A stretch of DNA of 64,000 bases from Nitrospirota bacterium. Its GTDB lineage: Bacteria > Nitrospirota > Thermodesulfovibrionia > Thermodesulfovibrionales > Magnetobacteriaceae. Below, one piece after another: positions 1 through 64,000 of the stretch (position 1 is the first letter of the stretch; each line of letters opens with the position of its first letter). The stretch spans positions 42,825-106,824 of the forward strand of contig JADFXJ010000001.1 of assembly GCA_015233615.1 (NCBI GenBank), written 5' to 3'. The position numbers were made by a program, and so were the translations under genes. The notes under the pieces were generated by a model. That model was given only the letters and a program-made list of their open reading frames with translations, was not told where the DNA came from and did not search any database.

Positions 1-95
1 GATACCTGACGGGTGAGGAGTTCGACGTGTACGTCAGGCCCGGGGAGATGACGGGTCCTGCACCGGATAAAAAGCAGGTAAAAAAAATCGATTGA
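1..95 (+). CDS. C-terminal fragment of a CDS, possibly fumarase/aspartase-superfamily lyase
   Basis: Open frame ...YLTGEEFDVYVRPGEMTGPAPDKKQVKKID* from window start; tail resembles lyase C-termini (LTxEEFD..V.P..MTGP). Confidence 0.35.
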   Translation, partial: YLTGEEFDVYVRPGEMTGPAPDKKQVKKID

Positions 96-144
96 TTTGC
101 CGGTCCGATTGGTTGACATAGATTGGCGGCCAAATGAAATTGTC

Positions 145-186
145 CGCCGGAAATTGTTTGTCATTAGCCGGAAATTGTTTGCGATT
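145..186. repeat. Imperfect ~21-bp tandem repeat (GCCGGAAATTGTTTGtcATTA), x2 plus degenerate copies
   Basis: gccggaaattgtttgtcatta / gccggaaattgtttgcgatta, followed by gccggaaaatatatgccatga. Confidence 0.7.
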
Positions 187-449
187 AGATTTCCTGCCGG
201 AAAATATATGCCATGAAATTGTATGTCATGTTGACTATTCTGCGGCGTTTCTATATAATCTTATACCGTAGACGTATTTGGGTAATACTATAGGCGTTTT
301 TGGGTTGTGCCGTAGTACGTGTTTAGGCGCTCCTGGGAAAACCGGTGGAAATACCTCCGGAAACAATTCACGGGAACAATTATGATTTATTTGCGCTTGC
401 ACCTTTGCGTCCTTGAGGGATTATTGTTTACACATTCGGAAACAGAGCT

Positions 450-1901
450 ATGATCCGGGCTTTCGCCAGGAGTGAATTGTGCGGGTGTCCCCTTTTCAAC
501 CTCTTTATGGACATGTACTTTAGGGTAGGCATGGACGGGGTAGTTAAGGAAATCTCCAACTCCGCGGGGCGTTTAACCGGTTATTCGGGCGCCGGTGCCA
601 TGGCCCTCGATTTCTCACGCCATCTTTTCCTCTCGCCCGGGGAGTGGGACAAATTCGTCGGTAAGACAAAAGAACAAGGTGCCGTCGAGGGGTACGTTAC
701 ACGGTTAATGAAAAAAGACGGAACTCTCTTCTGGGCTTCCATAAATGCCTATGTTTCGAACAATTATGGCGGGGACATAGAGGGTATGGTCAGAGACATA
801 ACCGTACAGAAGAACATGGATGAGGCTCTCGCAAGGAATGAAAAGCGCTATCTTGCCATAATAGAGGATCAGACGGATCTTATATGCCGTTTTCTACCCG
901 ACGGTACCCTTACCTTCGTCAACGAGGCCTACTGCCGGTACTTTGGCAAGCACAGGGAGGAACTCGTCGGTAAGAGCTTTACACCGATTGTCTATGCCGA
1001 CGACAGGCAGATGTGCGAAAAACAGATAGCCTCGCTGGGAATCGACAACCCCGTGGTAGAAGTAGAGCACCGCGTCGTCATGGGAAACGGTGAGGTCAGG
1101 TGGCAACGGTGGACTAACCGTGCCATATTCGACGATAGCGACAAGCCCCTTGAGTTCCAGGCCGTAGGCCGGGACATCACGAAAAGGAAAAAGGCGGAAC
1201 TCGCTCTCCTTCAGACTGAAAAGCTTGCAGCCATAGGCCGGCTCGCCGCCGGAGTCGCCCACGAGATTAACAACCCGCTGACCAGCGCCTCTCTTTCCAT
1301 CCAGATACTGAAGATAAAGCTCAACGAAATCGCGGTGGACCCCTCACTTTTGGAAAAGTTGGAGACAACCGACAAGAGTATCGACGCAGCCTCTACGATA
1401 ACTAAAAAACTGCTTACCCTTACCAGGATGGACAGGGAAGCCTTCTCGATAATAAACTTAAGCGAACTTATCGAATATGCCCTTAAAGAATGCGAAGAAG
1501 CTTTCGATAGGGTTACGCTTGAAAAAAGATTTGACGGTACGTTTTATGTAATGGGACAACAGGGCGCTCTGAACCAGGCCTTTTCCAACGTGTTAAAAAA
1601 TTCCCTGCAATCGGTGCCCGACTCCGGAGGTATGGTGGCAATACACACGTCATGCATTGCCGGCTGGGTGAACGTCGAGATTTCGGATACGGGCGCCGGT
1701 ATTTCCGAAAGTGACATACTGAGGGTTTTTGACCCGTTTTTTACTACGAAAGAGCTGGGAGAGGGTTTGGGACTGTCCGTGGCTTACGGTATAATAAGGC
1801 AGCATGGTGGCACTATAGAAGTTACGAGCACACCTAAACAGGGCTCAAGAGTGCTTATAACCCTGCCGGCCGTGGAGGACCATTGCACAAAATCCTGGTA
1901 G
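450..1901 (+). CDS. PAS-domain sensor histidine kinase
   Basis: PAS motifs (VEGYVTRLMKKDGT.., EVRWQRWTNRAIFDD), H-box AAGVAHEINNPL, HATPase motifs GAGISESDILRVFDPFFTTK, GLGLSVAYGII. Confidence 0.9.
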   Translation: MIRAFARSELCGCPLFNLFMDMYFRVGMDGVVKEISNSAGRLTGYSGAGAMALDFSRHLFLSPGEWDKFVGKTKEQGAVEGYVTRLMKKDGTLFWASINAYVSNNYGGDIEGMVRDITVQKNMDEALARNEKRYLAIIEDQTDLICRFLPDGTLTFVNEAYCRYFGKHREELVGKSFTPIVYADDRQMCEKQIASLGIDNPVVEVEHRVVMGNGEVRWQRWTNRAIFDDSDKPLEFQAVGRDITKRKKAELALLQTEKLAAIGRLAAGVAHEINNPLTSASLSIQILKIKLNEIAVDPSLLEKLETTDKSIDAASTITKKLLTLTRMDREAFSIINLSELIEYALKECEEAFDRVTLEKRFDGTFYVMGQQGALNQAFSNVLKNSLQSVPDSGGMVAIHTSCIAGWVNVEISDTGAGISESDILRVFDPFFTTKELGEGLGLSVAYGIIRQHGGTIEVTSTPKQGSRVLITLPAVEDHCTKSW

Positions 1902-2536
1902 CCGACGACAACGCCGACCTTAGGAAGCAGATCGTAGAAATACTTGACGCCGCCGGCTACGCTATCGAAGAAGCGGCAAACGGCAGGGAGGCTGTAGAAA
2001 AAGTCGGCAAAGGCGATTTCGACGTTATTATCCTGGACTCTATCATGCCCATAATGAAGGGACTGGAAGTCATATCCGAGATAAGGAAGGTGAGTCCGAA
2101 GACGAAAGTCGTTATTATGACCGCATTTGCCACGATAGAAAACGCGGTGGACTTCATTAAAAAGGGTGCCGCCCACTACCTGCCTAAACCATTCAAGATC
2201 AGCGAACTACTCACAATCGTAAGGCGAGAGATAGAAGAATCGAGCTTCGACGAAGGTGCGTCGAGTGCGGACATGGATTACGTGCTCAACGCCCTGGCAA
2301 ATCCCATTAGAAGGAGGATAATCAAACTTCTGCATTCGTCAAACGGAATGCGCTTCATGGAGATAAACAGAATGCTCGCCATAGAGGACCATACGAAACT
2401 CGTCTTTCATCTGAGAATACTGAAAGAAGCCCACATCGTCTCCCAGGACGACGCAAAGACCTATCTGCTCACCGGGGAAGGGCAGAGGGTGCTCACTAGT
2501 CTTTCGATACTGGAAAAGCACCTTACCACCGGCTGA
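1883..2536 (+). CDS. Response regulator: REC domain with C-terminal ArsR-like winged helix
   Basis: HKILVADDN...VIILDSIMPIMKG...KPF REC motifs; C-term NALANPIRRRIIKLLH...LVFHLRILKEAHIV resembles ArsR-type wHTH; overlaps the kinase stop. Confidence 0.85.
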   Translation: MHKILVADDNADLRKQIVEILDAAGYAIEEAANGREAVEKVGKGDFDVIILDSIMPIMKGLEVISEIRKVSPKTKVVIMTAFATIENAVDFIKKGAAHYLPKPFKISELLTIVRREIEESSFDEGASSADMDYVLNALANPIRRRIIKLLHSSNGMRFMEINRMLAIEDHTKLVFHLRILKEAHIVSQDDAKTYLLTGEGQRVLTSLSILEKHLTTG

Positions 2537-2700
2537 GCACCACCACCAGTCGGTCAACGCCATGCGATTACCGCCGATCGATTACAACCAGAGGAGCAAC
2601 GCCAGTCGGTTACCGCCGATCGATTACTACCAGCCTGTTACCACCGGCCGATTGCCTTAGATTATCCCGCACTATGTTAGATTATCCCGCATTATCTTAA
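2536..2700. repeat. Degenerate tandem microrepeats after response regulator stop
   Basis: gccagtcggttaccgccgatcgattac-type units repeated; ttagattatcccgca(c/t)tat x2. Confidence 0.6.
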
Positions 2701-3118
2701 AGACTCGGCAAAGGCGGACGCATTATACCAATTTGGTATTAGTATCGCTTTTTTGCCCGTGGTTAACCCGATAAGCATCTCCTTTCCTATTTATGTGAAT
2801 AATTGTTCACATAATTGGTATTACTTTGAATAACATTTCTCTTGTTTCTCTGCGTCATATAGTTTATTATTAAACCATGGGACATGGAATAAGAAAGAGT
2901 GTCCGAAGGAATAAGGAGATAAAGAAAGAGAATTTAAGTGATATAGAATATTAAGGTGTCAAAAGGGAGCAGTTGTACCACAAATCCTACCCAAAGAGCG
3001 CCTATGTTACATTGTGTTTTGCTATCAGTGAAATCTCCCCTCATTGGTTGTAAAATATTCCAAAAGCTGCTCCCTTCCTCCCTCCCTTTTTTAGAAAGGG
3101 AGTAATCCTCAGTGAAAA

Positions 3119-4951
3119 TCAAACCCTTTTAGATAAGTCTATCACGTTTTGTCTTTTTTTGGCGTCACACTCCCAGAACACCCTGTGGGGGCATTTGGCG
3201 CAGACTTTCGCGTCAAGATTATATACAATTTCCCTGACTGCCTCTTCTTCACCCTCGAATATGTTCGCCGGCCCGATCTCATTTACGGCTCCGCTTTTTT
3301 GCATCATCGTCATAACCTCAGGCTGCATCTTACAGAAAAACATGTCTATCCCGTTTTTCCTGTACTCCTTAACCATGTTAACCATGGATTCCACACCCAT
3401 GAGGTCTATGATGTTTATGCTTCTGCATAGTATGAGAATCTTCTTCTGGGTTGGTACGTAAGAGTGTATAGTGGAGATATGTGTTTCCACGTGGTTCATG
3501 GCTGCAAAGTAGAGGTCGCCGTCTATGCGAATGATGCCAAACTGCGGGCATTGAGGCAGATAGGGGTCCGCAACGAACTGTCTGCTGCCGGGTTCGGGCA
3601 CGTGGGGAAAAATTTTTGGCCTCGCCGTCTTGTTCAGGTAGAGTCCTATGGATAGGAGGGCTCCCACGTATATGGCAAATTCGAGTTCCAGAAACAGGGT
3701 TGCCAGAAATGTAACGGCAATAACCGCGGCATCCTGTTTGGACAGACGCACGGTATCTACTATGTGGTGAAAGTCGATAAGGTTATACGCCACCACGAGT
3801 ATGACTGCGGCCATGGCTGCTATGGGCAGGTAAGCGGCGAAAGAGACTACGAAAAGAAGTATAACCATGAGCCACATGGCGGCACATATGGCCGCAAAGG
3901 GAGTTTTGGCACCCGCGGAATAATTGACGCCGCTTCTGGTGAAAGAGCCCGAAGAGGCGTAAGACGACAGGAACGCCCCAAACATGTTGGAGAGGCCCTG
4001 GCCGATGAATTCCTGGTTGCCGTCGATTTTTTGTCCGGACTTCAGCGCCACGGACCTCGCTATGGAGACCGCCTCCATTATGCCAAGCATCGATATGGCC
4101 ATGGCAGGTGATGCCAGTGCGTGTATGCTGTGAAAGGATAAGTCAGGCAGCGAAAATGGGGGGATAGCCGAGGGAAGGGCGCCTATTACGCGTACTCCCT
4201 GGTTATACCAGCCCATGCCGTAGTTTAACAGGCCGCCCGAAAACATTCCTATGAGCATACCGGGCCACCTGGGCTTGAAATTGCGTATGCCTACTACGAC
4301 TGCCAGTGTGACTGCGGCTATTATCATAGAGTAGAGATGGTAATGGTTAATGTTTTCGAAAAGGAGTTTTAGGTTTTCGGTAAAGTGGGGTGCATTTTTG
4401 TATCTCAGGCCAAAAATGTGCTTAAGCTGACTTGCCCCTATGAGGATGGCAGCTCCGGAGGTAAACCCGACTACAACGGAATGGGAAACGAAGTCAACGA
4501 GTCCGCCGAGGCGCACAACCCCCAGGCCGAGCTGCATGATGCCCGCCATTAGGGTCAGGAGCATTACAAGTTCTATGTAATGTGCCGAGGAAGGCTCGGC
4601 CATGACCGACACCGTACTGAATATGACTAGGGATATGGCCGTCGTAGGGCCGGATATGAGGTGCCGCGAAGAGCCGAAGAGTGCCGCTATTACGGCCGGC
4701 ACCATGGCGGTATAAAGACCGTACTGCGGGGGCATGCCCGCTATCATGGCAAAGGCCACACCCTGGGGCAGCACCACCACCGCCCCGGTAAGTCCCGCGA
4801 AGAGGTCCGCTTTCCACGTATCTTTTACCTCGTGCACCCACTTAAGGAACGGAAAAACTTTGGCGGGCCACGTCTTGTTCAACTTGTTATTCAGCCTGTT
4901 ACTCTGTCTGTTATTCGGCCTGTTATTTTGCCCTCCGCTATTTGCCCTCAT
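3119..4951 (-). CDS. SulP-family anion (sulfate) permease with C-terminal STAS domain
   Basis: AGLTGAVVVLPQGVAFAMIAGMPPQYGLYTAMVPA; QEFIGQGLSNMFGAFLSSYASSGSFTRSGVN; STAS-like IDLMGVESM. Confidence 0.93.
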   Translation of the reverse strand: MRANSGGQNNRPNNRQSNRLNNKLNKTWPAKVFPFLKWVHEVKDTWKADLFAGLTGAVVVLPQGVAFAMIAGMPPQYGLYTAMVPAVIAALFGSSRHLISGPTTAISLVIFSTVSVMAEPSSAHYIELVMLLTLMAGIMQLGLGVVRLGGLVDFVSHSVVVGFTSGAAILIGASQLKHIFGLRYKNAPHFTENLKLLFENINHYHLYSMIIAAVTLAVVVGIRNFKPRWPGMLIGMFSGGLLNYGMGWYNQGVRVIGALPSAIPPFSLPDLSFHSIHALASPAMAISMLGIMEAVSIARSVALKSGQKIDGNQEFIGQGLSNMFGAFLSSYASSGSFTRSGVNYSAGAKTPFAAICAAMWLMVILLFVVSFAAYLPIAAMAAVILVVAYNLIDFHHIVDTVRLSKQDAAVIAVTFLATLFLELEFAIYVGALLSIGLYLNKTARPKIFPHVPEPGSRQFVADPYLPQCPQFGIIRIDGDLYFAAMNHVETHISTIHSYVPTQKKILILCRSINIIDLMGVESMVNMVKEYRKNGIDMFFCKMQPEVMTMMQKSGAVNEIGPANIFEGEEEAVREIVYNLDAKVCAKCPHRVFWECDAKKRQNVIDLSKRV

Positions 4952-5880
4952 CTTACCACCATTACGGAGTTTTCCGCGTTCAATACGATATTAAAGGAAG
5001 TGCCTCCCATAAAAAAGCGCCTTAAACCGACCTGATCATCGGCTGCCACCACTATTATGGAATATTTACGTCCGTACCCGACGATCTTTTCCACGGGGTT
5101 GCCCACAACCACCGCGCTGTCGAGACTCTCGAAGCCTGCATCCCTGAGCCTCCTCAAGCCTTCGGTGACGATCGTCTTGTGGGTATCTTCATCCTCCGGT
5201 TTGGGGGCTACGGATAGGAGGGAAACGGGACATTCGCAGTGGGACGCCAACATAAAGTCTTTAAGCATCACCTCGTAGGCCCGCTCGCTGCCATCGAGAC
5301 AGACGAGGTGTCCGTGTCCTTCCTCGAGATTCCTGGCAACCAAAACGGAGCAGGGTGCGTGTACGACCACTTTTTGCACCTCCGACGATACGAAAATGCG
5401 CCCGTATGTGCGCCTAACCCTGGATGCCCCCAGGATTACAAGTCCGTAACCGCCGCACAGGGCCTCGTCCAATATTTCGGCGGCTACGTTGCGGCCGCTT
5501 TTCAGTTTCAGGTTTATTTTTCGTCCACTGGTGGACCTGTAGCTTATCTGGAAGTTGTTCAGGGGGTCGCCGTCGAAAGTTCTCACGACGTCCTCACTCC
5601 AGTTTTCGCCCACCCACTCGTGGCTTATAAGAGCTTGTCTGGCCTCCTCCAGGTACCGGAGTTCGGCTATAAACATACCCCAGTTGCCTGTGATGGCGTT
5701 TAAGCTGTCTTCGGGGACTTCACTCTTGCCGGGGCCATCGTCCGAACGCACATGGAATATGGTTATTTCGGCATCTATACCGCTGCCCAGCCTGGCACCG
5801 TAGTGCATTCCCCTCAACGAATCCCGTGAGCCGTCTATGCAGATAAGTACTTTGAATCCAGCTTTTTTTTCGGTTGCCAT
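4948..5880 (-). CDS. Tandem universal stress protein (UspA-like), likely start MATEKKAG at 5880
   Basis: KVLICIDGSRDSLRG...LVILGASRVRRTYGRIFVSSEVQKVVVHAPCSVLVAR; 4-bp overlap with SulP start. Confidence 0.85.
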   Translation of the reverse strand: MATEKKAGFKVLICIDGSRDSLRGMHYGARLGSGIDAEITIFHVRSDDGPGKSEVPEDSLNAITGNWGMFIAELRYLEEARQALISHEWVGENWSEDVVRTFDGDPLNNFQISYRSTSGRKINLKLKSGRNVAAEILDEALCGGYGLVILGASRVRRTYGRIFVSSEVQKVVVHAPCSVLVARNLEEGHGHLVCLDGSERAYEVMLKDFMLASHCECPVSLLSVAPKPEDEDTHKTIVTEGLRRLRDAGFESLDSAVVVGNPVEKIVGYGRKYSIIVVAADDQVGLRRFFMGGTSFNIVLNAENSVMVVR

Positions 5881-6342
5881 TACACCCCCACAATCGGCAT
5901 TATAAAAGGCATACCCGATATAACTCCGTCTAATGGATTTATGCTTAACGATGATTTTCTGTAACCCTTCATGCAACAATCCCTCCTGCTGTTTTTACTA
6001 ATCAGAACCGCTACTCATCAGATACCAATCAGAACCGCCTGGAATCAACATACATTACCGACAACGATGTCAATATTGTAACTATCCTATTCTAATGTAA
6101 CATAATCTGACGCGATGCTCAACTCTTTTGTTGTCCTTGCCCTTGCCCGGAATGACGAAGAAGGGAAGGGACAATATTGCGGCCCGCCAATACCACCGTC
6201 ACGGGGGGGGTAGGGGGAGGGCGGCAGACGGCTCTATCCGGCAGTGACGGCGGAGGGGAGAGGAGGGGAGAGGATTTTTTTTATTCTTATCCTCTTTTCC
6301 TTCATTTTGTTATATAATATAAATAAGAGGGGGTATTTAGTG

Positions 6343-7509
6343 ATGAAGGGGCTAAAAGATTGCACCCTGAATTGTCAATTGTCCCGAAGAACTTTCCTTC
6401 AGTTTTGTTCCGTTATTGCTGCAACGTTAGCTCTTCCCTCCGGCTCGGTGTCAAAAATAGCTGAAGCCATCGTAAATAAACAAAAACCTTATGTCGTTTG
6501 GCTGGAGTTTTCCGATTGTGCAGCCGACACGGAAGCTCTTCTCAGAGCGACGAATCCCGCGGTCGAAAACGTTCTCCTCGACCTCATATCCATCGAGTAC
6601 CACGAAACCATTATGTCACCGTCCGGTGCCGGTGCCGAAAAATCTCTGACGGACGTAGTAAACCAGCATCGGGGTGAGTACCTGGCCATTGTCGAGGGGG
6701 CCATACCCACTGCAAACGCAGGTGTGTACTGTTGCGTAAGCGGCAAAACGGCACTTGAGCGAGCCCGCGAGGTATGCGGTAACGCCCGGGCTGTCATTGC
6801 AGTTGGCTCTTGTGCAAGCTTTGGCGGCCTGGCTGCTGCCGTGCCGAATCCAACCGCTGCGGTGGGCGTAAAGACGGCAGTTCCCCAGGCCAACGTGATT
6901 AATCTGCCAGGTTGTCCCGTCAACCCGATAAACCTGACGGCACTTCTTGTCCATTACCTGACGTTCGGGAGTTTCCCGGCCCTTGACAACCTGAGCCGTC
7001 CCCTCTTTGCATATGGCAAACGCATTCACGACAACTGCGAACGCCGTCCCCACTTCGACGCCGGGCAGTTCGTGAAACACTGGGGAGACGAAGGACATCG
7101 TCTCGGCTGGTGTCTCTACGAGATGGGATGTAAGGGGCCCCAGTCGTACATGAACTGTCCGACGGTTCGGTTCAATCAGGGGGTAAGCTGGCCCGTTATG
7201 TCAGGCCATCCATGTTTTGCCTGCGCCATGCCGGACAGTTGGGACGCTCTTGGGCCCATTTATTCGCGCCTGCCAAACGTAAAAGGGGCGGGACTCGAGG
7301 CGGCTGCCGATACATTAGGATTAACGCTCGTGACGGGTGCCGCCGCGGGAGCAGTCACCCACGCCGCCATTCGCTTACTGAAGTCAAAACGGGAAAAGCC
7401 CCGCCACGGCGAGCCGACGGTCGAAACGGATTATTATAAATCGAGCAGCACCTCCATCGAAAAAAAAGTTCACAGAAGAATTCACAAAAAAAGAGAGATT
7501 AATCCATGA
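6343..7509 (+). CDS. hyaA: [NiFe] hydrogenase small subunit with Tat signal
   Basis: Tat motif SRRTFLQFC; WLEFSDCAADTEALLR; GSCASFGG, NLPGCPVNPINLTA, CLYEMGCKGPQSYMNCPTVRFN; C-terminal TM segment. Confidence 0.93.
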   Translation: MKGLKDCTLNCQLSRRTFLQFCSVIAATLALPSGSVSKIAEAIVNKQKPYVVWLEFSDCAADTEALLRATNPAVENVLLDLISIEYHETIMSPSGAGAEKSLTDVVNQHRGEYLAIVEGAIPTANAGVYCCVSGKTALERAREVCGNARAVIAVGSCASFGGLAAAVPNPTAAVGVKTAVPQANVINLPGCPVNPINLTALLVHYLTFGSFPALDNLSRPLFAYGKRIHDNCERRPHFDAGQFVKHWGDEGHRLGWCLYEMGCKGPQSYMNCPTVRFNQGVSWPVMSGHPCFACAMPDSWDALGPIYSRLPNVKGAGLEAAADTLGLTLVTGAAAGAVTHAAIRLLKSKREKPRHGEPTVETDYYKSSSTSIEKKVHRRIHKKREINP

Positions 7510-9215
7510 CAAAATTGGTATTTGATCCCATCACACGCATAGAAGGGCACCTTCGCGTAGAGGTGCAGGTCGATGGCGGTAAAGTTACCGACGCCTGGGT
7601 CTCGGGCACTATGTGGAGAGGAATCGAAAAGATTCTTAAAGGACGCGACCCACGGGAGTGCTGGGCCATCACCTCGCGCATCTGCGGAGTATGTACGACG
7701 GTACATTCGACGAGTTCCGTAAGAGCCGTAGAAGACGCATTAGGGATAGACATTCCCGATAATGCCCGCGTGATTAGAAACATTATTACCGCCGCCCAGT
7801 TCGTTCAGGACCACGTCATCCACTTCTATCACCTCCATGCCCTGGACTGGGTGGACGTGGTAAGCTCACTGAAGGCGGACGCCGCCCAAACCGCTTCCCT
7901 GGCACAGTCGCTATCTCCCTGGCCAAACGCCACCGCAGGCTACTATAAGGGCGTGCAGGACAGGATTCGAACGCTTGTACAGAGCGGCCAGCTTGGCCTC
8001 TTTGCAAACGGCTACTGGGGACACCCGGCCTTTAAACTTCCTCCGGAGGTAAACCTCATGGCGGTAGCCCACTATCTGGAAGCCCTCAAGTGGCAGCGGG
8101 ACGTTATTGCGATTCATGCCCTACTGGGAGCTAAAAACCCCCATCCCCAGACCTTTTTGGTCGGCGGTATGGCCACCCCCATAGACCCTAACAGCCAAAA
8201 CGCCATCAACGCCCACACCCTCGCCACGCTGAAATCTCTTGCCGAAGAGGCCCTGGAGTTCGTAAAGCACGTGTATCTGCCGGATCTTCTGGCCATCGCC
8301 TCATTTTACAAGAACTGGGCGTCCATAGGCGCGGGCGTAGGTAATTACCTTTCCTACGGAGAGTTTCCCCGCGACTCGGTACACAATTCGACGAACACGT
8401 GGCTACCGTCAGGCTTCATACGCTTTAAAAACATTGGCGCCATAGAGCCGGTAGACCAAAAAAAGGTGGCCGAAGACGTCCTTCGGGCCTGGTACTCATA
8501 TACCGGCGGCGACGGCATACCAAAACATCCCTACGATGGTGAAACCACGCCCAATTACACGGGACCGACGCCTCCCTACGAATTTTTAGAAACCGACCGG
8601 AAATACTCGTGGGTCAAAGCGATTAGTTACGACGGCGTTCCTGCGGAGGTCGGGCCCCTGGCGAGAATGCTCGTGGCTTACGCCAACGGTCATAAACGGG
8701 TTCGGGAACTGGTGGGACTGGTACTGGCCAAATTAGGTGTCGGCGTGGAATCTCTCTTTTCCACGCTAGGGAGAACCGCCGCCCGCGGCATCGAAACCCT
8801 GGCCGTTGCGGAAATGCTCCCCGTTTGGATAGACGAACTTGTGGCAAACATCAAAGGAGGAGACTACCGAATCCACAACGGTGAAAAATGGGAACCCAAC
8901 ACCTGGCCGGCCGAGGCACGCGGTTTTGGTTTCCACGAAGCCCCGCGCGGCGCTCTGTGCCACTGGATAGTTATTAAGGACAAAAAAGTGGCAAACTACC
9001 AATGCGTCGTACCGAGCGGTTGGAATGCCTCACCCAGAGACGTCGCGGACAGGCGGGGCCCTTACGAGGAAGCACTCGTGGGAACCCCCGTCGAAGACGC
9101 GGAAAAACCCCTGGAAATTCTCCGCACCATCCACTCGTTTGACCCGTGCATGGCCTGCGCCGTTCATCTCATAAATAAAACGGGAAAGGAACTATCCGTC
9201 ATAGGTGTGCGTTAA
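7506..9215 (+). CDS. hyaB: [NiFe] hydrogenase large subunit
   Basis: DPITRIEGHLRVEV; RICGVCTTVHS; C-terminal DPCMACAVH followed by a cleavable LINKTGKELSVIGVR extension. Confidence 0.97.
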   Translation: MTKLVFDPITRIEGHLRVEVQVDGGKVTDAWVSGTMWRGIEKILKGRDPRECWAITSRICGVCTTVHSTSSVRAVEDALGIDIPDNARVIRNIITAAQFVQDHVIHFYHLHALDWVDVVSSLKADAAQTASLAQSLSPWPNATAGYYKGVQDRIRTLVQSGQLGLFANGYWGHPAFKLPPEVNLMAVAHYLEALKWQRDVIAIHALLGAKNPHPQTFLVGGMATPIDPNSQNAINAHTLATLKSLAEEALEFVKHVYLPDLLAIASFYKNWASIGAGVGNYLSYGEFPRDSVHNSTNTWLPSGFIRFKNIGAIEPVDQKKVAEDVLRAWYSYTGGDGIPKHPYDGETTPNYTGPTPPYEFLETDRKYSWVKAISYDGVPAEVGPLARMLVAYANGHKRVRELVGLVLAKLGVGVESLFSTLGRTAARGIETLAVAEMLPVWIDELVANIKGGDYRIHNGEKWEPNTWPAEARGFGFHEAPRGALCHWIVIKDKKVANYQCVVPSGWNASPRDVADRRGPYEEALVGTPVEDAEKPLEILRTIHSFDPCMACAVHLINKTGKELSVIGVR

Positions 9216-9257
9216 TGCCGGCTGTTCGTTAATGGATATTCGTTAAAGGACAATAAC

Positions 9258-9899
9258 GTGGCAAAGAAAATCTACGTCTGGTCGCTTACGGTACGCCTTA
9301 CCCACTGGGTAAACGTCGTTACCGTAACTATTCTGTCGCTTACCGGGTACGCCATCGGTAATCCGGCCCTTTTTGCCGGCATGAGAGAATTCCTGCCCAT
9401 GGCTACGGTACGATTTATCCATATCCTTAGTGCCTATATGCTTACGGCGAGCGTCTTTCTGCGTTTCTATTACATGAGTACGGAGGACGGATACGCCAGG
9501 CCCGGAGAACTTCTACCCTTGAAAAAAGAGCGGTGGCGGAGCTTTAGGGATGCTCTGTTTTTTTACATGTTTTTGCGAAAATCCCCGCCCTCTTATCCGG
9601 GCCATAACGCGTTGGCGGGAGTCAGTTACTTTTTTATTTTCATCGCCTTTGCCACCGAAATCGTTACCGGCTTTGCCCTCCACTCCCAAAGCCACCACGG
9701 GGTGCTTTGGTGGGTACTTGGCGGGTGGATGCTTAACTTTACCGACGCCATGTCGATTCGGCTTATTCACCACCTGTTAATGTGGTTTTTGTGGGTCTTT
9801 GTGGTGATTCACCTTTACATATCCGTCCATAACGATTGCTTTGAAAAAAACGGCCTGATCAGCTCCATTGTAAACGGATATAAAATCGTCGATGAATAA
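9258..9899 (+). CDS. hyaC: Hydrogenase-associated b-type cytochrome (GTG start)
   Basis: YVWSLTVRLTHWVNVVTVTILSLTGYAIG; multiple TM helices with conserved His; operon position. Confidence 0.92.
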   Translation: MAKKIYVWSLTVRLTHWVNVVTVTILSLTGYAIGNPALFAGMREFLPMATVRFIHILSAYMLTASVFLRFYYMSTEDGYARPGELLPLKKERWRSFRDALFFYMFLRKSPPSYPGHNALAGVSYFFIFIAFATEIVTGFALHSQSHHGVLWWVLGGWMLNFTDAMSIRLIHHLLMWFLWVFVVIHLYISVHNDCFEKNGLISSIVNGYKIVDE

Positions 9900-9932
9900 G
9901 GTTGCCGATGAATAAGATCGTCGATGGATAAG
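9885..9932. repeat. Three 16-bp tandem units across hyaC stop / hyaD start
   Basis: atcgtcgatgaataag | gttgccgatgaataag | atcgtcgatggataag. Confidence 0.92.
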
Positions 9933-10412
9933 ACTTGCCTGATAATCGGTCTTGGTAACGTCCTTTTGGGCGACGAAGGGGCTGGTGTGTACGTTGCGGA
10001 GGCGATCAATACCCGTTACGTACTGAGCGAGGGTACAAAAACCATCGACGGCGGCACTCTGGGGCTTGATCTTCTTCCCATCATCGAAGGATATGAAGAG
10101 GCCATTGTTATCGACGCCGTAAACTTTGGACGGGAACCCGGATACGTAGAGGTTTTCGACGGCGGGGATAGCGGACTGGATTACGTACCCCGGTTTTCGT
10201 CACACCACGAGGGTGTTGGGGACATCGTTACGGCCTTAACCCTTTTGGGTGTATATTCCGAAGCAAAACCACCGCGTCTGTTTATCATCGGCATTCAACC
10301 GGGAGACATCGGAGAAGGTATCGGGCTTTCCGACGAGGCAAAGGCCGGTGTAGAGCGAGCTATCGGTATTGTCAGGCAGCGGCTGATGCTTTTCCCTACC
10401 GGCACCACTTAG
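9924..10412 (+). CDS. hyaD: Hydrogenase maturation endopeptidase (HyaD/HybD family)
   Basis: LIIGLGNVLLGDEGAGVYVAEAI; IEGYEEAIVIDAVNFG; SSHHEGVGDIVTALTLLG. Confidence 0.93.
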   Translation: MDKTCLIIGLGNVLLGDEGAGVYVAEAINTRYVLSEGTKTIDGGTLGLDLLPIIEGYEEAIVIDAVNFGREPGYVEVFDGGDSGLDYVPRFSSHHEGVGDIVTALTLLGVYSEAKPPRLFIIGIQPGDIGEGIGLSDEAKAGVERAIGIVRQRLMLFPTGTT

Positions 10413-10467
10413 CCCCCATTGCCGGGAATGTCCATTTGAGTATATTATGGTAGTATATGCTCTATAG

Positions 10468-10755
10468 ATGAAGGGAAAAGCCGAATTAATAAATTATGAA
10501 AAATACCCGTTAGAAGACGGTATAATAGAGATTAAGATTTATATGGTAACGAAGAGTAAGGACAAACCTCATGGATTTAAATATTCTCTGGCATATATAG
10601 AAAATGGTGAACGTATAATAGGTTATGATAATTGTGAGGGTAAAGGTGATCATTTTCATTACGCAGGCCATGAGGGATATTACGAATTCATAGACCTGGA
10701 TCGATTGAAACATGATTTTTTCAGCGCAATAAGGAGACGAAAAGATGAAGGATAA
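10468..10755 (+). CDS. TumE (DUF6516)-like putative toxin
   Basis: GIIEIKIYMVTKSKDKPHGFKYSLAYIENGERIIGYDNCEGKGDHFHYAGHE; paired with a wHTH gene. Confidence 0.75.
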   Translation: MKGKAELINYEKYPLEDGIIEIKIYMVTKSKDKPHGFKYSLAYIENGERIIGYDNCEGKGDHFHYAGHEGYYEFIDLDRLKHDFFSAIRRRKDEG

Positions 10756-11140
10756 GAAATACAAGACCGTAAGATTAGGGGTAAAACCTTTGGAAGATGG
10801 TTTGGACGACGCCGTCGATCTAATGAAACGTATCGAGAAAGGGGAACACGTAAAAAAACGTAAACCGGGTATATACTTTGAAAACGTTACGGCTATTCCC
10901 AGGATTTTAACGCAAGATCGCCTGAAGATGCTCAACGTAATAAAGGAAAACCATCCATCGTCTATTTCCGATCTTGCTAAACTACTTGGCCGCGACGTTA
11001 ACAACGTAAAGACAGACGTTCAATATTTATCGGATTTAGGACTGATTAAGCTTAAGAAATCAAAAAACGGCGACGGTGAAAATGAATTGACAACTCCAAC
11101 TGTCAATTACGAGAAACTTCTTCTTGAGATAAATATTTAG
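10745..11140 (+). CDS. HVO_A0114-type wHTH DNA-binding protein, putative TumA-like antitoxin
   Basis: ILTQDRLKMLNVIKENHPSSISDLAKLLGRDVNNVKTDVQYLSDLGLIKLKK. Confidence 0.8.
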   Translation: MKDKKYKTVRLGVKPLEDGLDDAVDLMKRIEKGEHVKKRKPGIYFENVTAIPRILTQDRLKMLNVIKENHPSSISDLAKLLGRDVNNVKTDVQYLSDLGLIKLKKSKNGDGENELTTPTVNYEKLLLEINI

Positions 11141-11153
11141 TAGGATGACCGGG

Positions 11154-11189
11154 ATGTCTTATTCGATAAAAGTATTCTACAAGGGTTAA
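11154..11189 (+). pseudogene. 5' fragment of a hicB-like gene (MSYSIKVFYKG*)
   Basis: Nucleotides tattcgataaaagtattctac identical to the start of hicB at 17471. Confidence 0.7.
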
Positions 11190-11485
11190 CCTCTACAATG
11201 ATTTAAGGCTACGATTTTTGCTATAATTAACCTAGACGTCGCTAAAAACTCTAAATATGCGGAGCATTTCATTTCAGCACGTTTCATGTGATTGCTTTTA
11301 TCGGGTAAACGCTTGTTGTACACTGTAGAGACGACATTAACCGCCGTTTTCAGGATAATACTTGCGTTTTGGAATCAACCCGATAGGAGAACTGGCAACC
11401 GGCGAAAAAGCGGGGAATGAATCCGGCACTACATCGGGAAATAAAGTTAACACCGGCGAACACTTAAAGAAAGAGGAATAAAGTT

Positions 11486-13315
11486 ATGCAAATCAAGAAT
11501 TGGTCTCTAAGTATGAAAACGTGCGTGCCTATATTGCTGATAATGGCGGTAGGCGCATTTCTTAACACCGGGATAGCCAACGTTCTGACTAAAAGAATGG
11601 TCGTGGATGAAATCAAGAATGGCGCCATAATGGGCTACAAGAACACCGTTTTGGATGCCATTACGTCCATGATGGTGGCGGGCAGTTTTAAGGAGGCAAA
11701 GGACCCGTTCTTGCAGCAACTAAGAAGTATGATAGACATCAGGGTTATCAGGAGTGAAGCGGTTGATGCAACCTTTGGGAAGGGAAAGCCAGAAGATTAC
11801 AACCAGGACGACGTGGAGAGAGAGGTAATGCGTACCGGGAAGGAGCAGGTGTTCGTCGAAGGCTTATCGGTTCGGGGCGTTTATCCTTATATTGCCGGCC
11901 ATAGCGTCATGGGCAGGGACTGTCTTTCATGTCACACCGTAAAGGAAGGCGAGGTTTTGGGCGTTGTCAGCATATCGGTACCTTTAGCCGGGACTATGGA
12001 GAAGCTGAAGTACCTGAAACTCGTGTTTATAATCCTGGGGCTTTTGGGCATACTCGGTATGGGGACTGCCGTTTACGTAATTGTAAAGATAACTCATAAA
12101 CCACTGTCGGCCCTTACGGAGAAAGTGAAGGAAATCTCCAACGGTAACCTGATGGTAGACATCGAAATTAACGGAAAAGATGAGATCAACCAGCTTCTTT
12201 TTGCCATGAAAAACATGACCGATACCATAAAAAGTATTCTTCGTGAAACACAAGGCATGATAGATGCCGTAGCCAGTGGTGATCTCGAAAGCCGTGCAAA
12301 TGCAGGGTTGTTTGTAGGCTCATGGCAGCAACTGGTTGCCGGCATAAACGATACGGTAATCAACATAGTGAACCCTTTGATGGTAACCGCCGATTACGTG
12401 GATAAGATTTCCAGGGGTGTAATCCCGCCCGTTATCAAAACGCAGTACAAGGGCCAGTATAACGTAATTAAGGAAAACCTCAACACCATGGTGACCAGGC
12501 TTACCGGTGTTGTATCGGAAATAAGAACGGCAGCCGACAACGTTGCATCGGGAAGCCAGGAACTTAGTGCCACCGCCCAGGTGATGTCCCAGGGTGCTAC
12601 CGAGCAGGCGGCCTCGGCAGAGGAGGTATCTTCTTCCATGGAGCAGATGGCTTCCAACGTCAGGCAAAATGCCGATAATGCCCATGAAACACAGAAGATT
12701 GCCGACAAATCCGCAGTAAATGCCAGGGAAGGCGGCAAGGCGGTAGCCGAAACCGTAACGGCCATGAAGGAGATAGCACGCAAGATTACTATAATCGAAG
12801 AAATAGCCCGGCAAATTAACCTTTTAGCCCTTAACGCAGCAATCGAGGCAGCCCGCGCGGGTGAACACGGAAAGGGCTTTGCCGTAGTTGCCTCGGAGGT
12901 GAGGAAATTGGCCGAGCGCAGCCAATTGGCCGCCGGCGAGATAACCGGTCTTGTTACGACAAGCGTTGAGATAGCTGAAAAGGCAGGCACCATGTTTTCT
13001 GCAATGCTGCCGGACATCCTGAAGACTGCCGGGTTGATAAAGGAAATAAGTGCCGCCAGTAGCGAACAAAACTCCGGTGCACAACAGATTAACATGGCCA
13101 TTCAGCAATTGGATCAGGTCATCCAGCAAAACGCCTCTGCCTCCGAGGAGATGGCGTCCACCTCGGAGGAACTCTCAAGCCAGTCTGAACAACTTCAACA
13201 CACCATATCGTTTTTCAGAATCGACGATGAAGATGGGGGAGGTTTTTCCACATACGGCGTGCAGCGAAGACCTCAACCGCTTCAACAAAAGGGAAACCGT
13301 AGTTCAAGGATATAA
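11486..13315 (+). CDS. Methyl-accepting chemotaxis protein with periplasmic c-type haem sensor domain
   Basis: N-terminal sensor with [32 protein letters not shown] signature [41 protein letters not shown]. Confidence 0.92.
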
Positions 13316-13316
13316 G

Positions 13317-14693
13317 ATGGAAGAAGATTTTTTTTATGAAGAGACTACTATAGAAGATTCTTTAATTAACCCCGGTGAAAAGTGGAAAGTAATGATCGTC
13401 GATGATGACGAAGAGGTTCATAAAGTTACTATCCTCGCCTTGAGGAATATGGTTATTAAAGACAGAGGTCTTCATTTTATTCATGCTTACACGGCAAAGG
13501 AGGCCATAGGTTTAATAACGCAACACCCCGACACGTCTTTGATTCTTCTCGACGTTGTGATGGAAACCGAATATGCCGGTTTACTTGTGGTGGATTTTAT
13601 AAGAAATGAGTTGAAAAACTCCTCCGTGAGGATAGTGCTTCGCACCGGCCAGCCGGGTCAGGCCCCTGAAGTGGAGATCATAAAAAAGTATGACATCAAC
13701 GATTATAAGGAAAAGAGCGAACTTACTACACAGAAGCTTTTTACCACACTGTATTCGTCCATAAGTACCTATAACGACATCGTTACTATCGAAAAGTATA
13801 AGAATCACCTGGAGTCATTAGTACAACAACGTACTCACATGCTTATCGAAAAGACGGAGGCTCTCGAAGATCTAAATAGAAATCTTGAGGTTAAGGTCAA
13901 AGAGGAAATCGAAAAAAGAATGTACAGCGAACGAATGCTTATACAGAAATCCAGACTTGCTTCCATGGGGGAGATGCTTTCCGTTATTGCCCATCAATGG
14001 AAGCAGCCTCTAAACGGAATGTATCTCCTGATTCAGGATATTGAGGATGCCTTAGATTTCGGACAAATCGATAGAAACTATATTGCCAACTACGTATCGG
14101 AGGGAAAGAATTATATACACTTTTTGGATAGAACTGTAAACGATTTCAGGGATTTCCTGAAGGTAGGAAAGAAAAGAGATCTCTTTGACGTGGCAAATGC
14201 CGTCAAAGAAGTGCTTGGCTTACTATCGGGTTTATTAAAAAACTTACAAATAGAAGTTTCTTTCGATATTCATGAGGGAGAGTCTTATATAACCGACGGT
14301 TATGAAAACGAGTTCAAACACGTGGTGCTGAACTTAATAAATAATTCCAGGGATGCTATTATTCAAAGAAATAAGAAAGAAACCGACGATAATAAAACAA
14401 AAGGGTTGATAGAAATAAGAATTATAGGCGCCGGCTCCCGTATAATGGTAACCATTACCGATAACGGTTGCGGAATACCGGAGGATATCGCCGACAAAAT
14501 TTTCGAGCCCTATTTTACCACAAAGGATGACGAAACAGGTACGGGAATAGGACTATACCTGAGTAAAATCATCATCGAGAAAAACATGGGGGGACGCCTG
14601 TACGTTACCAATCCGGGCAATGGAGTTAGTTTTACTATAGAACTCGTTGCAGAGCATAGTAATACCACAGAAGGTAAAAAAAATACCGGATAG
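13317..14693 (+). CDS. Response regulator / histidine kinase fusion
   Basis: KVMIVDDDEEVHKVT...LILLDVVMETE; H-box VIAHQWKQPLNG; NNSRDAI, DNGCGIPEDIADKIFEPYFTTK, GIGLYLSKIII. Start taken at 13317, just after MCP stop. Confidence 0.88.
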   Translation: MEEDFFYEETTIEDSLINPGEKWKVMIVDDDEEVHKVTILALRNMVIKDRGLHFIHAYTAKEAIGLITQHPDTSLILLDVVMETEYAGLLVVDFIRNELKNSSVRIVLRTGQPGQAPEVEIIKKYDINDYKEKSELTTQKLFTTLYSSISTYNDIVTIEKYKNHLESLVQQRTHMLIEKTEALEDLNRNLEVKVKEEIEKRMYSERMLIQKSRLASMGEMLSVIAHQWKQPLNGMYLLIQDIEDALDFGQIDRNYIANYVSEGKNYIHFLDRTVNDFRDFLKVGKKRDLFDVANAVKEVLGLLSGLLKNLQIEVSFDIHEGESYITDGYENEFKHVVLNLINNSRDAIIQRNKKETDDNKTKGLIEIRIIGAGSRIMVTITDNGCGIPEDIADKIFEPYFTTKDDETGTGIGLYLSKIIIEKNMGGRLYVTNPGNGVSFTIELVAEHSNTTEGKKNTG

Positions 14694-14935
14694 TGTCGTG
14701 TCAACTGTAAAATGCCGGATTCCGAATATAGCCGTCAGCCTGATTAGCGGACAGGAATCTGTCCTTTCGTCATTACGCTTCGTTTTCGTTATTCCTGGTA
14801 TCCTCCGTTATCCACCCACTTATCGTCATCTTTCCGGCTAGAGCCGTCAGCCGCATTCGCGGGCCGGAATCGCCCTTGCCCTTGCCGTTATTCGGGGAAA
14901 CCGAAATGTGACATAATACCCTTGACGCGACACTA
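14691..14935. mobile_element. MITE-like element with 14-bp imperfect terminal inverted repeats
   Basis: tagtgtcgtgtcaa ... ttgacgcgacacta (1 mismatch); internal dyads ending in ...ccggaatcgcccttgcccttgccgtt; no ORF recognised. Confidence 0.7.
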
Positions 14936-14951
14936 GTTATGGTGACATTGT

Positions 14952-15389
14952 TTAATACAATTCAGATTCGCAAGGGTCAGTCTCTTGTCCCCGGCAACCA
15001 AACTCCGGGTTGCCATGTATGTCTAAGAAAATTATTTTATTACCTTTTATTTGAACGAAACCGTCATCGACTTTCATTACTTCGGCATACTTGCCTTTAT
15101 AAATAATCTTAGCCGCGGGAGGTTTACCTGGTTCAATCATTGCGCCAAAAAGCTTAATGGTAGTATCACCGTTTTTCTTGATTTTAATTGTATAGTTTGT
15201 ACTACTACCTTCATAAAAATTGAAGGATTTCTCACCAACGAATGGTAGTTTTATTTTCCGAGTACCCTTTTGACTGGAATCGGCAGTTGCAGCCATCGAG
15301 ACTATTGAGAATGACAGTAAACAGATGGATAAACACGAAACAAGAAATATTTTTTTCATAGGCTCTCCTATTATCGTATTACTTTTCAC
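14952..15389 (-). CDS. Small exported protein of unknown function
   Basis: Signal peptide MKKIFLVSCLSICLLSFSIVSMAA in the conceptual translation. Confidence 0.7.
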   Translation of the reverse strand: MKSNTIIGEPMKKIFLVSCLSICLLSFSIVSMAATADSSQKGTRKIKLPFVGEKSFNFYEGSSTNYTIKIKKNGDTTIKLFGAMIEPGKPPAAKIIYKGKYAEVMKVDDGFVQIKGNKIIFLDIHGNPEFGCRGQETDPCESELY

Positions 15390-15696
15390 AAGATAGACGG
15401 CATAGTGCCGCTGACACTACTTTGAAATTCATATGCATTAAATTCATTTACATGGGTATGCACTTGACTCCTGTTAAAACAATAACCTGCTGTTATTGCG
15501 AGCATTTTATGCGCTTGATAATTTCGTTGTTTGTATACGATAAACTCATTCTTTTTAATAAGTTACGATTATTTTACATTATTGTACGGGACTCATCGGC
15601 ATACCCAGGTTCATTTATTTACTTCACATGTGAAAATCCGTGAATTGATTGTAATTAATATCCCTATGGTTTTTACCTTAAACTACACCCGGTTTG

Positions 15697-16569
15697 TTAT
15701 TGATTAAAATAATTGGCAGTCGGGACAACCCTGTTTACTTTAACGCTGATTCCTTTACCGCTTTCCGTATTGCCGTGAACCACGAATTCGCTCAACCCGA
15801 CATGGTTCCTGGAGTTGCCCCAGTCATATGTATATCCAAGCCGCGTCCACGGATATGGATACTCAGACACATAGAGATAAGTCCGCCTGTTTACAAACCA
15901 CCTATAATAATCCTTAAATCCGCACTGGTTAAGGTCGCAGGCCTGATCCGCATATACCTTCAGAGTTAAGCTGAAAATCAAGAACTGGTCATCCGGATAG
16001 TCGAGCGGGCATTCCGTAGTCGTAATATCAGGATCGGCGCAGGGACGGAAAAGATCGTTCGGAGAAACCCAGAGTTCAAGTAAGTACGTCTTTCGCACGG
16101 CATCGTCGGGCGGAAGACCGAGAAGCTGCGCGATCCTCAGAGGCTCAGGGCTGACGCCCGCGAAAAACCTTTTAAGCTCAGGCACTACCGTAACCCAGGT
16201 ATCATATGTATAGTTCGGGCATTCACGCCCTTCCTTGCAGGTATCGGATGCCTTGCACCCTTCAGAGGGGCAGCGATAACTATTTCCTACGGCTTCCGTA
16301 ACCCAGCTTGCGACAAGTACCCTCGTTCCCGGAATGCCGTTTTCCCAGTCGAGCACTCTATTTTCAGGGATTATCGGAATCAGGTTCTTCGATATCTTAT
16401 CCTGAGTCGCGCGCCCGGCGGCATCTTGTACGGCCACGAGATAAGCATCCTGAGAATTATGAATCGAGTCGCTTTGGCCGCCGCAGGATGTCAGGACTAA
16501 TGCAAGATAGAAAAAAACCAAAACTACTGCTGGATGGTGCCGCTGTTTACGGGCAAGATATGCAGACAT
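15697..16569 (-). CDS. Putative lipoprotein of unknown function
   Basis: Lipobox-like ALVLTSCGG after a hydrophobic N-terminus; long uninterrupted frame. Confidence 0.75.
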   Translation of the reverse strand: MSAYLARKQRHHPAVVLVFFYLALVLTSCGGQSDSIHNSQDAYLVAVQDAAGRATQDKISKNLIPIIPENRVLDWENGIPGTRVLVASWVTEAVGNSYRCPSEGCKASDTCKEGRECPNYTYDTWVTVVPELKRFFAGVSPEPLRIAQLLGLPPDDAVRKTYLLELWVSPNDLFRPCADPDITTTECPLDYPDDQFLIFSLTLKVYADQACDLNQCGFKDYYRWFVNRRTYLYVSEYPYPWTRLGYTYDWGNSRNHVGLSEFVVHGNTESGKGISVKVNRVVPTANYFNQ

Positions 16570-16759
16570 AAGGCCTCCTTAGATTGTTAGTGAAGTGCAA
16601 CCTATTTTAATACACGAAGTTAGAAAATTACAACCGTCCGCAATGTCACGTTACTTGTGTCCGATCTTTTATGGTAGAAGTATAAAATATTGCATCCGTC
16701 CGGATCTGCAAGCTCTCGAAGCGCTCACATACGTCAGCGACCACTCTTTGACACCCGTT

Positions 16760-16865
16760 TCCCTCTCATACGTCATTCCGGCTTGACCGGAATCGCCTTT
16801 GTTCTTGATCTTTACGACATTTCATTCTTGACACGTAACCGGTGGGGTCTTACAACATAAAGCAC
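16760..16865. repeat. Partial copy of dispersed CGTCATTCCGGCttgaCCGGAATCG-type intergenic repeat
   Basis: tacgtcattccggcttgaccggaatcgcc; similar cores near 6140, 14860 and 51370-51490. Confidence 0.5.
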
Positions 16866-16881
16866 GCTAAAACCTGTCTTT

Positions 16882-16902
16882 ACTCGCTCTACGAGTTTTT
16901 TA
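16882..16902 (+). terminator. Terminator-like hairpin
   Basis: ACTCG-ctcta-CGAGT followed by TTTTT. Confidence 0.45.
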
Positions 16903-17220
16903 GCCGTCTAACTCTTAAACTTCCGTAAAACTCCCATCTAATCCGCAGATTGCGGAGATATTGGGATGAACGTACCCACTTTAGCCGGCAACGAGGGTAT
17001 TGGGGCTTCGTCATAGCCTTAACCCGGGAGTTTATAAAGAAAAAAGCATCAAGATCTGAATCGATACCGATCTAGGTCGATTCCGGGCATTCGTTGATGC
17101 TTCCAGCCAGTCATCATCAAGAGTACGGATATACATTTTTTCTTTGCCGAAAGGAAGAAGGTCTCCAAGATAAAAAAAATTGTAAAAAAAGATGCCTTTA
17201 TAGTATCCTTTAATTAGATT

Positions 17221-17466
17221 ATGAGTAAAAAGAAAAAGTTACTGGAGAAAATAAAGAACAATCCGGCAAATGTAAGATTTTGTGATATATGCAAAGTTGC
17301 AGAAAGTTATGGTTTTAAGTTTAAAAACCAAAAAGGGAGTCACGTGACGTATGGCAGAGAAGGTATCTACGAGAAATTAAACTTTCAAGATACGAATGGT
17401 AATACGCCAGGGTACCAGGTAAGGCAATTGTTAAATATATTAGAGAAATACGCCTTGGAGGATTAG
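17221..17466 (+). CDS. hicA: HicA-family toxin
   Basis: FCDICKVAESYGFKFKNQKGSHVTYGREG...; directly upstream of HicB. Confidence 0.82.
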   Translation: MSKKKKLLEKIKNNPANVRFCDICKVAESYGFKFKNQKGSHVTYGREGIYEKLNFQDTNGNTPGYQVRQLLNILEKYALED

Positions 17467-17470
17467 CGAG

Positions 17471-17857
17471 ATGTTTTATTCGATAAAAGTATTCTACAGC
17501 GAAGAAGACAAAGGTTTTATAGCCATTGTACCGGACTTACCCGGATGTTCGGCTTTTGGTGAAACGGAGGATGACGCGATAAGAGAGGTAAAAATTGCTC
17601 GTGAAAGCTGGTTAGAATTGGCTGAAGAGATGGGTCAATCGATTCCACAACCGTCGCCTCACGAAAGTCGATATTGCGGTAAGACGTTCGTGGATCTACC
17701 CAAGTCATTACATAAGGAGCTAAATTTGTTAGCAGAAGAAGAAGGCGTAAGCATGAATCAACTGATTATAAATATACTATCAAAAGAAATAGGTAGACGT
17801 CAACAAGCGTTATCTATGGTAACAATGGAATCGGGGCAAAAGTGCTATCAGTTCTAA
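17471..17857 (+). CDS. hicB: HicB-family antitoxin
   Basis: FIAIVPDLPGCSAFGETEDDAIREVKIARESWLELAEEMG...LPKSLHKELNLLAEEEGVSMNQLIINIL. Confidence 0.88.
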   Translation: MFYSIKVFYSEEDKGFIAIVPDLPGCSAFGETEDDAIREVKIARESWLELAEEMGQSIPQPSPHESRYCGKTFVDLPKSLHKELNLLAEEEGVSMNQLIINILSKEIGRRQQALSMVTMESGQKCYQF

Positions 17858-17972
17858 CGATAGATATTGATATATAGTCGCTATATATTTTTTTAAAATA
17901 AGAAAATGATTGCTTTGCTAAAAGAGGAGCTAAACAATGAACGCAACAATGGCGTGGAGTAGGTAACAGGCA

Positions 17973-18134
17973 ATGAATGACAATGAAATAATAGAATACA
18001 AGAAAGGACTAATGAAGGCGTATTGGGTAGAGGACAGACATCATAAGTTAAAAGAACTTCCGATCGAGGATGCTAAAAAAGTTGTTGAATCAATGAATAA
18101 TCTTGAGATTCATCAAAATGTGTCTGCAATCTGA
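17973..18134 (+). CDS. Small hypothetical protein (53 aa)
   Basis: ATG frame MNDNEIIEYKKGLMKAYWVEDRHHKLKELPIEDAKKVVESMNNLEIHQNVSAI*. Confidence 0.4.
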   Translation: MNDNEIIEYKKGLMKAYWVEDRHHKLKELPIEDAKKVVESMNNLEIHQNVSAI

Positions 18135-18485
18135 CCGCACGGTAAATTTGCGATGTCGCCATATACAAGCTTAACTTTTGTTGTTGTCGTTGTTGTTCTT
18201 GGCATACTTGTCGCTTTAGCATCAGCGCCCTTCTACTGACCTAAATGCTTAAGGGTTAGAAGGAATTCCTTTTTCGGTTATCTATGTCTATCCGGTCAAA
18301 GTTAGGTTGCTTTTTCTAGCCCAGAAAAAAGCCCGATGGCGTGTAAATGTCCGGAAATAGCTGCAACTTCCCGTAGTAACTCGCTTTTTTTCTGTCAGAA
18401 TAAATTCACCGTGTTAGACGAATATATTGGCAGCCCTCCTATATCAATATATATGTTATAATTTGTCTAAAGAGGAGGGCGTAAG

Positions 18486-18710
18486 ATGAGCGTATATAAG
18501 TTTTCAGTGGTAACCGAAAAGGATATCGAAAGCTATTTTGCTGTCTGTCCCGAGCTTCAAGGGTGCTACACACAGGTTGGTACTTATGAAGAGGTTCAGG
18601 AAAATATCAAAGATGCAATTCGGCTTCACATAGAAGACAGACTGGATAATGGGGAAGAGATTCTACAACCTGAATCAGTAAACCTAACCCTGATGGAAGT
18701 CGCAGTATGA
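18486..18710 (+). CDS. HicB-like antitoxin (second locus)
   Basis: FAVCPELQGCYTQVGTYEEVQENIKDAIRLHIEDRLDNGEEI; RBS aggaggg upstream. Confidence 0.8.
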   Translation: MSVYKFSVVTEKDIESYFAVCPELQGCYTQVGTYEEVQENIKDAIRLHIEDRLDNGEEILQPESVNLTLMEVAV

Positions 18711-18827
18711 GCGAAAACATCCGAGAGTGACTGCTGCTGATACAATCAAAGTATTGGAAAGGGGTTGATTTGTCTTTTTGCGACAAAGCGAAAGCCACAA
18801 GATACACAAAAATAAGGAAGGTTAGAA
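18707..18827 (+). pseudogene. hicA relic with frameshift and stops
   Basis: ATGA overlap with hicB-like stop; shifted frame reads HPRVTAADTIKVLERG*FVFLRQSESHKIHKNKEG, a HicA N-terminal half. Confidence 0.75.
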
Positions 18828-19093
18828 TTGGAACTGAAGATTTAAAGGCTATAAATCGGATTGACATAGTTCAGCTAACATATCACAACCTTTTATGTAT
18901 CTTGCATGTTCGCAATATTCGTGAGGATGTCATCTATTAAAATATCTTGAACAGTACCTATCATTGTATACCTTAAAGGAATCATTATTAGTTCTTCGTC
19001 GCTGATACTCATATCCGTATAATTTTTCCTCATAGAACTTATCAATTGACTAAGTTTTTCTCCCTTTATAATAAGACGTTCATTCTGGTTATT

Positions 19094-20170
19094 TTAAAGA
19101 TTAAATCCTAATAATTTATTAGTGTACCAGTCAATGTTATTACTTTCTAAGGTTAGCTCTAATACTTTGATATATTCCTCGAAGTCATCACAGTTTACAA
19201 ATTCATTTTCTATAAATGAAATGATAGGCTCATTGTAATATGTAAATGCCTTATTATCTTTTAAAATAAAACTTATATACATCCAGAAAGCTTTAAACAT
19301 TTCTAAATCAGATTTAATAGAATTCCTACGACTCTGTATATAGTAGATATCTTCGTGAGACAACAATCCCATAAACTCAGGCGGCTCACCTTCTCCGTTT
19401 GCAACCTTTTGCATATTGTCATTAAACAATTTTATTTTCTTAGTGATATTATTCCAGGATGAGGATGGGTTACTAAATGAATCGATAATTATGTTTCCAA
19501 ATAAACCTTTAAGCAAGTCTTGCATAGAATCTTTCTCCCGTAGTATTTTTATATTCCCATCAAAATAATCCTCATTAGGATGTTTTAACTCTTTTTGCAG
19601 TAACGTGTTTTCTTGTAACTGTATACCACCACGCACTGGCCAGACATAACAATTACCCCGCTTATTATAGCCAGCTACATGACCAAACCACATACCGACA
19701 ATCAAGGCATGAGTTTTGGTAGAAGATGTAGTAGACGACCAATAATAATTTGATCTTGCTTTTATGAACCCTTGTTCGTTTAACCAGAGGTCTAAGAGCC
19801 CCTGTTCATCTTTAAAGGTTTTTGCTTCTAACGTATTTAGGAGGCTTGCAATTTCGTTTATATTTGGTAATCTCCACTCACCAACTTTAGAGCCATCCGA
19901 CAAGTCGCATTTTCCACTTTTAAAGCCATTTACAGCCTCAATAGCGCCGTACCAATCTTCCCAAAGACAATTAGCTTTCTTTAACCATATAAGACCCGTG
20001 AGATTGTCTGTTATAGTACCATTGTTATTATCGATAAATCTTGGGTTCGGCCAGGGGACTCCACATCGTAAATCACCATCCTGACCTGAATTATAACAAG
20101 AAATCAAATTTCCAAACTGATCCCAACATTCTATTTGCCCTGTTTGCTGGAGATTGACAGTGTTATTCAT
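19094..20170 (-). CDS. DUF1566 (Lcl C-terminal-like) domain protein
   Basis: NNGTITDNLTGLIWLKKANC...GEWRLPNINEIASLLN...YYWSSTT...VWPVRGG. Confidence 0.8.
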   Translation of the reverse strand: MNNTVNLQQTGQIECWDQFGNLISCYNSGQDGDLRCGVPWPNPRFIDNNNGTITDNLTGLIWLKKANCLWEDWYGAIEAVNGFKSGKCDLSDGSKVGEWRLPNINEIASLLNTLEAKTFKDEQGLLDLWLNEQGFIKARSNYYWSSTTSSTKTHALIVGMWFGHVAGYNKRGNCYVWPVRGGIQLQENTLLQKELKHPNEDYFDGNIKILREKDSMQDLLKGLFGNIIIDSFSNPSSSWNNITKKIKLFNDNMQKVANGEGEPPEFMGLLSHEDIYYIQSRRNSIKSDLEMFKAFWMYISFILKDNKAFTYYNEPIISFIENEFVNCDDFEEYIKVLELTLESNNIDWYTNKLLGFNL

Positions 20171-20387
20171 AGATTTATTATATTGATTAAAAGAAAAGTC
20201 AAGATATTTTCACAGGAATAATTTTAATTATATTTTAGCTTCATTCCACTTAAAACATAACCCTTTCAGATAACCGTATATGTTACAATTACATATGCCT
20301 AAACTGCTTATAGAATACTTGAGGGATGAAAGACTTCATAAACTGATAATATAGTAATCTAACGACAAGAACGTAAAAGGGGGCTTT

Positions 20388-21449
20388 ATGAAGCAAAGCG
20401 AAGCAATACCCGAAAGTGGAGTACCCAAACGCGGCATACTTCAACGACTGAAAGAGGGCATCGTACTTGGTGCCGAGGGATACCTCTTCGAGTTAGAACG
20501 GCGCGGATACTTAAAGGCAGGCCCCTACGTGCCCGAGGTGGTGCTCGATTACCCCGAAGCAGTAAAGGAGCTTCACAGGGAGTTTTTACATGCAGGTTCC
20601 GAGGTAATGGTAGCCTTTACTTACTACGCCCATAGAGACAAGATGCGCGTCATAGGCAGAGAGGCAAACCTGGAGGAGCTTAACAGGCAGGCTTTGAGGC
20701 TCGCTATAGAAGTTGCAAACGAAGCTGCTAATAATGCCGCCCCTGAGGATGCCGCCCTCGTTGCCGGCAACTTGAGTAATACGTGGAAATATGACCCCGA
20801 CGATCACGAAGCCTCCGAAAAGATAGTCGCACCCATGTTTGAGGAGCAGGCCGCGTGGGCAAAGGAAGAAGGCGTGGACTTCATAATAGCCGAAACATTC
20901 AGCCACGTGGGAGAGGCCCTGATTGCACTGAAGGCCATCAAACAAACGGGCCTGCCTTCAATGGTTACATTCATTCCCATCTACGAGCGCTCCCTGGACG
21001 GCCACACCTGGGAGGACGCGTGTAAAATGCTCGAAGATAGCGGCGCAGACATCGTAGGACTGAACTGCGGCAGGGGCCCAAACACCATGAACGGGTTTCT
21101 GAGGTCATTAAGGAAAAAGGCAGGCTCCTACCTGGCCGCTCAACCGGTCGCTTACAGGACTACGGAAAAGCAGCCGTTTTTCCAGGCGCTAAAAGAACCG
21201 GGTTGCAAATGTGCCTTTCCTCTGGCTCTCGACCCATTCACACACACCAGGGATGAGATGGCGAAGTTCGCCATAGAAGCCAGGGAAATAGGCGTAAACT
21301 ATATAGGCATATGTTGCGGTGCCGCTCCTCACCACGTCAGGGCCATGGCCGAAGCACTCGGAAGAATAGTACCGGCAAGCAAGTACTCCAGTGATATGTC
21401 CATGCATCCGGTGATAGGCACCGGTAAGTCTCTTTGCAAAGAAGATTGA
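20388..21449 (+). CDS. Homocysteine S-methyltransferase family protein (betaine-homocysteine methyltransferase-like)
   Basis: FLHAGSEVMVAFTYYAHRDKM; GADIVGLNCGRGP; GVNYIGICCGAAPHHVRAMAE zinc-site motif. Confidence 0.88.
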   Translation: MKQSEAIPESGVPKRGILQRLKEGIVLGAEGYLFELERRGYLKAGPYVPEVVLDYPEAVKELHREFLHAGSEVMVAFTYYAHRDKMRVIGREANLEELNRQALRLAIEVANEAANNAAPEDAALVAGNLSNTWKYDPDDHEASEKIVAPMFEEQAAWAKEEGVDFIIAETFSHVGEALIALKAIKQTGLPSMVTFIPIYERSLDGHTWEDACKMLEDSGADIVGLNCGRGPNTMNGFLRSLRKKAGSYLAAQPVAYRTTEKQPFFQALKEPGCKCAFPLALDPFTHTRDEMAKFAIEAREIGVNYIGICCGAAPHHVRAMAEALGRIVPASKYSSDMSMHPVIGTGKSLCKED

Positions 21450-21467
21450 GCACAAGTTGACCTAAAC

Positions 21468-21635
21468 ATGGCGGTTGATTCCGTTTTCACACAAAGTCTG
21501 CCATGTGGTTCTTCCATACCTGCCGGTTACATCTGCACATGCAATTGTGTCCCTGTTTCGACTCCACGAACTACCAGTAGCACTTATTGTAGCTGTAATA
21601 GAGTCTGCACTTGCAATCTCATCCCTGTCTCGTGA
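21468..21635 (+). CDS. Cys-rich 55-aa peptide, candidate RiPP precursor
   Basis: MAVDSVFTQSLPCGSSIPAGYICTCNCVPVSTPRTTSSTYCSCNRVCTCNLIPVS*; 8 Cys, repeated CTCN..PVS; stop 7 nt before a radical SAM start. Confidence 0.6.
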   Translation: MAVDSVFTQSLPCGSSIPAGYICTCNCVPVSTPRTTSSTYCSCNRVCTCNLIPVS

Positions 21636-21642
21636 CCAATTT

Positions 21643-22588
21643 ATGGAAATCTTCGTATTAAGACACGGCGATAGGTTCATTCTTTATTCTCCTGTTAAGA
21701 GGCTTGCCTTCCTTACTAGCGATGCCGTGATAGAAGCGTTACAAACACGCATTTAAAGATCCGTCATTCAGCGAGTTTTTACCTGAAACAAGAGATATCA
21801 TTGCTTTTTTAGATGCGACTGGAATATTTGAGGATGCGTCGCCGCTGACCCCCTCTGTCCCTCTCTCCGAGAAATTTCTTCCGACGACAGCTACTCTGTT
21901 TCTCACTAACAGATGCAATCTAAGATGCGTTTACTGCTATGCATCGGGTGGTGAACGACCACCAATTACGATGCCCCGGGAAATTACGAGAAAAGCTGTC
22001 ACTTCTATCTTACGATCTACATTCCACGGTGGCGGCGAACCGACGCTTGCATGGAATATCATGAAACGAACTGTCGATTATTTCCGCGAATCAGCCATGA
22101 TAAGGGGTTTGACACCTTTGGTACATACTGCAACTAACGGCGTAATCCCTCAAGATAATCTCAATTGGATAATCGAGAACCTGACTTGTGCGAACATTTC
22201 TTTAGATGGACTTCCTGAAATTCAAAACGTCCAGCGTCCGACTGCCACAGGCGGCCCCAGCTTTGATGCAGTAAAGGCGACGATGTGTGCTATGGATGCT
22301 AAAAAGTTCAGTTACGGTGTGCGTGCAACGGTAACAAAGCAAAGCGTCACAGAAATGGGTAAATTTACATCTTATCTTGCTGACAATTTTTCTTGCCTGC
22401 AAAATCGAACAGTGGCCAAAATTGACTACTGTCAAAATTGCTTCTGTAAATATCATTGTGCCGGAGATTGCCTTACGCGAGCGACAGACGGGGTGCATTT
22501 GACAAATATCCTGGATACTGCTCGCTGCAGGATTAATCAAGACCTCACCCAGGATCAGATAATACAGAATCTTACCGATGTGTCTTAG
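21643..22588 (+). pseudogene. Radical SAM/SPASM peptide maturase, frameshifted and apparently internally deleted
   Basis: Frame 1 MEIFVLRHGDRFILYSPVKRLAFLTSDAVIEALQ then frame 2 ...TATLFLTNRCNLRCVYCYASGG...FHGGGEPT...YCQNCFCKYHCAGDC...LTQDQII; frame change at ~21735-21756. Confidence 0.75.
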
Positions 22589-22590
22589 AA

Positions 22591-22686
22591 ATGTGTAAGG
22601 GTTGCCAAATTACTGACGTAAACGAAAATGGCACAATTTGCTACACACCAATCGCTCAACCCGACAATCGGGTTATAGGGCTTTGA
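22591..22686 (+). CDS. 31-aa CxxC small ORF of the RiPP-like cassette
   Basis: MCKGCQITDVNENGTICYTPIAQPDNRVIGL*; begins 2 nt after radical SAM stop. Confidence 0.5.
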   Translation: MCKGCQITDVNENGTICYTPIAQPDNRVIGL

Positions 22687-22713
22687 CAACCATCGGAACG
22701 AAGTGGCTACTTT

Positions 22714-23925
22714 TCAGTGGTGACTATTTAGAAACTCCCTGATGGTATGAATGACGTACTTGCACTCCTCTATGCCAAGGTCCTGGTGCACACCGATATG
22801 CAGACCGTTTTTACCTATGTATTCCGCTACGGGGAAACTGCCCGGCTCATATCCCAGGAAAGCAAAACCGACACACTGGGTTGGCATCGAGGAGAAAAGG
22901 TCTCTTGTATCTATCCCGTTTTCTTCAAGGTGGCCGACAAACTCGTTGCGGGTAAACCCTGCACCCTGTTTGATGATAACAGGCAGAGCATGGGGGCCGA
23001 TTTCTTCGTAGCTTTCCTTCCTGAAAGTGGTTAAATAGGAACCAAACCGTTGGAATTCCTCAAGCAGGTAGTACAGGTTAGCTCTTCTCTTTTTAAGGAT
23101 GTCATGGTATATTTCAAGGGCTCCGAGACCTACGGCCGCTTCCATCTCGTTCATCTTTGACGAAAACCCTATCCGCTCGAAAATAAACCTGATGTCTCCT
23201 TTGTCCTCATACTGGAATCGTTTGCTACAATGAGCCGAGGCGGTGTTTAAGACGCAGCTCTCGCATTTACATGCCCTGCCGTGGCTTCTCAGGGAACGGA
23301 GAATCTCGGCAAAGTCGGGATTATCGGTGGTCACTATGCCGCCCTCCACGGTTGTTATTATATGGGCAACGTAAAGGCTGTATGCCGCCATATGGCCAAG
23401 TATGCCTACGTTGCGTCCCTTGTATACGGCTCCGTGGGCTTCTGCGGCATCTTCGATTACATACAAGCCGTGTTTTTTGGCGATAGCGTTTATCGTGTCC
23501 ATCTCGGCCGGTTTGCCCATCAGGTGTACCGGCATGATAGCCCTGGTTTTTGGAGTGATTGCCGCTTCGATTTTCGACGGGTCTATGTTGAGCGTATCAA
23601 GCTCCACGTCAACGAACACAGGTATAAATCCGGCCTGGAGAACTGCATTGCCGGTTGCTACGAAAGACAATGCAGGCACTATTATCTCGTCGCCCCGCCC
23701 GGCACCGTAGTCGTAGAGTACGGCAAGGGCAAGTGCGTCGGCGTCCGTACCATTTGCTAAGGCGACCGCCTCTTTTGTACCCACAAGGGAGGCGAACTGT
23801 TTTTCGAAATCGCGCACGTATTTACCGCTGGAAAGACGCTTCCTATCGAGAGCGTCCATGATGAGCTGTTTGGCCTTTTCGGTAACGGCCATGGTGCCAA
23901 AGGGTATTTTAAATTTTCCTGCCAA
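22714..23925 (-). CDS. DegT/DnrJ/EryC1-fold PLP enzyme with His replacing the PLP Lys; probable sugar 3-dehydratase
   Basis: VIEDAAEAHGAVYKGRNVGILGHMAAYSLYVAHIITTVEGG; Cys cluster CKCESC...HCSKRF as in E1-like enzymes. Confidence 0.75.
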   Translation of the reverse strand: MAGKFKIPFGTMAVTEKAKQLIMDALDRKRLSSGKYVRDFEKQFASLVGTKEAVALANGTDADALALAVLYDYGAGRGDEIIVPALSFVATGNAVLQAGFIPVFVDVELDTLNIDPSKIEAAITPKTRAIMPVHLMGKPAEMDTINAIAKKHGLYVIEDAAEAHGAVYKGRNVGILGHMAAYSLYVAHIITTVEGGIVTTDNPDFAEILRSLRSHGRACKCESCVLNTASAHCSKRFQYEDKGDIRFIFERIGFSSKMNEMEAAVGLGALEIYHDILKKRRANLYYLLEEFQRFGSYLTTFRKESYEEIGPHALPVIIKQGAGFTRNEFVGHLEENGIDTRDLFSSMPTQCVGFAFLGYEPGSFPVAEYIGKNGLHIGVHQDLGIEECKYVIHTIREFLNSHH

Positions 23926-23943
23926 GTATACCTCCTCGTATTT

Positions 23944-24777
23944 TTATCGCTTCAGGATTTCTTTTGCTTGCTCAAGTCGTTCGGGCGTGCCTATGTCAAT
24001 AAAATCACCGGCGCCGAAATAACCGTAGAATTCTCTCCCTATAAGGGAAGGAAACAGGTTGTATTCAAGGGAATATTCCACTGACGGGATGATGGCGTCG
24101 AGCACGCTTCTGTTAAACAGGTATATCCCCCCATTTATCAACCCGCTCTTTCGGGCACCCTTTTCTATAAAGGACTTTATTCTGTTTTCAGCGTCCACTT
24201 CGACTGTTCCAAAGTCACTAACATCGGGTTGCGTCTTCAGAGCTATGGTTGCCTCTGCCCCATTTTGGAAGTGAAACCGGAGAAACTCATTAAAATCGAT
24301 TGCGAAAAAAGAGTCTCCGTTCATAACGACAAATGGATCGTGCGTTATATATGATTCTGCGTTCTTTACGGCACCGCCGGTTCCCAGAGGGATATTTTCA
24401 CCGACGCATAGAATTTCTACGGATCCATGTCCTATGGACTTCGGTTCTACGAGCTTTGATTCTACGGACTTCAGCTTGTTCGCATTGGGCCTGTTCGTAT
24501 TCGGATTGTTTATATCCGGCCTGTTTGTATAATAATCCACGATTTTCTCTTTCATGTAACCGGCGCATAGGACAAATCGCCTGAAACCAAACCCCGAAAC
24601 GTAGTCTATCAAGAGATCAAGGAAGGTATGTTGTCCAAAACTTGCCATAGGCTTTGGCCTGTCGCTCACAACGGATTGCAGCCGCTTTCCCATCCCGCCG
24701 CACAGGATAAGAACGTCTACGCTTCCTGCGCCTGGAATGCCTGTGCTTCCTGCGCTATTGGCAGACATCATCCACAC
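23944..24777 (-). CDS. hddC: Sugar nucleotidyltransferase (HddC-like) with an in-frame repeat insertion
   Basis: VDVLILCGGMGKRLQSVVSDRPKPMASFG; VGENIPLGTGGAVKNAESYI; next to heptose kinase and isomerase genes. Confidence 0.75.
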   Translation of the reverse strand: MWMMSANSAGSTGIPGAGSVDVLILCGGMGKRLQSVVSDRPKPMASFGQHTFLDLLIDYVSGFGFRRFVLCAGYMKEKIVDYYTNRPDINNPNTNRPNANKLKSVESKLVEPKSIGHGSVEILCVGENIPLGTGGAVKNAESYITHDPFVVMNGDSFFAIDFNEFLRFHFQNGAEATIALKTQPDVSDFGTVEVDAENRIKSFIEKGARKSGLINGGIYLFNRSVLDAIIPSVEYSLEYNLFPSLIGREFYGYFGAGDFIDIGTPERLEQAKEILKR

Positions 24778-25774
24778 AATAGGAAAGATTTGGCTGATAT
24801 ACCACTATCTGGCTGCCCGAATTATCGAACCTAAACGGCACTTGAAGGAGCTTTTTCAGGCGCTGCCTGACCTCCGGCTGGTCTTGCGGCTTTACGAACA
24901 AAATGATGAAGCCACCGCCGCCGGCTCCGATCAGTTTCCCTCCTATTGCACCTCCCCGGCGTGCCTCCTCATAGATTTCGTCCACGTAGGGAGTGGTTAT
25001 CTTATCAGTCAGGTTTCTTTTTATCATCCATGACTCGTGGAGTAGTTTTCCAAACTCGACTATATCCCGCTCCGCTCTGCCGAGGATTGACAAACCCTCT
25101 GCCACCATTTGGTACATAGTATTTATCTCGGTTTTCTTCTCAGCCGTCTTCTTTATTTGCTCACCGGCTATCTCCGAGGCATACCTGGAAAAACCGGTAA
25201 AATACAACATGATATGCTTCTGAAAACTCCGGAGTTTATCCGCCGGCATAATTATGGGTGAAACCGTGATAGAACCATTCTGGTGAAATGATATCTTGTT
25301 GAAGCCTCCATAGGCGGCTGCCGTTTGGTCTTGCGATCCAACGTTTTCCTTTATCATTTCCTGCTCTACGTACAGGGCATCCTTCGTAAGCCGTTGCCTG
25401 GTAACCATTTCTCCTCTGAGTGCATAGAGGCACTTGAGAAGGCCAACCGTAAAGGAAGAACTGGAGCCGAGTCCCGTACGGGCCGGCAAATCGCCGTCAT
25501 GGTGTATTTCCAGGCCCTGTGTGATTTTCATAAAGTTAAACGCTTCCCTTACTGCTGGATGTTTTATTTCACTGATGTCAATAACCTCTTCGGATTTCGA
25601 GTACACGATTCTGTGTTTGTGCTCAAAAAAAGGAGGCAGGTACCTGCAACTTATGTAACAGTATTTGTCTATGGTCGTGGAGATAACCGCGCCTCCATGC
25701 TCACGATACCAAACGGGATAGTCCGTACCCCCGCCAAAGAATGAAATGCGATATGGCGTTCTGCTAAGAATCAC
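24755..25774 (-). CDS. hddA: GHMP kinase, D-glycero-D-manno-heptose 7-phosphate kinase-like
   Basis: ILSRTPYRISFFGGGTDYPVWYREHGG; DLPARTGLGSSSSFTVGLL; KLIGAGGGGFIILF. Confidence 0.88.
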   Translation of the reverse strand: MILSRTPYRISFFGGGTDYPVWYREHGGAVISTTIDKYCYISCRYLPPFFEHKHRIVYSKSEEVIDISEIKHPAVREAFNFMKITQGLEIHHDGDLPARTGLGSSSSFTVGLLKCLYALRGEMVTRQRLTKDALYVEQEMIKENVGSQDQTAAAYGGFNKISFHQNGSITVSPIIMPADKLRSFQKHIMLYFTGFSRYASEIAGEQIKKTAEKKTEINTMYQMVAEGLSILGRAERDIVEFGKLLHESWMIKRNLTDKITTPYVDEIYEEARRGGAIGGKLIGAGGGGFIILFVKPQDQPEVRQRLKKLLQVPFRFDNSGSQIVVYQPNLSYCVDDVCQ

Positions 25775-25808
25775 AACTATTACCTCCGAATAAATTTCCT
25801 ATCCGTGT

Positions 25809-26423
25809 TCATTTTCCAAAAAGTGCTTGTTCCACTATTTCACAGATTATGTGGCCTAATAATATGTGCGCTTCCTGAATTCTTGGAGTGTCGGTGGAAG
25901 GGACTCTTAGCATGTACGTGCAGAGGTTATTCATTTTGCCGCCTGTTTTTCCGGTTAGACCTACCGTTATCAATTGGCGGCTATTGGCAAGTTCCAGAGC
26001 TTTGATAACGTTAGCGGAGTTTCCCGACGTGGATATGCCAACCAGTATATCTCCCGTTCGGCCCATTGCTCTGACGAGCCGTGCGTAGATCTCGTCATAG
26101 GAATAATCGTTTGCTACGGCCGTCACGTAGGACGTGTTGACGTGAAGCGCTTCGGCAAAGAGGGGTGCCCTGTCTATATAAAACTTGCCGGAAAGCTCTG
26201 CCGCTATGTGCTGGGCATCGGCGGCGCTGCCACCGTTGCCGCACAAAAGAACCTTTTTGTCTTCCTTTAGCGCTTTAACCATAGCGAAAGCAATCTGCCC
26301 TATTGTTTCTATCATCACCTCGTCTTCAAGAATCTTCGTCTTGACTTCTATTGACGATAAGATCGGCTTTTTTATGGCATCTGACGATAAGATAACCTTT
26401 TTTATGACATCATCGTTATACAC
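25809..26423 (-). CDS. gmhA: SIS-domain sedoheptulose 7-phosphate isomerase (GmhA-like)
   Basis: KKVLLCGNGGSAADAQHIAAELSGKF; DILVGISTSGNSANVIKAL. Confidence 0.87.
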   Translation of the reverse strand: MYNDDVIKKVILSSDAIKKPILSSIEVKTKILEDEVMIETIGQIAFAMVKALKEDKKVLLCGNGGSAADAQHIAAELSGKFYIDRAPLFAEALHVNTSYVTAVANDYSYDEIYARLVRAMGRTGDILVGISTSGNSANVIKALELANSRQLITVGLTGKTGGKMNNLCTYMLRVPSTDTPRIQEAHILLGHIICEIVEQALFGK

Positions 26424-26432
26424 TCTTGCCCC

Positions 26433-27647
26433 CTATTCAAACTGGTGTTGTTTTGACACGTATTTTTGGACAATATACTTTGCAAAGTGCATAGAGCTCG
26501 TGAAGGCCGGCGAGATAGCGTTTAAAACATGAATACTTGCTCCGTCCTCGATGACCAAAAAATCCATGACGAGCTCTTTCCGTTTCCAATCCACGAGTTG
26601 GGGTCTTATACCGACCTTGTTGGAGCTTACGACGTCGGACGGTTCAAGCTGGTTGACGAGCCTCTTTGCGTCATCGAAAAAATACTTGAATACATACTTT
26701 CTTGGTTCGGCCAGAGCCACGTCCCTGAACTTCCTGTTGGTGAAAAACAACGCTGCCTCTCTTGCCAGAATGTCGAAGGCTTCGAAATCCATGCCGGAGA
26801 CTATACCATAGTTCTCTCTTCCCAGTGCGGGTATGGCCGTAGGGCCAATGTACACGTCACCGTTAACTTTTTTAGTGAAATGTATGCCAAGGAATGGATT
26901 TCTGATGTTAGGCACGGGGTAGATATTGCCCCTTACCATTTCCGCCTTTTCTTTTCTTAATTTCCTGTAAATGCCTTTAAAAGGAATTAGCTTGTACTCA
27001 TGTCCCACGCCGAAGGCATGGGCAACTTTATCGCAGTATGCGCCTGCCGTGTTAATGAACTTTTCAAAGGCTATAGTCCCTTTGCTAGTCCTGGCAACGT
27101 TGCTGCCGGCGAGTCCCGCAAAAGACGTGCTCCATGAGATGGTAACACCTTTTGACGCAGTAATGGTATCGATCAGGCTATGAAGTATCTCCATCGGGTC
27201 TACTACCGCGGTGTCGTGGGAATAAAGCGCCATTCCATGGGATTTTGTGTTGGGCTCGATTTCGCGGAGCCGGTTTTCGTCTATTAAATCCACCCTGGCG
27301 CCGTTTTTTACAGCCCTGTCGTAGAGTTCCTTCAGCGTGGCGGCCTCTTCGGCGTTTTGGGCGACGATTACTTTGCCTGATTCGAATACCCGAATTCCCT
27401 TTTCCCGGCAGTATTGCTTCATCAGGAGATTACCCTGTAAACAGAATTTTGCCTTCAGGGAGTCCGGCGAATAATAAATTCCGGCATGCAATACTCCGCT
27501 GTTTCGGCCGGAGGCGTGTTGTCCAACCGTTTCTTCCTTTTCTATGATGGTTATATCCCGGTAGCCGGAGTTGACAAGCTCCATTGCTATAGTGAGGCCT
27601 ACGATGCCGCCTCCGCATATCAGAATATTAGTGCGTAAATTTTTCAC
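26433..27647 (-). CDS. lhgO: FAD-dependent L-2-hydroxyglutarate oxidase family protein
   Basis: ILICGGGIVGLTIAMELVNSGYRDITIIEKEETVGQHASGRNSGVLHAGIYYSPDSLKAKFC. Confidence 0.88.
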   Translation of the reverse strand: MKNLRTNILICGGGIVGLTIAMELVNSGYRDITIIEKEETVGQHASGRNSGVLHAGIYYSPDSLKAKFCLQGNLLMKQYCREKGIRVFESGKVIVAQNAEEAATLKELYDRAVKNGARVDLIDENRLREIEPNTKSHGMALYSHDTAVVDPMEILHSLIDTITASKGVTISWSTSFAGLAGSNVARTSKGTIAFEKFINTAGAYCDKVAHAFGVGHEYKLIPFKGIYRKLRKEKAEMVRGNIYPVPNIRNPFLGIHFTKKVNGDVYIGPTAIPALGRENYGIVSGMDFEAFDILAREAALFFTNRKFRDVALAEPRKYVFKYFFDDAKRLVNQLEPSDVVSSNKVGIRPQLVDWKRKELVMDFLVIEDGASIHVLNAISPAFTSSMHFAKYIVQKYVSKQHQFE

Positions 27648-27656
27648 TTTAACATC

Positions 27657-29177
27657 CTATATTTCGAGGAGTTTCCTTTTTAAACGTATTTTAGTCATGT
27701 TCATCAGGTATGCTCTTACCGATGGACCAAACTTCTCTTCTATCATCGAGAGGTAACCTTCGTCTTCGAAGTACTTGTGGAAGGCGTTGTCCCTAAACTT
27801 CAGAACTTCCTTTGCGCTGACGTATTTTGTCGGCAGGGGATGAGTTTCGTATGAATGCTGAGAATAGCCATGCCAGCTTTCAGGCAATTCCCACCCTTCT
27901 TTCAGGGCAATGTCGTACAGTTTTGAACCGGGATAGGCCATCGCACAATAGAAATTCGCAAATTCGCACCGAAGTTCCACAGCCATATCCAGCGTCTCTT
28001 CCATGGTCTCTATTGTATCGTCCGGCAGCCCGAATATGAAGTTTCCGATAATCCTGATGCCTTCGTCAAAAATCGATTGTACGACACTTCTTATGTCACG
28101 TACTTTCATCTTTTTAGAGGCGCCGTCCCTGACGCCTGGATTGGCGGACTCTATACCGAGGGCAAGCCAGTTTATGCCTGCCTGTTTCATTTTCTTCAGA
28201 TTTCCGGGTTTAACCGTATCCACTCTGGCGTAAGCCCAAATGTTAAGGTCGTATCCCTTGCGAATGATAAGATCCACTATAGACATGTAATGGTAGTCGT
28301 GCAGGACAAACAGCTCATCGACAAACTTAACGTTCTTTACGTTGTATTTTTCCACGAGCAGGCCTATCTCGTCTACCACCAATTGCGGACTTCTGTATCG
28401 TATGCCCGGTTTGCCAAAAGGTGTATTGATACAACAGAACAAGCAGTTGTATGGACATCCAAGGCTCGTGTATATGGCCCCATATGGCGCCCGTTGTTCG
28501 ATGTTATCGAAACAATGCCAGTTATGGGCCTTGTACTTGTCCATTGGCAGCAAGTCCCAGGCGGCGATGGGCAAAGCTTCGTCAAGGTTTTCTGCCAGGG
28601 TAGCCCTTTGGTTATGCCGCAGTTGGCTATCGAACCAGTACCACAACCCGGGAACGCGCGAGAAATCGCTTCCTCCCCGTTGCAACTCCTTAACCAAAGG
28701 CAGCAGAGTAAAAGTGCCCTCACCCTCGATAAGGAAATCGACGTCCTCATGATTCATGGTTTGCCCGGGGAGAGCAGTCGGATGCAATCCACCAATCGCA
28801 ACCTTAGTTGCACCATGTTGACGGAGGCTCGTGCAGATTCTTCCCGCTATGGTCATATTCTGTGTCGAAGCCGAAGGCTGGTTGCCATATACAATGACGG
28901 CAGCCACGAGGGGGGTTAACCCGTCAACCTCGGCGGCAACTTCTTCCGGAGCAAGGTTGTCTGCATTTGCGTCGATTACAGCCACCCTGACGTCGTTATT
29001 TCTTAAATAAGCCGCCAATGCCGCCAATATATAGGGCGGTTCCACTGCCGGATATTCATACCCCAGGGTCTGATATACCTGTTTCCTGTCCCCGGGGTTA
29101 ATTAATACGACGTCGGCTTCTCTTTTCATGCCATCGATGCCATTTTGCCACTCATGCCGTTCATAACACTCTGCCAC
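27657..29177 (-). CDS. B12-binding-domain radical SAM protein
   Basis: N-terminal B12-like VVLINPGD...GGLHPTALPGQT; radical SAM YTSLGCPYNCLFCCINTPFG; start may be internal (MKREADVV). Confidence 0.85.
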   Translation of the reverse strand: MAECYERHEWQNGIDGMKREADVVLINPGDRKQVYQTLGYEYPAVEPPYILAALAAYLRNNDVRVAVIDANADNLAPEEVAAEVDGLTPLVAAVIVYGNQPSASTQNMTIAGRICTSLRQHGATKVAIGGLHPTALPGQTMNHEDVDFLIEGEGTFTLLPLVKELQRGGSDFSRVPGLWYWFDSQLRHNQRATLAENLDEALPIAAWDLLPMDKYKAHNWHCFDNIEQRAPYGAIYTSLGCPYNCLFCCINTPFGKPGIRYRSPQLVVDEIGLLVEKYNVKNVKFVDELFVLHDYHYMSIVDLIIRKGYDLNIWAYARVDTVKPGNLKKMKQAGINWLALGIESANPGVRDGASKKMKVRDIRSVVQSIFDEGIRIIGNFIFGLPDDTIETMEETLDMAVELRCEFANFYCAMAYPGSKLYDIALKEGWELPESWHGYSQHSYETHPLPTKYVSAKEVLKFRDNAFHKYFEDEGYLSMIEEKFGPSVRAYLMNMTKIRLKRKLLEI

Positions 29178-29186
29178 CCATGCCGT

Positions 29187-30200
29187 TCATGCCAAATCTT
29201 TCACGCACTCCAGAATATTTTTTATTATACCATCTTCATCCAATCCGTACAGTCTGTGCAGTGCATCTCTGCTTCCCATGTCAAACACGTAGGAATCTCC
29301 AAAACCCATGTGTTTGCGCTTTATGTGCGTATCCATGCCGTTTACCGCACAGGCGACGATACTGTCGAGGCCACCCTTGTTTATAAAGGCCTCCTCGATA
29401 GTTATCACACAGGCATAATTGCCGAGAACTTTCCTGAACGATTCCTCGTTGAAGGGTTTCAGAACGTAAAAATCGATAACGCCAACGTCAAGATTCTGCC
29501 GGGCTAACCGCGCTGCGGCCTCAAGCGCCCTGTGCGTCATAAAGCCGGTTGAGACAATACAGATGCCGCTGCCCTTTTTGATCTCCGTAAAGCCGTCTTT
29601 CATATTAATCCCTGAATTAATGCCTGAACCGTTGCCGTATATTCTTCGCAAAGGTTTGCCGTCGAATCTCAGGTACTTTGGCGCTTTAACCTGTAGCGAA
29701 TAGTCCGCGAATTCTTGTACGAGGTACCAGTCGCTTGGGGAAAACAGCACCATGTTAGGAAGATTTCTCAAAATCGAGATGTCTTCCAGACAATGATGGG
29801 TAGGCCCGGCAACGTCGTAGCTTAACCCTGCTCCAACCCCGATGAGGTTTACGTTTAGTTCTCTTACGTGAGACATCAGAGACAGGTTGTTTCTTATCTG
29901 TTCATATGCCCGCATGGTAAGAAACGGAGCTATAGCATAGGCGTAAACGGTAAAACCTTCCAGCGCGAGTCCGGTGGAAACATTAAGTAAATTCTGCTCG
30001 GCTATTCCAACGTTTAGAAACCTGTCACTAAAATCCCGTCTCAGCCGGTCAAGCTTTGGAGAGCCAAAGTCGGCGGAAACGAAAAATATTTTATCGTTAC
30101 CCTTCATCCTTTCATAAATCGCGTCAATAAAAACGTCACGCATGGATTTTTGCTCAAGGTTCATGGCGTGGTTACCATTAACGGCAGGGTTATCATTCAT
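29187..30200 (-). CDS. Transketolase C-terminal subunit
   Basis: FFVSADFGSPKLDRLRRDFSDRFLNVGIAEQNLLNVSTGLALEG; VGAGLSYDVAGPTHHCLEDISILR. Confidence 0.92.
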   Translation of the reverse strand: MNDNPAVNGNHAMNLEQKSMRDVFIDAIYERMKGNDKIFFVSADFGSPKLDRLRRDFSDRFLNVGIAEQNLLNVSTGLALEGFTVYAYAIAPFLTMRAYEQIRNNLSLMSHVRELNVNLIGVGAGLSYDVAGPTHHCLEDISILRNLPNMVLFSPSDWYLVQEFADYSLQVKAPKYLRFDGKPLRRIYGNGSGINSGINMKDGFTEIKKGSGICIVSTGFMTHRALEAAARLARQNLDVGVIDFYVLKPFNEESFRKVLGNYACVITIEEAFINKGGLDSIVACAVNGMDTHIKRKHMGFGDSYVFDMGSRDALHRLYGLDEDGIIKNILECVKDLA

Positions 30201-30215
30201 GGCAGGGTGACCATT
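30162..30215. repeat. Three 18-bp tandem units at the split-transketolase junction
   Basis: catggcgtggttaccatt | aacggcagggttatcatt | catggcagggtgaccatt. Confidence 0.9.
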
Positions 30216-31117
30216 ATTTTATCGATTTCATCAGGAGAGAGGTTCCTGATATGGCTTATGGGATCACTTTCCAGAGCCGGTACACCCTTGCCCTTTATAG
30301 TATCCGCCACCACAACGGTTGGACAGTTTGGGCCCACATCATAGCCCACATCCCGGCCCATGTCTTGTTTCACATCCTGGCTTGAATCCTGGCCAGAATC
30401 CTGTTTCCCCTCTGCCAACCCCTTGAGTGTATCGTATAAAGTCTCCACATTGTGACCGTATATTCTTAGTGCATTCCAGCGAAACTGGGCGAATTTCTCC
30501 CCGATAGGTTCTATGTCGATGATATCCCTGCAAAAACCAAGCATGCAAGCCTTGTTATTATCGATTATGACAATCAGATTATCCAGTTTATGCTGTCCCG
30601 CAAACATGACGGCTTCCCAGACCGCACCTTCGTAGAGTTCGCCATCGCCCATGATGACAAACACCTTTCTCTCGTTGCCTTTTCTCTTTAAGGCCAGGGC
30701 AATGCCGCATCCGACTCCGATTCCATGCCCCAGAGAACCGTTTACCGTCTCATAGCCGGGAATTATAGGGTCTGGAATAGCGCCCAGAAAGGAGCCCTCA
30801 CGGCACACCCTTGCCAGTTCGTCCAAGTTGAAATACCCCATGTCGGCGAGAATGGGATATAAGCAAATCGAACCATGTCCCTTGCTGACGATTAGCCTGT
30901 CTCTGCCGTCCCACTTCGTATCCTTTGGGTTATGGCGAAGTAATTTGCCGTAGTACAGGACGCTGAAAATCTCCACGCAAGAAAGGGATGACGCGATTCG
31001 GGTACCCTGGGCTATTTTGTGTACTTTCAGCGTTTCTTTTCTTACCCAACGGGCTTTTTTCGTTATGCTATCGATGAGCAGGCGTTTATCGTTTTTTTCC
31101 ACTTTTATCCATACCAT
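30197..31117 (-). CDS. Transketolase N-terminal (TPP-binding) subunit
   Basis: RDRLIVSKGHGSICLYPILADMG; GSLGHGIGVGCGIALALK; VFVIMGDGELYEGAVWEAVMFA; 4-bp overlap with the C subunit. Confidence 0.92.
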   Translation of the reverse strand: MVWIKVEKNDKRLLIDSITKKARWVRKETLKVHKIAQGTRIASSLSCVEIFSVLYYGKLLRHNPKDTKWDGRDRLIVSKGHGSICLYPILADMGYFNLDELARVCREGSFLGAIPDPIIPGYETVNGSLGHGIGVGCGIALALKRKGNERKVFVIMGDGELYEGAVWEAVMFAGQHKLDNLIVIIDNNKACMLGFCRDIIDIEPIGEKFAQFRWNALRIYGHNVETLYDTLKGLAEGKQDSGQDSSQDVKQDMGRDVGYDVGPNCPTVVVADTIKGKGVPALESDPISHIRNLSPDEIDKIMVTLP

Positions 31118-31239
31118 TGTAATGGCTTTTCATGATGCTGGTTTTTATGATACCGGCTTTTTCATGATGCCAGTTTTTTCATGATGATTTTTTTCAAGAC
31201 GCCACCTTTTTCATGCCCGTGGCGCGTAAGTTCTTGGGC

Positions 31240-32187
31240 CTATACGTTGGAGTACTTGCTGTTGGTGATTATTTTGTAGCCCTTTACGAGCTCTTTAATC
31301 CCCATGTCAAGCGAATGGGCCGGCTTAAAGCCGGTTTTTTCTATTTTCTCGTTGGAAACGATATAATCCCTCTTGTCGGGGTCCTCGCCTACGGGCGCCT
31401 CAAGGCAGACAAAATCAGGCACGTAACGTTTTATCTTTTCGCACAGCTCCAGTTTCGAAAGATTAGCATCGGATAAACCCACGTTATACGCTTCACCCTT
31501 CATCCTGTCGAAATTCTCAATTCCGTGGAGAAATGCCCTTGCAACGTCCCGGATGTGAATGTAGTTTCTCTTGAAATGGCCTTCGAAGACCACGACAAAC
31601 CTGTCCTTGACGGCCCGGTAAGTAAAGTCGTTCACTAAAAGGTCCATTCTCATTCTTGGGGCCATGCCAAAAACCGTCGCCAGTCTGAAACTTATAGAGT
31701 TGCCCCGGTCTATGACGATTTTTTCCGCCTCCACTTTCATCCTTCCATACAGGGAAATCGGGTTAAGAGGAGTCTCCTCGGTACAGTACACACCCTTTTG
31801 CCCTATGCCATAACCGCTGTTAGTGGTAGGCATAATTATCGCTTGCTCTTTGGAGGCAAGTTTCACTATCGAGCCAATGGCATCCCGATTGGTTGTAATC
31901 GTTCCAATCTGATCACGGGAGCACAGAGGCGCACCGACCAACGCGGCCAGTGGTATTATAACGTCCGCCTTTGCAACGAGAGGTTTTAGTGCCGCCTCGT
32001 CTCTGGCGTCTCCACGGACAACGTCAAAATCGTCGTTGGCGCAGCATTCAAGGAGAGAATTTTGGCCAAACATAAAATTATCCAGCACAGTAACGCTAAA
32101 ACCCGACTTCAAAAACTCCGGAACCATAATGGAACCAAGATATCCGGCTCCTCCCGTTACCAATATATGTTTCATAGGTTGTACCAT
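31240..32187 (-). CDS. NAD-dependent sugar epimerase/dehydratase (SDR)
   Basis: KHILVTGGAGYLGSIMVPEFLKSG; PTTNSGYGIGQKG...SLYGRMKVEAEK. Confidence 0.9.
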   Translation of the reverse strand: MVQPMKHILVTGGAGYLGSIMVPEFLKSGFSVTVLDNFMFGQNSLLECCANDDFDVVRGDARDEAALKPLVAKADVIIPLAALVGAPLCSRDQIGTITTNRDAIGSIVKLASKEQAIIMPTTNSGYGIGQKGVYCTEETPLNPISLYGRMKVEAEKIVIDRGNSISFRLATVFGMAPRMRMDLLVNDFTYRAVKDRFVVVFEGHFKRNYIHIRDVARAFLHGIENFDRMKGEAYNVGLSDANLSKLELCEKIKRYVPDFVCLEAPVGEDPDKRDYIVSNEKIEKTGFKPAHSLDMGIKELVKGYKIITNSKYSNV

Positions 32188-32557
32188 CCTTCGCCTGTAT
32201 TCAAATTTATTCCCGGCTTACTCCCGCCTTAATTCATATGCATATCATAAATAATCATATATAAACATATATATTTATATATTGTAATAATGTTCGACGA
32301 ATTTTGCAAATACTTTTACGCGAATTTTGGATATTTATAGTATCGTCTGGCTCAAAAAGGATTAAAAAAAGTAAAATACACGCATAAGTGAAATAAATCT
32401 TGCAAAAAAAAAGTAAAATATTATATAGTTAGAAATCTCTTATCGATAAGCACTATAATAAGCGGTATACGCGGTATTATTTTAAGCTAACATAAGATAA
32501 TATATAATTAAAGTAGCTTATAAGCGATAATAAGACGCCATTTTATTAAGGTAGGGA

Positions 32558-33463
32558 ATGAATATAAGATCCGTTGTGTTAAGGTTTATTAACAAGCTCT
32601 TTCCGATTCGGATGGAAGGAGACGCCCTCATCGGCAACGTTACGAAAGAATACGACATATCGTGCGTAATAAACTTTTATGGCCGGATAGACTTGTTGGA
32701 AGGCATACTATATTGTCTGGCGGACCAGGACTTGCCAAAGAACAGATATGAGGTTATACTGGTTGAGGACAGGGGAGGGTCAAAGGAGGGCTTTGCAGCT
32801 TACAACAAATTTAAAAACAAAATGAATGTTCGATATTATTTTTTAAGCGAAAGCTATGGCAGAATAGGATATGCTAAAAACTTCGGTCTGGAAAAAGTGA
32901 AGGGGAGGTATTGTCTGCTTTTGGACGACGATACCGTCTTAACAGGCTGCAGCTTCCTTACCGATCTTATTGAAGAGTTTCGCAAATCGGAATCAGAGGC
33001 GATAGTGCCTTTTGGAAGTGCCAGCTTTTGTTTGTGGAAGGAAAAATATGACTACCACGACCCTTACTTTCCCACTAACCGCTGCATGGCTTACACAACG
33101 GATGTTCTCGTCTCGTTGCATGGTTTTGTATCGGAGATAATAGGACAGGAAGACGTTGAATTCGTTATTCGTTACCTGGCTTCGGGAAGAGAGTTTTACA
33201 AATCCAATAAACTGAAATATATGCATCCGCCGTTTATCGTACATAACCTCAATAAGGCTATAGCCGTAGGGAAGTCTATTGCCGGCATGAAGCACAGGTA
33301 TCATCCGTTCATTTATTTAATGCTTATCGTTAACGGGGCCAGGCATTTGCCGCTGCTTTTATTCTCATTTAACCTGAAACTACGTACGCAGGGCAGATTT
33401 GCCCTTGGCTTTGTCATTGGCGTGTTTTATTCTATCTTCGATCTTAAAATCGATTATAAATAG
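32558..33463 (+). CDS. Family 2 glycosyltransferase
   Basis: DISCVINFYGRIDLLEGILYCLADQDLPKNRYEVILVEDRGG; GRYCLLLDDDTVL. Confidence 0.87.
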   Translation: MNIRSVVLRFINKLFPIRMEGDALIGNVTKEYDISCVINFYGRIDLLEGILYCLADQDLPKNRYEVILVEDRGGSKEGFAAYNKFKNKMNVRYYFLSESYGRIGYAKNFGLEKVKGRYCLLLDDDTVLTGCSFLTDLIEEFRKSESEAIVPFGSASFCLWKEKYDYHDPYFPTNRCMAYTTDVLVSLHGFVSEIIGQEDVEFVIRYLASGREFYKSNKLKYMHPPFIVHNLNKAIAVGKSIAGMKHRYHPFIYLMLIVNGARHLPLLLFSFNLKLRTQGRFALGFVIGVFYSIFDLKIDYK

Positions 33464-33532
33464 AACCTTTTACACCAGTAGAACCTTTTAAGCAGATGGA
33501 ATCTTTTGCACAGATGGAATCTATTTACGATG
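33461..33532. repeat. Four 18-bp tandem units spanning stop codon to start codon
   Basis: tagaaccttttacaccag/tagaaccttttaagcaga/tggaatcttttgcacaga/tggaatctatttacgatg. Confidence 0.93.
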
Positions 33533-34615
33533 GGATATGATTATTTAATAGTTGGTTGCGGTTTTGCAGGAGCCGTATCGGCCAGATGTCTTGCCGACAG
33601 AGGCAGGAAGGTTTTAATTATGGAGCGTCGCAGCCATATAGGAGGCAACTCGTACGATTTCTATAATTCATTCGATATTCTTGTTCACAAGTATGGCCCT
33701 CACTATTTTAGAACCAACGATAAAGATGTATGGCAATTTCTTTCGGGATTTACCGAATGGAGGTATTGTCAGTATGTTATAAAGTCATGCGTTGACGGGC
33801 AATTATTCGATTTTCCGGTTAACCTGAACACTATTAATCAATTTTACGGTACCCGTTTCTCTTCGATGGAGGCTAAAGAGTTTATCGAAAAGTTAAGAGT
33901 AAAGATTGACAGGCCCCGAAATAGTAAAGAACAGGTTATTTCCATTATAGGCGAAAATATTTATAATGCGTTCTTTAAGAACTATACAATCAAACAATGG
34001 GGAGTCGATCCGTCGAATCTGGATGCTTCGGTTACAGCAAGGATTCCCGTAAGGTTTAACAAAGATCCAAGATATTTCGAAAGCATTTATCAAGCTATGC
34101 CAAAAGAAGGTTATTCTAAACTTTTCGAAAATATGTTGGATCACCCTGATATAAGCCTGATGCTTAATACCGATTACCATAAAGATAAAGACGGGATTAA
34201 TTATACGAAACTGATTTATACCGGTTGTATCGACGAGTATTTCGATTTTCAATTTGGTAAATTACCATATCGTTCTCTCCGTTTCGAATTCGAAAATTAC
34301 GAGCAGGAGTATTATCAGGAGTATTCGCAGATAAATTATCCGAATGAATACGATTTTACGAGAGTTGTAGAGATAAAACATGTAACCGGTCAAAAGATAA
34401 GTAAGACGACCATTGTCAGAGAGTACCCGGAATCGGAGGGAGAACCTTATTATCCGATACCGATGATGAAAAATGAACAATTATACTTAAAATATAAAAA
34501 TGAGGCCGATAAACTAAGAGACACGTATTTTATTGGCAGGTTAGCACAATATAAATATTTGAATATGGATCAGGTAGTCAAAGAGAGCATAGACTTGATT
34601 AATAAACTGGAATGA
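33530..34615 (+). CDS. glf: UDP-galactopyranose mutase
   Basis: YDYLIVGCGFAGAVSARCLADRGRKVLIMERRSHIGGNSYD; KYGPHYFRTND; FKNYTIKQWG; YTGCIDEYFDFQFGKLPYRSLRFE. Confidence 0.93.
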   Translation: MGYDYLIVGCGFAGAVSARCLADRGRKVLIMERRSHIGGNSYDFYNSFDILVHKYGPHYFRTNDKDVWQFLSGFTEWRYCQYVIKSCVDGQLFDFPVNLNTINQFYGTRFSSMEAKEFIEKLRVKIDRPRNSKEQVISIIGENIYNAFFKNYTIKQWGVDPSNLDASVTARIPVRFNKDPRYFESIYQAMPKEGYSKLFENMLDHPDISLMLNTDYHKDKDGINYTKLIYTGCIDEYFDFQFGKLPYRSLRFEFENYEQEYYQEYSQINYPNEYDFTRVVEIKHVTGQKISKTTIVREYPESEGEPYYPIPMMKNEQLYLKYKNEADKLRDTYFIGRLAQYKYLNMDQVVKESIDLINKLE

Positions 34616-34624
34616 AGAGATATG

Positions 34625-34706
34625 TCGTTACCTGCAATTACCGGTGACTCTCATCTGCTACCGGTGACTCCCGGCACCGGCGACTCTCATTTGCTACCGG
34701 TGAAAT
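34625..34706. repeat. Degenerate tandem repeat (CTACCGGTGACTCTCATYTG) filling a convergent junction
   Basis: attaccggtgactctcatctg / ctaccggtgactcccgg / caccggcgactctcatttg / ctaccggtgaaatttatctg. Confidence 0.8.
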
Positions 34707-36524
34707 TTATCTGATACCGTGGCTTACGGTGTTTTCATTTGTTTTCCCCCGGGTAGCCGATTCTATCTGTTTCTTCATCTGAGAGGCGACTAAAAAGGAG
34801 AGAGACCTTTGTGCAAATTCTCCCATGGGGTCTATTTCTATCACTGTGGTGAAGTATTCTTCGGCTTTTCTGTAGTCATTCAGCGAGAGGGAGCATATCC
34901 CCATGTTGTAATATACCTGTACCTGCCTGGGGGATAATCTCAAAGCCAATTTAAAGGTGTCTATAGCTTTCTTCAACTGTGCTTCCTTATCTTTAGGATT
35001 AATTTCGGATAGGCGCATGTGCAGGTAGCCGATGTTGTTATACGCGTATACGTTTCTGGGATCGGCTTTTATAGCCGACATAAAGTAATCTCCGGCTTTA
35101 GTATAATTCTGTTTTTTCAGTTCCACGTCTCCCAGGGAATTTAGTATACCCGAAGTCTGCATGAGGCTCTTAACGGGATTACGATAGGCGGTTAACAATT
35201 CCCTTTCAGCCTCTTCATAATTTTTTGCGTTTATCAGCGCCACTCCGTAGTTGGTATGTGCCAGGGTAGAATCGGGATTTTTCCTGACGGTGTCCGCCCA
35301 GATGGTGAAATCACTGTGCCAATCTTTCAGTCTTTCGGACGTAATAAGGGCCAGCAATATTATAATAATACACGATGCGGGTATGTAGAGCTTCTTTCCT
35401 CCGGGGATGGAAGATAAAAGCAAGGCTACAAGTACTGAAAATCCTACGGCGGGGAGGTACATATATCGCTCCGCCAAAGGATTTGCTATCTGTGAGATGG
35501 TTATCGACAACGATGGAGAAAGCGTAATAAACACCCACAGAAGGAAAAACAGCTCCCATTTCCTGCCTTTTATCAGCAGACCGGCGGCAAGAGCTAAAGG
35601 TAGAAACAAGACGAGCAGGTGGGCCGGGTTGTGGGGTATCTGTGGCATTACGCTCAGGTGTACCGGAGCGAGTAATTTTTCGAGGTAATAAGTGGTGCCG
35701 AGTGTCACGGCTTTTACTTTACTGTAAAGGTCCAATGAAGGCGCGAGAAATGCAGTCTCGCTGCCGGGCTTCCTGAAGAGCTCTCTTAACCCGGAGCCGC
35801 TTCTCAGGTAGAAGTAAAAGACCGTTGTAGCGAACAAAGAGGCTATGGAAAAAATGAACTCTTTCTTTCGCATTTTTCTTAATAAGCCAAAGACGAAGGC
35901 TATGCCGATGAAAGATATGGCGTTTTCTTTCGAAAAAAGTGAGCAGAGGAAAAAAAAGGCCATTAAGACAAGCGATGCCACCTTCTTTTCATAGTCGTAC
36001 AGGATGAGGCAAAGGAAGGCCAGAAGGAAAAACATGGTGGCCAGCGGGTCGGTGCGACCGGATATCCAGACGACGGATTCGGTGTTAATAGGATGGAAGG
36101 CAAATATCAACGCTCCAATGGCCGGTACGGTTATAACACGCGAGAAACTGAAGGAGCCATCGCCCGAACTTGTAATAACGGAAAATTCTATAAGTTTGGT
36201 TAGTACGAAAAAAAGAAGAAAAACGTTTAGTCCGTGGATTAGCAAGTTCGTCAGGTGGTAGCCTATGGGGTTTAAATGCCAGAAGCCGTGGTCTATTATC
36301 GCGGAGAGACCGATAAGTGGACGATAATAAACTCCACTGGAGTCAAAGAAACTGAATGGGTGCGAATGGTTGTAGGAGGAATGGTCGTTCAGTACCCCTA
36401 TGTCATCCCAGAAGAAGCCGCTCTTCAGAGACGGTATAAATATAAGAACAGCCAGTAACGCAAGGGAGAGCCCTGCCAGCAATATACGTTTATCGAATTT
36501 GTCTTTCGTAGCCATCCCTGTCAT
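34707..36524 (-). CDS. Multi-TM protein with C-terminal TPR repeats (TMTC-like)
   Basis: N-terminal TM helices with SGFFWDDIGVL; LINAKNYEEAERELLTAY..., ADPRNVYAYNNIGYLHMRL, VYYNMGICSLSLNDYRKAEEYFTTVIEIDP TPRs. Confidence 0.85.
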   Translation of the reverse strand: MTGMATKDKFDKRILLAGLSLALLAVLIFIPSLKSGFFWDDIGVLNDHSSYNHSHPFSFFDSSGVYYRPLIGLSAIIDHGFWHLNPIGYHLTNLLIHGLNVFLLFFVLTKLIEFSVITSSGDGSFSFSRVITVPAIGALIFAFHPINTESVVWISGRTDPLATMFFLLAFLCLILYDYEKKVASLVLMAFFFLCSLFSKENAISFIGIAFVFGLLRKMRKKEFIFSIASLFATTVFYFYLRSGSGLRELFRKPGSETAFLAPSLDLYSKVKAVTLGTTYYLEKLLAPVHLSVMPQIPHNPAHLLVLFLPLALAAGLLIKGRKWELFFLLWVFITLSPSLSITISQIANPLAERYMYLPAVGFSVLVALLLSSIPGGKKLYIPASCIIIILLALITSERLKDWHSDFTIWADTVRKNPDSTLAHTNYGVALINAKNYEEAERELLTAYRNPVKSLMQTSGILNSLGDVELKKQNYTKAGDYFMSAIKADPRNVYAYNNIGYLHMRLSEINPKDKEAQLKKAIDTFKLALRLSPRQVQVYYNMGICSLSLNDYRKAEEYFTTVIEIDPMGEFAQRSLSFLVASQMKKQIESATRGKTNENTVSHGIR

Positions 36525-36576
36525 AAGTACTTAATCAATTTTACCACTCTAACATTTTACCACACAGGCAGCCGAA

Positions 36577-36622
36577 AAATAAAAAAAGCCTTCCGCCGGC
36601 TTTTCACCAACAACGGAAGGCT
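36577..36622 (-). terminator. Rho-independent terminator downstream of the NHLP gene
   Basis: Minus strand gccttccg...cggaaggc stem followed by a T-rich tract (aaataaaaaaa on +). Confidence 0.75.
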
Positions 36623-36648
36623 CGTGATACAGGATATCGTTATGAGCA

Positions 36649-36978
36649 TCAGGATTCGACTGTTTCGAGCATCGCTTCTTCCCAGTATCTTCTTGGGGAA
36701 GTTTCTTTGAAGAGCACTCTGCTGAAATCTTCGAACATTTCATTAATCCAGCAATCGGAATAAGATTCATTCTCCGGGATGTGAGAAGGAATGACAAAGT
36801 GAACTGTTTCATCGGTATTTTCGAAGAATTTCATGGTTGTACCTTCAGGAAGATCTAAACCGTGCTCACGAAATACTGTAAGTGGATCCTCTAACAAGCG
36901 TTTTCTGAAATCTTCGTCTGCCAGAGCGAAAGTGAAAATATCCTTGAATTGCGTCTTTGCTTCCGCATAACCCAACAT
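36649..36978 (-). CDS. NHLP (nitrile hydratase-like leader)-type RiPP precursor-like protein
   Basis: FRKRLLEDPLTVFREHGLDLPEGTTMKFFENTDETVHFVIPSHIP matches the NHLP leader pattern; strong SD (aggggggat). Confidence 0.8.
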   Translation of the reverse strand: MLGYAEAKTQFKDIFTFALADEDFRKRLLEDPLTVFREHGLDLPEGTTMKFFENTDETVHFVIPSHIPENESYSDCWINEMFEDFSRVLFKETSPRRYWEEAMLETVES

Positions 36979-37215
36979 ATCATATCCCCCCTTTCTGCTT
37001 TATGCGGGAATTTGCTCATATCTTATTTTGCAGGCAAAATAACTATTGCTACAAAATAACACCATCTTCCTTATTTATAATACCAGATTGCCCGCAATTA
37101 AATCTACAAATATGTTACATCGCCACATGATAGCATCCCGGGTTTTATACAATGCAGGTTAATGCAAGAGCAATCACGCTTTTCATTTCCAGCGGTTAAC
37201 AGATAAATTAAATCA

Positions 37216-37237
37216 GGGGGAGCAGCCGGGCTCCCCC
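37216..37237 (-). terminator. GC-rich hairpin downstream of cytochrome gene
   Basis: GGGGGAGC-agccgg-GCTCCCCC dyad with A/T-rich flank. Confidence 0.6.
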
Positions 37238-37309
37238 GTTATTTAAAGCAGAATATGACTGAAAAAGCAAATATGCGGCTAACCACTTAAAAGTGTTAGC
37301 AAATTGAGT

Positions 37310-37756
37310 TTATTTCGTCTCCACGATATGACATTTCTTACAGTCCAAAGTCTGATGCTTCATCATCGACTTAACCTTCTCCGTCATTCCCTTAGGCCCT
37401 TTTTCTCCATGACAGGTTTTGCAGTCCATCCCCTCATGTTCGAGCATCATTTTGTTGGCAAGGGGTGTTTTCGTAACGGTCTCTTTCGCTTCCTTAATCT
37501 TCTTTGTCTTAACGTCATGGCAATCCGTACACTTTTGTCCGGGATGGTTCCCCATTTTTACGTCTTTAGGCCCGTTTTCTCCATGGCATATCCGGCAATC
37601 CATTCCAACGTGTTCCGGCATCATTTTCCACATCTCAGCTTTTGGAGCTGCTTCTTTAGCTTCGGTCGATGAAATCCCTAACATAAACAATCCTAAGAAT
37701 AAGGCAAGTACGATGGACATGGACTGAATCTTCTTCATAAATCCTCCTTCTTGCAT
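37310..37756 (-). CDS. Tetrahaem c-type cytochrome
   Basis: Signal peptide; CRICH, CTDCH, CKTCH, CKKCH; two duplicated dihaem modules. Confidence 0.9.
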   Translation of the reverse strand: MQEGGFMKKIQSMSIVLALFLGLFMLGISSTEAKEAAPKAEMWKMMPEHVGMDCRICHGENGPKDVKMGNHPGQKCTDCHDVKTKKIKEAKETVTKTPLANKMMLEHEGMDCKTCHGEKGPKGMTEKVKSMMKHQTLDCKKCHIVETK

Positions 37757-37994
37757 AAACGGAAAGAATTTAATTCAGGGCAACTAAGTTGCCGTCCTCA
37801 TCAGATATTATTTAGTTTAACATAAAGTATCTTCATTTTGGAAGCATGGTATGACAGTTTATTTTTATTACAAGGCAACTACTGCCGTATCAGGACGTAG
37901 TTTATCTTTAGTTTGCGAGTTTTCGGTTTACTCACCTGAAGCGGCCCGGTTAAAGCGAAAAATGGTGGGTTAATGGTAAGTTAGCGATTCGTAT

Positions 37995-38021
37995 AAAAAA
38001 ACCCGGCATTATGCCGGGTTC
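37995..38021 (-). terminator. Rho-independent terminator for the TM2-domain gene
   Basis: aacccggcattatgccgggtt dyad; T7 tract on the minus strand. Confidence 0.8.
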
Positions 38022-38062
38022 GAAGTAATGTTTCAAGGAAGGTTTCTATTAAAAAAGATTGA

Positions 38063-38311
38063 TTACCATTTAGTGATAGGGAGGTTGTCCTTGTCTTTGA
38101 ATGCGCCGAGGGAGATCATTACGAAGTCTATGAAATACCATAATCCCATTCCGCCGCCGGTGAAGAGCATTATTATACCGGTTCCTATCTTGTTTACATA
38201 AAAACGATGTCCGCCCGCCCAACCTAAAAATAAGCATATAAGAAGTGTTACCAAACGACTTTTTTCGGATACTTGTTCCTCGGCCATAATATTGACTCCT
38301 CTGTGATTCAT
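38063..38311 (-). CDS. TM2-domain membrane protein
   Basis: VTLLICLFLGWAGGHRFYVNKIGTGIIMLFTGGGMGLWYFIDFVMI. Confidence 0.9.
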   Translation of the reverse strand: MNHRGVNIMAEEQVSEKSRLVTLLICLFLGWAGGHRFYVNKIGTGIIMLFTGGGMGLWYFIDFVMISLGAFKDKDNLPITKW

Positions 38312-38567
38312 TAATCATAGGCATCCAATGGATACCTCGTATATTCATGATGTTATCATGAGTTTATAATACACCGAAGAAACCGGATTGTCTGTATCAT
38401 ATGATACAAAGTATCAATATTTTTATAACTCGCCACTCATGAAGACATATCCAGGGATTTTTGTGAGTTAACGTTTTTGTGAGTTGACCGGGCTTATGGG
38501 ACTGCGCTGACCTATACGACAACGTTAGGTCAGCGCCATTACACGTATTTAAAGGATTATCTATGGA

Positions 38568-40991
38568 TTATCTAAGGATCTTTGCCGAAAGTGTTATCGT
38601 AATTGTGCCTCCTTCCTTTAACGATGGGAAGATAAGCCCTTTGAGGGCTTCAATCAGGCATTTGGAATATTGTCCCGAACTGCCGTTAACTATTCTGACG
38701 TTGGCTGCTTTTCCTCTATAATCGATTGTGAACCTTAACGTCAACTTTGTGAACTTTATTTTTTCACCCGGTTTAGCATGGCAACAGCGGTTAAAGGCCG
38801 GCAAGCCGCTTTTTATGACGTTTTCGACGGCAGTTTTATCGATGTCCTGAGTGGTTGTTATACTTACTATTTCAACGTTAGTCTTTACCTTTTTCAACTC
38901 GCTTTGTTTCAGATCTCTTTGTTCTTTGCCATTTTGGGCGACGGTATCGGTTGTTCCGTAGCTCCCGTCTTTAGTCATGCCCACCATCTCCCCCTCAACT
39001 GCGGACTCTGGTGCAACCGCCGGCGCCGCGGGAATATTAGGCATGGGTTTTCTGGCAGCTTTGTACAGTCGGGTATGACCACTTGCCTGGCCGCCCACGG
39101 CGTAGTCGCTTACACCCTCCGGAAGCGGCAAGGGTTGTACTACGGTTTCAGCCTTCCCGTCTTTTAATCTTACCAGTGAGTCTACAGCTACGAACGACGT
39201 GTAATCCGTCAGAAGTGAGTATTTTAGTCCGAGGTCGGTGACCTCCTTGACTAGTTCGCTATCGGGTCTAAGTTTGTTGTAGTCTGCCAGCAATGCTACG
39301 CGCTGCCTTGCCCATAAGTATTTTATCGCGCTGTTGGTATTGGAAGGTTTCGCTTTGCTAACTTCGATTTTTTGCACGAATTGCCTTTCACCCGTCACGC
39401 CCTTTACGGTGATAGTTCCTTCAGGAGTTCCGCTCCACTTGCCAAAGATGACCAGTGGACGCTCGGCAAATACGTCCGGTATGGCAGGGGGTTCCACGTC
39501 TGTTATCCTGAAGTGTCCAAAATCTACTTTTATATCGGTCAATACCGGTGTGGAGATGAGCTGCCTGAACTTGTCTGCGGTTACCTCGCCCGGATTGGTA
39601 ACGATAAAGGGTTCTCCCATGCCAACCCTGGCCATTCCCTCGATTATAAAGCGGTTTACGTTTGTACCGACGCCAAAGGCGAAGACGTTGAATTTCCCGG
39701 CACTGTTGCGAATGAGTTCGAATACCTCTTTTTCCACCGTTACGTAGCCGTCGGTTATTACGACTATCGTACGTGAGGTTTTTTCGTCTCCGGGCATCGA
39801 TAGCGCTCTTTTCATCGCCGGCAAAAGTTCGGTTCCACCTCCGCCACTCTGCCTGTCTATTAACGCTGTGGCTTGTTGAACGTTCTCCGGTGTTGCATGA
39901 ACCGACCTTTCCGCCATTATGGTAGAGCCTCCCGAAAATAAGATCACGTTAAAGGTATCCTTGGTGCGAAGGCCGCTAAGAAGGTTTTTAACGAGCTTCT
40001 TTGACATCTCGAGGGGAAAACCGTACATCGAACCGGACACGTCTACGACAAATATGTATTCCCGTGGAGGTATCTGATCGGTGGTAACCCTTTCAGGTGG
40101 CTCAACCATCATCATGAAGAATTTTTCGTGCCCGTCGTCGTAAAGCAAAAGACCGGATTCGATTTTACCACCGCTTAAGCGATACTTAACGATAAAATCT
40201 TTGTTACCGGCATACTTTTCGCTGCTATCCAGTTTAACGGTAGCGACGGTTGGAGAGTCATAGGATATGTTAACCTTGTGCGAGGAAGAACTTACCTCCC
40301 TGACGGGCATTCCGGCGGAGATTTTTGTATTGATATCCAGCGTGGTTGGCGACTGTTGTCCCTCATGCAGATATGGGTTCGAAACCCATTTTTCCGTGTC
40401 CGGTGCGTTTGCCGCAGGTTGATTCGAGTAACGGGGGCCGACGACGGTTGGGTATACGAATTCGTATACACCGCTGGTTGGGAGTATATGCTCCGTGTAC
40501 TTAAGCTCTACTTTGATGACGTCTTGCGGCAGTATGTTAGCCACGTTCATCTGAAATACGTTTGGGCGTTGTTGTTCGAGCAAAGAAGCGCTTTTACCCT
40601 CGCTCTTTGCCTTTTCGTACTCCTGCCGGGCCTCTTCCCTTTTACGTATGTTTGCCGTGATGGTGCGTGTTCCAATGGTCATCTTCATACCGTAGACGGC
40701 CGCCCTGGTTGAGGCTGGAAATATATATATTGCCTCGATAGGTTTGGTGCCGTTATTTTTGTACACCTGGCTTACGGTTACGTCTGCGATAGTGCCGGCG
40801 ACGTTAACGTCGACGACGGTGGATTTCAAAGCAAAGTGGTCAAGGTACTGGGAATCCCCCTGTACGAAGAAAAACGGAGAGAGTGTTTTATCGCCGCCTT
40901 CTTCTTTCTGCGCGTTTGCACTACCGATCGTCATAATTACCGCGGCAATTATTAAAACTGCCAAAATGTTTGCCTTTCGTTTCATTTTCAT
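38568..40991 (-). CDS. VIT + VWA domain protein with C-terminal AgmX/PglI-like domain
   Basis: VTVSQVYKNNGTKPIEAIYIFP; MIDAS YIFVVDVSGSMYGFP; C-terminal KLTLRFTIDYRGKAANVRIVNGSSGQYSKCLIEALKGLIFP. Confidence 0.87.
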   Translation of the reverse strand: MKMKRKANILAVLIIAAVIMTIGSANAQKEEGGDKTLSPFFFVQGDSQYLDHFALKSTVVDVNVAGTIADVTVSQVYKNNGTKPIEAIYIFPASTRAAVYGMKMTIGTRTITANIRKREEARQEYEKAKSEGKSASLLEQQRPNVFQMNVANILPQDVIKVELKYTEHILPTSGVYEFVYPTVVGPRYSNQPAANAPDTEKWVSNPYLHEGQQSPTTLDINTKISAGMPVREVSSSSHKVNISYDSPTVATVKLDSSEKYAGNKDFIVKYRLSGGKIESGLLLYDDGHEKFFMMMVEPPERVTTDQIPPREYIFVVDVSGSMYGFPLEMSKKLVKNLLSGLRTKDTFNVILFSGGSTIMAERSVHATPENVQQATALIDRQSGGGGTELLPAMKRALSMPGDEKTSRTIVVITDGYVTVEKEVFELIRNSAGKFNVFAFGVGTNVNRFIIEGMARVGMGEPFIVTNPGEVTADKFRQLISTPVLTDIKVDFGHFRITDVEPPAIPDVFAERPLVIFGKWSGTPEGTITVKGVTGERQFVQKIEVSKAKPSNTNSAIKYLWARQRVALLADYNKLRPDSELVKEVTDLGLKYSLLTDYTSFVAVDSLVRLKDGKAETVVQPLPLPEGVSDYAVGGQASGHTRLYKAARKPMPNIPAAPAVAPESAVEGEMVGMTKDGSYGTTDTVAQNGKEQRDLKQSELKKVKTNVEIVSITTTQDIDKTAVENVIKSGLPAFNRCCHAKPGEKIKFTKLTLRFTIDYRGKAANVRIVNGSSGQYSKCLIEALKGLIFPSLKEGGTITITLSAKILR

Positions 40992-41091
40992 GCCCTCCTT
41001 TTATTTTTATATACTTTTAGACAGGATAGATAGAAAAAAGTTCCGGTTATTTTATTTTTATTTTTTACCGGTTACGATGGATAATTGTCTT

Positions 41092-41204
41092 GAACTGTGA
41101 TTAATAATGATTAAATGAAGACTATGAGTAAATAACCAATATCCGCTATCCACTTTCCAAATTATGAATCATAGTAAATCAAGAAATCATTTAAATCACA
41201 GTTC
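41092..41204. repeat. Long inverted repeat (GAACTGTGATT...AATCACAGTTC)
   Basis: 11-bp perfect arms with imperfect extension (gaactgtgattaataatgattaaatga / gaactgtgatttaaatgatttcttga). Confidence 0.7.
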
Positions 41205-41218
41205 AGACATCTGAGTAG

Positions 41219-42817
41219 TTACCTAGTCGATAGTATTTCGATTTTAACGTTGATTGAGCCGCTATAACCGGTATCCGGCACATTGCCCTTAACAATGCCG
41301 ATGAGGTTCATTTTACCGACAAAGGCATTGAGCCTTTCGGAGGGTAACTCAACGGTAACGCTTTTAGGAAACCTGCCGTCATCGGTGTATGCAATGTACG
41401 TTACTTTACCGTCCAGGGATGCAGCCACATCCCTTATCCGATTGAGAGTATCAGTATAAACTCTGAGTTTTACCCGGCTTTCGTCGTATGTGGGAACTAC
41501 GGGTGAAGGGGAGGGTGGAGTTGGGGCGTTCTGCGCTGCTCCTGATGCTGCTCCCGGTGCTGCACCCATACGGTGAGCCCGGATGCCGGAATTCGAAGCC
41601 TTCCGTTTGCTTGAAAGGGAGTCGCTTTCATGGGCAGGTGCCGACTTCGCCCCGTCGACTGGTGCCTGAGCTTCCGGCATAGGGGTATCGATAGACGCCG
41701 GCTTAGCTCCTTCCTCTTCGCTGACGCTGTCCCTTGCTTCCCGGTCTTTGCTTTTTTCTTTCCCGTCTACCATGCCGATTTCATTCTTACCCGGAACTGG
41801 CTTGCCAGCCCCTCCAAAAGCGCTTCCCTTAACGTCGCTTTCGGTGACTGCTCCGTTAGGGTTTGTTCCATTAGGGGTTGATCCACTGCCATTGTTAGCT
41901 AAAGAGGATTCCTGTAACTTTACGAGTAAAGTTAAGTGAACACTCTCCTTTTGTGAAATAACCTTTGATGCAGCAACCATAGGTGCAGCCGCAGGTGTAG
42001 TAAGTGCCGGTGCAGTAACCGCAGGTGCAACGCTCGCTTCATCCTTGCCTGGAGTCTTACGAGTAGCTGCTTTTTTTGGCATGTTGGCGGCTTCACGTTG
42101 TTCATAAGGTTGTTCATAAGTTTGCTTATCAATTTGTCCATTTTGCCCATAAAGTTGTTCGTTAACATGCCTTTCTTCTGATTCCTTTTGTTTTACAATG
42201 GGGTTCGGACGCTTTTTAGCGGAATTTTCTTTAATCGCACCGACTTTTGCCGACTTTTCCTCTGGAAATGGTGATGATGGAGATGCGACTTTCGGTTCCT
42301 GGGTTGTTATGGCCTGTTCCATGGTCTTCTCCGAGGCCTTTTCCGTGGCTTTCTCCGCGTCCTTTTCTTTAGTCCTCTCTTTGGCCTTCTCTTTGGTCTT
42401 TTCCGTTGCCTTTTTCGCGGCCGTTTCCGAAACAATGACCGAAGACTGAGTGGTTAGAATCTCTTTGAAAGGTGCTACCTTAATCAATACGATAGCTATC
42501 GCTATGGATGCTACTGCACCAGCGACGCCTATGGGGATTCTGGTGTTAAATGGTAAAGCTGCCAGGGCCTTGAACCAACCCCGGGCGGTACTTTCCGGAG
42601 TGGCTTTCGTTCGGATGATAAGCCTTTCGACGAAACCACCGGGGGCATTTACTTTCCTGAGTTTTCTCAGCTTCCCGATGACTAACTTCATCGACTCGAC
42701 ATCTTCGGCACACTGCGCACAAGTGGCAAGATGCTCCTCTATGGCGTGAGCCTCTTCACCTTTTAACAGGCCGTCAACGTAGTCGTTTAACGATTCTTTT
42801 GCAAATTGACACTTCAT
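41219..42817 (-). CDS. Anti-sigma factor (zf-HC2) with long low-complexity linker and DUF4349-like C-terminus
   Basis: EHLATCAQCAEDVESM; TM IGVAGAVASIAIAIVLI; repetitive linker ATEKTKEKAKERTKEKDAEKATEK; C-terminal coiled/beta region. Confidence 0.8.
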   Translation of the reverse strand: MKCQFAKESLNDYVDGLLKGEEAHAIEEHLATCAQCAEDVESMKLVIGKLRKLRKVNAPGGFVERLIIRTKATPESTARGWFKALAALPFNTRIPIGVAGAVASIAIAIVLIKVAPFKEILTTQSSVIVSETAAKKATEKTKEKAKERTKEKDAEKATEKASEKTMEQAITTQEPKVASPSSPFPEEKSAKVGAIKENSAKKRPNPIVKQKESEERHVNEQLYGQNGQIDKQTYEQPYEQREAANMPKKAATRKTPGKDEASVAPAVTAPALTTPAAAPMVAASKVISQKESVHLTLLVKLQESSLANNGSGSTPNGTNPNGAVTESDVKGSAFGGAGKPVPGKNEIGMVDGKEKSKDREARDSVSEEEGAKPASIDTPMPEAQAPVDGAKSAPAHESDSLSSKRKASNSGIRAHRMGAAPGAASGAAQNAPTPPSPSPVVPTYDESRVKLRVYTDTLNRIRDVAASLDGKVTYIAYTDDGRFPKSVTVELPSERLNAFVGKMNLIGIVKGNVPDTGYSGSINVKIEILSTR

Positions 42818-42818
42818 G

Positions 42819-43424
42819 CTATATCTTACCCTTCAGCTTATCCCTGAGATGAAGCCTTGCTCTGGAAAGCTTTGACTTAACGGTTCCTAAATTAAACCCG
42901 GTTATGGCCGATATTTCTTCATACGAAAGGCCCTCGACGTCACGAAGAACTACGACGGTTCTCTGTTCGGATGGCAGCGACATGATCGCTTTATGGATAA
43001 TAGATTCTAACTCCTTGTTTTCGATTGCCTTATCCGGAGCCATTTTTACGTCCGGAATCTCGTACAAAAGGGGGTTTTCGCCTGCGTCTGGCTTGTGAAA
43101 CGAAAGGAGCTTTCTGAAAAAAAGGAATTCTCCCGACTTTATTTTATTATTGCAAGTGTTTACCGTGACGCGGTAAAGCCACGTCGAAAAAGATGACTGG
43201 AATCTGAAATCGCCCAACCCACCATAAACTTTCATAAATACATCCTGTGCTACATCCTCGGCTTCGTGATAATCTCCCAGGAAACGGTAACAGAGATTGA
43301 ATACCCGATCCTTGTGCCTGCGAACAATTTCATCGAAGCGTTCCCTGTTACCAAGTTGAAATTCTCTTACATATTTCTCCGTTTCGTCATTGACGCCGGT
43401 TTCCTTTATGCCGTTGTTATACAT
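42819..43424 (-). CDS. ECF sigma-70 family factor (RpoE-like)
   Basis: RHKDRVFNLCYRFLGDYHEAEDVAQDVFMKVY; region 4 LPSEQRTVVVLRDVEGLSYEEISAITGFNLGTVKSKLSRAR. Confidence 0.93.
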   Translation of the reverse strand: MYNNGIKETGVNDETEKYVREFQLGNRERFDEIVRRHKDRVFNLCYRFLGDYHEAEDVAQDVFMKVYGGLGDFRFQSSFSTWLYRVTVNTCNNKIKSGEFLFFRKLLSFHKPDAGENPLLYEIPDVKMAPDKAIENKELESIIHKAIMSLPSEQRTVVVLRDVEGLSYEEISAITGFNLGTVKSKLSRARLHLRDKLKGKI

Positions 43425-43667
43425 TTAGACAATTATTTTTGTTAAAAGTTCCAAAATAGTTCCAACTTGTTTAAAGATAATACCATTTTATGATTGGAAT
43501 TTTGTAAGGTGTGTGGATTTTCCCATGAAATACTTATTGCCCAATGAAATCTCATGAATAATACCAATAAAGACTGGAATCCAGTTTCTTTTCATTCTTT
43601 ATTGCCGGGATTAATGCAAATGAGTGTAACTGCCGTTATTAGGATTATATCATTAACTTCACAACAC

Positions 43668-46598
43668 TTAACACCATGACACTTCGTACAGTATGACTTC
43701 CTCTTTTATCCCCTTGAGGCGTTGGGGGCCTAAACAAGTTATCTTGAAGCGCGGGTCGTCTTTTACGAGTTCGTAGAGCTGTCCGGTGATAACGATATGG
43801 TCAGGGCCAGTGTGGCTCTGTACCCTCGCGGCCACGTTAACCACGTTTCCAAAGACGTCCTTGCCGTCCGGGTTACAAACGTTACCGGCGTTAATGCTTA
43901 TGCGTACGTGATGTTGTTCGCCTTCTTCCACGCCGCCGTTATGCCGCGCGATTGCCTGCTGCATCTTTACCGATGCCTCCAGTGCCGAGAAATGATCTTC
44001 AAAGCTAGCCAAAAATGCGTCACCTATTTTCTTTACGACATTACCATTATGCTGCTTTATAACCGGTTCGAGGATTTTGTCATGCCTGTTTATCCATCGT
44101 ACTGCCGCTACTGTTCCTTTTTCCTGAAAGTACGTACACGAATCCTTCAAATCGGTAAACATGATCGCCATGAATCTGCGGGTTGCCTCCGGTGAATTGC
44201 TTTCATCACAACTTCCTGATATCTTTTGAGCGATGTCGTCCATATTGCCGGAAGTTATCCATTCATTTTTTTCTTCGAGCACACTTTTCAAATCCATTTT
44301 ATTAAACACGATTTTACCGTCCTGGAGATCCACCTCTACCGCGTCGCCCGGCTTAACGATACCGCTTATTAATTCATCGCTCAAAGGGGAGGTGATGAGG
44401 CGTTCGATGGTTCTCTTAAGGGGTCTCGCGCCGTTTGCCGGGTCATAGCCCGCTTTGCATATAAATTCCAATGCCTCTTCGGTAACATCGAAGGATATGT
44501 TCTGCTCTTCCATTCGGTGAAAAAGCGCTTCAAGCATTTTAAAGGCAATCCCGGCCATGTCTTTTATCTGCAATGGATTAAAATGTATGATTTCGTCGAT
44601 GCGGTTCAGGAATTCGACTCTAAATATCTTCTTTAATTTCATCTCTACATCGTGATGGATTGAATCAGGTATATGGGGTACAGATTTACGACCTTCTGCA
44701 TCATCGAAGCCTGGGAGATTCTCATAATATAATTCGGAACCGATGTTTGACGTCATGATAAACAGCGCGTTTGAGGCATCAATAGTGCGGCCGTGCGTGT
44801 CGGTCAACCTGCCTTCGTCAAATACCTGAAGAAACAGGTTATACACGTCCGGGTGGGCCTTTTCGCACTCATCGAGCAGCACCACGGAATATGGTTTCGT
44901 TCTGAGCCATTTGGTCAGTTGCCCTTCGTCTTCGTATCCGACGTACCCTTTTGGCGAACCGATTAAGTTGGACACGGTATGTTTTTCCATATACTCGGAC
45001 ATATCGAGGCGGATGAGTTCATCGTCCGAGCCGAACAGGAATTCCGCCGCCGCCTTAGCCAATTCCGTCTTGCCTACGCCCGTTGGTCCGAGAAACATTA
45101 AAACGCCCACGGGTTTTTTCGGATCTTTAAGCCCGACACGATGTTTTTTGACCACGCTCGCAAGTTTTTCGACCGCTTCGTCCTGTCCGATAATCCGTTC
45201 CTTTATGATATCGGCCATTTTCAGGAAATACGCCCTCTCCTCAGGGTTCAGCCTTTCGACCGGTATCTCCGTCTTTTTGGATACCACTTTCATAACCACC
45301 TCTTCGGTCACAATTACGTCCGAGGGGTTTTCATCGATTCCCTCGCGAAAACTCAAATGACTAACCTTAACCGTCGAACATGCTTCCGATAGTATATCGA
45401 TAGCCTTATCCGGCAGCCTCCTGTTACTCATGTACCTTACCGACAGTTTCACAGCCGCCAATATGGCGTTGTCTTCTATCCGTACACCCTCCCATGACTT
45501 CGTAATTTCATTTAAGATTTTTATGGTGTCCTCAGGTGTCGGCTCTGTAACGTTTACAGGGGTAAATCTCCTCTCGAAAGCCGGGTCTTTCTCTATATGC
45601 TTCCGATACTCTGCCGTAGTGGTCGCGCCTATACAGGAGATATCGCCCCTGCTTAGTGCCGGTTTTAACATATCCGCCATCTCTAATGTGGTATGTATCT
45701 CGTCGAAGAATAATATAATATCGCGGTTAGATGCGGCCTCGCGGATTATTCCCGTGACTCTCTCCTCCAGTTCACCCCTATATTTTGTACCGGCCGTAAG
45801 CTCGGCTATGCTTAATTCTATGATTCGTTTATTATGTAAATATGGTGTAAGATTGCGCCTGGCGATGCGCAGAGCCAAAGCATGAACAATAGCGGTTTTG
45901 CCTACACCAGGTTCGCCTATTAATACAGGATTTCTCCTCGTCTCTTTCGTTAATATCCGGATTACCTCAAGGGTTTCTTCCCTTCTTTCGACGATTGTGT
46001 TGATTTTCCCATCTCCGGCAAGTTTTACGAGGTTCTTACCGTATTTGTTTAAAAGCGGGGTAGGTGTGTTTTCTTCGCGGGGATTGCCATTGCCGCCCAC
46101 CGGGTGAATGGGTACCTTTATTTTTTCCCCGACGGCTTTCGTTAACTCGGCGATGTCTATTTTCGCGTAGTCCATAGCGCGTTTAATGGATTGCCCCGGT
46201 TCTTGCAGGATTGCGGCAAGCATATGAAACACGCAGGTCTCCGTTGAACCTGTCCGCTCTGCTAGTTCTTCCGCCAAGTCAAATACCCTCTTGCAATCCA
46301 TACTCCGATGTATTACATTTTCCGTATTCCGGTGGTCACCTTTGCCAAGAACCCCTCTGAGTATGCGCCTGAGGGTTGTTATGTCGATTTTTAAACCGGC
46401 AAAAAAATCATTTAAATTTTCAGTACCGGTCTTAAAATCGACACCAATGTTGGCCTCATTAAAATCCTGCTCCGATATATCCGCAAGTTTACATATACCG
46501 ATGAAGATACGCTCTTTTTCGATATATTTATACATGGCATAGGCAGCTTCATTAGCGGCTATCTGCCAGGTTAAATCAAGTGCCGGAGAGAAATTCAT
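43668..46598 (-). CDS. ClpA/B-type double AAA+ protein fused to C-terminal class III nucleotidyl cyclase domain
   Basis: Walker A GEPGVGKT and GPTGVGKT; Clp D2 motifs; last ~172 aa AIMFTDLKDS...NVVKKIGDAFLASF...KDVFGNVVNVAARVQ. Confidence 0.92.
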   Translation of the reverse strand: MNFSPALDLTWQIAANEAAYAMYKYIEKERIFIGICKLADISEQDFNEANIGVDFKTGTENLNDFFAGLKIDITTLRRILRGVLGKGDHRNTENVIHRSMDCKRVFDLAEELAERTGSTETCVFHMLAAILQEPGQSIKRAMDYAKIDIAELTKAVGEKIKVPIHPVGGNGNPREENTPTPLLNKYGKNLVKLAGDGKINTIVERREETLEVIRILTKETRRNPVLIGEPGVGKTAIVHALALRIARRNLTPYLHNKRIIELSIAELTAGTKYRGELEERVTGIIREAASNRDIILFFDEIHTTLEMADMLKPALSRGDISCIGATTTAEYRKHIEKDPAFERRFTPVNVTEPTPEDTIKILNEITKSWEGVRIEDNAILAAVKLSVRYMSNRRLPDKAIDILSEACSTVKVSHLSFREGIDENPSDVIVTEEVVMKVVSKKTEIPVERLNPEERAYFLKMADIIKERIIGQDEAVEKLASVVKKHRVGLKDPKKPVGVLMFLGPTGVGKTELAKAAAEFLFGSDDELIRLDMSEYMEKHTVSNLIGSPKGYVGYEDEGQLTKWLRTKPYSVVLLDECEKAHPDVYNLFLQVFDEGRLTDTHGRTIDASNALFIMTSNIGSELYYENLPGFDDAEGRKSVPHIPDSIHHDVEMKLKKIFRVEFLNRIDEIIHFNPLQIKDMAGIAFKMLEALFHRMEEQNISFDVTEEALEFICKAGYDPANGARPLKRTIERLITSPLSDELISGIVKPGDAVEVDLQDGKIVFNKMDLKSVLEEKNEWITSGNMDDIAQKISGSCDESNSPEATRRFMAIMFTDLKDSCTYFQEKGTVAAVRWINRHDKILEPVIKQHNGNVVKKIGDAFLASFEDHFSALEASVKMQQAIARHNGGVEEGEQHHVRISINAGNVCNPDGKDVFGNVVNVAARVQSHTGPDHIVITGQLYELVKDDPRFKITCLGPQRLKGIKEEVILYEVSWC

Positions 46599-46697
46599 GC
46601 CCGCATACCTCCATAGGTTATTATTTTTTTATTACATGCCTTGATAGTTTTATGGTGTTTTGATGGATTATAGTGTTACCGCCGCCCTTTAAGTTCA

Positions 46698-47087
46698 TTG
46701 ATGTGTGCTCTTAATTTTTCTAATATCGATTCCATCCATGGAAAGGATCTGTCAGGTGTGCTTACCATCCTCGAAGTCGAAAAAACCGGACAGCCCTTCG
46801 ATCACGAATACCGCATAGTTCGGCCCGACATCACCGACAAGAAAAACGTGCTGAGGGAACTGACGGAGGCAAAAGAGGCTGCCGTTGTCGCAAGCAGGGC
46901 GAAGTCCGATTTTCTTGCCAACGTGAGCCATGAACTCAGGACTCCGCTTAATTCGATAATCGGGTTTTCGGAGATTCTGGAGGACGAACTGCATAGTGTT
47001 TCCACTGTGAAGATTATTAACAATCAATTTCAACTTCGACTTTTCGCTAATCGCACTTTTCTCCTTCGTTATCCGAATATTGTCTAA
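46698..47087 (+). pseudogene. Truncated histidine kinase relic (PAS end + HisKA, no ATPase)
   Basis: [62 protein letters not shown] then lost homology. Confidence 0.8.
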
Positions 47088-47227
47088 CAATTTATTAAAA
47101 TTTGAGGTTAGATATACGAGAAGCTTAAGGATAAAAAAACACACCCGACGGAGCATCCGGTAAGTTGTTTATTCGCAACTGACGGTTCGCAATCAGACTG
47201 CGGTGGCACGGTTTGTTTCGAAAGCTC

Positions 47228-48142
47228 TTACAGGTAGGTAAGCCAGTGCTTGTACTTTTCCACCTTGCCGTGGACTGTGTCGAAGAAGACTTCCTGGATT
47301 TTCTTCGTGATCTCGCCGGGTTTTCCGGTGCCCACCTTGCGATTGTCGATTTCCCTGATGGGGGTTACCTCGGCGGCGGTGCCCGTGAAAAAGGCCTCGT
47401 CGGAAATATAAACCTCGTCCCGGGTAAACCTTTGTTCCACTATGGGAATGTTTTCGTCGGTGGCTATTTGTATCACGCTATCCCTGGTGATGCCTTCGAG
47501 TATGGACGTCAGCGGGGTTGTTTTAAGCTTGCCGTTTCTTGCGATAAAGACGTTTTCGCCGGAGCCCTCCGAAACGTATCCTTCGGTATCCAGTAGCAGT
47601 GCCTCCTCGAAACCCAGGCCGATGGCTTCTTTCTTTGCTAAAATGGAGTTTACGTAGTAGCCGCATACCTTGGCCCTTGACATGTTGGAATTTACGTGGT
47701 TCCTGATGTAAGAGGACGTCTTGATTCTTATGCCGTTTGTGATGCCGTCGTCCCCCAGATAAGAACCCCAGGGCCAGGTGGCAATGGAGACGTTTATGGG
47801 GTTGCCTTTAGGGTAAACGCCCATGACGCCGTATCCGATGTATACGAAAGGGCGTATATAACACTCTTCCATCTTGTTCACTTTGAGAGTTTCCACGATC
47901 GCACTCTCGATGTCATTTTGCGTGAAAGGAATCTCAATCTGGAAGATATGGGCGGATTGGAAAAGCCTTTTCACGTGTTCTTTCAGCCTGAATATGGCCG
48001 GGCCGTCGGTCGTTCTGTAACAGCGAATACCTTCGAAGAGGCCCAGGCCGTACTGAAGCGTGTGGGTGAGGATATGCACCTTGGCGTCATCCCAGTTTAC
48101 GAGTTCGCCGTCCATCCATATTTTGTTCGAACTTTCAATCAC
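47228..48142 (-). CDS. ilvE: Branched-chain amino acid aminotransferase
   Basis: HTLQYGLGLFEGIRCYRTTDGPAIFRLKEHVKRLF; GFEEALLLDTEGYVSEGSGENVF; EAFFTGTAAEVTPI. Confidence 0.95.
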   Translation of the reverse strand: MIESSNKIWMDGELVNWDDAKVHILTHTLQYGLGLFEGIRCYRTTDGPAIFRLKEHVKRLFQSAHIFQIEIPFTQNDIESAIVETLKVNKMEECYIRPFVYIGYGVMGVYPKGNPINVSIATWPWGSYLGDDGITNGIRIKTSSYIRNHVNSNMSRAKVCGYYVNSILAKKEAIGLGFEEALLLDTEGYVSEGSGENVFIARNGKLKTTPLTSILEGITRDSVIQIATDENIPIVEQRFTRDEVYISDEAFFTGTAAEVTPIREIDNRKVGTGKPGEITKKIQEVFFDTVHGKVEKYKHWLTYL

Positions 48143-48206
48143 AATAATTTATACCAATATATGCCTTCGCGTGTCAAGATAAAAGTTTCCGCCTATGCAA
48201 AAAAAA

Positions 48207-50084
48207 TCATTCGAGTTGGTCTATCATCCTTTCTACGAACCTGAAGCCGCCTCTCCAGAAGTCCGGATTGGTTATGTCTATGCCGGCTTCGGACAGAATC
48301 GCGGTCGGGCTTTCCGAGCCGCCGTAAGAGAGTATTTTGAGGAATGCGTTTCTGGCCGTGGGCCCTTCCTGCTTGTATTTCTGGTATAAAGACAGGGATA
48401 GCAGCTCTCCGAAGCTATAGGAGTAGCAGTAAAAAGGAGTGTGCAGCAGGTGTGGGATGGCTACCCATTCGAGCCTGAAATCGTCGCTTACGTCTACAGA
48501 GTCGCCGAACTGGCTTTTCAGCAGAGACAGGTATAAGGTGTCCAGATCAGTCCCCCCATCTGCGATGAGCTTGTGTGCCTGCCGCTCGAACAAAACAAAG
48601 TAAGCCTGTCTCATGACTGTGGCATAGATGTCGTCGATGGCGGCACTCAGGATCTGGCGCTTCACGTCGGGGTGTTTTTCCTCTTCGAGGAGCCTGTCGG
48701 TAAGGAGCATCTCGGAAAACACGCTTGCAGTTTCGGCCAGCGGCAGTGTCGGGTGGAAGGTGAGCACGGAGTGTTCCGATGCCATCATCGAGTGTATGGC
48801 GTGGCCCAGCTCATGTGCAAGAGTGGCCACCTGTCTGGGCTCGCCAGTGTAGTTGGCCAAAACCCAGGGAGTCAGCTTCGGGGTAACGCTGTAACAGAAT
48901 GCCCCGCCGCGTTTTCCCGGACGATCTTCGGCATCTATGTGTTTTTCGTCGAAGACTCGCACGGCTAAACGGGCTGCTTCGGGGGAAAACCTGTTAAAAC
49001 TGTCCAACACGGTTTCCACCGCTTTGCCGTAGGGAATTTTTTCCACGGACGACTTTTCAATGGGGGCATACAGGTCGTAACGGCGAAGGCGCTCCATGCC
49101 AAGCCAACCGGCCTTCATCCTGAAATACCGGTGAAATACGCCTGCCTCCTCCACGCATACGTCTAAAAGCACATCGACGGCTTTGTCCGGTACGTCGTTG
49201 GAGAGGTTGCGTACGGCTATGGGAGAGGAAAAGCGTCGCAGCTCCACCTGTTCGCTAAACCAGTCCCTTACCCGGTAGACGTAAATTCGGTACAGCGCTT
49301 GTTGCTCGCCGGCATATACGGCAAACAGCTCCTTGTAGGCTGACTCGCGCAGCGCGGGGTCTTCGGAGCGGACGTAGACCATGAGAGCATCTCTTGTAAG
49401 CTCTAATTTTTTGCCCTCTGCTTCAAGATGGAATACGAACTTGTTTGTGAGCATGTCATATATGGTCATGAGACCGTTTATCCCGTTTAAGTCCTTGGTG
49501 TTTATGAGCTTTTCCTCCGGTTCGGAGAGGGTGTGGTCTTTGAAGTTGCGCAGATTTTCCAGATAATACTTCAAGCGGCCGCCGAAGGCCTTTAATCTGT
49601 TTGCGTTGGCGTTGTCGAGAGACTTCCACCATAGGTCGAAAAAGACGATGCGGTTGGAAAGCCTGGTGAGAGTTTCCTCCGTACGGCCTATGAAGTCCAG
49701 TGCCGCGCCGTTTTGTGTATCTTCGGAAAACCAGAGTTGTCCGAATGCACCGATGCGGGACACGGCGGCTGCGAATCTCTCTATCTCCGACAAGATGGCG
49801 GCGAAGTGGCCGCCGTCAATATCCGGGCCCAGTTGTCCACGCACTGACTCTATCGACGTGACACACGCGTCGAGCTCACGGAAAGTCTTTTCTATCTCCG
49901 GGCTCTCCGGGGATGAAAACAGGTCGGCAAGAGTCCATTTAGGCGTCAACCCGGATACACCGCCGCAGGTTTCTCCGTTGGTCCCGCCTGAAATTTCACC
50001 GGTTGCCCCGCCGCAAGTCCCGTCGGAGGTTTCGTAGTTTTTCTTGTTGCCGCTAGTGGGCGGCAGTCCTTCATGTGACATCAT
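48207..50084 (-). CDS. pepF: M3 family oligoendopeptidase F
   Basis: Zn motif VATLAHELGHAIHSMMA; NYTGEPRQVATLAHELGH; Gly/Thr-rich repeated N-terminus. Confidence 0.92.
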   Translation of the reverse strand: MMSHEGLPPTSGNKKNYETSDGTCGGATGEISGGTNGETCGGVSGLTPKWTLADLFSSPESPEIEKTFRELDACVTSIESVRGQLGPDIDGGHFAAILSEIERFAAAVSRIGAFGQLWFSEDTQNGAALDFIGRTEETLTRLSNRIVFFDLWWKSLDNANANRLKAFGGRLKYYLENLRNFKDHTLSEPEEKLINTKDLNGINGLMTIYDMLTNKFVFHLEAEGKKLELTRDALMVYVRSEDPALRESAYKELFAVYAGEQQALYRIYVYRVRDWFSEQVELRRFSSPIAVRNLSNDVPDKAVDVLLDVCVEEAGVFHRYFRMKAGWLGMERLRRYDLYAPIEKSSVEKIPYGKAVETVLDSFNRFSPEAARLAVRVFDEKHIDAEDRPGKRGGAFCYSVTPKLTPWVLANYTGEPRQVATLAHELGHAIHSMMASEHSVLTFHPTLPLAETASVFSEMLLTDRLLEEEKHPDVKRQILSAAIDDIYATVMRQAYFVLFERQAHKLIADGGTDLDTLYLSLLKSQFGDSVDVSDDFRLEWVAIPHLLHTPFYCYSYSFGELLSLSLYQKYKQEGPTARNAFLKILSYGGSESPTAILSEAGIDITNPDFWRGGFRFVERMIDQLE

Positions 50085-50519
50085 AAATATACCTCCAATA
50101 TCGATTGTATACGATAACCATCGGGCCGGTCAAGGCCATCGGTTTAAGTGTGTCAGGGCCATCGGTTTAATCAGGGCTGAACTATTTTCCCAAAAGCAGG
50201 ACCACCCGGATTGATGTTCCTTAACTATTAAAGACAACAAGCCGTAAAGGCGTGTATCCGGGTTTATGTGCCTTCTCCGGTATTTCCAGCGTTATTATCC
50301 GGATTCACGGAATTTTGACGGATTTCGACGAAAATCATTATAATAGCGATATAGTCTTTAATATTCCATGTATCACGGCATAACGTCAAATATTACCATC
50401 GATATACCGATATTCATATGTAAGAAACTTTAAAATATTTCAGTTGAAAAATGACTGATATTTGAGTTAGTATATAATGAATAGGATTAAAATTCCCGAA
50501 ATAACACGGAGGTGTAACT

Positions 50520-51275
50520 ATGAAACACAGTACAGCTTTAAGGAGGATGGTATTTTTACTGTTGGCAGCTAGCGCGTTGATGTTCGTTAGCTGTGCTGGA
50601 ATGGAGTTCTATCCGAAACACTCCACATGGTACTATCACAAGGAACTTCCCGAAGCCGACAGGGCTATAGCTGCTGCCAGGGCTACCGGTAAAGACAAGG
50701 AATGCCCCGAGGAATTTGCTGCCGCGGCAAAGATGCGCGACGATGCTTACGATACCTATTGGGCGTGTTTTACCAAAGAAGGTATCGAGATGGCCAAAAA
50801 GGCCACTGCTATGGCTAATGCGTTGTGTCCGGCCAAACCGGTGGCCAAGGCAGAGACACCACCCCCACCCCCGCCACCTGCTGCCGAGCCACCTAAGGCG
50901 GAGGAGCAGTCCAGAGAGATTGCCGTCATAAAGATAGTCAATTTCGATTTCGACAAGTACAGCATCAAGATGATGTATAAGCCGGAGCTGGACATGGCTG
51001 CTAGTATCATCAAGAAATACCCCGATGCCAATATCCTGATTGAGGGACACACTGACAGCAAAGGCACCGCCGCGTACAACATGCGCCTGTCCTTAAGAAG
51101 GGCTGATGCCGTCAAGCATTACCTTGTCGTGAAGGGTGTCGGCGCGGAAAGAATTAAAGTTGAGGGTTACGGTTTCACCCGCCCGGTGGCTCCCAACAAA
51201 CTACCCAATGGAAAGGATAATCCCGCTGGAAGGGCGAAAAACAGGCGTGCCGAAATCCATATTATGGGTAAATAA
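50520..51275 (+). CDS. OmpA-family lipoprotein (peptidoglycan-binding)
   Basis: Lipobox ALMFVSCAG; OmpA motif ILIEGHTDSKGTAAYNMRLSLRRADAVKHYLV. Confidence 0.92.
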   Translation: MKHSTALRRMVFLLLAASALMFVSCAGMEFYPKHSTWYYHKELPEADRAIAAARATGKDKECPEEFAAAAKMRDDAYDTYWACFTKEGIEMAKKATAMANALCPAKPVAKAETPPPPPPPAAEPPKAEEQSREIAVIKIVNFDFDKYSIKMMYKPELDMAASIIKKYPDANILIEGHTDSKGTAAYNMRLSLRRADAVKHYLVVKGVGAERIKVEGYGFTRPVAPNKLPNGKDNPAGRAKNRRAEIHIMGK

Positions 51276-51328
51276 GCAAAAATACCAGGTAAAGATTAAA
51301 GTAAGTTAAAGAAGGCTATGCAAACTGT

Positions 51329-51361
51329 AAGGGCCGGGCATGAATGCCTGGCCCTTCTTTT
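51329..51361 (+). terminator. Rho-independent terminator of OmpA gene
   Basis: aagggccgggcatgaatgcctggcccttcttttt. Confidence 0.8.
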
Positions 51362-51362
51362 T

Positions 51363-51490
51363 GATGCCTGCCCCTTGTCGGAATGACGACAAGGGCAAGG
51401 GCGATTCCGGGACTTGCCCGGAATGACGAAAAGGGGCGGTTGGCGGTACCAGAATGAATGCGTCATATTATTACTGTTGACGTGACACTA
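51363..51490. repeat. Copy of the dispersed MITE-like element sharing the TTGACGYGACACTA end
   Basis: ggaatgacgacaagggcaagggcgattccggg...; right end ttgacgtgacacta matches element at 14691-14935. Confidence 0.6.
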
Positions 51491-51527
51491 GCCGGCAGTG
51501 ACGACAAACAAGTCGAACATCGCGTAT

Positions 51528-52688
51528 TCAGATAACTATTTTGAACTCGGCTCCTTCACCCGTGTTAACGAAGGAAAGCTTGCCTTGCATATTCAATTCT
51601 ATTATCTGTTTTGCTATATATAGCCCGAGGCCTGTTCCCTGGCCGACCTCTTTGGTCGTGAAGTAAGGTTCGAAGATGCGGTAAGCGACGTTTTCGGGTA
51701 TTCCTCCGCCGTTGTCTCTTACCAGTATGGTGCACTTATCGTTTTCTTTGAAGCCCCGGATGTTTACAAAGGGCTCTTTGGCCTGCCCATTAACCAGGGC
51801 ATCCCTGGCATTGCTTATTACGTTGAGCAGAGCTTGTCTGAACTGGCTGGGGTATCCGTGTACGGTGAGGTCTTCGTCCACCGATATTTCCAGGTTTATT
51901 TTTGCCGGGCTCAATAAGGGCTCCGCCATGGAGCAGACCTTAGCAATCTCCTCTGTCAGGCTAAAAGCCTCTTTTGCTGAGTCGCTCTTGAAGTAACTTC
52001 TCAGATCGTCTATTCTGCCGGACATCTTGGCAATAAGGTCCATGCATTTGTCTACCATTTCGGTAATGTACTCCCTGCTTAGCTCATTACTGTCGTAGGT
52101 GTCGGGCAAACCCTGGATAATAATTCCCAGGGTATTAAGTGGCTGTCTCCAATGGTGGGATAGGTTGATTATCATTTCTCCCAGGGAGGCCATGCGTGCC
52201 TGCTGTATGATTACGTAGTCTTTCTGGCGGCTGCTGCTGAGTTGTTCGGCAACGCGCTGGTAGATCGTCCTGTTTAGTTCCTTCAGGGTTTTTTCCCTGT
52301 CGAACAGCTTTATGTACAGGTTTAACTTGTTTAAGAGCTGGTTGTCGTCTATGGGTTTTGTAAGGTAGTCTATAGCTCCGGTGCGATAGCCTTTTTTTAT
52401 GAATTCCTCCGATTTGAATACTGCGGTTAAGAAGATGACGGGTATATCTTTGGTTCTCCTGTTGGACTTAACCAGTTCGGCTACCTCGAATCCGTCCATC
52501 TCCGGCATCTGTATGTCCAGCAGAATGAGGTCTATTTCCACGGCAAGGAGTATTTCCAGTGCCGCCTTGCCCGAATTGGCCTTGAGTATTTTGCAGCCTT
52601 CCAGTTCGGACAGGAGAACGCCCAGGGAGAAGAGATTGTTTTCGTTGTCGTCTACGCATAAAATGTTATATATTGCGCTTTTATCCAT
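51528..52688 (-). CDS. Response regulator / histidine kinase fusion
   Basis: ILCVDDNENNLFSLG...LILLDIQMPEMDG; LSHHWRQPLNTLG; DNGGGIPENVAYRIFEPYFTTK. Confidence 0.9.
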   Translation of the reverse strand: MDKSAIYNILCVDDNENNLFSLGVLLSELEGCKILKANSGKAALEILLAVEIDLILLDIQMPEMDGFEVAELVKSNRRTKDIPVIFLTAVFKSEEFIKKGYRTGAIDYLTKPIDDNQLLNKLNLYIKLFDREKTLKELNRTIYQRVAEQLSSSRQKDYVIIQQARMASLGEMIINLSHHWRQPLNTLGIIIQGLPDTYDSNELSREYITEMVDKCMDLIAKMSGRIDDLRSYFKSDSAKEAFSLTEEIAKVCSMAEPLLSPAKINLEISVDEDLTVHGYPSQFRQALLNVISNARDALVNGQAKEPFVNIRGFKENDKCTILVRDNGGGIPENVAYRIFEPYFTTKEVGQGTGLGLYIAKQIIELNMQGKLSFVNTGEGAEFKIVI

Positions 52689-53007
52689 AATCTTTCCTTC
52701 TTTAACAGAGCTTTGTCCCGATGAGCCAACCCAATAGAAAATTATCCCAATGGGCCAACCCGGAGAACTTCACCGAAAAGCCGGCCAGAGAACTACGTCA
52801 AAGAGCCTGGAAGACCTGCCGGCACTTTTCCTTGATAGAGCGTGCTGGAGTATATTAGCACATTTCGATGTAATAATGAATCGCAACTCTCACAACCCAC
52901 GTTTTTTTTTCCTCTTCGCAAATTGCTAATTCGATTGCATCTTTGCAGAATTTAACGCATATAGTTTATAATTACTTAAATAACATAACGGACAGGTGGC
53001 TATCTGA

Positions 53008-54348
53008 ATGAGAAAGAAAATATCGGTCAGAGACCTCAAAATAGGGATGTACATTGACGGCCTGGACATTTCGTGGTTTAAGACTCCTTTTTTGAAGCAT
53101 CGCTTTATTATCAAAGACGAGGAACAGATAGAAAAGATACGAAATGCCTCGCTGAAACATGTTTTCATAGATACCGACAAAGGGATAGACGTGGGGCAAT
53201 CGGTGCCGGTTCAGCCGATATCGGCCTCGCCGTCCAAATCCGCAGAACCAGCAAAACCCGCAGAAACCCCGGAAACCATACCGGAGGCCATAATTGTCAG
53301 GGAAAATCTCTCTAAGGCGCAAAAGCCGGCCATAAGCGCTTCAGGCCCATCAGGTGCTCCGGTTTCCCCATTTTCCGATTACGTTCGAAAAAAGGAAGAC
53401 CTCCTCAACGTGGATCGTCTGAGCATATTGAAAGGCACCAGCGTTGACTTCACCATTTACGTAAAAAATGGCATGGACATAAAAACACTGGCAGAATATG
53501 ACGGGAAAAAAGTTGTAATAACGGATGCCATGCTCGATAGAAAGGGAGAACTCCTGATAGAAAAGAGTAACTTCGCGAAGTACAAGAGCTACCTGAGTGA
53601 CTCTCTGAAAGGAGGCCTCGGAGAGCTGAACTCCCAACAGGTCAAAAACATAATGGTGAAGGAAAACGCCAAGATGATAGTTAAGGAACTACTCGATAAC
53701 CCTGACAACAGTGAAAAAATGCAGGAGTGCAGGGGTGCGGTAGAGGACATCATCACCGCCATTATGGATTCCAGGGGCATCATATCGAACCTTCTTACAA
53801 TAAACAAATATGACTATTATACCTACTCCCACTGCGTTAACGTGAGCGTGTTTTCAGTGGCTACCGCCATAGCTCTCGGCGTTAACAAAGACACCGAACT
53901 TTTTTGCATAGGCATGGGAAGCCTGCTCCACGACATCGGCAAGAACACCATGCCTCCGGAGATACTGAACAAGCCCGAGGAGCGTCTCACCGACTTCGAG
54001 GCGAAAATGCTCAAGGAGCACGTTATCGAGGGATACAACATCGTGAGACTCTACAAGGGCATACCCGACGAGACCTATTACCCTATACTTCAGCACCACG
54101 AAAAGCTCTCCGGTTCCGGCTACCCCTCACAGCTTACCGGAGACAAGATGCACCCCTTCGGGAAAATCGTTGCCCTTACGAACCAGTATGACATCCTTAC
54201 GACCTCCCGTCCCACTTCAAGGGCCATAACTCCTTTCGAGGCTCTCTCTTTCCTGCGTAACAACGGGCTGGATTTTGATTTGAACGTATTCAGGGAGTTT
54301 ATTAAAATCCTGGGCAAGTCCCCGCAAATCACTCAGAGCGAACCGTAA
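53008..54348 (+). CDS. HD-GYP domain protein, putative c-di-GMP phosphodiesterase
   Basis: [48 protein letters not shown]. Confidence 0.92.
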
Positions 54349-54352
54349 AGGC

Positions 54353-57300
54353 ATGGGCAAAAAACACCTTAATTTGGCAGGAAAGCTCAGCCTTCTTATA
54401 ATACTGCCCCAGATGGTGGCCGTTATCGTGATAGCGATACTGGCAACTGGTGTACATGCGAAGATTACGATAGTTTTATTTTCCACTGCGCTATTTCTCA
54501 GTTCCATCTTTTGGCTGTTTCTGGTCAGGAGACTTGTCAAGCCCATTAGCGATCTTACCCGGGAGGCCGGGACTATCGCCCGTACGCAGTTCAACCTGAG
54601 CCTGGAGAAGGATACCGCCCTGGACGAAGTAGCCCAGCTTACGGAGGTCTTCAATCACCTGGTACATGGCTTTAACCAGTATCAGGCCACAATGGAAGAG
54701 AGTTCCGGCGAGCTTGCCGAGGTAAATCAGCAGATGCTCTCGGAGATAATAGAGCGTAAGAGGACGGAGAAAAAACTACAGTATATAGTCGAGTTCATAA
54801 AACTCATAACCACCATATCCTCGACCTTCATAACGATACCTGCCGCCGAGGTGGAAAACTGGCTCTACCATGCCCTTCAGGCCATAGGAAAGGTACTCGG
54901 TGTCGAGCGTGGCTATATAATCGTCTTTTCCAAGGGCAAGGACGGGGGGGCCAGAGCGGAGGGGGGAGCAAAGCCGGACGGGGGAGCCAGGTCTGCATAC
55001 TCCGCAGGTCCACCGGACGCATTCGAATGGAAGATTGACCGTGACGATGACAGTCCATCCATGAAAGACGTTCTTTTCGAAAAGATGAAGTGGTTGTGCC
55101 AGAGGCTCGGGCGATTCGACAACGTCTACATACCAAACACGTATGGCTCCATCGACGACGCCGGCCTATCCGGGGGCGCAGATGAAGACCTGGCCTGCTT
55201 ACGGGAAAGAAAGGTCAAGTCCTTTATAGCGGTACCCATGGTCTACGAAGGAAGACTGACGGGAATGCTTGGGTTTGACGCCGTCGAGTCCCCAAAGATT
55301 TGGTCCGACGACATAATAGCCCTCATCAGGATATGTGGCGAAATATTTGTCAACGCTCTCGAAAGGAAGCGTATCGACGAAGAACTTCTCAACTACCGCC
55401 AACACCTCGAAGAGCTCGTAAAGGATCGTACCCGGGAACTCACGACTACCAACGAGCAACTAGTCCAGGAGATAGCGGAGCGCAAGATGGTACAAGAGCG
55501 ATTAATACGGGCCAAAGAGGCCGCCGAGGAGGCAGACCGCGCCAAGGGCGAGTTTCTCGCCAACATGAGCCACGAGTTGCGCACTCCCATGAACGGCATA
55601 ATCGGCATGACGGAACTGGCCCTCAACACTAATTTAAACGAAGAGCAGAACGAATACCTCACCATGGTAAAGAACTCCTCGAACAGCCTCCTGAGTCTGC
55701 TTAACAGCATTCTGGACTTCTCGAAGATAGAATCCGGTAAAATGGAGTTCGAAGAGATAAACTTCACACTCTCTCATACGCTTGGCTCGGCCCTCGAGCC
55801 TCTGTCCTTAGAGGCAAAGTCCAGGAACGTGCGCTTATATATGGAAATAGACCCAAAAATCCCTGACGAGCTCTGTGGCGACCCTGGCAGGCTTCGCCAG
55901 GTACTGGTGAACCTCGCAGGCAACGCGGTGAAGTTCACCGAGCATGGTGAAATTAAAATCACAGTGGAAGAGGCTCCCTCTGTTATCTCTCAGGACGACT
56001 TACTGAAGGCTAACCAATGTTTCCTCCGTTTTTCCGTGAAAGACACCGGTATAGGTATCCCTCAGGACAAAATAAGCTTCATCTTCGAGAGTTTTACCCA
56101 GGTAGACGGTTCCATGACCAGAAAGTACGGCGGCACCGGGCTGGGACTGTCTATTGCCAAAAAGCTGGTCAACATGATGGGGGGTGAAATCTGGGTGGAG
56201 AGCGAGCTTGGAAAGGGCAGTATCTTTCACTTCACGATTCGCTTCAAGGGCGGTATCATTAACCGCAGCGATTCTTCCCTTTTAGAGGATACAAAACATG
56301 AAGGAGCAAGCATTATCGTCGTAGACTCCGGCGATCAGTGGGTAAAAACCTGCTCCGATATACTGACGGATAAAGGTTTCAGAGTGGAAACGGTTGGCGA
56401 GGGCTCCGTCGCTTTTATCAAGATAAAGTCAGCCATGTCGGCCGGCACTCCATTCGCTCTTGCCATAATCGACTTCCAACTGCCCGATATGGATGGTTTC
56501 GTCCTGTCCGAAAAGATTAAAGCAGACTCCAGGCTTAAGGGTTTGAAAATAATTCTCTCCGTAGCCGCAGGCCTCAAAGGAGATGCTTCACGTTGTAAGG
56601 ACCTCGGCATAGACGGCTACCTTGTAAAGCCTATAACGGATACCAACCTCACAGACGCCGTCACACTGGCACTCTACAGGCAGGAAGAGCCGGTTTCGCA
56701 GGTGATAACCCGGCACTCGGTCCAGGAACTCCGAAGAACTTACAACGTTCTGGTGGCCGAGGACAACATGGTAAACCAGATGTTTACCGCAAGACTTCTC
56801 GAAAGGAAAGGGCATAACGTCGTCGTGGCCAAAAGCGGTAAAGAAGCCGTAGAGGCTCTGAAGGCGGGGCGCTTCGACGTTGTTATCATGGACGTTCAGA
56901 TGCCGGACATGGACGGCCTCGAGGCCACAAGGATTATCAGAAGTTCCGCCGACGTTGGCGAGGGCAAAACCATCCCTATAATCGCCATGACGGCCCACGC
57001 CATGAAAGGAGACAAGGAAAAGTGTCTCAAGGCGGGAATGAGCGATTATATCTCCAAGCCCTTGAGTTCGGATGAGCTTTACCAGATGATGGATCGCCTC
57101 GTAACGGAAAAAAAGCCCAAGCCTGCCATGGAGGCACGTCCACAGGCAAAGATCGTAAACCTTGAAGAGCTTTACGAGAGGGTGGACGGCGACGAGGATA
57201 TAATACACGAGATGTGGCAGATATTTTTGGATACGTCCTCGTCCCTGGTGGATAGCCTGAGTTCAGCCGTAGACGTAAGGGATGCCAGGGAACTCGAAAA

Positions 57301-57499
57301 GAATGCCCATACCCTGAAGGGGATGGCCGCAAACGCAGGGGCTGCCAGGTTGAAGGACGAGGCATTCAAGATGGAACTGGCCGCCAGGAAAAAGGATTTC
57401 AACAAGGCCTCGGCTAACCTGGAAAACTTTAAAGAGCAATACGGTCTTACCATCGCCGCCCTGAACGAGTATCTGCAAAAGGCCAGTGAAAAGGTCTGA
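54353..57499 (+). CDS. Hybrid histidine kinase (HAMP-GAF-HisKA-HATPase-REC-REC-Hpt)
   Basis: [56 protein letters not shown]...[13 protein letters not shown]-terminal Hpt [14 protein letters not shown]. Confidence 0.93.
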
Positions 57500-57534
57500 T
57501 CTAAGGCCCGGTTTTCTGATCTAAGGCCCGGTTT
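57495..57534. repeat. Perfect 20-bp tandem duplication over hybrid kinase stop codon
   Basis: tctgatctaaggcccggttt x2. Confidence 0.95.
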
Positions 57535-57539
57535 AAGGT

Positions 57540-57932
57540 TTGCCCCGACAAGCAATCGAAAGTGAGTTCATTAAAGCCGGTAACGGGACATTTGACTTTG
57601 GGCGTATCGATAAAGACGTGGCTAAGAAAATCGGAGGTAAAGAAGCGCCTATAAGATTGCAAATAGGTAAAACAGTAGGGGATAGCGGTGGTTATGGTAA
57701 ATTTAATATTGAAAGAGACCATAATCGCTATTATAGAATTAAGGCCGGCCGAAGAGGGAGATTTTTACGGAATAACCTCTGCACGCTTTATGGTGCACGC
57801 TTTATGGGTCGTAAAGAATTGTCTAAATTAGAAGAATCACTCTGGGAAAGAAGGGCACTGCCTTCTTCTGGAGAGTCAGAGCAACCCAGCACCCTGCATA
57901 CCCTTCACCCCCACAACGGTTCTGGGGGATGA
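57540..57932 (+). pseudogene. Relic of a PBECR-like (phage barnase/EndoU/colicin-like) nuclease domain
   Basis: NGTFDFGRIDKDVAKKIGGKEAPIRLQIGKTVGDSGGYGKFNIERDHN; frame change then ELRPAEEGDFYGITSARFM/GRKELSKLEESLWERRALPSSG; a 14-bp tandem duplication shifts frame. Confidence 0.45.
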
Positions 57933-58093
57933 TGCTTTGCGCATGGTCCAGAGCGATTCTTCTACTTATACACTTATATTGTAGAACAACCTCCCAAAGA
58001 TGTCAACGATGGTACAGAAAAAAAAGAAAGGCAGATTTGATTGACGCTCCTATTTATGCCATATGACTCAAACAAGAAATTCTTCGAAGGAGG

Positions 58094-59653
58094 TTGTTCG
58101 TGACTGATATTCTGATGTTCGTGACTCCCGTTCTGCTGATAGCAGTTATAGCTATTATGATTATGATCTTAAGAAAAGTATCCCATGTTGATGCCCCGGC
58201 GCTCTTTTCCCGTCTCGATGCTTTCGAAAAGGCCCAGGAACGTTCTGAGCGTATGGTAAGAGATGAAGTAGCCCTGAGCAGAAACGAACTGGGTAAGGCC
58301 GCACAAGCACAGCGGCAGGAACTCTCCGAATCTTTCAAGACGTTCGGAGATTCCGTGATGCGGACAATGGTGGAAGTTGCCAACCTGCAGAAAGTACAAC
58401 TCGATGATTTTTCCGCCAAGCTTACCGCATTTGCAAAAATGAGCGGTGAACGGTTGGATGGTGTCCGTGCCGAATCCGCTACGGGAGCGAAGCAGCTTCG
58501 GGAAGAAGTGGTGGCAACTCTCGGCAGTTTGTCCGAGACGATGAACACTACTATGAGTGGGTTGGCTTCTGCGCAGGCGGCACAACTTGAGACCATGTCA
58601 TCTGCTATTGGTAAGCTTTCGGATTCGAATGAAAATAAGCTTGAGGCGATCAGGGTAACGGTGGAAGCCAAACTCCAGAGTATGCAGAGCGACAACGCCA
58701 GGCAGCTTGATCAGATGCGCCAGACCGTGGACGAGAAACTCCAGGGAACGCTGGAAAAGCGTCTTGGCGAGTCTTTCAGGCAAGTCAGCGAACGCCTGGA
58801 GCAGGTGCACAAGGGGCTTGGAGAGATGCAGACGCTTGCAACCGGCGTCGGTGACCTTAAGAAGGTACTTACGAACGTCAAGACGCGGGGGACATGGGGA
58901 GAGGTGCAGCTTGGGGCACTGTTGGAGCAGGTACTTAATACCGATCAGTTTGCCACCAACAAGGCAACGAAGGATGGCGGAGAGCGTGTCGAGTTTGCTA
59001 TCAAGCTGCCGGGGCAGGGCGCAAACATGGATGAGGTCGTCTGGCTGCCGATTGATGCCAAATTCCCTATCGAAGACTATCAGCGACTTGTCGAGGCTCA
59101 GGAGCGGGCCGATGCCGAAGGGGTGGAGACTGCGGGAAAGCAACTGGAGAGCCGCGTCAAAGCCTGTGCAAAAGACGTCAGCGAAAAGTACTTAAACCCG
59201 CCAAATACCACGGACTTCGGTATTTTGTTTTTGCCCATAGAGGGACTCTTTGCCGAAGTCATTCGCAGAACCGGTTTGACCGAGGTCATTCAACGGGAGT
59301 TCCGCGTGGTTATCGCCGGCCCGACTACGTTGTGGTCGATTATGAACAGCCTTCAGATGGGCTTTCGTACGCTGGCCATACAGAAGCGTTCCAGCGAGGT
59401 ATGGAGCCTCCTTGCTGCCGTCAAGACCGAGTGGACAAAATATGGCGATATTTTAGATGCGGTGCAAAAAAAGCTTCAGCAGGCATCGGACACAATCGAT
59501 AAGGCCAAGGTGAGGTCAAGAGCCGTCGGAAGGAAACTCAAGGACGTGCAGGAGCTTCCAACCGATGAGGCCACCGCATTACTCCCTCGAAATCTGATGG
59601 AACTGGAAGATGATACTAAGTTTGATGAGGGCGACAGAGCGGAAGACGATTAG
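58094..59653 (+). CDS. rmuC: DNA recombination protein RmuC
   Basis: VKTRGTWGEVQLGALLEQVLNTDQFATN; VWLPIDAKFPIEDYQRL; TDFGILFLPIEGLFAEVIRR. Confidence 0.95.
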   Translation: MFVTDILMFVTPVLLIAVIAIMIMILRKVSHVDAPALFSRLDAFEKAQERSERMVRDEVALSRNELGKAAQAQRQELSESFKTFGDSVMRTMVEVANLQKVQLDDFSAKLTAFAKMSGERLDGVRAESATGAKQLREEVVATLGSLSETMNTTMSGLASAQAAQLETMSSAIGKLSDSNENKLEAIRVTVEAKLQSMQSDNARQLDQMRQTVDEKLQGTLEKRLGESFRQVSERLEQVHKGLGEMQTLATGVGDLKKVLTNVKTRGTWGEVQLGALLEQVLNTDQFATNKATKDGGERVEFAIKLPGQGANMDEVVWLPIDAKFPIEDYQRLVEAQERADAEGVETAGKQLESRVKACAKDVSEKYLNPPNTTDFGILFLPIEGLFAEVIRRTGLTEVIQREFRVVIAGPTTLWSIMNSLQMGFRTLAIQKRSSEVWSLLAAVKTEWTKYGDILDAVQKKLQQASDTIDKAKVRSRAVGRKLKDVQELPTDEATALLPRNLMELEDDTKFDEGDRAEDD

Positions 59654-59747
59654 TCCGTCAACGGCGTTTTTATGTCGAGATTCCGGATGATCATTTTTAC
59701 GAAAAGGAACCGTTCCCATATTATTTTATGTCCCACCAAAATTGTTA

Positions 59748-59776
59748 TAGACAATTCTATGGAATTATAGTATACT
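59748..59776 (+). promoter_or_regulatory. Sigma70-like promoter upstream of 39-aa ORF
   Basis: TAGACA - 17 nt - TATACT. Confidence 0.55.
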
Positions 59777-59842
59777 CTTATACGTAATGTTTACCATGGG
59801 CAGCGTAGCTCCCTGTAAAATGACTTATAGGAGGTTCGTGAT

Positions 59843-59962
59843 ATGAAAAAGATAAGCATAATTCGACATGCAGCAGGTTCCCAAAGCGACTGTTGCTTTG
59901 CAGGTCCCATCATAATTATGGGTATGGACTGTTGCCTATCAGGTGTCTTATATACTTTCTAA
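59843..59962 (+). CDS. 39-aa double-DCC small peptide
   Basis: SD aggagg 7-8 nt before ATG; MKKISIIRHAAGSQSDCCFAGPIIIMGMDCCLSGVLYTF*. Confidence 0.55.
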   Translation: MKKISIIRHAAGSQSDCCFAGPIIIMGMDCCLSGVLYTF

Positions 59963-59989
59963 TGCGGAGGGTTTATTAAGATGGCAAGA

Positions 59990-60200
59990 ATAGACGGAAG
60001 GTGGGCAACGCTTTCCGTCTACTTATTCTAATTGGCATTCATATAGGTAATATGAGATTATTAGCAGTCCCTTGGGGAGCATTACACGGGGATGCCAGTG
60101 GCTCCCGATCACACACTCAGAAGGGGTAGCGGAGGACACCGAAGGTGGCCGAAGCGAGGGGAAGGCTTTCCCCTCCTCATTTCTTGTGCTTTGTTTGCTA
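59990..60200 (+). ncRNA. Putative structured RNA region
   Basis: Successive dyads: agacggaa...ttccgtct; ggggagcat...atgccagtggctccc; caccgaaggtg; gaggggaaggctttcccctc. Confidence 0.4.
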
Positions 60201-60328
60201 TTATGACCACAACCTGGTATTAAGCAACCGTTCACCCGTTCTTATAAGCCGTCCGGGAGCATTGGGTTACTCCATATTTTTACAGCTAAAAATAGAGCAT
60301 CCATTTCTATTTAAAAGTTGAGCTAAAT

Positions 60329-61711
60329 TCATATTGTTCCACTTAAAAAACCTGCAGCCCATCCTATAGATGTTCCGAGAACATTTAAAGCTGAATATAT
60401 ATTAGCTGAATCTTTTATAATAGGACCGGCTGTTTTTAATATTTCTAAAGTTTTATCAAAAGTCGTTCGAAGGTAGTTTTTGTTAATGGAAATATCGGTT
60501 GTATCGTCTTTCAGCTTGCTTATTGCATCATTAAGGGCTTCCTGAGCTTTGGCCAGTTCTTCATTTCCAAGCGCGGAGCCGTTTACGGCCTCTAAAAGAT
60601 CTTCCGTAGATTTTATAAGCGCAGCTTTTAAGGCTTTTTCGCTAAGCTTGATCTTATCCTTCGGCAGGTTTTCTTCAAACCATTTTTTGAATATTGTGCC
60701 AGCTATTTTGTTGGGTTTGTTTTTGTCTGTTCTGTCTATTACGCCATGGTACCTAAGAGTGGTGAGACTATCTTGAACGTTGCTGATTAGACTAGGATGA
60801 ATGGCGTCTTTTAACTCGATTCCAGTTAAAAAACTATCTTTACTTTCCGCCAATAAATGGTAAATCGTACATTCAGTCTCACTAAAACCATCTCGCCACG
60901 TGTTAAAATCTCTGTGTTCTTCCTGAAATTTAGTTTTGGCAGTATATAAAGCCATTTCATCTACTGCATTTCCATTGCGAGGCAGATTTTCGCAAATTCC
61001 TTGCATGATATAAGGATGTCTGCCTGTAATATCCACGAAGTACTCTCTCACTTCAGGTCTGAATCCATAGGGAAAACCTTTGCAGATTAGGTTATCGGCC
61101 GCTTTTTCCGAAACGATTTCCAAATATTTATATTTTAAATTATTAAGCGGAGAACCATGTGATATAAGATTAGAAAGTATCTTTACTCCAGTGGTAATGA
61201 GTCTGAAATTCCTTGCAAAATCGGAGTTCATCAAAAAATTTCTAAGGTTTTGAAAAAATAAATCATTATTTAACTTTGTTGAAAGCATATCGAGTTCGTC
61301 GATAAGAAGCACAACGAGCCAGTTGTCTCCATATTTAGATTCAAACATTGGCTTTATTTGATCCAGATGTTTTTTGAAATTATCATAATCATGTCCATTG
61401 TCGGCATAGAGCCAGCTTGCGTTGCAAAGTCCTTTCACAGTCTGGCTATAGATCTCTCTGAAAACACCGCGTACCGTAAAATCGTCTAATCCCTGCGCAT
61501 CAATATAGCAAGGCTTCACATTAAACAGCTCAATTTTAGACGGTATTTTTAATACTTCCTCGATTTTACGGAGAATCGAAGTCTTTCCACATCGCCGTCC
61601 TCCAATAATGGCGTATGACTCGCCGTTCTTTAATCCGTTCATTATATCGTTTAAAATATCTTCATGGCCTACAAACATATCATTATTTACAATTGTTGAA
61701 CTATACCCCAT
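60329..61711 (-). CDS. AAA/STAND-like ATPase with C-terminal hydrophobic segment
   Basis: FVGHEDILNDIMNGLKNGESYAIIGGRRCGKTSILRKIEE Walker A; LVVLLIDELDML Walker B; C-terminal Ala-rich helix + GWAAGFLSG. Confidence 0.85.
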   Translation of the reverse strand: MGYSSTIVNNDMFVGHEDILNDIMNGLKNGESYAIIGGRRCGKTSILRKIEEVLKIPSKIELFNVKPCYIDAQGLDDFTVRGVFREIYSQTVKGLCNASWLYADNGHDYDNFKKHLDQIKPMFESKYGDNWLVVLLIDELDMLSTKLNNDLFFQNLRNFLMNSDFARNFRLITTGVKILSNLISHGSPLNNLKYKYLEIVSEKAADNLICKGFPYGFRPEVREYFVDITGRHPYIMQGICENLPRNGNAVDEMALYTAKTKFQEEHRDFNTWRDGFSETECTIYHLLAESKDSFLTGIELKDAIHPSLISNVQDSLTTLRYHGVIDRTDKNKPNKIAGTIFKKWFEENLPKDKIKLSEKALKAALIKSTEDLLEAVNGSALGNEELAKAQEALNDAISKLKDDTTDISINKNYLRTTFDKTLEILKTAGPIIKDSANIYSALNVLGTSIGWAAGFLSGTI

Positions 61712-61743
61712 TTTACAGCCTCCCTTCGAGTATTATAATTTTT

Positions 61744-63936
61744 CTAAAACCGCCATTTATACCATTGTTCAAAAAACTTTGCACGAAAAAATAATCTGTT
61801 TTCCTCGCTATTAACCAGAGTGAATCTTTTCAGATTGGCCTTCGCTTCTAAAAGTTCTTTCGGAGTATTGCCCTCAGGATAGCCCTCATCTCCGGAGCTA
61901 ATAATTCGTTTAACCAATTCCTGTTCATCCGGTTTCATTTGATTCCATACCGATTCTTTGTAATGGTTTCCTATATCGTTTTCACTGAAAGTTTCTAAAA
62001 GCATGGAACACGTTTCTTCGACTCTTTTAATGGTGATTTCCTTTATTTTCCCCTTGTCTGAGGCAAAGCTTGCAAAGATTCTGGATACAAGTGGGTCGCC
62101 TCCCGTATATTCGAATATTATCTGCGGCCCTCCCTCGTCCCAGTGAATATCTTTCCAAAGCCCGATTTCTTTAATCATAGTTACAGTGTCATCAAGATTG
62201 AAATATCCGAGAAACTCCTCATAAAACGAATTATACATTGGGTTTTCACCAATAGTTTCCATAAGTATGTTTTGTCTGTTTATATCCGGTCGATAAGTAG
62301 CTACCACTGTTGTAAGCGAACGTCTCGTCTGGGCCAGGCCACGCAAAACGCTGAAGAGCTTAACATACTCGACCAGTGCATTTTCACTGCCCGTCTGTCT
62401 TCTGTCTTTAAATAATTTGTCTATCTCATCAAAAAAGATGATGACCTTCTCGTTTTGTCTTACTTTTTCCCATTTGTCGACAAAGTGTAAAAAAATATTT
62501 TCAAAAGTATCCTTATTTAACTCTGTAGGAATCACGGGTAGTTTCTTAATATGATGGGCATTAAGTTTATTGTGTAGTTGTATAAGTATTTCTCTAAAGT
62601 AACTTTCTGCCATATCCGTTTTTGTCTGGCAGTCGATAAAAACAATTGGTGCTTTGACAAAATGCTGAAGGAGTTGATTTACTAAAGATGTTTTCCCGAC
62701 TTTTCTAAGGCCGCAAAGACATACGTGCTGTCCCTGGGAAATCATGCGGGTGAGATTTTCTATGTTTTGTGCTCTTCCGTAAAACCATACGGGATCGCTA
62801 ATCGGTGTACGTTCGATGTATGGGTCCGTTCTTATCGTGTATGGTTCTTCAAGACGCAACAGATCCTCTTTACATTTAGGGCTCTCTATCGATTTCTCCA
62901 GAATCGACGAATAAAGAGGGATTATATCCATAGCCATGCCGTATTTGTTCCTTAATTCCTTAACGCCTTCATTTACGTTATGTTTATCTTCTTTATAAAT
63001 AAGATATATTTTGAGCCTTTCCTTTACTTTGTCTTTAATAGCTTCGCCGATATGTTTCATTCCTATGATTTTGCCGTCCTTCCAGAGGGATGCCATAACG
63101 GTGGATTGGATGTTTTGTTTATATAGAAGATAAAGCTCTTTGTTAATGTTGGTAATTTTTATAAAATCTGCTTTCGAAAAAAACTCTCTGGCTACGACTA
63201 TCGGATCAGATCGTCTTGACAGGAGGTAAACATAGATAGATGGCAATAGGATAAACGGAAAAACAAAGATACCCCATTTCCATTTATTACGGCTTGTATC
63301 CCGCCACAGCTTAAAACGCTTAGGTTCTATTGTCGGTTGTACGGCGTTAAATGCAGAAAATATATTATTTTGTTCAGTTTTCAGTTCTTTTCTGTAATAT
63401 TTTAGTGGATAAACTGGAAATGAATTATTATCGAATCTAACCGCCATATATTCGTCACCTTGTAAAGATGAATGATAAACAAGCTTTTTCTCATTAAAAG
63501 TTATCCATTCATTGCCGGGTAATAAAGCTGTTACGTAAATAGATTCGTTTTTATTGATATCCCAGATTCTGAAGGTGCTATCCCAACTTCCAGAAGCGAT
63601 AAACTTTCCGTCGGGGCTAAAGCTTACGCTGTATACAGAAGACGAATGTCCTGCAAGAGTGCGAAGAAGAGCACCAGTTTGCACGTCCCATACTTTTACG
63701 GTATTATCCCCACTTCCAGAAGCGATAAACTTTCCGTCGGGGCTAAAGCTTACGCTGGTTACATAAGACGAATGTCCTGCAAGAGTGCGAAGAAGAGCAC
63801 CAGTTTGCACGTCCCATACTTTTACGGTCTTATCCCCACTTCCAGAAGCGATAAACTTTCCGTCGGGGCTAAAGCTTACGCTGTATACAGAAGACGAATG
63901 TCCTGCAAGAGTGCGAAGAAGAGCACCAGTTTGCAC
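61744..63936 (-). CDS. WD40-repeat protein fused to TM segment and AAA/STAND ATPase (5' end beyond window)
   Basis: Repeats LRTLAGHSSSVYSVSFSPDGKFIASGSGDKTVKVWDVQTGA; TM FVFPFILLPSIYVYLLS; Walker A CGLRKVGKTSLVNQLL; Walker B VIIFFDEIDKLF. Frame runs to window edge. Confidence 0.9.
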   Translation of the reverse strand: MQTGALLRTLAGHSSSVYSVSFSPDGKFIASGSGDKTVKVWDVQTGALLRTLAGHSSYVTSVSFSPDGKFIASGSGDNTVKVWDVQTGALLRTLAGHSSSVYSVSFSPDGKFIASGSWDSTFRIWDINKNESIYVTALLPGNEWITFNEKKLVYHSSLQGDEYMAVRFDNNSFPVYPLKYYRKELKTEQNNIFSAFNAVQPTIEPKRFKLWRDTSRNKWKWGIFVFPFILLPSIYVYLLSRRSDPIVVAREFFSKADFIKITNINKELYLLYKQNIQSTVMASLWKDGKIIGMKHIGEAIKDKVKERLKIYLIYKEDKHNVNEGVKELRNKYGMAMDIIPLYSSILEKSIESPKCKEDLLRLEEPYTIRTDPYIERTPISDPVWFYGRAQNIENLTRMISQGQHVCLCGLRKVGKTSLVNQLLQHFVKAPIVFIDCQTKTDMAESYFREILIQLHNKLNAHHIKKLPVIPTELNKDTFENIFLHFVDKWEKVRQNEKVIIFFDEIDKLFKDRRQTGSENALVEYVKLFSVLRGLAQTRRSLTTVVATYRPDINRQNILMETIGENPMYNSFYEEFLGYFNLDDTVTMIKEIGLWKDIHWDEGGPQIIFEYTGGDPLVSRIFASFASDKGKIKEITIKRVEETCSMLLETFSENDIGNHYKESVWNQMKPDEQELVKRIISSGDEGYPEGNTPKELLEAKANLKRFTLVNSEENRLFFRAKFFEQWYKWRF

Positions 63937-64000
63937 GTCCCATACTTTTACGGTCTTATCCCCACTTCCAGAAGCGATAAACTTTCCGTCGGGGCTAAAG
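63594..64000. repeat. 126-bp (42-codon) near-identical WD40 tandem repeats
   Basis: gacgaatgtcctgcaagagtgcgaagaagagcaccagtttgcacgtccc recurs at 63641, 63767 and 63893 (period 126). Confidence 0.95.

Follow-up and report, generated by a model that had tools for sequence, protein, structure and literature searches.

Radical SAM maturases of cysteine-rich peptides are well known, and for the most part they yield free peptides of small size. Anaerobic sulfatase maturases make formylglycine from a single cysteine or serine. QhpD forms thioethers from cysteine to aspartate or glutamate in the gamma subunit of QHNDH, using an N-terminal leader and acting before export (PMC7876137). Here we describe a locus in a 64,000-nucleotide stretch of DNA from a Nitrospirota bacterium (the window) that is probably a decayed two-gene system, made up of a CteB-like radical SAM/SPASM maturase and its substrate, an exported protein with a tail rich in C-T-C-N/D motifs.

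Intact relatives of the window enzyme carry three core cysteines and seven further invariant ones, the pattern of radical SAM/SPASM enzymes. Among solved structures CteB came out nearest in a profile search (5wgg, E 2.3e-50), and a structural model of the enzyme of locus L026 (mean pLDDT 81.7) gave the CteB entries 5why and 5wgg as top matches by fold. With CteB/SCIFF and PapB (PDB 5wgg, 5why; TIGR03974, NF047865) the family shares the radical SAM and SPASM fold, an N-terminal extension and an adjacent cysteine-rich substrate. It differs from them in the CxC spacing of the cysteines, in having as substrate, in many cases, the tail of a large protein exported by Tat, and in a thioether chemistry that is here putative. 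PapB, nif11, SCIFF and QhpD-type maturases are its neighbours in NCBIfam and all lie far below their cutoffs, intact enzymes scoring 84-128 bits against a PapB cutoff of 340 and 92-119 bits against a SCIFF cutoff of 425. TIGR03906 (QhpD type), for which the cutoff is 453, gave 45-94 bits; the curated NCBIfam cutoff was reached for no thioether maturase model. QhpD, the parallel that has been studied best, resembles the present system in combining a radical SAM enzyme with an N-terminal substrate leader and a protein acting outside the cytoplasm. Its substrate, however, is a small subunit that loses its leader and then leaves through an ABC transporter, and it has neither a CxC tail nor a Tat signal. 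The enzymes of the CXXX-repeat (TIGR04115) and Cys-every-fifth (CefB, NF038107) models are also SPASM proteins, with substrate cysteines that to judge by the model names are regularly spaced, but the spacing here is CxC and the scores were again far below cutoff. Anaerobic sulfatase maturases (anSMEcpe, PDB 4k36-4k39) are SPASM enzymes that modify a protein cysteine and were the second-best solved relatives; they differ in the absence of a CxC tail, and the TIGR03942 score was below its cutoff.

Layout and decay of the window locus

The genome (G000) amounts to 4.0 Mb in 220 contigs and is 79.9% complete, the window lying in a contig of 107 kb (C170). The locus is flanked upstream by a homocysteine S-methyltransferase-like protein of 353 aa (20388-21449, plus strand; Pfam PF02574, E 9e-45) and downstream by a DegT/DnrJ/EryC1 aminotransferase (22714-23925, minus strand; Pfam PF01041, E 4e-98), both outside the system. 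Synteny of the methyltransferase within the family is uninformative, since just one further genome has a relative. Also in this part of the window is a 358-aa protein with an Lcl C-terminal domain (19094-20170, minus strand; PF07603, E 7e-21). Between the flanking genes all the elements that an earlier note had read from the sequence are present: a 55-aa ORF (21468-21635, plus strand), the start of a radical SAM frame at 21643, 7 nt past its stop, the CxxxCxxC core motif (NRCNLRCVYC), a cysteine-rich end (YCQNCFCKYHCAGDC) and a 31-aa ORF beginning MCKGC (22591-22686, plus strand). The spacing of 7 nt is like that of other substrate-then-enzyme junctions, with 9 nt at L132 and a 4-nt overlap at L108. 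The assignment of the enzyme to the radical SAM/SPASM family also held, but the gene does not encode one intact enzyme.

Three lesions interrupt it. An N-terminal fragment (21643-21756, plus strand; 33% identity to the intact L021 enzyme over residues 10-42 of the latter) ends at a stop codon at 21754-21756, and the remainder (21740-22588, plus strand), comprising the radical SAM core (Pfam PF04055, E 7e-12; up to 43% identity to intact enzymes across the core) and the last part of the SPASM region, lies in another frame. By homology the frame break falls between about 21741 and 21794. The second lesion is an exact 24-nt sequence inside the main fragment (21998-22021, plus strand) that has seven copies in the genome including that of the window, with 0 control matches. 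Most of the other copies are the end of a mobile element, with a conserved inner side and unrelated DNA outside, and one adjoins an IstA-like ORF with an rve domain, as would fit an element of the IS21 family. The outer side of the window copy runs straight into the FHGGGEP of the enzyme, and about 19 native residues that precede FHGGGEP in intact enzymes are replaced by eight element-end codons. The third lesion is the loss of about 116 residues near 22390 (junction at 22388-22400, plus strand), corresponding to residues 267-382 of the L021 enzyme as placed by alignment (A2) and by BLAST against L021, L024 and L026. This deletion took two of the seven invariant cysteines outside the core, those of the auxiliary clusters (invariance from alignment A4). 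A point against decay is that the reading frame stays open across two of the three lesions, an outcome that chance permits without requiring it. A 22/24 copy of the IS21-type end was also seen inside an hsdM-like ORF (L006, 1964-1987; G000:C122:26061-26084), a scar resembling that of the window enzyme; the recurrence of one element's end in coding sequences is unexplained.

If the assembly is right, the radical SAM gene of the window is a pseudogene. An assembly error may have arisen in a genome this fragmented and incomplete, and element ends are typical misassembly points. Yet the lesions are of three distinct kinds within 1 kb of a 107-kb contig and the missing parts of the enzyme were not found elsewhere in the genome, and we consider it very unlikely that they are artefacts hiding an intact locus. 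Searches of the same genome did not find a second maturase of this family, giving weak radical SAM matches only, or another tail, giving only a stop-ridden peptide match.

These observations also bear on the proposal of the earlier note that the 55-aa peptide, the enzyme and the 31-aa ORF form a compact working three-part RiPP cassette. In its favour, the three ORFs are near neighbours and CxC-rich products do accompany enzymes of this family, but the frame break, the element end and the large deletion rule out a working cassette unless the assembly is wrong, and the search of the genome gave no second maturase of the family. The 31-aa ORF is itself unsupported as a gene and did not hold up as a recurrent third part: it scored 0.3 bits against the leader profile, a value equalled or bettered by 157 of 3000 shuffles, and no relatives of it were found in related loci. 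It sits where the substrate gene of L026 starts and has the same 2-nt gap, so that its position would fit the leader of a second substrate; this candidate was rejected on the shuffle result and the lack of relatives. A working cassette is thus extremely improbable, and what the window holds is a pseudogene relic. We favour a history in which the enzyme would have been destroyed by a frameshift, a large deletion and a rearrangement related to IS21, the 5' part of the substrate gene also having been lost.

The CxC tail and its parent proteins

A tail profile from which the 55-aa ORF had been left out gave it 51.6 bits (E 7e-15), the maximum of 2000 shuffles being 9.8 bits, and no other match in a six-frame scan of the window was significant. 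Relatives were collected first via the enzyme and then via the tail. The ORF aligns with the C-termini of large proteins at L023, L026, L107, L108, L109, L121/L028, L132, L133, L135, L136, L138, L139, L151 and L153; L134 and L137 have one more domain after the tail, and the tail locus L152 is truncated by a contig end. These tails have in common a core that starts with PCGxPIPPGAxCTCNCVPG and continues through a variable linker to CTC(N/D)x(I/V)CTC, and the 55-aa ORF carries this core in the form PCGxxIPxGxICTCNCVP. Judged by this homology the 55-aa frame is coding in origin, as the remnant of a substrate gene. The earlier note had taken the 55-aa ORF for a whole peptide precursor; its homology is instead to the tail found at the C-terminus of large proteins exported by Tat.

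Tail proteins adjoin intact relatives of the radical SAM gene in the phylum of the window, Acidobacteriota, Armatimonadota and Chloroflexota. In nearly all cases examined the substrate is a WD40 propeller; an exception is a plasmid of Chlorohelix (NZ_CP128402.1), whose substrate is another protein with no Pfam domain. An intact substrate starts with a short conserved motif directly ahead of a twin-arginine signal, and after these come a folded domain (usually the propeller) and the tail. An RR motif of the twin-arginine type is present in all 15 of the N-termini examined and is preceded by a similar stretch, for example PEIYSLxxxxGxWxLSRRDF. The top background match of the leader profile was a twin-arginine-signal protein in the window that resembles a hydrogenase small subunit (6244-7509, plus strand). 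Substrates in the branch resembling the 55-aa ORF measure 280-1026 aa, and small free precursors occur in sister branches of CxC peptides. Structure modelling of the substrate from two sequences was too poor for interpretation.

The tails end in two ways, either CTCVPI-like or with HYW(Y/H)PN. Peptidase_S74 domains self-cleave just before a particular serine. Such a domain follows the tail in L134 (3718-6798) and L137 (4857-6647), and in L137, which was scanned for this, it begins exactly at the serine after CTCIPVP. By analogy, self-cleavage there would leave the usual kind of tail end.

Before the window tail the leader, the twin-arginine signal and the folded domain of intact relatives are absent, because the stop of the upstream gene, which is in frame with the 55-aa ORF, lies 18 nt ahead of it. 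The parent domain of the tail was also absent from the rest of the window, which counts against a decayed large substrate. A WD40-rich protein of 730 aa is encoded at 61744-63936 (minus strand) and has no CxC tail. The 55-aa ORF could alternatively be a natural free-standing peptide substrate, like those of L021, L024, L025, L027 and L030, of which the enzyme alone decayed. Peptide-type relatives are known from the taxonomic family of the window (G016), Actinomycetota, Chloroflexota and an archaeon, and the product of the one in the same family (L021) shares YCSCNxVCTC with the 55-aa ORF, which moreover has an ATG of its own. In the enzyme tree the WD40-associated enzymes group together (94/85), and the fragment from the window is placed among peptide-associated enzymes, in a part of the tree that is not resolved, and groups with no WD40 type. 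Against this, the PCGxxIPxGxICTCNCVP block occurs in the tails of large proteins and in none of the observed peptide-type products, no leader is left, and the ATG lacks a clear ribosome-binding site ahead of it. We regard a free-standing peptide as unlikely and retain the 55-aa ORF as the tail of a larger exported protein. TPR-like proteins were seen to follow peptide-type relatives (L021, 2322-5003; L027, 7863-10127; L030, 7703-8944), and L021 and L027 also have downstream a radical SAM enzyme that looks to be of the B12 type.

Pairing with the maturase and predicted modification

The central idea of the earlier note, that a SPASM radical SAM enzyme of no named class has a CxC-rich substrate encoded next to it, is supported, since CxC-rich products recur beside intact homologues of the enzyme. 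The note had named a lack of cysteine-rich ORFs at such homologues as a refuting condition, and the search for this did not refute the pairing. Every genuine tail locus with enough flanking sequence has an enzyme of the family within about 5 kb; two weak tail matches lacking the enzyme (G690, G538:C11) were set aside as chance on inspection. Tails are infrequent, being found in 3 of 399 genomes of the window's own phylum, in 10 of 396 Acidobacteriota (a count that includes two weak chance matches), in 2 of 399 Chloroflexota and in 3 of 292 Armatimonadota. A search with the tail alignment (A1) gave no relatives in viral contigs and a single plasmid record, that of Chlorohelix. In the reverse direction the enzyme profile (E<=1e-50) recovered nine genomes besides that of the window among 399 of its own phylum, and in eight of the nine a CxC-rich product is encoded next to the enzyme or in its vicinity. 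These products are WD40 tails in G202 and G320 and short CxC-rich ORFs in the other six (116-139 aa, one called as 203 aa). A CxC-rich product was not found near the more distant enzyme of G053. The short ORFs of L157-L161 carry CSC(E/Q)xKP-like repeats, and ORFs of this kind are a separate substrate class. They were observed at L157 (112-480), L159 (565-933 and 1046-1396), L160 (2939-3292) and L161 (2914-3282), with further CxC-rich ORFs at L155 (975-1394) and L158 (788-1399). All lie upstream of the same kind of radical SAM gene, in two other families of the phylum, and most combine the repeats with a conserved C-terminal part.

From the pairing and the nearest solved relatives, the enzyme probably cross-links the cysteine-rich tail of the exported protein. 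As a first step, the N-terminal domain of the maturase would bind the N-terminal leader ahead of the Tat signal in the cytoplasm. Radical chemistry would then join tail cysteines to neighbouring residues by thioether bonds, and the folded, cross-linked protein would finally be exported via Tat. The leader recognition, the chemistry, the order of the steps and the biological role are all inferred; the pairing, the tail, the RR-containing leader, the SPASM cysteines and the lesions of the window copy are read from the sequences themselves. A consideration on the other side is that CxC could be a metal site. The enzyme might accordingly act on the tail without forming thioethers, through other radical chemistry or by helping to mature a metal- or cluster-binding CxC tail. 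The CxC repeats do look like metal-binding sequences, the next nearest solved relatives, the anaerobic sulfatase maturases, have another chemistry, and loci with YWYPN tails often hold additional radical SAM genes. The nearest solved relative is however the thioether-forming CteB, and the best NCBIfam neighbours (PapB, SCIFF and nif11) mature cysteine-rich peptides, though the scores for these were far below cutoff. We find a tail modified in some other manner somewhat unlikely and keep to thioether cross-linking as the proposed activity.

Neither the tail nor the CxC peptides that were scanned are covered by a Pfam or NCBIfam model, and a literature search, with subscription journals mostly outside its scope, found no description of the system. 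One paper mentioning propellers and radical SAM (PMC7159879) was set aside since it concerns NTP-dependent conflict systems. The intact copies in other bacteria appear to represent a widespread and undescribed system, in which a SPASM radical SAM enzyme would mature a substrate that is a modular protein tail, and of which the window copy would be a fossil. In a broader proposal that we advance only tentatively, this is a protein-embedded RiPP-like modification found across phyla, where the maturase reads the leader ahead of the Tat signal and cross-links a CxC tail kept on an exported WD40 or other domain, the folded product is exported by Tat, and some tails may be freed by S74 domains. If large propellers exported by Tat recurrently carry a portable, modified tail, radical SAM chemistry would reach into the architecture of exported proteins. 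It would also suggest a simple rule, with the leader ahead of the Tat signal and the core at the opposite end of the protein, and would supply small co-expressible pairs for studying maturase action when a folded domain lies in between. One cluster, at L151 (5851-12398, minus strand), contains four tandem WD40-type proteins with CxC tails, together with a member of the maturase family and a 662-aa protein resembling a further radical SAM enzyme.
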